From Chthoniobacter flavus (GTDB lineage: Bacteria; Verrucomicrobiota; Verrucomicrobiia; Chthoniobacterales; JACTMZ01): 46,831 nucleotides of DNA. This document shows positions 1-46,831 of the stretch, piece after piece. The position numbers and the translations under genes are program-made. A model generated the notes under the pieces. The model did not search any database, had not been told where the DNA came from, and saw only the letters and a list, made by a program, of their open reading frames with translations. The stretch's first letter is position 1, and each line of letters opens with the position of its first letter. The stretch covers positions 1 through 46,831 of the forward strand of contig CAMDUL010000023.1 of assembly GCA_945878135.1 (NCBI GenBank), given 5' to 3'.

Positions 1-2664
1 TGTGCCGGCCGCGAGCGAGGAAGTGGTGATGCCCAAAGGCAACATGGGCCGGAGCGTGAAGGTCTGGCTGCCCGCGCTTTGGACCGGCGTGACCCCGTTG
101 TTCGCGACCACCGTGATGGTGCGCGTGGAGAATGCGTTGCTCACCGTGCCGGAGATGACGCCGGAGGAGGAAAAGACCAGCCCCGACGGCAGAGTGCCGG
201 AAGTGATGGCGAAGGTCGGGGCCGGAAAGCCGGTGGCAGTGAAAGTGTGCGCATAGGCCGCGCCGAGCGGGACGAACACCGGCGGCGGATCGCTGGTGAT
301 CGCAGCCGGCCGGAGGTTGCTTATGACAGTCTGGTAGGTGATCGTGCCGCGGTCGGTCGCGCCTTCGCGCAGCGCAAGCGTGATGGTCAAGGGATCCCCG
401 GAGTTGCCGTTCACCGTGAAAGTGAACGGCCGGCTGGCCGTCGCACCGGGCGCAATGGTCCCGTAGACCTGGCTCGTGGTGACCGGGATCACGCCGCCGG
501 AGGCTTCCAGGGTCGCGGTGAATTCGGCCGAGGTGGAGGCCCCGAGCAGGTTGATGATCGGCAGGTCGTAGGTGACGGTTTCCCCGGCATCCGCCCCCGC
601 GTTGGCCGGGGCGTAGCTCTCGGACGATGGCGCGCCGAGCGTCCCGGCGGCAAATGCGTCGCTCGCGACCAGAATTTCGTAGCTCAACGCGTTGGTCGCG
701 GTAACCGTGACCGCGTGACGGCGGAGAGCAGACGGCAGGTTGTCCGAGGCCGCGCCCGCCACGGTGAAACTGCCGCCGTTGAGCAGACGCATGATGAGGC
801 GGGAACCGTTGGTGTGGGTGAGCGTGAGTTGGTTGGCGCTGGACGTGCGCGTCGCGCTGGACGGCGCGATGAGCGGCAGCCGCTCGGTGAAAGCGTTGGG
901 GTGCGTCACGTCGACCCGGATCCGGTCCCCCTCGAAAGTCACGGTCTTCGAACCGTTGGTCGACGAGCCGTCGACGAGATTGTAGGAGGCCGCGAGGACG
1001 CCGTCGGCCAAGTTGTTCGTGCCGTTGGAGAGACCGAAGGTGCTGCCGTTGAGCCGGAGGACCGCGCCGAGCGTCTGGCCCGAGCCGCGTTGCTCGTAAA
1101 CGCGCGTCATGTTCGTGCGCCCCGTGCCCCACGAAGTGGCGAGGGAGTTGTTGATATCGCCGGCCACAGCCTGCAAGGCCGTGCCGTAAACGGGGTTCCA
1201 GAGAAGGCCGAGACCGAATTTCACCCGGTTGTCTTTGGCCCGGCCGGTGTTGAAAAGCCCGTAGTAGGAGGACCGGCGCGCCGCGGCCACCGTCAGTTCC
1301 TTGTTGCTCGTGCCGTTGTGGAGGACGCGGTTGAAACGCTCGGAGGCCAGGTAAGGCAGGCTGTTGATCGCCTCGGTGCGCTGCGCCGCGGTCGGATGCC
1401 ACGCTTCGGTGCGGCCCAGCGCCTCGAAAACAAACATCGGGATATAGCTCCAGCTGCTGTTGGTTGAAAGCGAACCGTAGGTCGGGGTGGACGGCAAGCT
1501 GTCGGTCTTGGCCCGGACCGCGTTGGTGAATTCGGCATCCGTGTAGGAAAAGGCGCGGGAGAGCGGCGCGAATTCGGAGAGCGGTCGCGACTCGGGCGTC
1601 TGGAAAGCGGAACTGGTCCGCGTGTTGATCCCCGCGTTGGCCAGGAACGTCGGCGTGGAAATGTTCGGCTGCAGGACCAGATTCGCTCCGAGCCAGGCCA
1701 CCCAGCGGTTCTCGTCCGTCACGATGACGGGCAGCAGGTCGTTGGTCCGCGTGCGCAGGCGGGTCAGCGCGATCCGCAAGTTCCGCTCGTGCACGTTGGA
1801 GTAATCGAAATCGGGGCCGTCGGCTTCGTAGAAATAACCGGTCGGACTCTGGTCGGTGGCGGAAGCCGCGTTCACCGCCGCCACGAACGCGTTGTTCAAT
1901 TCCGTATCCGGCCAATTCTCGAGGTAGATCAGCGCGGCATGATAGGAACCGCTGTATTGGTTGCTGTAACTGCTGGCTGCATTTTGCATGTCGCTGCGGG
2001 TGAACAGCGCCATGAGCGCCTTGCGCAGCGCCAGGCGCGCGTTTTCCAGCACGGTCGCGTCGAAGGGCAGGCCGGAATCGACGATAAGATCGAGCGCCTG
2101 CGCCGCGGCCATCACGCCGAATCCGGTGGGCGCGAGGCTCCAGTTGGCCGCGCTGTATTCGGCGAAAAGCCCGTCGGCATTCTGCATCAGGACCCAGCGT
2201 TTGAGCATTTCCTCGAGGCGGATCTTCACCGCGGCATTGCCGCGATAGACGTTCCACGGGCGGTCCGCCGTGTAGAAATAGGCCAGCGCGGACTGCATCT
2301 CCATGATGCGCGCGTTGTAAGGACGGTTGTCGCGCGTGTCGCGGTTGACGCGGATGTCGAGGAAGCCGGGGGGATAATAGTTGGTCACGAGGGCGGAACT
2401 CGTGCCATTGGTCTCCACGCGGTTGAACCCCGTTTCCACCACCGCATTGGCCACCTGCGCGAAGTGCTTCAAGTAATACGGGACTTCGTAGCTGGAATCG
2501 CTGAAGTAAAGCTCGTGCGAGAGGAATTGCGACTTGGCCGGGGAATTGGACAGCACCGGCACGGGCGTCCACGCCGCGCCCGCGAAGGGAATGGACAAAA
2601 CGAACCCTCCGGCCACGCAGGCAAACCTGACCGAGCGCGAGAGTTGGGGGAATGGGGTCGCCAT
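1..2664 (-). CDS. Large secreted alpha/alpha-toroid, polysaccharide-lyase-like protein (3' end outside window)
   Basis: One uninterrupted minus-strand frame of 888 codons runs from ATG at 2664 past base 1, so the C-terminus is missing. The first 31 residues form a signal peptide (hydrophobic stretch ending in FAGAA). Residues about 32-480 are helix-rich with spaced aromatic residues (YHAALIYLENW, FYEADGPDFDYS, VHERNLRIAL), the look of an alpha/alpha toroid in chondroitin/heparin/alginate-type lyases. Residues about 480-700 are beta-rich and include WNPVYGTALQAVAGD. From about residue 783 there is a putative Ig-like module of the kind with alternating PAPTF/LPSGL/GVISG phrases. I infer an exported glycan-degrading enzyme but cannot assign a lyase family or catalytic residues with confidence. 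The gene is divergent from the VOC pair. The long open frames on the plus strand here are shadows produced by GC-rich third positions. Confidence 0.78.
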   Translation of the reverse strand, partial: MATPFPQLSRSVRFACVAGGFVLSIPFAGAAWTPVPVLSNSPAKSQFLSHELYFSDSSYEVPYYLKHFAQVANAVVETGFNRVETNGTSSALVTNYYPPGFLDIRVNRDTRDNRPYNARIMEMQSALAYFYTADRPWNVYRGNAAVKIRLEEMLKRWVLMQNADGLFAEYSAANWSLAPTGFGVMAAAQALDLIVDSGLPFDATVLENARLALRKALMALFTRSDMQNAASSYSNQYSGSYHAALIYLENWPDTELNNAFVAAVNAASATDQSPTGYFYEADGPDFDYSNVHERNLRIALTRLRTRTNDLLPVIVTDENRWVAWLGANLVLQPNISTPTFLANAGINTRTSSAFQTPESRPLSEFAPLSRAFSYTDAEFTNAVRAKTDSLPSTPTYGSLSTNSSWSYIPMFVFEALGRTEAWHPTAAQRTEAINSLPYLASERFNRVLHNGTSNKELTVAAARRSSYYGLFNTGRAKDNRVKFGLGLLWNPVYGTALQAVAGDINNSLATSWGTGRTNMTRVYEQRGSGQTLGAVLRLNGSTFGLSNGTNNLADGVLAASYNLVDGSSTNGSKTVTFEGDRIRVDVTHPNAFTERLPLIAPSSATRTSSANQLTLTHTNGSRLIMRLLNGGSFTVAGAASDNLPSALRRHAVTVTATNALSYEILVASDAFAAGTLGAPSSESYAPANAGADAGETVTYDLPIINLLGASTSAEFTATLEASGGVIPVTTSQVYGTIAPGATASRPFTFTVNGNSGDPLTITLALREGATDRGTITYQTVISNLRPAAITSDPPPVFVPLGAAYAHTFTATGFPAPTFAITSGTLPSGLVFSSSGVISGTVSNAFSTRTITVVANNGVTPVQSAGSQTFTLRPMLPLGITTSSLAAGT

Positions 2665-2767
2665 AGCAAACCCGCGGTGTCAGGCGGGTCCAGCTTAGTT
2701 AGACCGCTTGGCGCCGAGGAAGTTAGGTAAAATTAACACTGTTCAACAAACAGGCCACCGGGGCGCG

Positions 2768-2783
2768 GACTTTATGGTATAGT
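2768..2783 (+). promoter_or_regulatory. 16-bp motif GACTTTATGGTATAGT upstream of secreted VOC gene
   Basis: The sequence matches motifs at 12315-12330 and 32769-32784 (GACTTTAY, three variable bases, ATAGT). It lies 64 bp before the chosen GTG start. TATAGT alone resembles a -10 hexamer. The role as a promoter or regulator site is inferred. It sits in the 183-bp divergent gap with the gene ending at 2664. Confidence 0.5.
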
Positions 2784-2847
2784 GGAAAGTTGCTTCCCCT
2801 GTCGCAAAGCACCGTCCATCAAGGACTTAATCCCCTTGTCGCCTGCC

Positions 2848-3786
2848 GTGAAAATAAGACCGGATACTTTCCTGCCTCTCCGATTTCGCCGCCGCACCGA
2901 TTACACGCTCTGCTGCGTCACCGCGGTGGCGGCGTTGCTCCCGCTCTCCGGCACCGCGGCGGAGTCCGCGTCACCGGGCGCCGCTTCTGGCCTCGCGCAT
3001 GTCGCTCTGCGCATGACGGACACGGAGAAGGCATTGGCATTCTACCGCGACTTTCTCGGACTGCCCGAGCGGTTCCGCACGAACAAGGTGCCCGGCCAGC
3101 CGAATGTCTACTACAGAAGGGACGGATCCCCCGCCGATCTGGCAAAGCAAAAGCAAGGTGAACTCATGCTCGTGGACCTCCGCGTCGGCGCCGATCAGTC
3201 GCTCGAACTCTTCGCGGGGCGGAGCGAAGGACAACCTGTGCTTCATCATCCGGCCCTCACCACACCCGACCTCGCCGCCACGCGCCAGCGGTTGGCCCCA
3301 CCAGACGCCGCGGTTCCACCGCCCGCGAGGAATGACAACAGCCCCCTGAAAAGTTTTTTCACCCGCGATCCGGGAGGCACGGAGATCGAAATCACCGGAC
3401 CACGCGAGGGACAGCCGGCCAGTCCGTCCACGGTCAGCGAGCTCGGTGCGCGGCTCGAAAGTATCGTCTATCCCTGCGCCGCCGAGCCGGCGCTCGTGTC
3501 GCGCTTTTTTTCCGGAGGACTCGGCATGGCGGTGACCACGGCCTCCGGCGGCATCACTGCGACGGCAACCAATGGAGACCGGCTGGAGGTGAAAACCGAC
3601 GGCAACACGCCGCCTACTCTCGTCTTCGCGGTCGCGGATCTCGAGGCGGCGCGGCAATTCCTGGAGAGCCGGCCGAATCGCGCAAGCTACGAGGGCGCGG
3701 TCGGAATCCGCGAAGGCGACGGACATGCTTTCATCGAATTGCTTGCTCCGGACGACGTGCGCATTCATATCGCGCAGAAGCCATGA
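2848..3786 (+). CDS. Secreted VOC-superfamily (glyoxalase/dioxygenase fold) protein
   Basis: 312 residues. The GTG at 2848 gives a basic N-terminus followed by a hydrophobic core ending LSGTAAES, a plausible signal peptide. An alternative in-frame GTG at 2782 lies inside the upstream regulatory motif and would bury the signal peptide. Residues about 48-205 are a VOC module: AHVALR, EKALAFYRDFLGL, SLELF, HHPAL and GTEIEITGP supply the usual His/Glu metal-ligand positions. The second half (about 215-312) is a degenerate copy. VOC proteins cover glyoxalases, extradiol dioxygenases and resistance proteins, so no reaction can be stated. Export is unusual for the family. The stop overlaps the next ATG (ATGA at 3783-3786), indicating coupling with a second VOC gene. 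Confidence 0.75.
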   Translation: MKIRPDTFLPLRFRRRTDYTLCCVTAVAALLPLSGTAAESASPGAASGLAHVALRMTDTEKALAFYRDFLGLPERFRTNKVPGQPNVYYRRDGSPADLAKQKQGELMLVDLRVGADQSLELFAGRSEGQPVLHHPALTTPDLAATRQRLAPPDAAVPPPARNDNSPLKSFFTRDPGGTEIEITGPREGQPASPSTVSELGARLESIVYPCAAEPALVSRFFSGGLGMAVTTASGGITATATNGDRLEVKTDGNTPPTLVFAVADLEAARQFLESRPNRASYEGAVGIREGDGHAFIELLAPDDVRIHIAQKP

Positions 3787-4538
3787 ACCCCGGAATCCTC
3801 CGGCTTTCGCACGTCGCACTGCGTGCTTCCGACGTCGAACGATCCGTCGCCTTCTATCGCGACGTGCTCGGGTTTGCCGAGGCCTCGCGCCTGCGCTACG
3901 GCGACGGCGCGCTCATGCTGGTCAACATGCGCGTGAGCGAAACGCAATGGATCGAGTTGTTCGACGCCTCACGCCTGCCACCCGGAGGCGATCCGATCCA
4001 CCAAATCGCCTTCGCGGTGGAAGACGGCGAAAGATTGCGCGAGTTTTTCCGGGCCCGCGGCAAGGACGTTCCCGATCGTTGCCCGAAAGGCCAGATGGGC
4101 AACGCCTACCTCATTGTCCGCGATCCCAACGGTTACGATCTCGAATTCGTCCACTACCTGCCCGAGGCGTGGCCGCTGCGGGATCCGGCGGGGCACTTGC
4201 CGCCGGGGCGCATCTCGCATCGCATCGCGGACATCGGACTGGTCCTGCGCGATCCGGGTGCGGCGGAAAATTTCTACCGCAACGAACTCGGTTTGGTTGA
4301 GTCCGCAGAGGGAACATGGTCTCTCGCCCATGGTGAAATGCTGCTTCGCCCGACGAGAAGCCCGCACGCGCCGCCACGATTCGCGCTGGAAGTGGAAAAT
4401 CTCGAAGCCGCGATAACCCGCATCGAAGCCGCGGGCGGCGCAATCCGGAACCGAAGCAGCGCCTCCGCGGAAATCGCCGACCCGGAAGGGATCACGGTGG
4501 CCCTGGTGGCACGAGTGGCACGGGCATCCGGCCGGTGA
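3783..4538 (+). CDS. VOC-superfamily protein, probably cytoplasmic
   Basis: 251 residues, two tandem VOC modules and no signal peptide. Module 1 (about 7-128) has LSHVALRASD, SVAFYRDVLGF, WIELFD, IHQIAFAVED and GYDLEFVHYLP, giving a credible set of metal ligands. Module 2 (about 145-245) starts ISHRIADIGLVLRD and lacks some ligands. It is translationally coupled to the upstream secreted VOC gene by a 4-bp overlap, so the two may work on the same substrate in different compartments. The last seven residues (VARASGR region) are encoded by the left arm of a 19-bp palindromic repeat, with the stop codon two bases beyond it. This suggests the original C-terminus was replaced by a repeat insertion. 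The reaction is unknown. Confidence 0.78.
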   Translation: MNPGILRLSHVALRASDVERSVAFYRDVLGFAEASRLRYGDGALMLVNMRVSETQWIELFDASRLPPGGDPIHQIAFAVEDGERLREFFRARGKDVPDRCPKGQMGNAYLIVRDPNGYDLEFVHYLPEAWPLRDPAGHLPPGRISHRIADIGLVLRDPGAAENFYRNELGLVESAEGTWSLAHGEMLLRPTRSPHAPPRFALEVENLEAAITRIEAAGGAIRNRSSASAEIADPEGITVALVARVARASGR

Positions 4539-4572
4539 GTGATCGACACCACGGGCCGGATGCCCGTGCCAC
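4515..4572. repeat. Perfect 19-bp inverted repeat at the end of the VOC gene
   Basis: GTGGCACGGGCATCCGGCC at 4515-4533 is repeated in inverse orientation at 4554-4572 with a 20-bp spacer. The left arm codes for the last residues of the VOC protein. The hairpin sits between two convergent genes and could act as a bidirectional terminator, although no T-tract follows. It resembles dispersed REP-like palindromes; no other copy of this exact arm was seen in the window. Confidence 0.75.
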
Positions 4573-4585
4573 GGCTTGTTGCAAA

Positions 4586-5338
4586 CTACGCCCCCGCGCG
4601 GCGCATGCTCTCGACGCAACGGCGCAGCGCGGGCACCGGGTCTTCGGGGTCGGCCTCGTATTCAAGGACGCACATGCCGTCGAAAGAAATTTCGCCGAGC
4701 GCCGCGAGCAACCCCGGCAGATCGAGGTTCCCCTCGCCCACGATCACATCCTGCCAGCTGCCGTCGGGTCCGAAGACGAAGTCCTTGTAATGGATGCCGT
4801 AGATCGAGCGCGGGAATTTCCGCACCCACTCCGACGGATTGCCGGCCCGCGGTCCGATCTGCAGCGCCCACGCGGTATCGAGACAGACGCCGATTTCCGG
4901 CGCGCCGAGGGACAGCAGATGCGCCATCACATCGGGTTGGCCGCCGAAAGCATACCCGCCGTGGTTGTGGATGCCGACGCGGACACCGTACTCGCGCGAC
5001 CACGCCCGGACTTTTTCGATGGCGCGCGGAAAACTCTCCACTTTGAAATGAGCGGAGAGATGCTTGGCCCCGGCCAGCGCGGCGCACTCGAACCACCTCT
5101 GCTCGCCATCCTCGCCGCCGAAGGTCTGCACGCCGAGAGAGACGATGGCGACCCCGGCCTCGCGGTAGATCCGCACAACCTCGCCGAACGTGTCCGGCCG
5201 GTCGAAGTCCGCGTGCACGCCGCACAATTCGATCTTGTCCAGACCGCACTCGCGCACTTTGGCCGCGACGGCGCGGTTGTCGGTGAAATGGCGGAAGCAG
5301 TAACTCTGCACTCCGAAGTCGAGGGCGGGTCGGTTCAT
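4586..5338 (-). CDS. Sugar phosphate isomerase/epimerase family protein (xylose-isomerase-like TIM barrel)
   Basis: 250 residues. Start ATG at 5338 gives MNRPALDFGVQSYCFRHF, a typical N-terminus; a longer upstream start would overlap the preceding gene. Motifs of the AP-endonuclease-2 superfamily are present: KIELCGVH, VGIHNHGG, GVCLDTAW, GIHYKDF and a final FDGMCVLEYE, which supply the Glu/His/Asp/His/Glu metal site. These proteins isomerise, epimerise or dehydrate sugars and inositols. The gene follows the Gfo/Idh/MocA oxidoreductase by 4 bp, the common pairing for oxidoreductive sugar or inositol conversion. The exact substrate is unknown. Confidence 0.85.
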   Translation of the reverse strand: MNRPALDFGVQSYCFRHFTDNRAVAAKVRECGLDKIELCGVHADFDRPDTFGEVVRIYREAGVAIVSLGVQTFGGEDGEQRWFECAALAGAKHLSAHFKVESFPRAIEKVRAWSREYGVRVGIHNHGGYAFGGQPDVMAHLLSLGAPEIGVCLDTAWALQIGPRAGNPSEWVRKFPRSIYGIHYKDFVFGPDGSWQDVIVGEGNLDLPGLLAALGEISFDGMCVLEYEADPEDPVPALRRCVESMRRAGA

Positions 5339-5342
5339 AAAC

Positions 5343-6401
5343 TCAGGCGATGACGACCTCACGCCCGGTGCGCGCCGACTCGTTGATCGCATCGAGGATC
5401 TTCTGCACGACGAGGGCCTGCTCGGGCTGGACCAGCAGTTCCTCGCCCTCCAGCAGGTGGTTGATCAGGTTGTGGAAGCGGTCGCCGTGCGGCAAGGCCA
5501 AGGGACGCTGCAAGTCTTCTTCGACAAGGTAGGAATCGCCGCCCGGATGGCGGAACTGGAGCGGATCGAGCGAGAAGCCGCCCTCCGTGCCGTAAAGCTC
5601 CACGCCGAACTTCTGCTCCTCGGGGTAATGGCTGGCCCACACCGCGTCCAGCGTGACCGTGGCGCCGTTGCGCATGCGGATGAACGCCGTGGCGAAATCA
5701 TCGACGTCGAAATCCGTGTGCTCGCGGTCTGATTGTCCCCAGCCGCCTTCGCCGAGCCCGCGCGGACCGAACTTGGCGTAGGTCGCGCCGCTCACCGTGA
5801 CCGGATCGAAATTGCCCATCATGAAGAGGCAGGCGTCCAGCGCGTGCACCCCGATGTCGTTGCACGCCCCCGCGCCGGCCAGTGCCTTCTGCGTGAACCA
5901 CGTGCCGAGCTTCGGGATGCCCGCGCGGCGCCACCAGTAGGCTTTGGCGTGGTAGATTTCGCCGGCCTCTCCGGCCGCCACCGCGGCGCGGATGGTCTGA
6001 GCGGCCGGGGTGTAGCGTTGGTTCATGCCGACGAGGAGCGCGCGGCCTGAGGCGCGCGCGGCGGCCAGCATGGCCGCACCCTCCGCGGCATTCATGGCCA
6101 GCGGTTTCTCGACCAGCACGTGCTTCCCGGCCTCGAGCGCGGCCACCACCGAGGCGGCGTGGAATTTGTTGGGCACCGCGATGTAGACGGCGTCGATCTC
6201 CGGGTCGGCCAGCATTTCCTCCACGGAACCGCAGACTTTGGCCACGCCCTGCTTCGCGGCCAAGTCGGCCGCGCGGGAGGGATTGGTGTCATAGACAGCG
6301 GTGACGCGGCCGCGGGGATGGCGGTGGACATTCTTCGCGCTGTGATGCGCGATCATGCCGGCACCGATGAAACCGAAACGGACGACCTCCGGGTTGGACA
6401 T
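5343..6401 (-). CDS. Gfo/Idh/MocA family NAD(P)-dependent oxidoreductase
   Basis: 352 residues from ATG at 6401. The N-terminal Rossmann fold shows GFIGAGMIAHHSA, and VEKPLAMNAAEG carries the family's conserved EKP lysine. The C-terminal half has the alpha/beta dimerisation domain with GTWFTQKALAGAGACNDIGVHALDACLF, containing the usual D-x-G-x-H-x-x-D catalytic segment. Such enzymes oxidise or reduce cyclic sugars or inositols. It is followed 4 bp downstream by the TIM-barrel isomerase and preceded by a LacI-type regulator on the same strand, so the three probably form one transcription unit for a sugar or polyol. Confidence 0.9.
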   Translation of the reverse strand: MSNPEVVRFGFIGAGMIAHHSAKNVHRHPRGRVTAVYDTNPSRAADLAAKQGVAKVCGSVEEMLADPEIDAVYIAVPNKFHAASVVAALEAGKHVLVEKPLAMNAAEGAAMLAAARASGRALLVGMNQRYTPAAQTIRAAVAAGEAGEIYHAKAYWWRRAGIPKLGTWFTQKALAGAGACNDIGVHALDACLFMMGNFDPVTVSGATYAKFGPRGLGEGGWGQSDREHTDFDVDDFATAFIRMRNGATVTLDAVWASHYPEEQKFGVELYGTEGGFSLDPLQFRHPGGDSYLVEEDLQRPLALPHGDRFHNLINHLLEGEELLVQPEQALVVQKILDAINESARTGREVVIA

Positions 6402-6469
6402 AAGTAACGACCATCATGCGCGTCCGGACACCGGGTGGCGAACGCTTTCGCGCTGTCTCCGAAAGCGGC

Positions 6470-7525
6470 CTACTTCGCCTTCCGCGTCCGGCCGTTTTTG
6501 CCGTTTTTTTTGAGGGCGGGATGGAAAGTCCCGTTGATCATGGTGGTGCGCGGGATCCGGGGAATACCGCGCTCACCCTTTTGAAAAAGGGCGGAAAGCA
6601 ACTCCACCGCGGCCGCGCCCACCGCCTCGGGATTTTCGAGGATACCCGCATAGGGGGACCCGTCGTCGATGATTGCGGTGGAGGCTAGCGCGAGCTTCTT
6701 CAGGCCCGGCACCTCGGCGACGAACTTGTCGAGGTTGTAGACCGAGTCCGAAATGACCGCGTCGGGCCGGTTCTTGTTGATCCAACGCTCGAGCATGGCT
6801 GCGGACGGCATGGCCAGCTCCCAGCGAAGCGTCTCGAGGTCGCGCACCCCGTTTTCGTGGTTGAGCCACTGGATGGCCGCGTCGAGGCGGTGGCCCGTGC
6901 GCTCGTCCAGGTCGCGGCTGATGAGCAAACCGAGACGCCGGTGGCCGAGCTTGTTCAGCTCCCGCCCGAGCAGGAGGGCGTTGGCGAACTGGTTGGGAAT
7001 GACACGGTGCACCGCCGGTCCGAGCACCGAAATGCTGGTCGAAACCACCGAGAATTTCGACCAATCCAGCAGCTTGGTCAGGTCCGCCGGCGGGAAAAGC
7101 GGAGCCAGCACGATGCCTTCGATCCCGCGGCTGTAAAGCAGGCGGCGCAGGCGGTCGGGACGGTCCATGGCCTCGTCGATCTCCACCGTGTCGAAAAAGT
7201 AACCCAACCCCTCAGCCGCCCTCTTCGCCCCGAGGGCGATGTAGTCCTGGTATTGCATGCCGCCCTTGGTCCGGCGCTGGCAAAGGAGACAAAGCGAGAA
7301 ACTGGCCCGGCGCCGCCCGCCGAGGCGCAATTGCTGCATCAACTTGCCGATCAGCGGATCCGGCTTGTACCCCATCTCCTCGGCGATCTTGCGGATGCGG
7401 TCGCGCGTCCGTTCGGGAATGCTTGCGTGATTGCGCAGGGAGAGCGAAACGGTCATCGGACTGACCCCGGCGGCGCGGGCCACGTCGGACTGCGAGGGAC
7501 GTTTGGGTTCGGAATCTTCGGGCAT
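6470..7525 (-). CDS. LacI/GalR-family transcriptional regulator
   Basis: 351 residues. Residues 11-60 are a LacI HTH with hinge helix (SQSDVARAAGVSPMTVSLSL, then IRKIAEEMGYKPDPLI). The rest is a periplasmic-binding-protein-like effector domain with motifs such as GIEGIVLAP, KLGHRRLGLLIS and RPDAVISD. It has a basic C-terminal tail (KKNGKNGRTRKAK). It is divergent from a 2-hydroxyacid dehydrogenase gene and upstream of the oxidoreductase/isomerase pair, so it probably controls one or both. I found no convincing operator palindrome in the 133-bp divergent gap. The effector is unknown. Confidence 0.9.
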   Translation of the reverse strand: MPEDSEPKRPSQSDVARAAGVSPMTVSLSLRNHASIPERTRDRIRKIAEEMGYKPDPLIGKLMQQLRLGGRRRASFSLCLLCQRRTKGGMQYQDYIALGAKRAAEGLGYFFDTVEIDEAMDRPDRLRRLLYSRGIEGIVLAPLFPPADLTKLLDWSKFSVVSTSISVLGPAVHRVIPNQFANALLLGRELNKLGHRRLGLLISRDLDERTGHRLDAAIQWLNHENGVRDLETLRWELAMPSAAMLERWINKNRPDAVISDSVYNLDKFVAEVPGLKKLALASTAIIDDGSPYAGILENPEAVGAAAVELLSALFQKGERGIPRIPRTTMINGTFHPALKKNGKNGRTRKAK

Positions 7526-7658
7526 GGGAAAAGAGTGTTTTACGGAACAGCAATCCGTCTATCGCATCGCCACCGGCTGCAGGCAACCATTTCCTCGCCG
7601 TGACTCTCCGGCCCACATCCGCCTCCGCTTCGCAGCCTGTGCTTGCCACCGCTGCGGG

Positions 7659-8699
7659 ATGGTCCAATCTCCCCGTCGCCGCGTGAATGCCTCTGCCCAC
7701 GGTTTCGGATCATCACCACGTCTGCGGGCCGCCGTTTGCGTCCGCCCCCAACACCGCCACCTCGTCTATCCGCCCGAGGAACTGGCCCGCGCCGCGGAGT
7801 GCGCGGAAATCCTCAACCCCCAGGGGGAACTCCCGGCCCAACTCTGGCCGTCGGTCGACGTCATCCTCGGCGGCTGGGGCATGCCCCGACTCGACACCGA
7901 ATTCCTTCGCCGAGCGCGCAATCTCCGCGCTGTTTTTTACGCCGCCGGCTCGGTGCGTTCGTTCATGCCGCCGGAGGCGTGGGCCCGCAACCTCACCCTG
8001 ACCACCGCCGCCCAGGCCAACTCCGAGACCACCGCGGAATTCACCCTCTCGCTGGTGCTATTCAGTCTCAAACACGGTTGGCATTTCGTGCGGCACCCGC
8101 GGGTCGCGTGGCGCGACGCCCATGCGCACCGCGATATTCCCGGACTCTACGGATCGCGCATCGGGCTCGTCTCCTTCGGCCGCGTGGCCCGGCGGCTCGC
8201 CGAGCTGCTCCGCAACTTGCCCGTCGAGGTGGTTTGCTGGGACCCGATCCAACCGGAAGAGGTCCTCCGTGAATACGGCGTGCGTTCGTGCGACCTGCAG
8301 ACCATCTTCCGCACCAGCCACGTCGTCAGCCTGCATGTTCCCTGGCTCCCGGAAACCGAGAACCTTGTGGACGCCGACCTCCTCGACTCCATGCAGCCGG
8401 GCGCCACGCTGATCAACACCAGCCGCGGCGCCGTGCTCGACGAGGACGCCCTCATCGAGACCCTCCGCCGCCGCCCCGAACTCACCGCGGTGCTCGACGT
8501 GACCCGCGAGGAACCGCCCGCCGCCGACTCTCCGCTCTACGAAATGCCCAACGTCGTCCTCACCCCGCACATCGCCGGCGCCTACGGTCCGGAATGCCAG
8601 CGCCTCGGCGCCTGCGCGATCGACGAACTTCTGCGTTACGCGCAGGGCGAACCGCTCCGGCACGCCCTCGGACGGGAACAAGCGGCCCTCATGGCCTGA
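7659..8699 (+). CDS. D-isomer-specific 2-hydroxyacid dehydrogenase
   Basis: 346 residues from ATG at 7659. A GTG at 7683 is an equally possible start, and frames further upstream run into the divergent LacI gene. The NAD-binding domain has GLVSFGRVARRLAELL, a variant of the G-x-G-x-x-G loop. The catalytic Arg-Glu-His triad is visible as NTSRGAVLDE, TREEPPAADSPLY and PHIAGAYGPE. Members reduce 2-keto acids or oxidise D-2-hydroxyacids; lines like this are often annotated as phosphoglycerate-dehydrogenase-like without evidence of that substrate. It is probably linked to the sugar/polyol set under the divergent LacI regulator. Confidence 0.85.
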   Translation: MVQSPRRRVNASAHGFGSSPRLRAAVCVRPQHRHLVYPPEELARAAECAEILNPQGELPAQLWPSVDVILGGWGMPRLDTEFLRRARNLRAVFYAAGSVRSFMPPEAWARNLTLTTAAQANSETTAEFTLSLVLFSLKHGWHFVRHPRVAWRDAHAHRDIPGLYGSRIGLVSFGRVARRLAELLRNLPVEVVCWDPIQPEEVLREYGVRSCDLQTIFRTSHVVSLHVPWLPETENLVDADLLDSMQPGATLINTSRGAVLDEDALIETLRRRPELTAVLDVTREEPPAADSPLYEMPNVVLTPHIAGAYGPECQRLGACAIDELLRYAQGEPLRHALGREQAALMA

Positions 8700-8714
8700 C
8701 GCACCACGGGCCGA

Positions 8715-9977
8715 TCATCGGGCCAGCCAAGGCTCCCGCCCCGCCGGCCACGGGCGCAGCAAAACGGAACGGTCGGCCGCGATCTCGTTCACGTTCGAGG
8801 CCTGCACCATGACCGCAATCGCCTCGTCGAAACGCGGATCCCGGTAAACCGGCGCGATGGCGCGGAAATACCCCAGCGGCCCCTTGCGCTGCATCTGCTG
8901 CTGCCCGAATGTCCATTGCGCGGTCCCCATGGCGTAGGGGAGCAAAAACTCGCCGGCTTTTTTCAGCTTCGCATTCGCCGCATCCGGATAGTTCCAGATA
9001 CCGATGCCGTATTTGCTCCCCATCAGAGCAAGATCGCTGAGACCCTTCAAATTCCACAACGTATACATCGCCGACTCCGCCCGCCGCGTTTCCTCCGGCG
9101 TGCTCCCATCGGGCGCGATCTGGCCGTCGAGGCGCACCGGGCCCACCGCCGTCAGCACCTCGCGCACCGTGGCCTCGTCGCCCGTGTAGGCAGCGCCGCT
9201 GGCGAGGATCAAGTCGTAGAACGTCCCGTGATTGTTCTTCGCCGCACGCTCGCTGATGCCGAGGGGACTCTCGACCAGCCAGCGGTTGAACTCCGCGAAC
9301 CACGCTTTGAGCGCTGCATCGTCATCCACCGTCCATTCACCCGAATCCGCGATCATCCCCACGCTGTCGAGCACCTCGGGAAAACGGTTGGCATCGATGA
9401 TCCCCCACGGCTGGCCGTTCTCGTCCGGCTTGATGGCCTGCGCGTAATTCATGTTCGGGTTCATCGCCGTCTCCGGATCGAGAAACCACGCGCGCAACTG
9501 CCCCGCCGCCGCCCTGGCATATTTCTTTTCGCCGAGGAAATACCAACCCTCGCCCAGGGTCGTGACCCGATCCTGCATCGCTTTGATCTTCGGCCCGTCG
9601 AAATTTTTCATCGCCTCTTCATTCGGCCGGCCGTCGATCATCATCCACTTCCCGGGGCTCGACGGATCCGGCCAGGCGAATTTCGATACGCTGATGTAAT
9701 CCTTCGGATCTCCGGACTTGGCCCGGAACTCCTGCGGTTTGCCCGCGATCTCCGCCACCGGTTGTGCCAAAGCAGCGTCCGCGCGACGGCGCAACGCCTC
9801 GAGCGCCGGGGCCAACGCCGGATCCCCGGCCCGCGCCCGTTCGCGCACCGCCGCGATCGCCCCACCGTCGAGAGTGTAAACTTTCGGCGCCGCCCCCGTC
9901 TTCTCCGGCCGCGGACATCCGGCCAACATCAACATCGCCACCAAACCGGCGCACGAAACGGAAACAATCCTCTTCAT
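8715..9977 (-). CDS. Alginate-lyase-like lipoprotein (alpha/alpha toroid)
   Basis: 420 residues. ATG at 9977 gives a lipoprotein signal peptide with lipobox LAGC (Cys21); the longer frame to 10016 would hide it. The mature part is helix-rich, with WYFLGEKKYARAAAGQLRAW, GIIDANRFPEVLDSVGMI and AKNNHGTFYDLILASGAAY. The N-N-H-x-x-x-x-Y segment matches the active-site region of the alginate-lyase domain family with an alpha/alpha fold. It is probably anchored in the outer or inner membrane and cleaves a uronate-containing polymer, or a related glycan. It lies in tandem with the GH2 gene (154 bp apart) and is convergent with the dehydrogenase. Confidence 0.82.
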   Translation of the reverse strand: MKRIVSVSCAGLVAMLMLAGCPRPEKTGAAPKVYTLDGGAIAAVRERARAGDPALAPALEALRRRADAALAQPVAEIAGKPQEFRAKSGDPKDYISVSKFAWPDPSSPGKWMMIDGRPNEEAMKNFDGPKIKAMQDRVTTLGEGWYFLGEKKYARAAAGQLRAWFLDPETAMNPNMNYAQAIKPDENGQPWGIIDANRFPEVLDSVGMIADSGEWTVDDDAALKAWFAEFNRWLVESPLGISERAAKNNHGTFYDLILASGAAYTGDEATVREVLTAVGPVRLDGQIAPDGSTPEETRRAESAMYTLWNLKGLSDLALMGSKYGIGIWNYPDAANAKLKKAGEFLLPYAMGTAQWTFGQQQMQRKGPLGYFRAIAPVYRDPRFDEAIAVMVQASNVNEIAADRSVLLRPWPAGREPWLAR

Positions 9978-10131
9978 ACTCCCATCATCATCCGCACGCA
10001 CCCGCGCGGAAGCCACCGCAGGCTATTCCCAAAAACAAAACCTCGCGTGTATTCACCCTGGAGAGACTCCGGCTGCAGCAGGTCTCAGCGCGCCGCAGCC
10101 GCTCATCTTCCGTCATCCTCCCCCATCTTCC

Positions 10132-12105
10132 TCAATCCGTGGCAAAAATTTCTTTCAGCGCCTCCCACGCCGGCTTCGGCTTGCCCGCAAAATCGATCAC
10201 CGATGTGTTCGACGGACACGGGAAGCAGTCGTGCCCCATCCACACGATGAATCCCCCGCACCGCGGAAACCGCTCCTTGCACGCGCGCGCCGCGATGGCC
10301 AATCCCTCCGCCTGCTCGCGCCGCGTTTCGTCCACATAGGCGGCCAGCGCTTCCTCCGGCGGCAGGTGCGCGAATTTCGCGGCAAAGCGCTGGTCCTGCG
10401 TCCACCAGTTCGCCGCATGACGCCACAACGGGGTGTCCAGCGGCCACAACGGTTCCCCGTCCGCATGCCGGCGCAGCAACTCCAGATCCGCGCAGCCCGG
10501 CACGCCCACCTCGCTGCGGAAAAGCGCATCGTCCTTTGCCCAGTAATTCCGCCAGTCGTCCAGGTCCTTGAAATCCCCCAGTCCCCACGGCCCGTGCACA
10601 TGGTGATGCACGCCTTTCCCGAAATTCTCCCGCTTGCCGAGGAAACTCGGACCCGAGGGCGAGGTCGGCAGGCAGCGCCGCCCCGGGTCCTCCTCGGCCA
10701 CCACCTCCGCGAACGCCGCCAGGCACGGATGACTCTCGTCGCAGGGATGACGCTTCGACCAGTCGCCGTCCTCGTAGCCTTCCTGCAATTCGTTGCCGCC
10801 GCACCACATCAAGAGCGACGCGTGGTGCTGGCGCACGCGGACAAAACACCGCGCCACCTCGCGCAATTCATCGATGACCTGCTCGTCGCGCGGCGGGACG
10901 CTGTCGAGACCCGAAGACGAGAGCGGGAATTCCTGCCAGACGAGCAAGCCCGCGCGGTCGCAAGCGTCATAAAACTGCTCCGACTCCAGCGAAGCCCCGC
11001 CCCACACGCGCAGGAGATTGCAACCCATGTCGCGGTAAAGACCGACCAGCGAGTCGATCTCCTCCCGGGTCGCATCCTGATACGCCATCCTCGCCGGCGT
11101 CCAATTCACCCCCTGCAAAAACAAAGGCCGCCCGTTCACCACGCAAATCCAAGGACGCGCCCCCATTGGCGCACCCTCGCAAGCACGCCATTCGACCTGC
11201 TTGAACCCGACCGTGCGCGCAAAGCTCCGCATGACCGCACCCGCCGTATCGCGCACCACGATCTTCAAGTCATAAAGTGCCTGCGCTCCCGCTCCGTTGG
11301 GCCACCAGAGCTCCGGGGACGGGACATCGAACCGGAATTCATTCACCCCCGCCGTAGCCACGAACTTCTTTTCCACCCCGGCAGGGGCAGCCAGCCCGGC
11401 GGGCCGCGGTCTTTCAGTAGGACTCAACGAAATCCCCACCTCGCACCCTTCCGGCAATTCCATCCGCACCATCACCCGTGCCGTCCGCAAATCCGCCGCC
11501 AATTCCGTCCGCACCGCGGTCAACCGGACCGCATGCTCCTTCTTCGGCACCAGCGACAGCGCGCCCTTCGCCCCCGCCGGCACGAAGCGCGGACACCAAT
11601 CCCACGAGTAGTTGAACCGCGGCTTCAGCTCGCGCGTCTCCGAGGTGTAACCCACCTGCCCGTGCACCTCCGGCGGCGTGCCGAAGACAATGGCCAAGCG
11701 GCGCGGCCCCGTCTCTTCGCCCCACGCGGACGCCAGATCGATTTCCACCGGGCGGTGCGGACCGCGGAACGTGCCCGCGACGCGGCGATTGACCAGCACC
11801 CACCCCGCGTAGTCCAGCGACTCCGCCAAAAAGACCGGCGCCTCCGCCATCTCCGGCAACTCCGTTTCGAACATCCAATGCCGGTGCTCCGCCCACTCCA
11901 CCGCCCGCGAGTTCAAGCCATCGTGCCAATCGGGCAAAATGCCCGCCCGCCGCAAATTCTCCTGCACCGAGCCCGGCAAACGCCCCTCCAACGGCCCGAA
12001 CTCCGGCTCCACCCAGAACGTCGTCTCCGGCACCCGCGCATACTTCCACAGCAAAGGCCGCCAACCGGACAACTGCCAGCGGAGCTTGGACAAATCAAAA
12101 AGCAC
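10132..12105 (-). CDS. Glycoside hydrolase family 2, beta-mannosidase-like
   Basis: 657 residues from a GTG at 12105; an in-frame TAG lies five codons upstream (12116-12118), so no long N-terminal extension is possible. The N-terminal domain has the beta-mannosidase signature (LPGSVQENLRRAGILPDWHDGLN, then WAEHRHWMFE). The TIM barrel carries WCGGNE with the likely acid/base Glu439 and FRSEVGVPG with the likely nucleophile Glu532. There is no signal peptide, so a cytoplasmic exo-mannosidase is likely. It is shorter than usual beta-mannosidases (about 850 residues), mainly at the C-terminus. Upstream is a 14-bp palindrome (12127-12140) that could be an operator. Confidence 0.88.
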   Translation of the reverse strand: MLFDLSKLRWQLSGWRPLLWKYARVPETTFWVEPEFGPLEGRLPGSVQENLRRAGILPDWHDGLNSRAVEWAEHRHWMFETELPEMAEAPVFLAESLDYAGWVLVNRRVAGTFRGPHRPVEIDLASAWGEETGPRRLAIVFGTPPEVHGQVGYTSETRELKPRFNYSWDWCPRFVPAGAKGALSLVPKKEHAVRLTAVRTELAADLRTARVMVRMELPEGCEVGISLSPTERPRPAGLAAPAGVEKKFVATAGVNEFRFDVPSPELWWPNGAGAQALYDLKIVVRDTAGAVMRSFARTVGFKQVEWRACEGAPMGARPWICVVNGRPLFLQGVNWTPARMAYQDATREEIDSLVGLYRDMGCNLLRVWGGASLESEQFYDACDRAGLLVWQEFPLSSSGLDSVPPRDEQVIDELREVARCFVRVRQHHASLLMWCGGNELQEGYEDGDWSKRHPCDESHPCLAAFAEVVAEEDPGRRCLPTSPSGPSFLGKRENFGKGVHHHVHGPWGLGDFKDLDDWRNYWAKDDALFRSEVGVPGCADLELLRRHADGEPLWPLDTPLWRHAANWWTQDQRFAAKFAHLPPEEALAAYVDETRREQAEGLAIAARACKERFPRCGGFIVWMGHDCFPCPSNTSVIDFAGKPKPAWEALKEIFATD

Positions 12106-12428
12106 GGGCCGCAGCTACTAGATGAAAGTGTCAGGACACTCAAGCCCCGCCGGAAACTCGGGCGCTTTAACGAATAGGAGCTGACCATTCCTTGCGGTTA
12201 TCCCTTGCGTGGATCTCGCGCCGTTCATGGAGGGCGAGCGTCCCCGCGAGCCGCTTGAACGGTTAGCAGCGCGCCGCCCCGATGCTATGATCAATTCCAC
12301 CCTCTCGATTCGGTGACTTTACACAATAGTTTTTCACCCGCTTTCACCCCTTGCAGCCCGTGCTTCGGAAACTTAAATTCCGCCTCGTAAGCATAGACCA
12401 CATCTCTCAACCCCCTACAAAACCAGCC
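12106..12428. other. 323-bp divergent intergenic region with palindromes
   Basis: No gene is supported here. It contains a 14-bp palindrome AGTGTCAGGACACT at 12127-12140, just upstream of the GH2 start. It also has a loose inverted repeat (CCGTTCA at 12221-12227 against TGAACGG at 12256-12262) enclosing a GC-rich stretch, and the 16-bp motif at 12315-12330. Promoters for both flanking genes must lie here. Confidence 0.6.
12315..12330 (+). promoter_or_regulatory. 16-bp motif GACTTTACACAATAGT upstream of PEP-CTERM gene
   Basis: It shares 13 of 16 bases with the copy at 32769-32784 or better (only the two or three central bases differ) and the same frame of conserved bases with the copy at 2768-2783. 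It lies 98 bp before the ATG. A promoter or regulator-binding role is inferred. Confidence 0.5.
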
Positions 12429-14954
12429 ATGAAATACAAACAACTCGCCCCTCTGTTTACCGCTCTTGCCCTCGCAGCCAATGTGTCGGCGCAAACGACG
12501 AACACTTGGACAGGCGGCAACACGACCAACAACTACAACGATGCCGCCAACTGGTCACCATCCGGTGTGCCGAACGGGGTGGACTCGCGTGCCGTCTTCA
12601 CCAGTCTGGCCAGCACCTCTTGGACCAACTCCACCAACACGCTGGGCTCGCTCTTTAACAGCGGCGGCAATCTGACGTTCGGAACGACGGCCACAACCAG
12701 CGATGTTCTCCGGTTGGAAACATCCAGCGGGACACCCGTTATCTCCAACGCCTCGGACGTCTTTTTTTACGCCAACTTGGAGGGCAGCCAGGGCTTCCAA
12801 AAAACCGGTGCCGGTCGCTTCACCTTCCGCTTCAACGGCGCCGCCCAAAGTTACAGCGGAAACATACTGGTCAGCCAGGGCGTGCTCGGCATCAACCAAG
12901 ACAGCAGTTTGGGCGATACCAACAACGACATCACGATCGGCAATGGTGCCCGCCTGCTGGCCGAGCCGGGCGGCAACTCCGGGACCGTCACTTTGGGTTC
13001 CTCGCGCACCATCACCTTAGCCGGCACCCAGTCGCAACTCGGATCCGGCAACGCCGCCGTCAACATGGTCATCGAAGGCAACATTCTTGAAACCACCGGG
13101 GGCAACGGCTTGGTCAAAACGGATGCCGGTGTCGTCACCCTCGCGGGAAATGTGGGCTACACCGGGGAAACCCGCATCGCCGCTGGCACTTTGCGTCTGA
13201 CCAACTCGGCTGCCCTGCCTACTGGGCAAAACCTGCGCTTCAACCAGAACGCAGCAGCAACCTTGGACGTGACCGATACGAGCCAGACAGTTCGTACCAT
13301 CGTCATGGACAACACCACGGCGAATCGGACCATCACCGGCAGCGGCGGATCCCTCACCGTCAACGGCAATGCCGTCCTGCAACTCAGCGCTAACAACGGA
13401 GTAACCTACAGCTTCGCCGGGTTGGACGCGTTCACCTTCAATCGCACCAACCAAAACTTCAATTTCCAGACCGTCAACGTGGCGAGCGTCACGACGACTG
13501 CCGACCTCAATCTGGCCAAAGGCGGGGCCGGCGGAGGAACCAATACCATCTCTGCAGCGGCCATTCTCATCGGCGGCGGCAATTCCGACGGCAACAACGG
13601 CAACACCGCCCGAATGCATCTCGGCGCCAACAACACTTTCAATGCCACCACCATGCAGGTTGGGGGCTTCAATGCCGGCGGCGTCATTGATTTCCAGTCC
13701 GGTTTGAGCAGCTCGAACCTGACCCTTCGCGGGGCCAATGGCAGCAGCGCGATGACCACTTTGACCATTGGTGAAACCAGCTCCGGCGGTCGCCGCGGTG
13801 AGGGTGTACTCAACTTGGGCGGCGGCTCGTTGGATGCGCTCGTCACCGATATCCGCTTGGGGCGGCATATTGCCGGAGCCAACATCGCCGACACTTCATC
13901 GGTCACTATGGCAGCGGGCAATCTCACGGCCTCAACCCTCGCGATGGCCACCAAGACCGGCGGAGGCACACCGACCTTGAATTCGACCTTCAACCAGAAC
14001 GGCGGAACTGTCGTTATTTCCAATATCATTTTAGGTGACGGCACCGGCACCGAAGCGGCTGTCCTTCTCCCGACTTACAACCTCAACGGAGGCACCCTTA
14101 CAGCAGCCACGATCGGAGCGGGTGCAGGCGCGAACTACAATACCACCTCAACTGCCCGCACCCTCGGCGTCAACGGAGGCACTCTCCGCAACGCCTCGGG
14201 TCAAGACTTGAATGTGGATGGGTTGAATACCACGGCATCAGGCCGTATCAACGTTGTGCTCGGCGCCTCCGGCGGCGCGTTCGAAGCCGAAAGCGGTCAC
14301 GCAATTAATATCGGAGCTAACGCCCTCGCAAGTGGCAACGGCGCGCTCAGCAAGACTGGCTCAGGCACGCTCACGTTGGCCGCGGCCAACACCTACTCCG
14401 GCGGAACGGCGGTCAACGAAGGCACGCTCACGGTCAACAACACCACCGGTTCCGCCACGGGCACCGGCGCACTCACCGTCGCCAGCGGTGCCACGCTCAA
14501 CGGCTCCGGCATCATTGGCGGCGCCACCACGGTCTCGGGCTTCCTCAACCCCGGCAACAGTCCCGGCGACATCACCTTCAACGACTCGCTGCTGCTCGAC
14601 TCCACGGCGACACTCACCATCGAAATCACCGGCATCACCGCCGGGCAATTCGATCGCGTTGTCGGCGCAGGCTCGAACACCTTTACCTTCGGGGGCACCT
14701 TGGCCTTGGACAACACGGGCTACACCGCGATCTTTGGCGACAGCATTGCCATCTTCGATAATTGGGGCGGATTCGCCGGTTCCTTCGACAACATCACCGG
14801 CACCGATCTGGGTGGCGGACTCTCGTGGGACACCAGCAACCTCGCCACCACCGGCACGATTGAAGTCGTCCCCGAACCCAGCACCTACGCCCTCCTGGCC
14901 TTGGCCGCGGCCGGCTTGGGTGCCCGCGTCATCCGCCGCCGCAACCGGCGCTGA
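12429..14954 (+). CDS. Autotransporter-type beta-strand repeat surface protein with PEP-CTERM tail
   Basis: 841 residues. ATG at 12429 gives a clean signal peptide ending NVSAQ; no Shine-Dalgarno sequence is evident. The body is low-complexity Gly/Asn/Thr-rich beta-helix sequence. Clear passenger-associated repeats occur near residues 640-735 (LSKTGSGTLTLAAANTYSGG followed by GTLTVNN and LNPGNSPGD), and a related unit near residue 125. The C-terminus is a PEP-CTERM signal: VVPEPSTYALLALAAAGLG then RRRNRR (PEP at 815-817), recognised by exosortase. No exosortase is encoded in the window. It is probably an extracellular, matrix-associated protein. The N-terminal part is paralogous to the next gene. 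Confidence 0.9.
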   Translation: MKYKQLAPLFTALALAANVSAQTTNTWTGGNTTNNYNDAANWSPSGVPNGVDSRAVFTSLASTSWTNSTNTLGSLFNSGGNLTFGTTATTSDVLRLETSSGTPVISNASDVFFYANLEGSQGFQKTGAGRFTFRFNGAAQSYSGNILVSQGVLGINQDSSLGDTNNDITIGNGARLLAEPGGNSGTVTLGSSRTITLAGTQSQLGSGNAAVNMVIEGNILETTGGNGLVKTDAGVVTLAGNVGYTGETRIAAGTLRLTNSAALPTGQNLRFNQNAAATLDVTDTSQTVRTIVMDNTTANRTITGSGGSLTVNGNAVLQLSANNGVTYSFAGLDAFTFNRTNQNFNFQTVNVASVTTTADLNLAKGGAGGGTNTISAAAILIGGGNSDGNNGNTARMHLGANNTFNATTMQVGGFNAGGVIDFQSGLSSSNLTLRGANGSSAMTTLTIGETSSGGRRGEGVLNLGGGSLDALVTDIRLGRHIAGANIADTSSVTMAAGNLTASTLAMATKTGGGTPTLNSTFNQNGGTVVISNIILGDGTGTEAAVLLPTYNLNGGTLTAATIGAGAGANYNTTSTARTLGVNGGTLRNASGQDLNVDGLNTTASGRINVVLGASGGAFEAESGHAINIGANALASGNGALSKTGSGTLTLAAANTYSGGTAVNEGTLTVNNTTGSATGTGALTVASGATLNGSGIIGGATTVSGFLNPGNSPGDITFNDSLLLDSTATLTIEITGITAGQFDRVVGAGSNTFTFGGTLALDNTGYTAIFGDSIAIFDNWGGFAGSFDNITGTDLGGGLSWDTSNLATTGTIEVVPEPSTYALLALAAAGLGARVIRRRNRR

Positions 14955-14982
14955 TCGATCGCTCCTTCGCAAAGTCTCGGAG

Positions 14983-15010
14983 AACCCCGCCTCACGGCGG
15001 GGTTTTTCTT
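14983..15010 (+). terminator. Intrinsic terminator after the PEP-CTERM gene
   Basis: AACCCCGCC (14983-14991), loop TCAC, GGCGGGGTT (14996-15004), with a T-rich run TTTTTCTTTT continuing to about 15012. It lies 28 bp after the stop codon. Confidence 0.88.
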
Positions 15011-15386
15011 TTCGCGTGGTGGCACACTGCTTGATGTTGGACCCGGCCTGCCGCCTCTGGTCGGCGTCGCCCGACTCTTCGGTCGTCCGCCGCAACCTGT
15101 GCCCGCATCATGGCTCACTCCATCTTGGAACAGGTGTTCCACAACCGGGGGACGGCGCTCCCGCACCCACCGTGACCCAAAGATCCACGCCAAGGAATCG
15201 ATCCATTCGCGGCACATTTGGACAACCTGCGCTCCGGTCCCCTTGCCCGGCCCCGGAACCTGCGTAATTTCCAGAGGGACAGCCATGCCACCACAAGCTC
15301 CCACCGATCCGCCTCTTTACGAAACAACACCCCGCGCCTTTCGCTGCGGTCCTCCAGGCCTTACTTGAAACCAAAAATCACCCTCC
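15011..15386. other. Intergenic region between the two surface-protein genes
   Basis: No convincing coding frame. It includes a perfect 6-2-6 palindrome GGAACAGGTGTTCC at 15127-15140 inside a GC-rich stretch. The bases just before the next gene (AAACCAAAAATCACCCTCC) have no strong ribosome-binding site. The 16-bp promoter motif of the first surface gene is not present here. Confidence 0.5.
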
Positions 15387-18300
15387 ATGAAAAACAAAAC
15401 CCTCCTCGTCTCCTGCCTCCTCGTCATCGCCGCCTTTCGCGCTGAGGCGCAATTCTACACATGGAACCCGGCTGTCACCAACGGCCTGTGGAATGACACG
15501 ACCAACTGGGTGGATGGCGTTGTGCCCAACGAAGCTGGTGCCGTCGTCTTCTTCGATAATGTCGGCACCGTGGGGGTCGGTTTGAACGGCTTCACCGCCA
15601 CCGCCGGCGAAATAAACGTGGCGAACGGCGCGATCTTTGGATCCACGACCAACACCGACGACATCTTGAATCTCGACAACGGCGACACCCAGCCGATCAT
15701 TTCCGCGAATTCGTCCTCTCTGGCCGCCTTCATGTATGCGGAAGTGACGGGAACCAATGGCTTCCGCAAGACCGGGCCAGGCCGTCTCTCATTCCGCTTC
15801 AATCCGAATAACCAGAATTACACCGGCAACATCACCCTCGCTGCAGGAACACTGGGAATCAATCAAGACGGAAGCTTGGGCAGCGCCGACAACGACATCA
15901 TCGTCGAAGGCACCAGCACCCTGCAAATCGAACCCGGCAACAACACCAGCCCCGTGAGCCTCGACGCGGGCCGCGACATTTCCATCGCCTCCGGCGCGAC
16001 TCTGACCATCAACAACGGCGCCGCCGCCGTGGTCGGCACCATCAACGGCGCCGTCTCGGGGGATGGCAATCTGACCTTCGGCGGAACTGGAAGCCTGATC
16101 CTCAACGGGACGAACACCTACACCGGCACAACTACCATCAACAGTCCCGGTTTCGGAGGCAGCGCGACAAACACCAACACCGTGAGCCGCACGAACCTCG
16201 TTTCCTTCGCAGGCCCCGCGTCGATTCCATCCAACACAGCTTTGACTCTGAGTTTCGGAACAGCGGCGGCAACCAACAGCATATCCACCATCAATGTTAA
16301 CCTCGGCGGTGCCACTCTCACTCCCGGCATATTGACAATCGGCAACAACACCAGCGGCGCTTCAACCAATTCCTTGATGGCTTATGACATTTCCAACGGC
16401 AGTTTGACTTATTCGGACGCCTTTGGAGCCCTGAACTTCAGCGCCAGAGGCACCAGCGTTGTCACCAACGAACTGCGTCTGCCCGGCACGACAACTCTCT
16501 CATACGCTAGCATGTCCGTCGGAGTCGTCGGGGCGAGCGCGAACGCCATGATCAACTCGCGGATCCTGATCGGCAGCAATGCGACGTTCAACGCCAGCCA
16601 GTTCACGTTCGCCGCCTACCGGGCATCCGGCTCCATCGAAGCACGCGCAGCGGGATCGTCGCTCAAGATTCGCGGCACCGATGGCACGAGCGCGGCCACC
16701 AACATTCTCATCGGCAATTTCTCGGGCGGCCCGAACCCGGTGGCGTCGATCAACATGAGCAACGGCAGCATCGACCTTGCCGCCACCACGATCGAAATCG
16801 CCAAGAACGTCGCGAACAATTCGGGCGCCAACGGCTCGCTGCAGTTCGGAGGCGGGACCGCCAGCGCCCAGACTGTAGTCGTCGGCATCGGCGCCAATAT
16901 CGGCAACGCCACGGTCACCACCACGAACATCAATGCCCTCACCGGATCCGTGACGCAGAACGGCGGCTCGGCCACCTTCAGTAACGTGGTCCTTGGACGC
17001 TCGCTACCCTCCGATCCCGCGCGCGGTCCCGTCACCGACCGTTACACCGCCACCTACAATCTCAACGGCGGCACGCTGGCCACGGCCATCATCAACACAG
17101 ACAGCACAAACGCTGCGGTATCCGGCATGACCCGCACCTTCAATCTCAACGGCGGAACACTGCGGGGCTATAACGCCTCGAGCGACCTCACTATCACGGC
17201 CACGACCAACGCGTTTTCTGCCATCGGCGTCGTCGCCGGCACGACCAACAGCAAGGCGATCGCAGTCGATGCAGGCCGGGCCATCAACTTCGCGCCCGGC
17301 GTGGCGGCCCAGTTCAACGCTGGCACCACCACCTTCGAGTTGGACGCCACTTCCTCGGCCAACTTGCAGGGACGCTTCCAGATCGGCGTCGCAGGCTCAA
17401 GTGATGCGGCCGTTCTCATCACCAATGGCACAGTCAATTTGTCCTCCGTTTCCGGCTCGCTGGCCATCGGCGACCGGCTCGCCGGCGCCTCTGTCCTGGA
17501 AATCTCAGGCGGCGCGGTCAATATCGGCTTGGACATCAATCGCATGCTGGTCGGAAACAAGTTTGACGGCGCAATCAATGTTTCCGGCGGCACGCTGACG
17601 ATATCTGGAACGCCAGACATCTACATCGGGGGCGACATCGCCTTTGCCGCCTCGAATGCCTTGGGCACGGTCAACGTCGCCACGGGCGGCGTGATCGACA
17701 TTCAAGGTAGCGGCGCGTTGATACTCGGGCAAAACCAGACCAACGGATTGACGACCGGAGCCACCGGAAGGATCAACATCAACCAAGGGGGCACCTTCCG
17801 CACAACCCGTGCACTGACGGCCGGCACCAACGGCATCTCCACCGGTTTAGTGAACCTGAACGGCGGCACCTTCGCTGCCGGGGCCGATGTGGCGAACCTG
17901 ATCAACGTCACCACGGCCACCGTGGCTTCCAACAGCACCTTCGATACCGGCAGCTTCGACTCCGGCATCGGACAGAGCCTTACCGGCGCCGGCACGCTTA
18001 CTGTCGCGGGCAACGGCACCCTGCGCCTCAACGGGAGCAACAACACCCCGCCAGTCGTGGTCAACGCGGGAGCTACCCTCGGCGGCGCGGGCACGGCCGG
18101 CGATGTCACAGTCAACGGCACACTCGCCCCCGGCGCTCCGGACGGCGACGGCGCCTTCACCACCACCGGGACGCTCACCGTGCCCGGCACGGCCCGCTTC
18201 CGGGTCTACGGCAATGGCATCAATGACCGCTTGGTCGCCTCCGGCGGCGCCACGCTGGGCGGCACCGTCACGGTCACCATCGGCGACGAGGAATACGTCC

Positions 18301-18851
18301 CGGCCAGCGGAGACTCCTTCGACTTGGTCGAAGGCACCATCTCCGGATCCCCGGCCCTCGACCTGCCCGCTCTCGAAGGCGGCCTCACGTGGGTGACCAA
18401 CAGCTTCACCGCCACCGGCGTGCTCAGCATCACCAACGGCAGCGGACCGACCAACAACTACGCCAGCTGGCTGACCAACTACCCGTCGCTCACCGGACCC
18501 GATGCCCTCGGCACGGCCGACCCCGACGGCGATGGCTTCAGCAACAACCTCGAGTTTGCCTTCGACGGCAACCCGACCGTCGGCACCCCGGCACTGCTCA
18601 GCGTGACGAAGTCCGGCTCGGAAGCCGTCTTCAACTTCGTCGCCCGCAAAAATCCGCCCGGCGGCGTGACCTACGATGTGCAAAGCACGACGAACCTCGC
18701 CAGCGGACCGTGGGGCTCGGCCGGCATCACGCCGTCGGTCTCGACCAACCAGAGCGGCATTCTGATCCCGGCCGACTACGAACGCCGTCAGTTCTCTGTG
18801 CCGGCCAGCGGCAAGAGCTTCTACCGCGTGCAAGGCACGATCAACGACTGA
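15387..18851 (+). CDS. Autotransporter-type beta-strand repeat surface protein with DxDxDG C-terminal module
   Basis: 1154 residues. There is a signal peptide (residues 1 to about 22, ending FRAEAQ). The long Gly/Asn/Thr-rich beta-helix body carries repeat units such as FGGTGSLILNGTNTYTG (near 230) and VAGNGTLRLNGSNN (near 870). The N-terminal 230 residues parallel the upstream gene (GFRKTGPGRLSFRFN versus GFQKTGAGRFTFRFN; LGINQDGSLG versus LGINQDSSLG). From about 1020 the sequence changes to a tail with DPDGDGFSNNLEFAF, an EF-like calcium loop, and ends GKSFYRVQGTIND. It has no PEP-CTERM and no outer-membrane beta-barrel. The tail resembles a C-terminal module I associate with Verrucomicrobial secreted proteins; its secretion route is not known to me. 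Confidence 0.88.
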   Translation: MKNKTLLVSCLLVIAAFRAEAQFYTWNPAVTNGLWNDTTNWVDGVVPNEAGAVVFFDNVGTVGVGLNGFTATAGEINVANGAIFGSTTNTDDILNLDNGDTQPIISANSSSLAAFMYAEVTGTNGFRKTGPGRLSFRFNPNNQNYTGNITLAAGTLGINQDGSLGSADNDIIVEGTSTLQIEPGNNTSPVSLDAGRDISIASGATLTINNGAAAVVGTINGAVSGDGNLTFGGTGSLILNGTNTYTGTTTINSPGFGGSATNTNTVSRTNLVSFAGPASIPSNTALTLSFGTAAATNSISTINVNLGGATLTPGILTIGNNTSGASTNSLMAYDISNGSLTYSDAFGALNFSARGTSVVTNELRLPGTTTLSYASMSVGVVGASANAMINSRILIGSNATFNASQFTFAAYRASGSIEARAAGSSLKIRGTDGTSAATNILIGNFSGGPNPVASINMSNGSIDLAATTIEIAKNVANNSGANGSLQFGGGTASAQTVVVGIGANIGNATVTTTNINALTGSVTQNGGSATFSNVVLGRSLPSDPARGPVTDRYTATYNLNGGTLATAIINTDSTNAAVSGMTRTFNLNGGTLRGYNASSDLTITATTNAFSAIGVVAGTTNSKAIAVDAGRAINFAPGVAAQFNAGTTTFELDATSSANLQGRFQIGVAGSSDAAVLITNGTVNLSSVSGSLAIGDRLAGASVLEISGGAVNIGLDINRMLVGNKFDGAINVSGGTLTISGTPDIYIGGDIAFAASNALGTVNVATGGVIDIQGSGALILGQNQTNGLTTGATGRININQGGTFRTTRALTAGTNGISTGLVNLNGGTFAAGADVANLINVTTATVASNSTFDTGSFDSGIGQSLTGAGTLTVAGNGTLRLNGSNNTPPVVVNAGATLGGAGTAGDVTVNGTLAPGAPDGDGAFTTTGTLTVPGTARFRVYGNGINDRLVASGGATLGGTVTVTIGDEEYVPASGDSFDLVEGTISGSPALDLPALEGGLTWVTNSFTATGVLSITNGSGPTNNYASWLTNYPSLTGPDALGTADPDGDGFSNNLEFAFDGNPTVGTPALLSVTKSGSEAVFNFVARKNPPGGVTYDVQSTTNLASGPWGSAGITPSVSTNQSGILIPADYERRQFSVPASGKSFYRVQGTIND

Positions 18852-18872
18852 CGCGAAAGACAGACCCTCACG

Positions 18873-18906
18873 CGAAAACCGGGCGTCAGCCCGGTTTTCG
18901 TCTTTT
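18873..18906 (+). terminator. Intrinsic terminator after the second surface-protein gene
   Basis: Perfect 12-bp stem CGAAAACCGGGC (18873-18884) and GCCCGGTTTTCG (18889-18900), loop GTCA, then TCTTTT. It lies 21 bp after the stop. Confidence 0.9.
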
Positions 18907-19057
18907 CCGCCCACCGATGCCGCCGTCCACTATTCCTTAAAACCCGCGCGAGCTTAACTTTGCGGCCAGCTTCCTGTTTACTGCAGCCTCCGGATGGCGC
19001 TTCCGTTGCCTTCTTGCGGAAAACTGAACACTGAACCACTGAAAACTCTCCTTTCCC

Positions 19058-20080
19058 ATGCCCTACCAACTCCACCGCTACGAAAAGAACCCCATCCTCT
19101 CACCCCTTGCCGGCTCGACCTGGGAATCGGAGGTAACGACCAACCCCGCCGCCTGGCTCGACGAGGCCACCGGTGACGTCCTCCTGCTTTACCGCGCGGC
19201 CGGCGACGATGACGCCCACACCGTCCATTTCGGTCTGGCCCGCAGCAAGGACGGCTACCACTTCACCCGCTCCTCCGACCAACCCGTCCTCTCGCCCCTC
19301 GCCAACACCCCCGACGGCGGCTGCGTCGAGGACCCGCGCATCATCAAAATCGGCGACTGGTATCATGTCACCGTGGCCTGCCGCCCCTTCCCGCCCGGCA
19401 AATACTGGCTCAACACCGGCAACGCGGCCAATGTGCGTCCGGAGTTCCCCGACACCTTTCCGGTCGCCCTGAGCAAAAATCTCACCTCGACCCAGCTCTT
19501 CCTGACCAAGGACTTCAAGAACTGGATCCGCGCCGGACGCCTGACCAATCCCGAACTCGACGACCGCGATGTCGTCATCTTCCCGGAGAAAGTCGGCGGC
19601 AAGTGGATCACCATCCACCGTCCCATGCAGTGGCACGGCGAAGGTTTTCCCAACCGCTGGCCGGCCATCTGGATCGCGGCGAGCAACGATGTCCTCGCCT
19701 GGAAGGACATGAAGCTCCTGGCCAAGGGTCAGGAGGACTGGGAGGACAAGATCGGCGCGAACAACCCGCCGCTCAAGACCCCGCACGGCTGGCTGCAGAT
19801 CTACCACGGCGTGGGGAACGACAAGCAATACCGCTTGGGGGCCCTGCTGCTCGACTTGGAAAACCCGTTCAAGGTCACCCACCGCACCCGGCGTCCGATC
19901 TACGAACCGGTGGCCGACTTCGAGACCAAGGGCATCTACAACGGCGTCTGCTTCCCCTGCGGACACGTGGTCAAGGACGGCACCTACTTCCTCTACTACG
20001 GCGGCGGCGACGTCCACTGCGCCGTGGCCACCACCCCGCTCAAAGACTTGATCGACCACCTGCTCGAACAACCGGTGTGA
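19058..20080 (+). CDS. Glycoside hydrolase family 130 (mannosyl phosphorylase/mannosidase) enzyme
   Basis: 340 residues from ATG at 19058. It is a five-bladed beta-propeller family recognised by YEKNPILSP at the N-terminus, GGCVEDPRI (Glu91-Asp92 region), RPMQWHGEG, LKTPHGWLQIYHGV, YRLGALLLDLENP and YNGVCFPCGHV near the C-terminus. GH130 enzymes phosphorolyse or hydrolyse beta-mannosides. Whether this one is a phosphorylase or a hydrolase cannot be decided by eye. There is no signal peptide, so it acts in the cytoplasm. It starts a plus-strand run with two sulfatases and would pair functionally with the GH2 beta-mannosidase-like enzyme at 10132-12105. Confidence 0.88.
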   Translation: MPYQLHRYEKNPILSPLAGSTWESEVTTNPAAWLDEATGDVLLLYRAAGDDDAHTVHFGLARSKDGYHFTRSSDQPVLSPLANTPDGGCVEDPRIIKIGDWYHVTVACRPFPPGKYWLNTGNAANVRPEFPDTFPVALSKNLTSTQLFLTKDFKNWIRAGRLTNPELDDRDVVIFPEKVGGKWITIHRPMQWHGEGFPNRWPAIWIAASNDVLAWKDMKLLAKGQEDWEDKIGANNPPLKTPHGWLQIYHGVGNDKQYRLGALLLDLENPFKVTHRTRRPIYEPVADFETKGIYNGVCFPCGHVVKDGTYFLYYGGGDVHCAVATTPLKDLIDHLLEQPV

Positions 20081-20097
20081 GGCTGACATCCGCAATT

Positions 20098-20167
20098 TGT
20101 AGCGGCGGTCTATGACCGTCGGTGCCAATCGCCATAATTGTTCCGGCGGTCATAGACCGCCGCTACA
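20098..20167. repeat. Inverted repeat, 25-bp arms, GTAGCGGCGGTC type
   Basis: Arms 20098-20122 and 20143-20167 match at 24 of 25 positions with a 20-bp spacer. Both begin (in their own orientation) with TGTAGCGGCGGTCTATGACC. It is in the gap between the GH130 and sulfatase genes. The outer end TGTAGCGGCGG is shared with the palindrome at 24110-24135, pointing to a dispersed family. Confidence 0.85.
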
Positions 20168-20218
20168 CTACATTGCTGGCATGAAACTATCCGTGCCATC
20201 CGTGGCTTAAAAAAAGTC

Positions 20219-21733
20219 GTGCCCTCCCGCCCGAACATCCTCTTCATCCAGACCGACCAGCAAATGGCGGCCACGCTCGGATGCTACGGATCGACCATCT
20301 GCCGCACGCCGAACATCGACGCCCTCGCGCGCGACGGAATCCTCTTCACCAACGCCTACGCCAGCAGTCCGGTTTGCGCCCCGGCCCGTGCCTCGCTGCA
20401 CACGGGTTACTATCCGTCCAAGCACGGCATCACCACGAACATCTACACGCCGGGTTGCGCGGTGCACGAATTGCCGGACCACCCCTCGTTGCTCGGACGC
20501 CGCCTGCAGCAACTCGGCTACCAAGCCGGCTTCACCGGCAAGTGGCACCTCGGATTCGGGGACGACCGTCGTGATCATCCGGAATACCAGAGCCACATCG
20601 CAGCCATGCCGGTGCTTGATTGGACCGATGCCCCCGGCGCGCTGCCCTCGACGCGCGGATTCAGCGGTGATGACTTTCCCGGCCACGGTGGCATCGGCCT
20701 CGGCACACCCCAATACCGGGACTGGTTGCGCGCCCGCGGCAAGGAACTGACGCTGGAGAAGCACCTCGAGCCCTATCCGCATAATTGGGAAATCACCTCG
20801 GGAAAGGACACCTCAGTGACCTATTTCCTCACCGAGAATGCCATCAAGCATATGGATGACTTCGTCGCGGACGGACGCCCCTTCTGCTACCTGCTCAACT
20901 ATTGGGGCCCGCACGGACCCTACTGCGCGCCGACCGAATACCTCGATCTTTACCGCGACGCGGAGATTCAGCCCTGGCCGTCATGGAACGAGGAGCAGAG
21001 CAACAAGCCGACCATCCACGACGCCCACCGCACCGAAACCACGCTCGGATGGCAATGGAAGGACTACGAAAAGCTGCTGCGCACCTACTTCGCCGCCATC
21101 ACGGAAATTGATGACATGGTCGGTAAACTGGTCGGCTTTCTCAAGGAGCACGGCCTTTACGACAACACGCTCATCGTCTTTTGCGCGGACCACGGCGACT
21201 CGCTCGGGGTCCACGGCGGTCTGACCGACAAAACCCTCTTCATGTATGAGGAGACCAACCGGATCCCGCTCATCATCAAAGAACCCGCGCCGGTGCACCG
21301 GGCCGGACAGACCGAGTCCGCCTTCGTCGGCACCTGCGACCTTTACTCCACCATCCTCGATTACGCGGGACTGTCGGCGAAGGAAACCGACCGCGACGGC
21401 ACTACTCTGCGCCCCCTGATCGAAGGCACCGCCGGGGAATGGCGTGACAGCATCGTGACCGAAGGGTTCGGTCTCGATTTCCTGCAGCACAGCCAGCGCG
21501 CCCTGCGCTGGAGCCATTACAAATACGTTTTCAACAGCGGCGGACCCGACGAACTCTACGACCTGGCCTCCGACCCGCACGAAATGCACAACCTCGTCTT
21601 CGACCCGGCCCGCACCGCTCTCCTGCGCGAAGCCCGCGAAAAGCTCGACCAGTGGATGGCCACCCGTCATGACGGCCTGCGCGAACGCTTCCACCGCCTC
21701 CGCCTCCTCGACCGCAGCAAATCGCCCGAATAA
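20219..21733 (+). CDS. Type I sulfatase (CAPAR active site)
   Basis: 504 residues from GTG at 20219. The N-terminus RPNILFIQTDQQ is the usual metal-binding start of sulfatases. Cys53 in VCAPARASLHTGY is the residue converted to formylglycine (C-x-P-x-R). Other family features are TGKWHLGF, NYWGPHGPY, IVFCADHGDSLG with the second metal site, and SHYKYVFNSGG near the end. There is no signal peptide at this start and no better start upstream, so the enzyme appears cytoplasmic. The substrate is unknown; the setting suggests a sulfated oligosaccharide. No formylglycine-generating enzyme or radical-SAM maturase is in the window. The sequence just before the start (20187-20215) is a phrase rich in CCGTG and ends in seven A residues. 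Confidence 0.92.
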   Translation: MPSRPNILFIQTDQQMAATLGCYGSTICRTPNIDALARDGILFTNAYASSPVCAPARASLHTGYYPSKHGITTNIYTPGCAVHELPDHPSLLGRRLQQLGYQAGFTGKWHLGFGDDRRDHPEYQSHIAAMPVLDWTDAPGALPSTRGFSGDDFPGHGGIGLGTPQYRDWLRARGKELTLEKHLEPYPHNWEITSGKDTSVTYFLTENAIKHMDDFVADGRPFCYLLNYWGPHGPYCAPTEYLDLYRDAEIQPWPSWNEEQSNKPTIHDAHRTETTLGWQWKDYEKLLRTYFAAITEIDDMVGKLVGFLKEHGLYDNTLIVFCADHGDSLGVHGGLTDKTLFMYEETNRIPLIIKEPAPVHRAGQTESAFVGTCDLYSTILDYAGLSAKETDRDGTTLRPLIEGTAGEWRDSIVTEGFGLDFLQHSQRALRWSHYKYVFNSGGPDELYDLASDPHEMHNLVFDPARTALLREAREKLDQWMATRHDGLRERFHRLRLLDRSKSPE

Positions 21734-21780
21734 CTCACTTTCCCCTCTTCGGCGCCCTCCGCGCCCTTGGCGAACTTTGC

Positions 21781-24114
21781 GTGAAGAATATTCTCCTTAT
21801 CGTCTCCGACCAACACCGCCGCGATGCCTGCGGCGTCTACGGATCGCCCGTCCGCCGACGCGACGGATCATCGCCAACGCCGAACATCGACCGCCTCGCC
21901 GCCCGCGGCACGGTCTTCGACCGCGCCATCTGCAACTCGCCGCTCTGCGCGCCCTCCCGTGCGGCCTTCCTCACCGGACTCCACCCGCACACCACCACCG
22001 CGCTTTACCACAAGATGCTCGAGCGAGAGGCCGGCTTGGCGCGCTTCCCTGGTGTGCGCGAGGGTGTCCGGACCATGGCCGACCATTTCCGCGCTGCCGG
22101 CTACCGCACCGGGGCCATCGGCAAAATGCATGTGCACGGCGAGGAAGCCCGGGGCTGGGATCTCGGCTTCGACCTGCGGGAACTGCGCTTCTACACGCAG
22201 GCACCGGGCATGCATTACAGTGGTGTCCAAGGCGGTGACCTCAACCGCCGCTACCGCGAACTCCCGCCCTATCGCGACCTGACCTACCGTGAAATCGACC
22301 CGCAACGCTATGCGGCCGCACCCCCTGACTTGAAGGTACGCGACAACACCCTCAACCAGCACCTCCTCGAGACGCTCGTCGCTGATGAGGAAGGCATGTT
22401 CGACCATCTGGTCGCCGACCGGTCACTCGCTTTTCTCGAAGACTGCGCACGTAACGAGCGGCCGTTTTTCCTCCACGTCGGTTTCGAGAAACCGCACGAG
22501 CCGTGGAGCGTGCACCGGAAATACCTCGATTTGTTCGATCCGGACACCATGCCGTTGCCCGCAGCCCACGGTGACTGGCAGGAACACGGACGCCACGCCG
22601 GCATTCCCGGTTGGCAGCACACCACGCGGACGCCGGAGGAAATGCGCGCCATCATGGCCAGTTACTATGCGTGCGTCGCCGAGATGGACCACGAACTCGG
22701 CCGCGTCATCGGACGCTGCGCGGAACTCGGACTGCTCGGGAACACAGTCATCATCTACACAAGCGACCACGGGGAGCTGCTTTTCGACCACGGACTCATC
22801 TACAAACACAACTTCTTCGCGTCCTCGGTCGATGTCCCGCTTGTCATGGCGGGTCCCGGAATCCCCGCCGGTCAATCCTGCGCCGCTCCCGCTTCACTCG
22901 TCGATTTGCTTCCGACCCTGCTCGATTTCGCGGGTCTCCCTGCCGCCGCGGACGCCGAGGGCGGCTCCTTGCGCCCGGCGTTGGCGGGCCGCTTCGATCC
23001 GGAGCGACCGCTCTTCTCCGAGTTCCACCAGTCCGGATCCGCCGCGTGGGGTCCGCGACTGCACCCGACCCGCATGGTGCGGCAAGGACCGTGGAAATAC
23101 ATCTACACCCACGGGATGCGCGACCAGTTGTTCGACACCGCGACCGATGCGGGGGAACTCCACGACCTCGCCGGCGAACCGGCCCACGCGGACACGTTGC
23201 GCCGGTTGCGCTATCTGGCGTTGCGCGACTGGGAACTGGATGCCCAGCCGCAACTCTCCCTCCGTATGGAACGCCGCAAGGACGGCATCGCCCTCGCTTG
23301 GGACTCGGCCGGAGCGGGTGCGACCTATGATGTTTGGCGCGAGCCGGAGCAAGCGGACCCGGAGCTACTGGCCACCGGACTGAAGGACGCGCGCTTCACC
23401 GACTCCTCCGGCGGACCCCCACGATACCGTGTCGTGGCGTATCCGGCCTTCACGCGCTTCTTCGCCGATCCCGACCGGAAGACACGATACGGCTCCGCAC
23501 CAGTCCTCACCACCGAGTATCCCGACTTTCTTCCCGTCACTCCGCAGTTGGTCTTAACCGAAGTCGCGCCATCGGCCATGGCGCAGTATCGCCCGTGGCA
23601 TTCCGTCGAAATCGGTGCACAACGCTGGATTTACGAAGGCATGCCGCCTTCCGTGAAAAATGGCGCACTTCACGCCACCGGTCCCTGCGCGATCCTCACG
23701 CCGCGCTTTGTGACCGGAGACTTCGTCCTCAAGCTGGAGGACCTTGCGATGGATTGGAAAAGTGATGTTCCCACCGACGAGCAAGTCCTCGAAATCGTCT
23801 TCGGCTGGGACAACGCAGCGTGCACGCACGCTTTCGCGGTCGATTCTCTGGGCGTGATCCGCCTCCTCACGCGTAGGCCGGATCTTCGAGCACTCAACCA
23901 AGCCAAGCCCGGCGCTTTCAACGATCTCTGCCTGACGAGGCAAAACACGACCGTCACGCTGTCGGTCGACGGACGTTCGATCCTCTGGTGCGATTCGCCC
24001 TATGTCCCGTCCGGACGCGTCGGCCTCAATCTCGGCCTCGGTGTTGCGGACTTCACCGCCCGCTTCACCCTCGAAACGGCCGTCGCCGGGGACGGAGACG
24101 CTACATTGCTGTAG
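21781..24114 (+). CDS. Sulfatase with extra C-terminal beta-sandwich domains
   Basis: 777 residues from GTG at 21781. The sulfatase domain covers 1 to about 490: KNILLIVSDQHRRD, Cys56 in CAPSRAAFLTG, IGKMHVHG, GFEKPHEPW and IYTSDHGELLFDHG. About 493-560 looks like a fibronectin-III-type module (IALAWDSAGAGATYDVWRE, YRVVAYPAF). About 590-770 is a LamG/concanavalin-like sandwich (RPWHSVEIGAQRWIYEG, VTGDFVLKLEDLAMDW, RVGLNLGLGVADF). Such tails are not usual in sulfatases and may bind glycan. There is no signal peptide, which is odd for a carbohydrate-binding tail. The last codons and the TAG stop lie inside an imperfect palindromic repeat (24080-24135). Confidence 0.9.
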   Translation: MKNILLIVSDQHRRDACGVYGSPVRRRDGSSPTPNIDRLAARGTVFDRAICNSPLCAPSRAAFLTGLHPHTTTALYHKMLEREAGLARFPGVREGVRTMADHFRAAGYRTGAIGKMHVHGEEARGWDLGFDLRELRFYTQAPGMHYSGVQGGDLNRRYRELPPYRDLTYREIDPQRYAAAPPDLKVRDNTLNQHLLETLVADEEGMFDHLVADRSLAFLEDCARNERPFFLHVGFEKPHEPWSVHRKYLDLFDPDTMPLPAAHGDWQEHGRHAGIPGWQHTTRTPEEMRAIMASYYACVAEMDHELGRVIGRCAELGLLGNTVIIYTSDHGELLFDHGLIYKHNFFASSVDVPLVMAGPGIPAGQSCAAPASLVDLLPTLLDFAGLPAAADAEGGSLRPALAGRFDPERPLFSEFHQSGSAAWGPRLHPTRMVRQGPWKYIYTHGMRDQLFDTATDAGELHDLAGEPAHADTLRRLRYLALRDWELDAQPQLSLRMERRKDGIALAWDSAGAGATYDVWREPEQADPELLATGLKDARFTDSSGGPPRYRVVAYPAFTRFFADPDRKTRYGSAPVLTTEYPDFLPVTPQLVLTEVAPSAMAQYRPWHSVEIGAQRWIYEGMPPSVKNGALHATGPCAILTPRFVTGDFVLKLEDLAMDWKSDVPTDEQVLEIVFGWDNAACTHAFAVDSLGVIRLLTRRPDLRALNQAKPGAFNDLCLTRQNTTVTLSVDGRSILWCDSPYVPSGRVGLNLGLGVADFTARFTLETAVAGDGDATLL

Positions 24115-24135
24115 CGGCGGCGTCCCCGCCGTCGG
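24080..24135. repeat. Imperfect palindrome overlapping the end of the second sulfatase gene
   Basis: Arms 24080-24105 and 24110-24135 pair at 21 of 26 positions with a 4-bp loop. The right arm begins TGTAGCGGCGGCGTCCCC, the same outer end as the repeat at 20098-20167 and a GCGTCCCC core as at 29491-29550. The TAG stop of the sulfatase is within the right arm, and the left arm codes for part of its C-terminus. Confidence 0.75.
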
Positions 24136-24144
24136 TCGTCTGCT

Positions 24145-25002
24145 TTACTCGCTTTTTCCCTCCCCCGCAATTTTCCCGAACCTCTCCCGGATTTCCTCCA
24201 GCGATCCAGTGGTCAGATAGACCTTGTAGCCGAATTCCAGGTCCGGCGTCACCGCGAAGGTCCGCACCGGCGCAAAATAGGAACAGGCACTCCCGGTCGG
24301 CCCCGTTTTGCCATCGCCTTCGTAGCGGTAGCACGTCACTTCGGTCGTGCCCGGAAACAACACCCCGATCCCCTCGTCGGCCTCGTTCAGATACGCCGCC
24401 CACGATTCGTCCGCATCAATCCGCTCGTTCGGCCAACCGGGCACCTTTCGCTGCAGGGCGCCGTCCGCGACATACACGAGATTCGGATATTCCGCGTCGA
24501 CGAAAACGGCCGGCAATTCCTGATGTCGCGGCGGATGGTTCTCGTCCCCTTTGTAGCGGAAAAGGAATTCGATTTCCGCCACAGGGCCGCGCAGGGTGAT
24601 GGTGGATTCCATTTCCGCCTCGTCGACCCGCTCTCCCGTGGCCCAATGGCGCGGCTTGGACACCACTCGCAGGGTGTCGCCGTCGCGCACGGTGGTCACC
24701 TCCTCCGCCGCTTCGCCGCGGTAGCCGCCGCCCTGCACCGGATTCCAACGCCACGGCTTGCCCGCCCATTCGGACCCGTCCTCGCGTCCATAGTAGGACT
24801 GCTGGATGAAACGTCCTTTGTCATAGTGGTTCAGCAGATTCGCGGAATCCTCGCCGGACGGACCGAAGTGGAAAATCGCTCCACCCGCCGAACGGTCAAT
24901 CCCGAGGCGGATCACGCCATTGTCGATGAATTCGGGGTCGGGCACGGGTGCGGCGTGGAGGCTGGCGGCGGTCAGGGTCAGCGCGGAAAGTATTGCTCTC
25001 AT
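24145..25002 (-). CDS. Secreted protein of unknown family, coupled to an esterase gene
   Basis: 285 residues, with a signal peptide ending SLHAAP. The mature protein is rich in beta strands and aromatic residues (GVIRLGIDRSAGGAIFHFGP, QQSYYGREDGSEW, PWRWNPVQGGGY, PRHWATGERVDEAEMES, LPAVFVDAEYPNL, VYLTTGSLEEIRERF). The pattern looks like a large beta-sandwich, in the style of a mutarotase-like fold, and suggests glycan contact, but I do not recognise a family and see no assured catalytic residues. Its ATG overlaps the stop of the upstream esterase (24999-25002), so the two are made together. They probably act on the same exported substrate. Confidence 0.75.
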   Translation of the reverse strand: MRAILSALTLTAASLHAAPVPDPEFIDNGVIRLGIDRSAGGAIFHFGPSGEDSANLLNHYDKGRFIQQSYYGREDGSEWAGKPWRWNPVQGGGYRGEAAEEVTTVRDGDTLRVVSKPRHWATGERVDEAEMESTITLRGPVAEIEFLFRYKGDENHPPRHQELPAVFVDAEYPNLVYVADGALQRKVPGWPNERIDADESWAAYLNEADEGIGVLFPGTTEVTCYRYEGDGKTGPTGSACSYFAPVRTFAVTPDLEFGYKVYLTTGSLEEIRERFGKIAGEGKSE

Positions 25003-26057
25003 GACTGCGGGGGCGGAACAGGCCGGCCATCCCGCAAAGCGTCGAGCCAGACCCTCATGCGCCGCAGGTAGGGTTCATGCGTCCCGCCATCGCCTTGGTG
25101 GTTGGCGCCGGGGAGAAAAACCAGTTCTTTGTCGCCACCCAGGGCATTCGCCATAGCCGCAATTCCGTGCGGCGGACAACTCTGGTCACGCAATCCGGCC
25201 GAAACCAGCACCGGTGTTTTGACCCGCGGGGCGAAGTGAGCGACATCGTAATAATTCGCGGCCTCGGCGATTTCCGCGGGGTCGAGGTCGCCCGGGGGCT
25301 TGGCCGTCCAGTAAGGATACGGGGCGCTGCGGCCGGCCGCAGGCGCGTTTTGGTCGCACAGCGCGGGCACGTTGACCACCACGGCGGTCACGCCGTCGGT
25401 CAGCGCCGCCGCCACCAGCGCCTGCGATCCGCCTTGGCTCGTCCCGTGCACGACGAGGGTCCGGCCGTCCCACTGCGGCAGCGACTTCACGTAGTCCATC
25501 ACCCGCCGGGCTCCCAGATACATGCGCCGGAAGTAACTCGTCTCGCGATCGCCGCGCCCGATCAACCCGTAATCCTTGAGGTCGCCGTTCTTCTGTTCCT
25601 CGTAGAATGCCTCCGGTTCGTCGATCAGCAAATCGTGGGCCATCACATTGACCGCCAACCAGCCCTTCTGCGCGTTGCCCGTCACAGTGCCCTGCTGCAA
25701 AGGATAAACTCCCGCCCACTGGAAAATGATCAAGGCTGGAAACTTCCCGGCCCGGTCCGGCCACGCCATTTGCCCGCGCACCCTCTGCGTGTCGTTCACT
25801 GCGAGGGAAAATTTGCCGTAATGGACCCCGGCCACCGGCTGCGGATCAGGCGTCTCGACCTGCGGATCGAAAGGCACTTTGGCCAGAGCCTCCATTTGAC
25901 CGTCCCAGAACGCGTCGAAATCGGCCGGTCGCTCCGCTGCCGGCCCGGCGGACGGAGCCTGCGCAATGTCCCAATCCTCAGACCCCCCGGCGGCCACCGC
26001 CTTTCCCGAGGCAAGGGCGAGAACCGAACAAAGGAGAAGGAATGCTCTTCGTGTCAT
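24999..26057 (-). CDS. Acetyl-xylan-esterase/cephalosporin-C-deacetylase-like hydrolase, secreted
   Basis: 352 residues. ATG at 26057 gives MTRRAFLLLCSVLALASG with a signal peptide ending AVAAG; the frame is open further upstream, but the longer start is less natural. It has the alpha/beta-hydrolase fold of the AXE1 family: nucleophile Ser207 in HGTSQGGSQ, acid in AGLRDQSCPP, and His in GANHQGD. The family removes acetyl groups from polysaccharides or oligosaccharides; FDAFWDGQM near the N-terminus is typical. It is coupled to the following unknown secreted gene. It is divergent from the ABC transporter. Confidence 0.87.
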   Translation of the reverse strand: MTRRAFLLLCSVLALASGKAVAAGGSEDWDIAQAPSAGPAAERPADFDAFWDGQMEALAKVPFDPQVETPDPQPVAGVHYGKFSLAVNDTQRVRGQMAWPDRAGKFPALIIFQWAGVYPLQQGTVTGNAQKGWLAVNVMAHDLLIDEPEAFYEEQKNGDLKDYGLIGRGDRETSYFRRMYLGARRVMDYVKSLPQWDGRTLVVHGTSQGGSQALVAAALTDGVTAVVVNVPALCDQNAPAAGRSAPYPYWTAKPPGDLDPAEIAEAANYYDVAHFAPRVKTPVLVSAGLRDQSCPPHGIAAMANALGGDKELVFLPGANHQGDGGTHEPYLRRMRVWLDALRDGRPVPPPQS

Positions 26058-26200
26058 GAAAGCCATGATGCTCGGCACGGACTGTCCGCAGGTCAAAGCC
26101 ACAAGGCGGCGAATGCGTTTTACCATAAACAAAGCACGCGTAAGCTTGGCTTTGGTTTTCGGGCGGCGCTTCCCGGATAATCACCCTCCTCCGCCCCCTG

Positions 26201-29200
26201 ATGATATTCCTCCGTCCCGCCCTCCGTCTGGCCGTCGCCTTCGTCGCCGTGGCGACGATGCTGTTTGTGTGGGCTTGGTTGATCGGGGGCCAGGGAGCCG
26301 CGACTCCACGCGCGGCGGGGACTTCGGAAGTCATCGACCGCAATTTGCGGATCGATCCGGACAATCTTCCCGTCGTGCAGCGCGAGGTCGATTACCGCGA
26401 AGGCCCGCGCGGCGCATGGTGGCCGAAAGGCGAGGCTCCGGTGCTGGCGGAACTCGTGGCGGAAAGCAAATTGCCTCCGGTGGCCGGTCGCACCGGACCG
26501 GAGCCGCTCGTGCTCGAGGGACCGGAGGGGCTCGGGAATCACGGGGGCAAATGGCACCGGTTGTCCAACTCGCTCAACGACGTGGCCATCGTGGCCAACC
26601 GCCTGTCCGGCGCCAACCTCGTGCGCTGGTCGCCCATGGGTTACCCGATCCGTCCGCACCTGGCCAAAAGTTGGGAGATGTCGCCCGACGCGCGCGAGTG
26701 GACCTTCCATCTCCGGCAAGGCGCGCGTTGGAGCGACGGGCATCCGTTCACGGCCGACGACATCGTCTACTGGTGGGAGGACCAGAAGTATTTTTACGAG
26801 GACCCCCCGGGTTTCATGCGCATCGGCGGACAGACCGGCGAAGTGGTCAAAGTCGACGACCACACAGTCAAGTTTGTCTTCCCCGAACCGTACGGCGCGT
26901 TTCTCGAGCGTCTCAACCAGAGTTCCACCGGTCCCTACGCGCCGAAGCACTACCTCGGGCAATTCCATCCGGTCAAAGGCAACCAGAAGTTGATCGCCGC
27001 CGCCATGAAAGCACGCGGCACGGACTCGGCACGCTCGCTGTATTCCTCGCTCGCCGATTTCCGCAATCCGGAACACCCACGCATGTGGCCGTGGGTCTAC
27101 CGCACGCACCGCGACGCCCCGCCGGAGACTTTTGTGCGCAACCCGTATTTCTGGGCCGTCGATCCGCAGGGAAACCAGCTGCCCTACGTCGACCGCCTCG
27201 TCTTCGACGTGAAAAGCCCGAAAATCATCCCCATCGCCATCGCCGCGGGCGATGTGACCATGCAGGCGCGCGGACTCACACAGCAGGATTACACCCTGCT
27301 GATGGAGAACCGGAAGAAGAACGGTTACCAAGTCTATCACTGGTATCCGGGCCTGCGCTCGATGTGGCTCATGGCGCCGAACATCAACCGCCATGTGCCG
27401 GAGGGCGACCAGGCCGCGGCCGACAAAGCCCGTCTCCTCGCCGACCGCCGTTTCCGCGAAGCACTTTCCCTCGCCATCGACCGCCGCAAGATCATCGATT
27501 CGATCGACAACGGACAAGGCCAGCCCGCGCAATCCGAACCCGGACCCGACTCGCCCTTCCACAGTCCGCTCCTGCGCGACGCCGCGGTGCAATACGATCC
27601 GGCCCGGGCCAATACGCTGCTCGATGAACTCGGCTTCACCGGACGCGACTCCGACGGCATGCGCCGCTTTCCCGGCGGACCGCGTCTCGTGTTCTATCTC
27701 GATTACACCGACTTCACCGGCGAAGGGCCCGCGCAATTCGTCATCGAGGATTGGGCGCGTGTCGGCGTCCGCGCCGTGCAACGCGAGCGCTCCCGCACGC
27801 TATATTACGCGACCAAGGCGGCCATGCTCCACGACATCGCCGTCTGGACCGGCGAAGGCGAGTTCGCCCCGATCAACGAACCGCGCACCTTCGCGCCGGT
27901 GACGTTCGAAGCCAACTACGCCGTGGGTTATGCCAACTGGTATCAGCGGGGCGGACTGCGCGGCGACCCGCGCGCCGCCGGATCGGTCGAGCCGGCGCCC
28001 GGGAGTCCGGCGCGCCGCGCCATGGAACTTTACGAGGAGGCTCTGCACGCGCCGACCGAGGAAGGCCGCGTCGAAGCCGTGCGGCGGCTCACCGATCTTG
28101 CCGCGGAGGAAATCTGGACCATCAGCATCTCCTCGCCGCCGCCGGTGCCCGTCGTGGTCAAAGACGGTTTCCGCAATGTGCCGCGCACCGCGATATACGC
28201 GCACACCTTTGCCTCGCCGTCCAATGCGGGCATCGAGACGTTCTTTTTTGAGAGCCCGAACGATCCCCCTGCCGTGGCGGCGGCGCTCAAAGCCGAGCTG
28301 GAGCAAATCACCCCGGCCCGGGATTCCATCGACCCGGCCACCTTGGCCTCGCGACGCGCGCGGGGGATCAGCGACCATGGGTGGACCGCTTTGCTGCTCG
28401 TCGCCGCGGCCGGCATCGTCACCGCCGGCGTGAGTCATCCGTTCATCGGCCGCCGTCTCATCCTCATGATCCCGACCCTGCTGGTCGTCTCCGCCTGCAC
28501 GTTTGCCCTCATCCAGTTGCCGCCCGGAGACCACATCGAAACGCGTCTCATGGAATTGCGCGCCGCGGGCGACAGCACGGCCGAAGCAGAGGCGCAGCGC
28601 TTGCACGAAATGTTCCGTCTGGACGAGCCGCTCTGGCAGCGCTACGCGCGCTGGCTCGGGTTGCCGTGGTTCCTCACCTTCGCTCCGGAAGACCGCGGCT
28701 TGCTGCAGGGTGACATGGGACGCTCCATGGAAACCCTGCGCCCCGTCAACGAAATGGTCGGCGACCGCGTGGCCCTCACGTTCTGGGTCTCGCTCGGCAC
28801 AATTCTCTTCACGTGGGCCATCGCCCTGCCCATCGGAATCTACTCCGCAGTGCGCCAGTATTCCTTCGGCGACTACGTCTTCTCTTTCCTCGGTTTCCTC
28901 GGCATGTGCCTGCCGAATTTCCTCCTCGCCATCCTCCTCATGTATCTCAGTGCCGAGTTCCTCGGCATCAATGTCACCGGACTTTTCTCGCCCGAATACG
29001 CCGCTTTGCCCGGGTGGACATGGCCCAAAATCCTCGACCTCCTCAAACACGTCTGGGTGCCCATCGTGGTCATCGCCCTCGGGGGGACGGCAGGCATGAT
29101 CCGCGTCATGCGAGGCAACCTCCTCGACGAGTTGAAGAAACCCTATGTCACCACCGCGCGGGCCAAAGGCGTGCCGCCCTTCCGCCTGCTCATGAAATAC

Positions 29201-29467
29201 CCGGTGCGGCTCGCGCTGAATCCTTTTGTCTCCGGCATCGGCGCCCTCTTCCCGCAACTTGTCTCCGGCGGCGCGATCGTGGCCATCGTGCTCAGCCTGC
29301 CCATGGTCGGACCTGTCCTGCTGCAGGGCCTGCTCAGCGAGAACGTCTACCTCGCCGCGTCCATGCTCATGGTGCTGAGCCTGCTCGGCATCCTCGGCAC
29401 CCTGGCCAGCGACCTGCTCCTGCTCTGGATCGACCCGCGCATCCGTTTCGAGGGGGAAGCAAAATGA
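26201..29467 (+). CDS. Fusion of family-5 substrate-binding protein with Dpp/Opp-type permease
   Basis: 1088 residues in one frame without a stop. Residues about 7-29 form a membrane helix in place of a cleavable signal. About 60-700 is a dipeptide/oligopeptide-type binding protein (MGYPIRPHLAKSWEMSPDAR, FHLRQGARWSDGHPFTADDI, RFREALSLAIDRRKI). A second helix follows at about 729-748. From about 753 it is a DppB-like permease (RRLILMIPTLLVVSACTF, GDMGRSMETLRPV) with the EAA loop TTARAKGVPPFRLLMKYPVR. The topology is consistent: helix 1 takes the binding domain outside, helix 2 brings the chain back, and the permease then starts at its normal cytoplasmic N-terminus. It is followed by a second permease and two ATPases. 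The substrate may be a peptide or an oligosaccharide. Confidence 0.92.
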   Translation: MIFLRPALRLAVAFVAVATMLFVWAWLIGGQGAATPRAAGTSEVIDRNLRIDPDNLPVVQREVDYREGPRGAWWPKGEAPVLAELVAESKLPPVAGRTGPEPLVLEGPEGLGNHGGKWHRLSNSLNDVAIVANRLSGANLVRWSPMGYPIRPHLAKSWEMSPDAREWTFHLRQGARWSDGHPFTADDIVYWWEDQKYFYEDPPGFMRIGGQTGEVVKVDDHTVKFVFPEPYGAFLERLNQSSTGPYAPKHYLGQFHPVKGNQKLIAAAMKARGTDSARSLYSSLADFRNPEHPRMWPWVYRTHRDAPPETFVRNPYFWAVDPQGNQLPYVDRLVFDVKSPKIIPIAIAAGDVTMQARGLTQQDYTLLMENRKKNGYQVYHWYPGLRSMWLMAPNINRHVPEGDQAAADKARLLADRRFREALSLAIDRRKIIDSIDNGQGQPAQSEPGPDSPFHSPLLRDAAVQYDPARANTLLDELGFTGRDSDGMRRFPGGPRLVFYLDYTDFTGEGPAQFVIEDWARVGVRAVQRERSRTLYYATKAAMLHDIAVWTGEGEFAPINEPRTFAPVTFEANYAVGYANWYQRGGLRGDPRAAGSVEPAPGSPARRAMELYEEALHAPTEEGRVEAVRRLTDLAAEEIWTISISSPPPVPVVVKDGFRNVPRTAIYAHTFASPSNAGIETFFFESPNDPPAVAAALKAELEQITPARDSIDPATLASRRARGISDHGWTALLLVAAAGIVTAGVSHPFIGRRLILMIPTLLVVSACTFALIQLPPGDHIETRLMELRAAGDSTAEAEAQRLHEMFRLDEPLWQRYARWLGLPWFLTFAPEDRGLLQGDMGRSMETLRPVNEMVGDRVALTFWVSLGTILFTWAIALPIGIYSAVRQYSFGDYVFSFLGFLGMCLPNFLLAILLMYLSAEFLGINVTGLFSPEYAALPGWTWPKILDLLKHVWVPIVVIALGGTAGMIRVMRGNLLDELKKPYVTTARAKGVPPFRLLMKYPVRLALNPFVSGIGALFPQLVSGGAIVAIVLSLPMVGPVLLQGLLSENVYLAASMLMVLSLLGILGTLASDLLLLWIDPRIRFEGEAK

Positions 29468-29490
29468 AGGCGGCTGCTCGCATCCGAAAA

Positions 29491-29550
29491 GTAGAAGCGG
29501 CGTCCCCTCAGCTTGTCGTCATGGTTAAGCGGCGGGGACGCCGCTTTTAC
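29491..29550. repeat. Inverted repeat, 17-bp arms, GCGGCGTCCCC type
   Basis: GTAGAAGCGGCGTCCCC at 29491-29507 pairs with 29534-29550 at 16 of 17 positions, with a 26-bp spacer. It lies between the fused permease gene and the second permease gene, inside the operon. It shares its core with 24110-24135. Confidence 0.8.
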
Positions 29551-29597
29551 TTTAGCTTGGGCATTCATCGCCGGCATTTTTTCAACGCACACGCCCC

Positions 29598-30686
29598 ATG
29601 AGCACCGCCGCCTCCCTCACCCAGTGGCAGCTCATCCGCCGCCGCTTCGCCAAGCACCGCGCGGCCGTGGCTTCGCTTTACGTGCTGGGGGCCCTGTATT
29701 TCACCGCCCTCTTCGCCGAGTCCATCGCCCCGCACCGCGCCGCGTGGCACGACACCGGGATGATCTACGCGCCGCCGCAGGTGCCGGCGTTCAATTCGCG
29801 CGACGGACTTCATGCGCGCGCCCTTGAGCGGGTCATCGATCCGGTCACGCTGAAAAATTCCTACGTCGCGACGGGAGAAGTTGTGCCCCTGCGGTTTTTC
29901 GTCCGCGGGGAACCCTACCGTCTCTGGAGCCTCATTCCGTGGGACCGGCACTTCCTCGGACCGGAACGCCGCGCCGACGGCTCATCGCCGCCGTGGTATT
30001 TTCTCGGCGCCGACCGCTACGGCCGCGATGTCTTCAGCCGCCTTGTCTACGGGGCGCGCGTCAGCCTGTCCATCGGCCTCGTCGCCATCGTCGTCACGTT
30101 TCTCATCGGCGTTTCGGTCGGCGGACTCTCGGGCTATGTCGGCGGCGGCACGGACAACTTCATCCAGCGTTTCATCGAGGTCATCAACTCGTTCCCCCAA
30201 CTCCCGCTCTGGCTCGCCTTGGCTGCCGTGCTGCCCGGCGACTGGCCGCCGCTGCAGATTTATTTTGCCATCACCATTCTGCTCAGCCTGCTCGGTTGGA
30301 CCGGGCTGGCCCGCGTGGTGCGGGGCAAGGTGCTGGCCCTGCGCGAGGAGGACTATGCCGTGGCCGCGCGGTTGCTCGGCGCCGGACACGGCCGCATTAT
30401 TTTCCGCCACCTCCTCCCTGGCGTGACCAGCCACATCATCGTGTCGCTCACGCTCAGCGTGCCGGCCATGATTCTGGGCGAAACCGCCCTCAGCTTTCTC
30501 GGGCTCGGCTTGCGTCCGCCCGTGGTCAGCTGGGGCGTCATGCTGCAAGACTGCATGAACATGGACGTGGTGGCCAACTACCCGTGGATCCTTTCGCCCG
30601 TCATCCTCATCGTCCTGACCGTTCTGGCTTTCAACTTCCTCGGCGACGGCCTGCGCGACGCGGCCGATCCTTACGGCGAAAAATGA
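29598..30686 (+). CDS. ABC transporter permease, DppC/OppC-type
   Basis: 362 residues from ATG at 29598. The N-terminal region has the OppC_N segment ([20 protein letters not shown]) with the first helix. A long extracytoplasmic insertion (about 55-130) precedes the signature [20 protein letters not shown]. Five more helices follow, and the EAA loop is [20 protein letters not shown]. It ends [16 protein letters not shown], as is usual for the family. It forms the translocation path with the permease half of the fusion protein. Its stop overlaps the next ATG (ATGA, 30683-30686). Confidence 0.93.
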
Positions 30687-31756
30687 AAACCAACAGCGAC
30701 ATGGTCTTGTCCGTCGACGGCCTCCGCACCGAGTTCCGCACCGATGGCGGCACCCTCCGTGCAGTCGACGGCGTGTCGCTCGGACTCGCCCGCGGCCGCG
30801 TGCTCGCCCTCGTCGGCGAGAGCGGATGCGGCAAAACCGTCACCGCCTACTCGATCCTGCGCCTGATCCGTCCGCCGGGGCATCTCGCCGGCGGATCCAT
30901 CGTCCTGCGTCCGGGCAACGGGCAACCGGTCGATCTTGCTGCGCTCGGCGACGAATCCCGCGAATTGCGGGCCATCCGCGGGAGCCGGGTGGCCATGATC
31001 TTCCAGGAACCGATGTCCGCGCTCAGCCCCGTGCATACGGTGGGTGACCAGATCGACGAGGTCCTCCTGCTCCACGCCGGTGTGGACCGCCGCGAGGCGC
31101 GCCGGCGCACCGTGGAAATGCTGCGACGGGTCGGTATCCCGTCGCCGGAAACCCGCGCCGACCAATTTCCCCACGAAATGAGCGGCGGCATGCGCCAGCG
31201 GGCGGTCATCGCCATGGCTCTGGTCTGCCGCCCCGAAGTGCTCATCGCCGACGAACCGACAACCGCGCTCGACGTCACCATCCAGGCCCAGATTCTTCAT
31301 CTCATCAAGGAACTGCAGGCGGAGAACGGGTGCTCCGTCCTTTTCATCACCCACGATCTCGGTGTCGTGGCACAGATGGCCGATGAGGTTGCCGTCATGT
31401 ATCTCGGACGCATCGTCGAGTCCGGGCCGGTCCGCGAGGTGCTGAAAAACCCTCGCCATCCCTACACGGCGGGCCTGCTCGCCTCGCGACCCGGGACCTC
31501 CGCCGCACGCCATCTTCCCGTCATCGCCGGCCAGGTGCCTTCGCTCCACGCCATCCCGTCCGGTTGCCCGTTCCATCCGCGCTGCGCGCACCGCTTGCCG
31601 GGACTGTGCGACGCCGGCCCTGCCCCCGCCCTGCAGGAGATCTCCCCGCGCCACCAGACCGCCTGTCTGCGCAGCAAAGAGCTCACCTGCCTCCTCCGCA
31701 CCCCCTCCGTGTCCTCTGCGTCCACCACGATCCCTTCTTCCGTCATTGACCCGTGA
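30683..31756 (+). CDS. ABC transporter ATP-binding protein, DppD/OppD-type
   Basis: 357 residues. ATG at 30683 overlaps the upstream stop; the frame is open further upstream but those codons read through the permease gene. Walker A is GESGCGKT, Q-loop [10 protein letters not shown], signature MSGGMRQR, Walker [12 protein letters not shown] and switch THDLG. The C-terminal oligopeptide module has [16 protein letters not shown]. The last 20 or so residues (Ser/Thr-rich, ending SSVIDP) are coded by a low-complexity stretch at 31700-31730 and look like an added tail rather than family sequence. The stop overlaps the next GTG. Confidence 0.93.
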
Positions 31757-32760
31757 ACACCACCGAGCAAACGACGCCCCTTCTCCGCGTCCGCGGTTTG
31801 TGCAAGCACTTCCCCGTGCGCAGTCGCGGCTTTATCCGTCGCGTCACCGGGTGGATCCGCGCGGTGGATGACGTCAGCTTCGATCTGGCCCGCGGCGAAA
31901 CCCTCGGACTGGTCGGCGAAAGCGGGAGCGGCAAGACCACCTGCGCCCGCTCCATCCTGCGCGCCCTCTCCCCGACCGCCGGCCAGGCCGTCTTCCAATC
32001 AGCGTCGGGACCTGTCGACCTCGCGTCGCTGCCCGCGCACCGTCTCAAGCCGCTGCGCCGCGAGATGCAGATGATTTTCCAGGATCCGTTTTCCTCGCTC
32101 AACCCTCGCATGACCGCAGGCCAAATCGTGGCCGAACCCCTTGTCATCCACCGCCTCGCATCCGGTTCCACCCTCGACGACCGGGTGGCCGGGATGATGT
32201 CGCGCGTCGGACTCGACCCCGCCCATCGTCACCGCTATCCGCACGCGTTCAGCGGCGGACAGCGCCAGCGCATCGGTATCGCCCGCGCGCTCATCATGCG
32301 CCCTTCGCTTATCGTGGCCGACGAAGCGGTGTCCGCCCTCGACGTGTCGGTCCAGGCCCAGATCATCAACCTGCTGCGCGACCTGCGGGACGAACTCGGA
32401 CTGACCTCCATCTTCGTGGCCCACGACCTCGAAGTGGTCCGCCACCTCTGCGATCGTGTCGCCGTGATGTATGCCGGTCGCATCGTCGAGGAGGGTCCGG
32501 TGGAGGAAATCTTCGCCGATCCGCGCCACCCTTACACCCGCGCGCTGCTCGCCGCCGCCCCTTCGGCCGACCCCGACATCCCTCTGCCCCCGCCAGTCCC
32601 GGGCGAGACCTGCGACACCGGCAACTTGCCGGCAGGCTGCGCTTTTCATCCTCGATGTCCGGACTGCTTTGATCCTTGCCGGACGATTCGTCCGGAGCTG
32701 ACAAAAGCCGCGCCCGCACGACGCTTGGCCTGCCATTTGGCGTCCACCACTCTACGGTAA
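31753..32760 (+). CDS. ABC transporter ATP-binding protein, DppF/OppF-type
   Basis: 335 residues from GTG at 31753, overlapping the previous stop (GTGA). It begins [20 protein letters not shown], typical of the F subunit. Walker A is [10 protein letters not shown]-loop [11 protein letters not shown], signature FSGGQRQR and Walker [13 protein letters not shown] (Ala in place of Pro, common in F subunits); the switch is AHDLEVV. The oligopeptide C-terminal module has [14 protein letters not shown]. It completes the importer begun at 26201. Confidence 0.93.
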
Positions 32761-32768
32761 AGTCGCAG

Positions 32769-32784
32769 GACTTTACTGAATAGT
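32769..32784 (+). promoter_or_regulatory. 16-bp motif GACTTTACTGAATAGT upstream of the prepilin-like gene
   Basis: Third copy of the motif seen at 2768 and 12315. It lies 45 bp before the ATG at 32830 and only 8 bp after the stop of the ABC ATPase gene, so it probably marks the start of a new transcription unit. GTGAGG just before the ATG is a modest ribosome-binding site. Confidence 0.55.
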
Positions 32785-32829
32785 CCGGCACCCCCTACCA
32801 GCCGGGTGCTTTATGTTTAAAAGTGAGGC

Positions 32830-33648
32830 ATGAAATTTCGTCCCTCCGTCCGCCGGACCGGCTTCACTCTCATCGAACTGCTCGTGGTCATCGCCATCCT
32901 TGCCGTGCTCGCCGCGCTGGCCTTCCCGTCGTTCTCACGCATGCTGGGCCAAGGATCCGCGGCCAAAGTCACCTCCGGTCTGCGTCAGGCGGGTGCGGCG
33001 CTTTCCAACTACATCGGCGACAATGGCATGAAAATGCCGGCCACCGGCACAACCAGCGGGGGCGATCCGATTTCCTACGGGCTCCAACCGTCGACCCATC
33101 CCTGGTTCCGCATCATTTCACCCAACCACAAAGGCTCGGGTGCCTACAACGACCCCGGCACGCGGCTCTCCGCGCACCTCGCGCGCTACTGTGGCGTGAC
33201 CGGAGAGCCCAACACCGAGAGCAAATTGGACTTCCTCACCGATCCCCTCTGGGCGGCAGAGGTGAAGAAGAACGGCGGACCGACCGATGCGTATTGGATG
33301 CAACCGCCCTTTGTGCTGCGACCGCAAATCCACCGGAGCTCCTACCCGCAAATGGCCGCGGATCTGTATCCTTTCGGACGCGATGGGCAGCAAAGCTCCT
33401 CGCTCAAACCCGCCGATACCTACACCAAGATCGCTTCGTCCCTCCCGGCCAGCCGCACTTGGGCGATCATCCAATCGGACCGCGAATTGATCAAGGATTC
33501 AGGGGGCATGCTGACCAGCGGTATGGTCGGTGAAAAAGCCCCGGCCAAGCCGGTTCTCGCAAGCCACCGGCTCGCCTTGATGTTCGATTGGAGCGTGCAA
33601 CGCATCCCGGCCGGCACCGATCTCCGCCGTCCGTATCCCCGGAATTGA
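32830..33648 (+). CDS. Secreted protein with prepilin-type (type II pseudopilin) leader
   Basis: 272 residues. The leader MKFRPSVRRTG is followed by FTLIELLVVIAILAVLAALA, the classic cleavage site (after Gly11, Glu at +5) and hydrophobic helix. The globular part (SNYIGDNGMKMPATG, ASHRLALMFDWSVQRIPAG) fits the large family of lone prepilin-like proteins seen in Verrucomicrobiota and Planctomycetes. No pilin assembly or peptidase genes are nearby. Its role is unknown. It probably has its own promoter at 32769. Confidence 0.88.
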   Translation: MKFRPSVRRTGFTLIELLVVIAILAVLAALAFPSFSRMLGQGSAAKVTSGLRQAGAALSNYIGDNGMKMPATGTTSGGDPISYGLQPSTHPWFRIISPNHKGSGAYNDPGTRLSAHLARYCGVTGEPNTESKLDFLTDPLWAAEVKKNGGPTDAYWMQPPFVLRPQIHRSSYPQMAADLYPFGRDGQQSSSLKPADTYTKIASSLPASRTWAIIQSDRELIKDSGGMLTSGMVGEKAPAKPVLASHRLALMFDWSVQRIPAGTDLRRPYPRN

Positions 33649-33739
33649 AAAGGCCGGCTTTTCCCGAAAGTGATTCTGCTTTAGGGGAAAGTGGTCCTCC
33701 TTTTGCGCCCCTTGAGATTGCCGTGGATGCTGAACGGCC

Positions 33740-34156
33740 ATGTCAGTGAACCAACTTGAAATCCCGCCGCTCCCGGACGTCGAGCGCGCCGCGGTTCCGG
33801 CGCCGAAGGCCCGCGAGATGAGCATACCCAGTCTCGAGGAAATTCCTCTCCATGTCAGGAACGTCGCGGCCCTGCGGGGCCTGGGGTTCACTTTCCGCCA
33901 GATCGGACGGACCTACGGCGTGACCCCGCAGGCGGCGTCGGTCATGCTGGCCCGGCAACGTGCGCTGCTCAAGGTCGAGGGGCGTCGCCCCGAGTTGGCC
34001 GGACTCTCGCCGCGCGCCGTCAACTGTCTCGGCCGTCTCGGCATCCATAATCGTGCCGGGGCCCGGGCCGTTCCGGATCTCGCGGCACGATTGGAAAACC
34101 AGCGCAATTGCGGACAAAAAACGATCCGCGAAATCCTCGACTGGGCCGCGGACTGA
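33740..34156 (+). CDS. Small HTH protein with RNA polymerase alpha-CTD-like domain (copy A)
   Basis: 138 residues. Residues about 39-77 are a helix-turn-helix of the sigma-region-4 type (VRNVAALRGLGFTFRQIGRT then GVTPQAASVMLARQRALLK). Residues about 84-136 match the C-terminal domain of RNA polymerase alpha: LSPRAVNCLGRLGI aligns with LTVRSANCLKAEAI of E. coli alpha, and NCGQKTIREI with NLGKKSLTEI. By that alignment the DNA-contact positions 265, 268, 269, 296, 298, 299 and 302 correspond to Arg92, Asn95, Cys96, Gly125, Lys127, Thr128 and Glu131. It is clearly a DNA-binding protein in the cytoplasm; its targets are unknown. It is convergent with lutC (30-bp gap) and paralogous to the gene at 41515-41937. 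Confidence 0.8.
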   Translation: MSVNQLEIPPLPDVERAAVPAPKAREMSIPSLEEIPLHVRNVAALRGLGFTFRQIGRTYGVTPQAASVMLARQRALLKVEGRRPELAGLSPRAVNCLGRLGIHNRAGARAVPDLAARLENQRNCGQKTIREILDWAAD

Positions 34157-34186
34157 GGATCCCGGTCGAAGGCCTGCCGGCCGGAA

Positions 34187-34792
34187 TCAAACCAACAGAC
34201 ACCCCTGCACACCGGGGCCATGCACGCCTTGAATGAGGATGCCTTCGACGTCGGCGGTTTTGGACGGTCCGGTGACCCAGATGATATTCGGATCGTCGGG
34301 CATGGCGGCGAGGGCGTCGGCCACGGAGCGGTGGATGGTATCCTTGCGCACCACGGCGATGTGGGTCCACGGAGCGAGAGCAGCCAAACGGTCGGGGGTG
34401 GATTCGTCGGTCAGAATGATGGTGCCGGTTTCGGCGATGGCGCCGTGGGCCAATGTGAGGGCGGCATCGATTTCGTCAACCCGCCCGCGGGTGTAATCGT
34501 GGGTGAGCTGGACGAACTCGGCAAACTTCGCGTCGAGCGAGGCGAGCGCTTCCGGCAGGTAGACCGTTTTGGCCTGCTGTTCGTACAGCCAGGACAGGCA
34601 ACCACCGGGAGTATCGAAACAAAGCGTGCCGGCCACCTTGGCGCGCTTTTTGAAAAGCGCAACGTTGTCGGCCTCGCCGGCCAACCACTGCGGATCGGCC
34701 ACGCCGTGGGGAACGGCGGGCCGGGCCTCGCGCTCGGGCAGCGGAGCGAGGGCGGACTTGATGCCGGAGAAAACTTTTTCGCGCGCGGTCAC
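34187..34792 (-). CDS. lutC: LutC-like L-lactate oxidation subunit (LUD domain)
   Basis: 201 residues. GTG at 34792 overlaps the lutB stop (GTGA); the frame is open far upstream but that part reads through lutB. It starts TAREKVFSGIKSALAPLPE and contains VDEIDAALTLAHGAIAETGT, RLAALAPWTHIAVVRKD, ITWVTGPSKTAD-like sequence (IIWVTGPSKTADVEGILIQG) and a final HGPGVQGCLLV, as in LutC proteins. It works with LutA and LutB to oxidise L-lactate to pyruvate; here L-lactate would come from L-rhamnose through lactaldehyde. It is the last gene of a minus-strand operon. Confidence 0.9.
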   Translation of the reverse strand: MTAREKVFSGIKSALAPLPEREARPAVPHGVADPQWLAGEADNVALFKKRAKVAGTLCFDTPGGCLSWLYEQQAKTVYLPEALASLDAKFAEFVQLTHDYTRGRVDEIDAALTLAHGAIAETGTIILTDESTPDRLAALAPWTHIAVVRKDTIHRSVADALAAMPDDPNIIWVTGPSKTADVEGILIQGVHGPGVQGCLLV

Positions 34793-36195
34793 TTGCCGTT
34801 GCCCCCGTTGCGCCCATGGCGCGATTTCATCCACGTGCGGAACTTGCCGCCGCGCCACTTGGGTAGCGTGCGCGTTTTGAGCCACGAACCGAGATACGGC
34901 ACCGGCATTTTGTCGAGCGGCAGGTAGTCTTTGGCCGCGCCGAAGGTCATGGCCGAGCGCCAGATGAGCGGATGGCTGCCGAGCAGCGCGAAGCCGGCCA
35001 TGGGCGGCGTGCCGGGCGAAGGCACATGCTCCTCGTGCGCGCGGCGACGCAAACGCAGGAGCAGATCGGGAATGGGAATATCGACAGGGCAGACTTCGTT
35101 GCACGCGCCGCACAGACTCGAAGCTTTGGGCAAATCGGCCAGCTCTTTGAATTTGTCGCCGGCGAGCAGCGGGGAAAGCACGGCGCCGACCGGACCGGGA
35201 TAAACGCTGCGGTAGGCGTGGCCGGAGGCTTGGCGATAGACCGGACACACATTGAGGCAGGCGCCGCAGCGGATGCAGCGGAGGATTTCTTTGCAATCCG
35301 AGGCCAGCACTTCGGTCCGGCGGTTGTCGACGAAGACCACGTGCATTTGCTCCGGACCCGATGGACGGTCGTGGCGGCGCGGGCCGTTGATGAATTCGGT
35401 GTAGACGGTGAGTTGCTGTCCGGTCGCGGAGCGTCCCAGCAGATTGAGCAGCACCGCGAGGTCGGCATCGGAAGGCACGACCTTCTCGATACCGACGAGC
35501 GCGATGTGCACCTTGGCGGGGGCGAGGCAGAAGCGCGAGTTGCCCTCGTTGGTCACGAGCACGAGACGTCCGGTGTCGGCCGTGACGAAATTGGCCCCGG
35601 TGATCCCCGCGCCTGCTTCGAGGTATTTGCCGCGCATGAATTTGCGGGCGCGTCGGGTGATGGTTTCCGGGTCGTCATTGTAGTCCCCCAACCCCTCGCG
35701 CTCGAAGCTGCGGGCGATGTCGCCGCGGGTTTTGTGGATGATCGGCCGGACGATATGACTCGGATGGTCGCCGTCGATCTGCACGATGTATTCACCCAGG
35801 TCACTCTCGACGGACTCGATGCCGTGGTTGGCCAGGTAGTCGTTGAGGTGGATTTCCTCGGTGACCATACTCTTCGACTTCACCACTTTGGTGATGCCGG
35901 CCGATAGCAGGATTTCCGTGACCGCGCGGCAGGCATCGTCCGCAGTGACCGCGTAGTGAACTTTGGCCCCGCGTGCGGTGAGGCTTTCCTCGGCCTGCGC
36001 CAGATAAGTGTCGAGGTGCTCGAGGGTGTGCTGCCGGATGGATCCGGCCAACTTGCGCAGCGCGTCGGAATCGGTGAAATCGTCGCCGAGGAGTTGGTAG
36101 CGTTTCTCCGTGGTCGTGGCCGTGCTTTGGTGCACGGCTTTTTGCACGGTGGGCGGAAGTTCCGCCACGTAGGTGTCAATGAGTTGCTTGGCCAT
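34789..36195 (-). CDS. lutB: LutB-like L-lactate oxidation iron-sulfur protein
   Basis: 468 residues from ATG at 36195 (an ATG at 36213 is also possible; both overlap the end of lutA). The N-terminal LUD domain holds KSKSMVTEEIHLNDYLANHG and GANFVTADTGRLVLVTNEGN. Two ferredoxin-type clusters follow: CIRCGACLNVCP (about 307-318) and CGACNEVCP (about 358-366). The final part is PKWRGGKFRTWMK. Length agrees with Bacillus LutB (about 480). It is presumably the electron-transfer core of a cytoplasmic LutABC complex. Confidence 0.93.
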   Translation of the reverse strand: MAKQLIDTYVAELPPTVQKAVHQSTATTTEKRYQLLGDDFTDSDALRKLAGSIRQHTLEHLDTYLAQAEESLTARGAKVHYAVTADDACRAVTEILLSAGITKVVKSKSMVTEEIHLNDYLANHGIESVESDLGEYIVQIDGDHPSHIVRPIIHKTRGDIARSFEREGLGDYNDDPETITRRARKFMRGKYLEAGAGITGANFVTADTGRLVLVTNEGNSRFCLAPAKVHIALVGIEKVVPSDADLAVLLNLLGRSATGQQLTVYTEFINGPRRHDRPSGPEQMHVVFVDNRRTEVLASDCKEILRCIRCGACLNVCPVYRQASGHAYRSVYPGPVGAVLSPLLAGDKFKELADLPKASSLCGACNEVCPVDIPIPDLLLRLRRRAHEEHVPSPGTPPMAGFALLGSHPLIWRSAMTFGAAKDYLPLDKMPVPYLGSWLKTRTLPKWRGGKFRTWMKSRHGRNGGNGK

Positions 36196-36949
36196 GGCGG
36201 TGGTGCAGGGCATCGCGCAGGATTTGCGCGAAGTGGAGGGTCTTGATCGGACGGTGCTCGCGTTCGGCGAGGCCGGAAAGATGCATAAGGCAGCTCATGT
36301 CGCCGGAAACGAGGTAGTCGGGGTCGACGGCTTCGACATGCTCGAGCTTCAGCTCGCCCATGGCGGTCGAGACATTGGGGAAACTGACGGAAAACGTGCC
36401 GCCGAACCCGCAGCATTGTTCGGCTTCGCCGAAGGGCAGGACGCGCAGGCCTTTGATCGACTCGAGCAATTGCATGACGGCGGGGCCGCTCGCCGTGCCG
36501 CGGGTGTGGCAGGCGCGGTGGAAAGCGATGCGGGCGTGGAATTCCCCCGGCCATTCCTTGATCCCGAGACCGTTGACCAGAAAGTCGCCGAGTTCCCAGG
36601 TGCGTCCGCCGACTTGCTCGATGGCAGCGCGATCCTTCTCGCCCTCGAACTCGAGGGTCGCACCATGGAACATCATGGCCGCGCAGGATCCCGAGGGGAC
36701 GATGATCGGTTCGTCCCCGGCGAAGACTTGCGCCGTGTGGCGCATGACCGTGCGGGCGGCGGGCCACTGTCCGCAGTTGAAGGCGGGTTGCCCGCAGCAG
36801 GTTTGATTTTCGGGGAAGACAACTTCGCAACCGGCGTGCTCGAGCACTTCGACAGTGGCCTTGGCCACGTCGTCATAGAATGCGTCGCACAGACACGTGG
36901 CCATGAGTTGCACGCGTTTGCTCGTTGGTCGGGTAGCGAGATTGATCAT
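36176..36949 (-). CDS. lutA: LutA-like L-lactate oxidation subunit (CCG domains)
   Basis: 257 residues from ATG at 36949, overlapping the rhaB stop (ATGA). It has two cysteine-rich CCG domains: FPENQTCCGQPAFNCG with upstream MATCLCDAFY, and AFHRACHTRG with FGEAEQCCGFGGTFSV. These are the hallmark of LutA/GlpC/HdrB-type subunits that bind iron-sulfur clusters. Its position directly after rhamnulokinase ties L-lactate oxidation to rhamnose breakdown. Confidence 0.93.
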   Translation of the reverse strand: MINLATRPTSKRVQLMATCLCDAFYDDVAKATVEVLEHAGCEVVFPENQTCCGQPAFNCGQWPAARTVMRHTAQVFAGDEPIIVPSGSCAAMMFHGATLEFEGEKDRAAIEQVGGRTWELGDFLVNGLGIKEWPGEFHARIAFHRACHTRGTASGPAVMQLLESIKGLRVLPFGEAEQCCGFGGTFSVSFPNVSTAMGELKLEHVEAVDPDYLVSGDMSCLMHLSGLAEREHRPIKTLHFAQILRDALHHRHGQATH

Positions 36950-38415
36950 GTTCCGGGCAAAAGTTTTTCGAACCGTGCAGCTTTGTCATCCCAAGCACTA
37001 GTGTCGCGGGGCGTGAATTCGCCGATCTCGAAGGAAGCGCGGATGAGTTCGCGGCCTTCTTGGAGCGAACCCAGATCGCCGCAGGCAATCATTTGCGCAA
37101 CCACATTGCCCAAGGCGGTCGCCTCGGACGGTCCGGCCAGCACGCGCAAGCCGGAGGCATCGGCCGTCATCTGGTTGAGCAAGGCATTGCGCGAACCGCC
37201 CCCGACCACGTGCAGCGTCTCGGGGAAGTCCGGCATCCAGCCCTTCATGCGACGCAAGAGGACGCGGTATTTGAGGGCGAGGCTTTCAAAAATGACGCGC
37301 GTCAGGCCGGCGCGACCCGGCGGAACGGTCTGGCCGGTTTTTTCCAACCACGCCGAAAGTGCGGCAGGCATGTCGCACGGACGGGAAAACTCCGGCGCGT
37401 CGGGATCGATGAAGGAATCGGTCATCGTGCCGGCGGCTTGGTTCACGATGGATTCGTATTCCAGCTTCTCGCCGTCGCGCTCCCAGTTACGCTTGCACTC
37501 CTGCAGGAGCCACATGCCGGCGACGTTCTTGAGGAAACGCGTGGTGCCGGCGAGGCCCTGCTCGTTGGAAAACTTCGCAGCGGCCGTGGCATCGGTGACC
37601 AGTGGCCCGTCGAGCTCGCGCCCGAGCAACGACCAAGTTCCCGAACTGAGGAAGAGCGGGTTTGTCGCGGTGGCCGGAACGCCCGCCACGGCGGATGCGG
37701 TGTCGTGGCTGCCGCAGAGGACGACTTTGATCTTCGACGCGGCGCCGTCTTCTCCGCGCAGCGCGCCGGCGGTCGTGCAGGGTTCGCTGATCGGCGCGAG
37801 CAGGGCACGCGGAATGCCGAGTTTGTCGGCCAACTCGAGGTCCCATTCGGCCTTGCCCGCTTTGAGCAGACCCGAAGTGCTCGCGATGGTCCGCTCGACG
37901 CACGCCTCGCCGCCGAGCCAGTAAGTGAGCAAATCGGGAACAAAGGCAATGCGGGCCGCGGCAGCCATCGCCCCCGGACTCTGCCGCGTTTCGGCGAAGA
38001 GTTGGTAGATCGTATTGAAGAACATCGGCTGGATACCGTTGCGTGCGTAAAGGTCGGCCGGGGGAACCAGAGCGGAAACCGCGTCGAGCATCCCGTCCGT
38101 GCGCGCATCGCGATACATGTAGGGCGAGCCGAGCAGCCTGCCCCGTTCATCGAGCAAGCCGTAGTCGACGCCCCAAGTGTCGACCGAAACGGAGGCCACC
38201 GCGTCACCGTGTTCGGCAACCGCCTTGGCGATACCCTTGCGGATATCGGCGTAAATCCGCGCCAAGTCCCAATGCCATCCGTCGGGGAACTGCATGCCGC
38301 CCGTGGGAAAACGCGCCATCTCCTCGAGCACGAGCTTCTGGCCGTCGTGGATACCGGCCATGACGCGGCCGCTGTCCGCCCCGAGATCGACCGCGAGGTA
38401 AACGCGTTTGCTCAT
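36946..38415 (-). CDS. rhaB: Rhamnulokinase
   Basis: 489 residues, the same length as E. coli RhaB. ATG at 38415 overlaps the DeoR stop and gives SKRVYLAVDLGADSGRVMAG, the FGGY-kinase phosphate loop. Further family features are VSVDTWGVDYGLLDE, GIQPMFFNTIYQL, CGSHDTASAV, LFLSSGTWSLLG and VVGGGSRNALLNQMTAD. It phosphorylates L-rhamnulose to rhamnulose-1-phosphate in the cytoplasm. It lies between the regulator and lutABC in one minus-strand operon with overlapping stops and starts throughout. Confidence 0.94.
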   Translation of the reverse strand: MSKRVYLAVDLGADSGRVMAGIHDGQKLVLEEMARFPTGGMQFPDGWHWDLARIYADIRKGIAKAVAEHGDAVASVSVDTWGVDYGLLDERGRLLGSPYMYRDARTDGMLDAVSALVPPADLYARNGIQPMFFNTIYQLFAETRQSPGAMAAAARIAFVPDLLTYWLGGEACVERTIASTSGLLKAGKAEWDLELADKLGIPRALLAPISEPCTTAGALRGEDGAASKIKVVLCGSHDTASAVAGVPATATNPLFLSSGTWSLLGRELDGPLVTDATAAAKFSNEQGLAGTTRFLKNVAGMWLLQECKRNWERDGEKLEYESIVNQAAGTMTDSFIDPDAPEFSRPCDMPAALSAWLEKTGQTVPPGRAGLTRVIFESLALKYRVLLRRMKGWMPDFPETLHVVGGGSRNALLNQMTADASGLRVLAGPSEATALGNVVAQMIACGDLGSLQEGRELIRASFEIGEFTPRDTSAWDDKAARFEKLLPGT

Positions 38416-39185
38416 CGATCTTCTCCCTTCGCGGGCTCGATGCGCAGTCCCTGCGAGGCGAGAGCAGCAGCCAAGTGCGCGGGCGGCACTGTCTCGGCGA
38501 TCCAAATATCGATATCCGCGCCACCGGCAAAGAAGTAGCTGGAAGTCACGCCGCACTTCGAGGTGTCGGCGAGGAGGAACACCTGCGCGGCGCGCTCGAC
38601 CACGGAGTGCTTCAGCTGGGCTTGTCCCTCGGTCGCATCGCTGAAGCCGCGGTCAAGATCAATGCCGCGACAGGACAAAAAGGCCGCGTCGAGATGGTAA
38701 ATCTCCAGTGATTTTTCCGCCGCCCAACCCGTGCAGGACAGCGAGCTTGGATGCATGGTTCCGCCGAGCAAAACGCAGGACACATCGCGTTTCTCGGAAA
38801 GGGCCAAGGCATTCTCGATGCTGTTGGTCACCACGGTCAGCGGGATGTCCGGCATGACGCGGACCAGTTCAAGCACCGTCGTGCTGGCGTCGAAATAAAC
38901 CGTCTGGCCTGCACGAAGCCGACGGGCCGCGGCGCGGGCAATGGCCTGCTTCTCGACGGCGTGCTGCAGGGCGCGCTCGCCGGCCGGGTACTCGCGACGA
39001 TCGGCTTCGAGACGAACGGCACCGCCATGCGTGCGCAGCAGCATCCCCTCGCCCTCGAGTTTCTCGAAGTCGCGCCGGATGGTCTCCTCGGCCACACGGG
39101 CCCGCTCGGCAACCTCCGACGTGCGGAGGCTGCCTCGTTCGTTCAATTCATCCAGCAACCAGCGGTGTCGATCAATAGCGAGCAT
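38412..39185 (-). CDS. DeoR-family regulator, probable rhamnose repressor
   Basis: 257 residues from ATG at 39185. The HTH covers about 6-57 (LLDELNERGSLRTSEVAERA, ETIRRDFEKLEGEG, LRTHGGAV). The C-terminal effector domain has YFDASTTVLELVRVMP, LTVVTNSIENA, VLLGGTMHPSSLSCTG, AAFLSCRGIDLDRGF and LADTSKCGV, as in DeoR sensors of phosphosugars. It heads the rhaB-lutABC operon and is divergent from rhaEW. An inverted repeat between them is a good operator candidate. It corresponds functionally to the DeoR-type rhamnose regulator of Bacillus (YulB/RhaR). The effector is perhaps rhamnulose-1-phosphate. Confidence 0.9.
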   Translation of the reverse strand: MLAIDRHRWLLDELNERGSLRTSEVAERARVAEETIRRDFEKLEGEGMLLRTHGGAVRLEADRREYPAGERALQHAVEKQAIARAAARRLRAGQTVYFDASTTVLELVRVMPDIPLTVVTNSIENALALSEKRDVSCVLLGGTMHPSSLSCTGWAAEKSLEIYHLDAAFLSCRGIDLDRGFSDATEGQAQLKHSVVERAAQVFLLADTSKCGVTSSYFFAGGADIDIWIAETVPPAHLAAALASQGLRIEPAKGEDR

Positions 39186-39195
39186 GGGCAGGGTT

Positions 39196-39280
39196 TGGGA
39201 AAATGTGTGTTTTGTGCCGAGTTTAGTCAACTTAAGAAGTTTCTGCTTGCCAATTTTGGTTCCATACCGACATTTTCCCA
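39196..39280. promoter_or_regulatory. Divergent rhamnose promoter region with inverted operator half-sites
   Basis: TGGGAAAATGT at 39196-39206 is repeated exactly in inverse orientation (ACATTTTCCCA) at 39270-39280. Each copy is within about 11 bp of one of the two divergent start codons (39185 and 39287). A smaller inverted repeat AACTTAAGAAGTT is at 39229-39241, near the middle. The arrangement suits DeoR binding at both ends with looping or blocking of both promoters. Confidence 0.7.
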
Positions 39281-39286
39281 CAATTC

Positions 39287-41515
39287 ATGGCATCTCCCGA
39301 CACCCTCACGCACGTTACCAACCACTGGAAATCTGAAGAAGCCGGCAAGCTTTCCGGAGTGGACGAACTGGTCTACCGCTCGAACTGCCTTGGGCGCGAC
39401 CAACGCATCACCAACACGGGCGGAGGGAACACCTCGGCAAAAATCACCGAAACCGATCCGGTCACGGGCGACAAAGTCGAGGTCCTTTGGGTCAAGGGAT
39501 CGGGCGGTGACCTGCGCACCTCGAAGAGGGAAAACTTTTCCTCGCTCTACCAAGACAAACTGATCGGCCTGCAAAAAACCTACGCCGCGCGTGCGGACAA
39601 AGGTCTCAAGTCCCCGGCCGAGGACGAGATGGTCGGCATGTATGCGCACTGCACCTTCAATCTGAATCCGCGCCCGTCCTCGATCGACACGCCGCTGCAC
39701 AGCTTCATCCCCCACCCGCACGTCGATCACACACATCCCAATGCCGCGATCGCCGTGGCCGCGTGCGCGCGCAGCAAGGAAGCGACGCGCGAGATTTATG
39801 GCGACGAAGTCGTGCACCTGCCGTGGATGCGTCCGGGATTCGAACTCGGGCTCGCCATGCAGAAGGCATGCGCGGACCACCCCGAAGCCATCGGCTTCAT
39901 CATGGGGCAGCACGGCCTGATCAACTGGGCCAAGACCGGGCGCGAATGCTACGAGCGCTCGCTGCAACTCATCGACCGCGCCGCCGCCGCCATCGAGGAG
40001 CGTATTGCCGGCAAAGGAGGCGAAGAGAAAATTTTCGGCGGACAGCGACACGCGGCCCTTCCCGCGGAAACGCGGGCCAAAGTTTGGTGCCGTCTGCTTC
40101 CCTGGCTGCGCGGACAGGTCAGCCGCTCGCGGCGTTTCGTTGCCACCGTGCAGGACGACGGGAAAATCCTACGCTTTGTCGATTCGCGGGATGCCCCGCG
40201 CTTGGCCGGACTCGGCACCAGTTGTCCGGATCACTTCCTCCGCACGAAGATCAAACCCCTCTACGTTGCCCTCGATGCGGTGCCGTCCGGATTGGACGAC
40301 GCGCAACTGGATACCTTCGTCGGCAAACTCAAAGAGAAGCTCTCCGCCGGCCTCGATGCCTATCGTGCGGACTACGCCAAATATTACGAGGCCTGCAAAC
40401 ACCCCGATTCCCCCGCCATGCGCGATCCGAACCCGACCGTCGTGCTCATCCCCGGGCTCGGCATGGTCGCCTTCGGCAAGGACAAATCCGAGTCGCGAGT
40501 CACCGCCGAATTCTACAACTGCGCCGTCGAAGTGATGCGCGGCGCAGAGGCTCTCGGCGGCTACATTTCTCTGCCGCAGCAGGAAGCTTTCGACATCGAA
40601 TACTGGGCTCTGGAAGAGGCGAAGCTCCGCCGTATGCCGCCGGAAAAGGAAATGGCCGGGCGCGTGGTCATCGTCATCGGAGCGGGCAGCGGGATCGGAC
40701 GTGAAACCGCATTGCGGCTCGTCCGCGAAGGAGCGCAGCTTGTCTGCGCCGATTTGAATCTTGAGGCCGCGCAGAGAACGGCTGACGAAATCCTCGCCAA
40801 GACCGGCCTCGGAATCGGCGTGGCCGGCACGGGCATCTCCGGATGTGGTCCGGCCATCGCCGCGCAAGTGGACATCACCAGGCGCGAGAGCATCCGCGAA
40901 ATGCTCGACCGCGTCATCCTGGCCTACGGCGGATTCGACGCCATCGCGGTGACGGCGGGCATTTTTGTCCCCAGCGACACGAGCGGGCACATCCCGGACG
41001 ACAAATGGGCGCTGACCTACGCGATCAATGTCACGGGCAGCTACCTCGTGGCCGACGAGGCGGCGAAAATTTTCCGCGAACAAGGGCTTCGCGGCGCCAT
41101 CGTCCTCACGACCAGCGCCAATGCGGCCGTGGCCAAGAAGGGCAGCGTGGCCTACGACACTTCAAAAGCCGCGGCCAACCACCTTGTACGCGAGCTGGCC
41201 GTCGAACTTTCCCCGCTGGTGCGGGTCAATGGCGTGGCCCCGGCCACCGTGGTGCAAGGCAGTGCCATGTTCCCGCGCGACCGCGTCATCGGGTCGCTGG
41301 CCAAATACGGCATCGCCTACTCGGAAAACGAGAGCGACGAGTCGCTGACCGCAAAACTCGCCCAATTCTACGCCGATCGCACGCTGACCAAGGCGCCGAT
41401 CACTCCGGCCGACCAGGCCGAGGCCTATTTCCTTCTCCTCTCCGACCGTCTTTCCAAAACCAACGGTCAGATTGTCACGGTCGACGGAGGTCTGGTCGAA
41501 GCATTCCTGCGCTAA
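39287..41515 (+). CDS. rhaEW: Fused rhamnulose-1-phosphate aldolase / lactaldehyde dehydrogenase
   Basis: 742 residues. Residues 1 to about 440 are a class-II aldolase domain: NTGGGNTSAK, VLWVKGSGGDL, then zinc ligands in HPHVDHTHPNAA and MGQHGLINW. About 455-742 is a short-chain dehydrogenase with GAGSGIG (465-471) and the Tyr623-x-x-x-Lys627 pair in VAYDTSKAAAN, ending NGQIVTVDGG. The fusion is known as RhaEW (YuxG in Bacillus): it splits rhamnulose-1-phosphate into DHAP and L-lactaldehyde and oxidises the latter to L-lactate. It is the first plus-strand gene of the divergent rhamnose cluster. Its TAA stop overlaps the ATG of the next gene by one base. Confidence 0.93.
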   Translation: MASPDTLTHVTNHWKSEEAGKLSGVDELVYRSNCLGRDQRITNTGGGNTSAKITETDPVTGDKVEVLWVKGSGGDLRTSKRENFSSLYQDKLIGLQKTYAARADKGLKSPAEDEMVGMYAHCTFNLNPRPSSIDTPLHSFIPHPHVDHTHPNAAIAVAACARSKEATREIYGDEVVHLPWMRPGFELGLAMQKACADHPEAIGFIMGQHGLINWAKTGRECYERSLQLIDRAAAAIEERIAGKGGEEKIFGGQRHAALPAETRAKVWCRLLPWLRGQVSRSRRFVATVQDDGKILRFVDSRDAPRLAGLGTSCPDHFLRTKIKPLYVALDAVPSGLDDAQLDTFVGKLKEKLSAGLDAYRADYAKYYEACKHPDSPAMRDPNPTVVLIPGLGMVAFGKDKSESRVTAEFYNCAVEVMRGAEALGGYISLPQQEAFDIEYWALEEAKLRRMPPEKEMAGRVVIVIGAGSGIGRETALRLVREGAQLVCADLNLEAAQRTADEILAKTGLGIGVAGTGISGCGPAIAAQVDITRRESIREMLDRVILAYGGFDAIAVTAGIFVPSDTSGHIPDDKWALTYAINVTGSYLVADEAAKIFREQGLRGAIVLTTSANAAVAKKGSVAYDTSKAAANHLVRELAVELSPLVRVNGVAPATVVQGSAMFPRDRVIGSLAKYGIAYSENESDESLTAKLAQFYADRTLTKAPITPADQAEAYFLLLSDRLSKTNGQIVTVDGGLVEAFLR

Positions 41516-41937
41516 TGAGCACTTTCCACCACCAATCCACCACCATGCACCATCAAACCGCAGACTTGCCGGTCTCCACGACGGGCTCACCTTCCAACCA
41601 CCTCGATGCCGTGCCGCAACGGGTCCGCGAGATCGCCATGTTGCGCGGGCTCGGCTACTCGTTCCGGCAGATCGCCCAGGAATTCAGCGTTACCCCGCAG
41701 GCCGTCTCGCTCATGCTGTCCCGCCACCGGAAGACGCTGAAATCACTGCGCGGAGCTTTCGAGTTGAACAATCTCTCGGCCCGCGCCGTCAATGCCCTCG
41801 GGCGCCACGGCATCCGCACCCGCGAGGAAGCGCGCCGCCAGAGCGTGCTCGAAATGCTCAAGAATGAACGGAACTGCGGACGGAAAACGCTCGGTGAAAT
41901 CGAGCAGTGGCTGGACGGCGGCAACGGACAATCCTAA
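41515..41937 (+). CDS. Small HTH protein with RNA polymerase alpha-CTD-like domain (copy B)
   Basis: 140 residues from ATG at 41515 (TAATG overlap with rhaEW); an internal ATG at 41545 is possible. The N-terminal 30 residues are His/Ser/Thr-rich and look disordered. Residues about 36-76 form a sigma-region-4-like HTH (VREIAMLRGLGYSFRQIAQE then FSVTPQAVSLMLSRHRKTLK). About 82-132 resemble alpha-CTD: LSARAVNALGRHGI and NCGRKTLGEI. The contact positions correspond to Arg90, Asn93, Ala94, Gly122, Lys124, Thr125 and Glu128. About half of the residues match copy A (33740-34156) with one gap. Location between rhaEW and the isomerase gene shows it is expressed with rhamnose catabolism. Confidence 0.82.
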   Translation: MSTFHHQSTTMHHQTADLPVSTTGSPSNHLDAVPQRVREIAMLRGLGYSFRQIAQEFSVTPQAVSLMLSRHRKTLKSLRGAFELNNLSARAVNALGRHGIRTREEARRQSVLEMLKNERNCGRKTLGEIEQWLDGGNGQS

Positions 41938-41946
41938 AAACCCGTT

Positions 41947-43200
41947 ATGCCCTCACCTTACGAGACAGCGCGCGATGCCTACGCCGCGCTCGGCGTGGAT
42001 GCCGAAAAAGCCCTTCAAGTCCTCGCCCGACATCCGATCTCGGTCCATTGCTGGCAGGGCGACGACGTCGGCGGCTTCGAATCCGCCTCCGCCGGCGATC
42101 CGGGCGGCGGCCTCGCCGTGACCGGCAACTATCCCGGTCGCGCCCGCACGCCGGAGGAATTGCGCGCGGACCTCGACAAAGTTTTTTCCCTCGTCCCCGG
42201 CAAGCACCGCCTCAACCTCCACGCCTTCTATCTCGAGACTGGCGGCCAAAAAGTCGACCGCGACCAGATCGAGACGAAGCATTTTCAAGGCTGGATCGAT
42301 TGGGCCAAGTCGCAGGGCCTGGGCATGGACTTCAACCCGACCTGCTTCGCCCACCCGAAGGCCGCCGACGGCTTCACCCTCGCGCACGGCGACCAAGGCA
42401 TCCGCGAGTTCTGGATCGAGCACGCCAAACGCTGCCGCAAGATCGGTGCGGACATCGGACGCGCCCTCGGCTCGACCTGCGTGGTCAATGTCTGGATCCC
42501 CGACGGCTACAAGGACCTGCCGGTCGACCGCGTGGCCCCGCGCCGCCGCCTCCTCGAATCGCTCGATGCCATCTTCGCGGAAAAACTCCCCGCCCAAGAC
42601 GAGATCGACGCCGTGGAGTGCAAACTTTTCGGCATCGGCTCGGAAAGCTACGTCGCCGGCTCGCATGAATTCTATCTCGGCTACGCCGTCTCGCGGCAGA
42701 AAGCCGTCTGCCTGGACGCCGGCCATTTCCATCCCACCGAAACCCTCGCCGACAAAATCTCGTCCGTCCTCCTCTTCGTCCCGCGTTTGCTCCTCCACGT
42801 CAGCCGCGGTGTGCGCTGGGACAGCGACCACGTGGTACTCCTCGACGACCCGACGCGCGCGGTCATGGAGGAATTGGTCCGCGGCGATTTCCTCGGCCGC
42901 ACCAGCATCGGCCTCGACTACTTCGACGCCAGCATCAACCGCGTGGCCGCCTGGGTCGTCGGCATCCGCGCCACCCAGAAAGCCCTCCTCCTCGCCCTGC
43001 TCGAGCCTTCGAAGCAACTGCGCGAAGCGGAGGACAACGGCAACCTCACAGCCCGCCTCGCCCTGCTCGAAGAAGCCAAGTCCCTCCCGTGGGGCGCCGT
43101 TTGGGACGAATTTTGCCGCCGTAACAACGTACCCGTCGGTGCCGCCTGGCTGTCCGAAGCGGAGGCCTACGGGCAAGAGACGGCTCGCCTCCGAAGCTAA
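41947..43200 (+). CDS. rhaA: L-rhamnose isomerase
   Basis: 417 residues, close to the 419 of E. coli RhaA. Family motifs are [78 protein letters not shown] and [12 protein letters not shown] (metal-site Glu, Asp and His residues). It converts L-rhamnose to L-rhamnulose in the cytoplasm, the first step feeding RhaB. It follows the copy-B regulator by 9 bp, so rhaEW, the small regulator and the isomerase form one operon. Confidence 0.95.
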
Positions 43201-43362
43201 ACACCTCGCTCACGCAGCCAAAAGTTGCCCGTCTGTTTCTTCGCGGACATTCTTCTCCATTTGCCTCGCGGCCGGGAACCTTGCCTCCCGATTTTCCTCC
43301 TATTCCCGCAGACAAGTGCCGCGTCGCGGACTTTCACCGGCATGATGAAGCCTCTGTGGATC

Positions 43363-45621
43363 TTATGATTTTCGGAGCTTGGCGATAAAGCGGTGCTGGC
43401 CCGGTGACAACTTCTTCGTCCGCTGTCCGGGCAGGCGGAGTTCGGCCTTGGTGCGGGGCGGCACGATGACTTCGCCGCGTAGCGCTCGCCCGCGGAGTTG
43501 CCAGCGGCACGCGGCGCGGCCTAGCGGGGTGTCGAGTTCGCATGACGCGGAGGTGAGGCCACCGCCGGGTTCGGGGGCGAAGAGGATCTTCTTGTAACCG
43601 GGGGCCAGCGGGCGGAGGCCGCCGATGACGGCATACATCCACTCGCCCACCGCGCCGTAGGCGTAGTGGTTGAAGGAATTCATGCCGACGTCGCCGAAGC
43701 CGTGTTCTTTGGTGTAGCTGTTCCAACGCTCCCACATAGTCGTGGCGCCGTTGCGCACCGTGTAGAGCCAGGACGGATAGTCCTCCTGTAGAAGAATCTT
43801 GTAAGCCAGATCGGTGCGACCGAAGCGGGTGAGAACGGGCAAAAGTAGCGGCGTACCGACGAAGCCGGTGGTCAAATGGCATCCCCTCGCCTCGATGAGA
43901 TCGACGAGATGGGCGAAGGCTTTCGGCCGAAGCTTGGCCGGCAGCAAATCGAAGGCCAGGGCCAGCAGGTAAGCCGTCTGGCAGTGGCCGACGACGCGTC
44001 CGTCGGGCGTGACGTAGGCATTACGGAAGGCTTCGACAATCCGCCCGTGGAGCTTGCGGAACTTCAGCGCGCCACCTTTCCGGCCGAGCACGCCGGCGAT
44101 CTTGGCCATGAGGTCCGTGGTGTGCGCGAAGTAAGCCGTCCCGACCAAGTCGCAAGGCACGGGCGCGTTCTGCGCGGTCACCGCGTCGATGGCCAACCAG
44201 TCACCGTAGGCCGTGCGCGGACGGATCAAGTTCTTGGAAGTGCGCTGCTGATATCCGATCCAGCGCTTCATCGCGTCGTAATTCTCCGCCAAGATTTTCT
44301 TTTCGCCGTAGTGCCGGTAAATCTCCCACGGACAGATCACGCCGGCGTCGGACCATGCCGCATTACCGAACTGGTGCGGGCCGTATTTTCCGAGAACATC
44401 GGGCGCGACGTCAGGATAGGCGCCGTCGGCCCGTTGGCCGTCGCGCAGGTCCTGCGTCCACTTGCGGAAGAAATCGCGGACATCGTAGTGGAAGGCCGCG
44501 GTGCCGACGAAAACCTGGGCGTCGCCCGTCCAACCGAGACGCTCGTCGCGTTGCGGACAATCGGTCGGGACATCGAGGAAGTTCCCGCGCAAGCCCCAGC
44601 TGATGTTGCGATCAAGGCGGTTGAGTAGCGGGTTCGAGCAGCGGAATTTTCCGGTCGGAACCATGTCGGTGTGCAAGACGAGGGCGGTTAGAAGCTCGGC
44701 GGACGGCTTCCGGTGCAAACCCGTGACTTCGACATAGCGGAACCCGTGGAAGGTGAACCGTGGCGTCCATTCTTCGGTTCCCCCACCCCGACAGATATAG
44801 GTATCGGTCGCGCGGGCCAGGCGGAGGTTCTCGCGGTAGACGGTGCCGTCGGCGTTGAGCATCTCGGCGAACCTGAGCGTGATCTTCTGCCCGCGCCGGC
44901 CGCGCACCTTGAGCCGGCAAACCCCGGCGAGGTTTTGTCCGAAATCGAAGACAAAATTGTCTGGCTGCGGCTCGGTGATTTTGCGCGGCTTGAGAGTCTC
45001 GGTGACGCGCACCGCTTCATTGACCTTCGGGACGAGTTCTCCGTGGTATTTGGGGAAAAGATCCGCCGCGCGCCAACCCACCTTCGATGCCCCCGGCACG
45101 CACCAGTCTCCGAGATCCCGCCGGGCGTCGTGGGTCTCGCCGTGATAGATGTCCGCACCAATGACCGGACCGGTGCGCGTTTGCCAGCCGCGTCCCGTGA
45201 CCACACTCACCTTGCGTCCGTCGCGCAGTTCGATGTCAAGTCGGGCCAACAACTGCGGATGCGTCCCGTAGTGATTGCGCTCGTTCTTCCAAAGCAATGT
45301 GCCGGTATACCATCCGTCGCCCAACATGGCACCGAGGGTGTTGTCGCCCGGACGGAGCATGGCGGTCACATCGGCACTCATCACCTGGGTCCGTTTGCGG
45401 AAATCCGACCAACCCGGCATGAGAAAATCCTCCCCGACCTTGCCGCCGTTGAGAAACAGATCGGCCACCCCCAGCGCGGTCCACTGCAGCGTGGCGCGCC
45501 GGACAGGACCAGGCAGGGCGAAGGAATTCCGGAGATAAGGACATGGCGGTTCGCCCTTGGTGGCACGGCGGCGGTCGCCAATCCATTTGGCGTTGCCGGG
45601 AAGTTTAGTCGGGTTTGGCAT
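43363..45621 (-). CDS. Alpha-L-rhamnosidase, glycoside hydrolase family 78, cytoplasmic
   Basis: 752 residues. ATG at 45621 lies 8 bp after the transporter stop; the frame is open upstream but that reads through the transporter gene. N-terminal beta domains have WTALGVADLFLNGGKVGEDF and GDNTLGAMLGDGWYTG. The (alpha/alpha)6 barrel has the family signature DCPQRDERLGWTGDAQVF (about 350-370), GAYPDVAPDV, TTMWERWNS and SFNHYAYGAVGEWMY. There is no signal peptide, so rhamnosides are presumably imported first by the adjoining symporter. Released L-rhamnose would enter the pathway of the neighbouring genes. It is convergent with rhaA (162-bp gap, nothing seen in it). Confidence 0.93.
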   Translation of the reverse strand: MPNPTKLPGNAKWIGDRRRATKGEPPCPYLRNSFALPGPVRRATLQWTALGVADLFLNGGKVGEDFLMPGWSDFRKRTQVMSADVTAMLRPGDNTLGAMLGDGWYTGTLLWKNERNHYGTHPQLLARLDIELRDGRKVSVVTGRGWQTRTGPVIGADIYHGETHDARRDLGDWCVPGASKVGWRAADLFPKYHGELVPKVNEAVRVTETLKPRKITEPQPDNFVFDFGQNLAGVCRLKVRGRRGQKITLRFAEMLNADGTVYRENLRLARATDTYICRGGGTEEWTPRFTFHGFRYVEVTGLHRKPSAELLTALVLHTDMVPTGKFRCSNPLLNRLDRNISWGLRGNFLDVPTDCPQRDERLGWTGDAQVFVGTAAFHYDVRDFFRKWTQDLRDGQRADGAYPDVAPDVLGKYGPHQFGNAAWSDAGVICPWEIYRHYGEKKILAENYDAMKRWIGYQQRTSKNLIRPRTAYGDWLAIDAVTAQNAPVPCDLVGTAYFAHTTDLMAKIAGVLGRKGGALKFRKLHGRIVEAFRNAYVTPDGRVVGHCQTAYLLALAFDLLPAKLRPKAFAHLVDLIEARGCHLTTGFVGTPLLLPVLTRFGRTDLAYKILLQEDYPSWLYTVRNGATTMWERWNSYTKEHGFGDVGMNSFNHYAYGAVGEWMYAVIGGLRPLAPGYKKILFAPEPGGGLTSASCELDTPLGRAACRWQLRGRALRGEVIVPPRTKAELRLPGQRTKKLSPGQHRFIAKLRKS

Positions 45622-45629
45622 AAGAGTGG

Positions 45630-46831
45630 TCAATGGGCTGCGGCCCGCAGTTTGCGTTGCGTTTCCTCGGCGCGCTGGCGCGTGATAGGATAAAGCCACA
45701 TGACGACGATGGCGAGAAGAAGGCCCGCACATTGGAAACCGACCAGCGCGACCTTCATTTTCCAAGCGGTGGCTTCGTCGAGGCCGGTGCGGTCGACCAT
45801 CAGCGGATCGTAGCCCGCCGCGGTGGCCATATAGCCGCCGAGACCGAAGGTCAGCCCCTGCGCGGCCTTCAGCGCGAAACCCTTCACCGCGCTGAACATC
45901 CCCTCGCGGCGGCGACCGCTGCGCAGTTCGTCGTCGTCGCAAACGTCGGCCGTCATGGAGTCCACCATCAGCCAGCATCCTTGCAGTCCGAGAAACCCGA
46001 TGAAACCGGTGACAAAGAGCAACCAAGGCCAACGAGGATCCAAAGCAAAGAAGCCCAACGCCGTGCCGACAAAGGCAAGACTGAGGCCGGCCACCATGGC
46101 CGTGCGCTTGCTCGTGCGCATGGAAATCCAACCGATGAGGAGGATACTAAAGTAGGACGTAACCATACCAATCGTCATGAAGATGCCTTGGAAGTTTCCC
46201 AGCCGGATGGCATCCCCACTGAACACGTAGTGCTGCATGAGCAAAGGCGCGATGCTCTGCGCGGAAAACAGGGCGACGATGATCGTCACGTAGGCGATGA
46301 AAAGAATGACAAACGGACGGTTGGTCAGGGTATAGCGCACGGCCTCGAAAAACTTGATCGGCTCTTGTTTCTCGATGACCAGTTCCTCCTTGCACCCGAA
46401 GACCGGGATCATTCCCGAGATCAGGACGATGGCCGCCACCCCGACCGTGACCCAGAACGCCCCGACCCCGAGGCTCGGCCAGTATTCGTCGGCCGCCAGA
46501 CGGAAAAGCCAGCCGGCCGCGAGCGAGCCGAACAAGCCGATATACATCCGCCAGCGCACAACCCGCGTGCGTTCGTCATAATCGGGGGTCAGTTCGAAAC
46601 CCAGGGCCGTGTAAGGCACGACAAAAAACGTGTAGGCCAGCGCGAGCAGGCTCCCCATGACCACGATGTAGAGAAAGGGGACATTGCTATACCACGGGTT
46701 GGCCGCCGTTTCGGTCATGGGCAGCGTCCAAAGCAATGGCAGGAGCACCACACATCCGAGCACGCCGACGAACATGAACGGACGCCGCCGCCCGAACCGC
46801 GACTTCGAGTTATCCGACATGTTGCCGATGA
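45630..46831 (-). CDS. GPH-family sugar:cation symporter (MFS), 5' end outside window
   Basis: About 400 residues are visible; the frame stays open to the window edge and the N-terminus is missing. The first visible part, IGNMSDNSKSRFGRRRPF, is the loop after the second helix that marks the glycoside-pentoside-hexuronide family. Around nine or ten hydrophobic helices follow (for example FWVTVGVAAIVLISGMIPVF and WPWLLFVTGFIGFLGLQGCW). It lies 8 bp upstream of the cytoplasmic GH78 rhamnosidase, so rhamnose or rhamnosides are the likely cargo. Confidence 0.9.
   Translation of the reverse strand, partial: IGNMSDNSKSRFGRRRPFMFVGVLGCVVLLPLLWTLPMTETAANPWYSNVPFLYIVVMGSLLALAYTFFVVPYTALGFELTPDYDERTRVVRWRMYIGLFGSLAAGWLFRLAADEYWPSLGVGAFWVTVGVAAIVLISGMIPVFGCKEELVIEKQEPIKFFEAVRYTLTNRPFVILFIAYVTIIVALFSAQSIAPLLMQHYVFSGDAIRLGNFQGIFMTIGMVTSYFSILLIGWISMRTSKRTAMVAGLSLAFVGTALGFFALDPRWPWLLFVTGFIGFLGLQGCWLMVDSMTADVCDDDELRSGRRREGMFSAVKGFALKAAQGLTFGLGGYMATAAGYDPLMVDRTGLDEATAWKMKVALVGFQCAGLLLAIVVMWLYPITRQRAEETQRKLRAAAH

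Follow-up and report, generated by a model that had tools for sequence, protein, structure and literature searches.

The described folds closest to the protein considered here are the C-terminal domain of the RNA polymerase alpha subunit (alpha-CTD; PF03118) and region 4 of sigma-70 factors (PF08281/PF04545), a tri-helical helix-turn-helix (HTH). In E. coli alpha numbering we take R265, N268, G296, K298, S299 and E302 to be the UP-element DNA contacts, which agrees with the spacing of the motif, and E261 to be the sigma-contact residue, with D259 and position 258 nearby in this determinant; R584, E585, R588 and Q589 of E. coli sigma70 contact the -35 element. Within the window, the whole stretch of 46,831 nucleotides of Chthoniobacter flavus DNA that was analysed, an open reading frame with an ATG start on the forward strand (33740-34156) encodes a protein of 138 amino acids, termed copy A, in which a sigma-4-like HTH (residues 37-81, with helices at 37-47, 52-59 and 63-81; 33848-33982, forward strand) is followed by an alpha-CTD-like domain (residues 84-137; 33989-34150, forward strand). 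The AlphaFold2 model of the whole protein shows this HTH and, behind it, an alpha-CTD-like domain of four helices (mean pLDDT 82, and 78-95 per 10-residue block from residue 31 onward), the relative placement of the two being unreliable because the pTM is 0.59. A Foldseek search of the PDB with the whole model gave nothing at E≤0.001, the lowest E-values belonging to poorly fitting TetR-like proteins, and promoter, terminator and Rfam scans around the gene gave nothing above chance.

The second half of copy A had been aligned to the alpha-CTD in the initial annotation, and both profile and structure comparisons bear this out. Residues 88-134 passed the gathering score of Pfam RNA_pol_A_CTD (24.7 vs 23.8 bits, E 1.9e-5), and when residues 81-138 were modelled alone (pLDDT 93) nine of the ten top PDB matches were RNA polymerase entries, the best of which, 7vpd_S, superposed at 1.7 Å with 39% identity and a probability of 1.00, with Foldseek E-values that were all at least 0.099, none reaching 0.001. 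One of the nine, 6xas_K, was poorly fitted (14.1 Å), and the tenth match was a chain of a RAD51 complex. The alpha subunit is named in some of the PDB titles, which include complexes of Zur, GlnR and RpaA with RNA polymerase, and was inferred for the remaining chains. A phmmer search of PDB sequences with copy A gave a weak best match to alpha (E 0.65), and a profile of the family alignment (A1; 25 rows from 29 loci, after exclusion of the genome's own RpoA, L008, the N-terminally truncated L007 and L023, and L017, cut by a contig end) retrieved PDB chains of the alpha-CTD at E 5.5e-6. All 16 family proteins scanned with Pfam, i.e. both window copies and 14 of the 15 genome-contig loci (the contig-end copy L043 being left out), matched RNA_pol_A_CTD at E≤0.01 (best 1.5e-7). 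A generic helix-hairpin-helix in place of an alpha-CTD is ruled out by the Pfam and Foldseek results, HHH_5 being matched by one of the 16. In NCBIfam, copy B, the second family member in the window, matched RpoA at 7.6e-7 and sigma-70/ECF region 4 at 6.7e-5, both below the curated cut-offs, and its C-terminal half weakly resembled the hypothetical protein PRK07758/NF005841 (E 0.018; 15.3 bits vs a cut-off of 115).

The family thus shares with the alpha-CTD both the fold and the DNA-contact residues. Copy A carries Arg92, Asn95, Cys96, Gly125, Lys127 and Thr128, all six of the UP-element contact equivalents that had been listed for it, and across the alignment the equivalents of R265 (25/25), N268 (24/25), G296 (25/25), K298 (24/25), S299 (as T, 25/25) and E302 (25/25) are conserved. 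Unlike RNA polymerase alpha, however, the family lacks the N-terminal assembly domain, RpoA models matching residues 88-134 only of the 138 in copy A, and RpoA itself is encoded elsewhere in the genome (C14:18281). In place of C269 most members have Ala (18/25; Cys only in copy A), Trp135 is invariant, and the acid at 261 has been lost in all but two of the 25 members.

The first half had been said to resemble the sigma domain that reads the -35 element, a likeness which is evident in the family and faint in copy A alone. Sigma70_r4_2 was matched by 13 of the 16 scanned proteins (best 1e-7), copy A not being among them at E 0.01; copy A itself matched no sigma family in Pfam even at E 10 and gave a weak sigma signal in NCBIfam (TIGR02937, E 0.17), the GH65-locus copy of genome G006 reaching 6.2e-6 for sigma-70/ECF, below the curated cut-off. 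In the full copy A model the HTH superposed on SigD domain 4 (3vep) at 1.2 Å over 49-53 columns (probability 0.98-0.99, E above 1). Other HTH families also match, HTH_38 being found in seven of the 16 proteins and the copy A HTH fitting NarL at 1.7 Å. The family shares the tri-helical HTH with sigma-70 region 4, but differs from sigma-70 factors in having no region 2 (no Pfam match in copy A or the 16 proteins, which are too short for it) and in the residues that would read the -35 element, the equivalents of R584, E585, R588 and Q589 being P (24 of 25), Q (24), S (24) and L (19) or V (3). With these replacements, a -35-reading role for the HTH is not supported. Among copies in unrelated operons the recognition helix is near-invariant, with P63, Q64, A65, S67, L70 and R72 each present in 24 of 25 members.

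Full-length members were seen in a single genus of Chthoniobacterales. The C. flavus genome gave eight profile matches, comprising six full copies, one N-terminally truncated copy and RpoA, and among 57 related genomes searched the family was found in ten, with up to seven copies per genome, all ten belonging to the 11 genomes of this genus; the eleventh (G009), without a match, is 65% complete. Across the order, 82 of 213 genomes matched the A1 profile at 1e-5, the ten genus genomes at ≤1.2e-35 and the other 72 at ≥2.9e-7, so that the 202 genomes outside the genus give far weaker matches at best. Those read individually proved to be alpha-CTDs in RpoA-length frames (L046-L049, L086 and L087), RpoA at contig ends (G045 and G449) or, in G461, an ECF sigma factor with the match running across a stop. 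In the phylum, five of 288 genomes matched at 1e-6, and the four outside the genus were again alpha-CTDs in RpoA-length frames. A search of genome contigs with copy A alone found no relative, and the same search with A1 found 15 loci, whose records all bear titles of MAGs from Verrucomicrobia, Chthoniobacterales or Chthoniobacter flavus. No family member was found in plasmid records at 1e-3 or in PADLOC at 0.01, and a phage origin was rejected, the single match in phage records (MT839913) being an RpoA-like protein. Partial copies without most of the HTH occur at G000:C24:43566-43733 (L058), G010:C2:1834-2028, G003:C6:108591-108734 and G010:C1:229325-229511, and may be decayed genes or alpha-CTD-only proteins.

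The pairing of sigma region 4 with an alpha-CTD extends further. RNA_pol_A_CTD is present in 191 of 194 phylum genomes, 11 of which, besides that of C. flavus, have two to four matches. Of the 14 extra matches in these 11 genomes, 12 were read, and none was by eye a short HTH and alpha-CTD protein. Two genomes from one family elsewhere in the phylum, G100 and G178, encode sigma-70 factors ending in an alpha-CTD (L123, G100:C1, 463-1713; L124, G178:C27, 1474-2751, reverse strand), in which regions 1.2, 2, 3 and 4 and the C-terminal alpha-CTD all exceed the Pfam cut-offs. As in the family, Sigma70_r4 is followed by RNA_pol_A_CTD in one chain, but these are complete sigma factors in frames of 417 and 426 amino acids, with region 4 and the alpha-CTD set approximately 72-90 residues apart, and their region 4 retains a T-R-E-R-V-R-Q recognition helix, unlike the family. 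Others among the matches read were DNA ligase-like repeats or other long frames. In G115:C8, three alpha-CTD-like repeats (L127, L134 and L136, of which one was read) lie in one long frame. On these 12 matches, the short HTH and alpha-CTD family is seen in one genus only and the sigma-4 and alpha-CTD pairing is wider.

A viral-contig protein (L072:4452-5276; IMGVR_UViG_3300028482_000010) likewise unites Sigma70_r4 with RNA_pol_A_CTD in a single chain, each scoring above its cut-off, and differs from the family in its 275-aa frame, its spacing of approximately 55 residues between domains and an extra N-terminal part; it had no relatives in phage or plasmid records and matched only itself among viral contigs. 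Large viral contigs also encode a small protein (L073-L075:4737-5183) in which RNA_pol_A_CTD (E 1.8e-10 in L073) was the sole Pfam match at a threshold of 0.001. The initial annotation's remark that no described family has this pair of domains therefore needs qualifying, since L072, L123 and L124 carry it, and it stands in so far as no paper on them was found. Among the matches listed, judged by title or the start of the abstract, no paper dealt with the family or with a sigma and alpha-CTD fusion, which is weak evidence of absence because subscription papers lie mostly outside the search.

Surroundings were examined for 24 of 26 copies (the 25 A1 rows plus the G002 copy; L021 and L029 left out), with genes called by our own script, Pfam applied to 28 neighbours and the others named by likeness to scanned orthologues. 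Fourteen of the 24 loci adjoin sugar-catabolism genes, a raw count to be read against the sugar specialisation of the lineage. Five of these are in a rhamnose locus or the neighbouring microcompartment operon, four follow a GH3 gene, three follow GH65 and HAD phosphatase genes, one is of uronate type and one adjoins galactokinase. At several loci the family gene overlaps or abuts the preceding gene. Copy B (41515-41937, forward strand; profile search and gene call) lies inside a rhamnose operon, its ATG sharing one base with the stop of the preceding gene, a start taken from the gene caller and conserved in G002. That preceding gene (39287-41515, forward strand; Pfam Aldolase_II and adh_short) encodes a fusion of a class II aldolase and a short-chain dehydrogenase, by type a putative rhamnulose-1-phosphate aldolase/lactaldehyde dehydrogenase, and an L-rhamnose isomerase gene follows copy B (41947-43200, forward strand; Pfam RhaA, E 8.1e-199). 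A family member is also the first gene of a microcompartment operon (L061:6491-12399; PTAC and BMC shell, genes named by Pfam and sequence likeness) adjoined by a DeoR gene and rhamnulokinase and lut-like genes. Microcompartments with fucose/rhamnose genes are described for freshwater Verrucomicrobia (PMC5615132).

None of the remaining ten loci has a sugar-catabolism gene as its direct neighbour. A prepilin-like gene precedes four of these copies, including copy A, although one such gene had no Pfam match at 1e-5 and one was named by likeness. The gene before copy A (32830-33648, forward strand; Pfam N_methyl) carries the prepilin N-terminal methylation motif and ends 91 bases before copy A begins. 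The two nearest relatives of copy A lie behind an N_methyl/DUF1559 gene in one case and a gene of similar appearance in the other. One further copy follows CstA, one is divergent from a LacI-type gene, three lie beside autotransporter-like, GH5-like or other genes, and the G004:C52 copy has an apparently non-sugar setting (n=1). Upstream of the prepilin-like gene preceding copy A, at the end of an ABC transporter gene, is an inverted repeat, GTAAAGTC-GCAG-GACTTTAC (32757-32776 of the window).

The family is under purifying selection, dN/dS being 0.18-0.40 in all nine family-gene pairs in conserved context (pairs that share members, with dS >1 in four). Together with the comparison of copy A and its nearest paralogue (dN 0.43, dS 1.84), these values identify copy A as a real gene. 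In the family tree, where three of 22 inner branches are well supported, copy A joins two other prepilin-linked copies with support of 96/98.

Our preferred reading, to which we give a probability of roughly 55%, is that the family comprises sensor-less, local DNA-binding transcription regulators that would read a two-part site, many of them from within their own operon. The domains, their conserved contact residues, the purifying selection and the placing within operons are observed, and DNA binding at a two-part site, like the direction of regulation, is inferred. The HTH would recognise a specific site in the major groove, and the alpha-CTD-like domain would occupy the adjacent minor groove via its R265/N268/G296/K298/S299/E302-type surface. 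Many copies would be made inside the operon that they regulate, giving local feedback on the sugar locus, with sugar sensing left to a neighbouring DeoR, AraC, GntR/LacI-type or two-component regulator. As to the direction of regulation, repression or damping is somewhat likelier than activation because the main sigma-touching residue of the alpha-CTD is gone. Against this reading stand the failure to find a motif common to the loci, the sugar specialisation of the lineage as a whole, the ten loci with other neighbours and the acid kept at position 258, which leaves room for some sigma contact. The suggestion that copy A is a promoter mimic finds no support in its literal sense, because position 261 is non-acidic in 23 of 25 members and the -35-reading residues are replaced.

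The loss of the acid at 261 also counts against an alternative in which the proteins are directed at RNA polymerase, as activators or decoys, and either supply the promoter with an additional alpha-CTD in contact with sigma region 4 or with activators, or compete with the real alpha-CTD. The homology to the alpha-CTD is clear, L123 and L124 indicate that within the same phylum the module has been reused in the polymerase machinery, the PDB matches include the polymerase complexes of Zur, GlnR and RpaA, and some sigma contact is possible because an acid is kept at the alpha D258 position in 21 of 25 members (E in 18, D in 3). The D259 position, however, is L in 22 of 25, while E stands at 259 as well as 261 in the RpoA of this genome, and we consider this alternative unlikely.

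Local action may also be set against a global network over the sugar loci, with all paralogues binding one common site, as the almost invariant recognition helix might lead one to expect. We regard this as quite improbable, for no shared motif was found among 13 and 14 family-operon upstream regions and the conserved motifs are locus-specific. Four of five motif model types scored within their Markov controls; the 16-wide non-palindromic model reached 48.0 vs controls of up to 46.6, which is no evidence of a motif because the search was started 80 times on the real set and 40 times on each of the four Markov controls. The best real word was clearly beaten in five of 20 label permutations, and no 4+4 dyad reached four of the upstream regions. 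Among the locus-specific motifs, TATAGTCCGnAnTGACTAG lies between genes at three places in a beta-glucan locus (L054:2541-2558, 8426-8443 and 11165-11182; G000:C1) and recurs in G004, G006 and G010; its 20-base form has three sites in its own genome at ≤3 mismatches, all in that locus, and the reversed control none. CTTTAGGTAAAG occurs at L057:1998 and 10165 and at G000:C24:36603, in a single sugar locus that also has a GntR/Peripla_BP regulator next to the motif, its three sites all falling within 17 kb of C24 and its control also giving three. Each of the two loci contains another regulator, and the motifs could just as well be sites of these two-component or GntR-type neighbours as of the family proteins. 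A resemblance of a stretch of DNA ahead of copy A to the beta-glucan site was discarded, being no commoner than for the reversed-pattern control (15 vs 20 sites).

Just as doubtful as the global network is a further reading, in which genus-specific mini-regulators assembled from sigma-4-like and alpha-CTD modules, possibly cut down from an alpha-CTD-bearing sigma factor like those found elsewhere in the phylum, would act as spare holoenzyme pieces that occupy or supplement the UP/-35 region and so set the strength of each sugar operon. That the genes hitch-hike, spreading through operons and decaying there with little use in regulation, would account for the partial copies in G000, G003 and G010 and the patchy copy number, but is very improbable given the purifying selection and the operon positions kept across genomes by the rhamnose, GH3 and GH65 copies.

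On the preferred reading of two-part, local DNA binding, the family is probably a set of local gene regulators of a hitherto unstudied kind. If this is true, the alpha-CTD, normally tethered to the polymerase, would have found a second use in a free-standing regulator, as the other half of its DNA-reading apparatus, and in a lake bacterium copies of such a regulator would have come to serve many sugar loci. Taken together with the sigma factors that end in an alpha-CTD, the family suggests that the pairing arose, or was kept, more than once, and through it one may ask whether a bipartite, UP-like mode of recognition can operate away from RNA polymerase.
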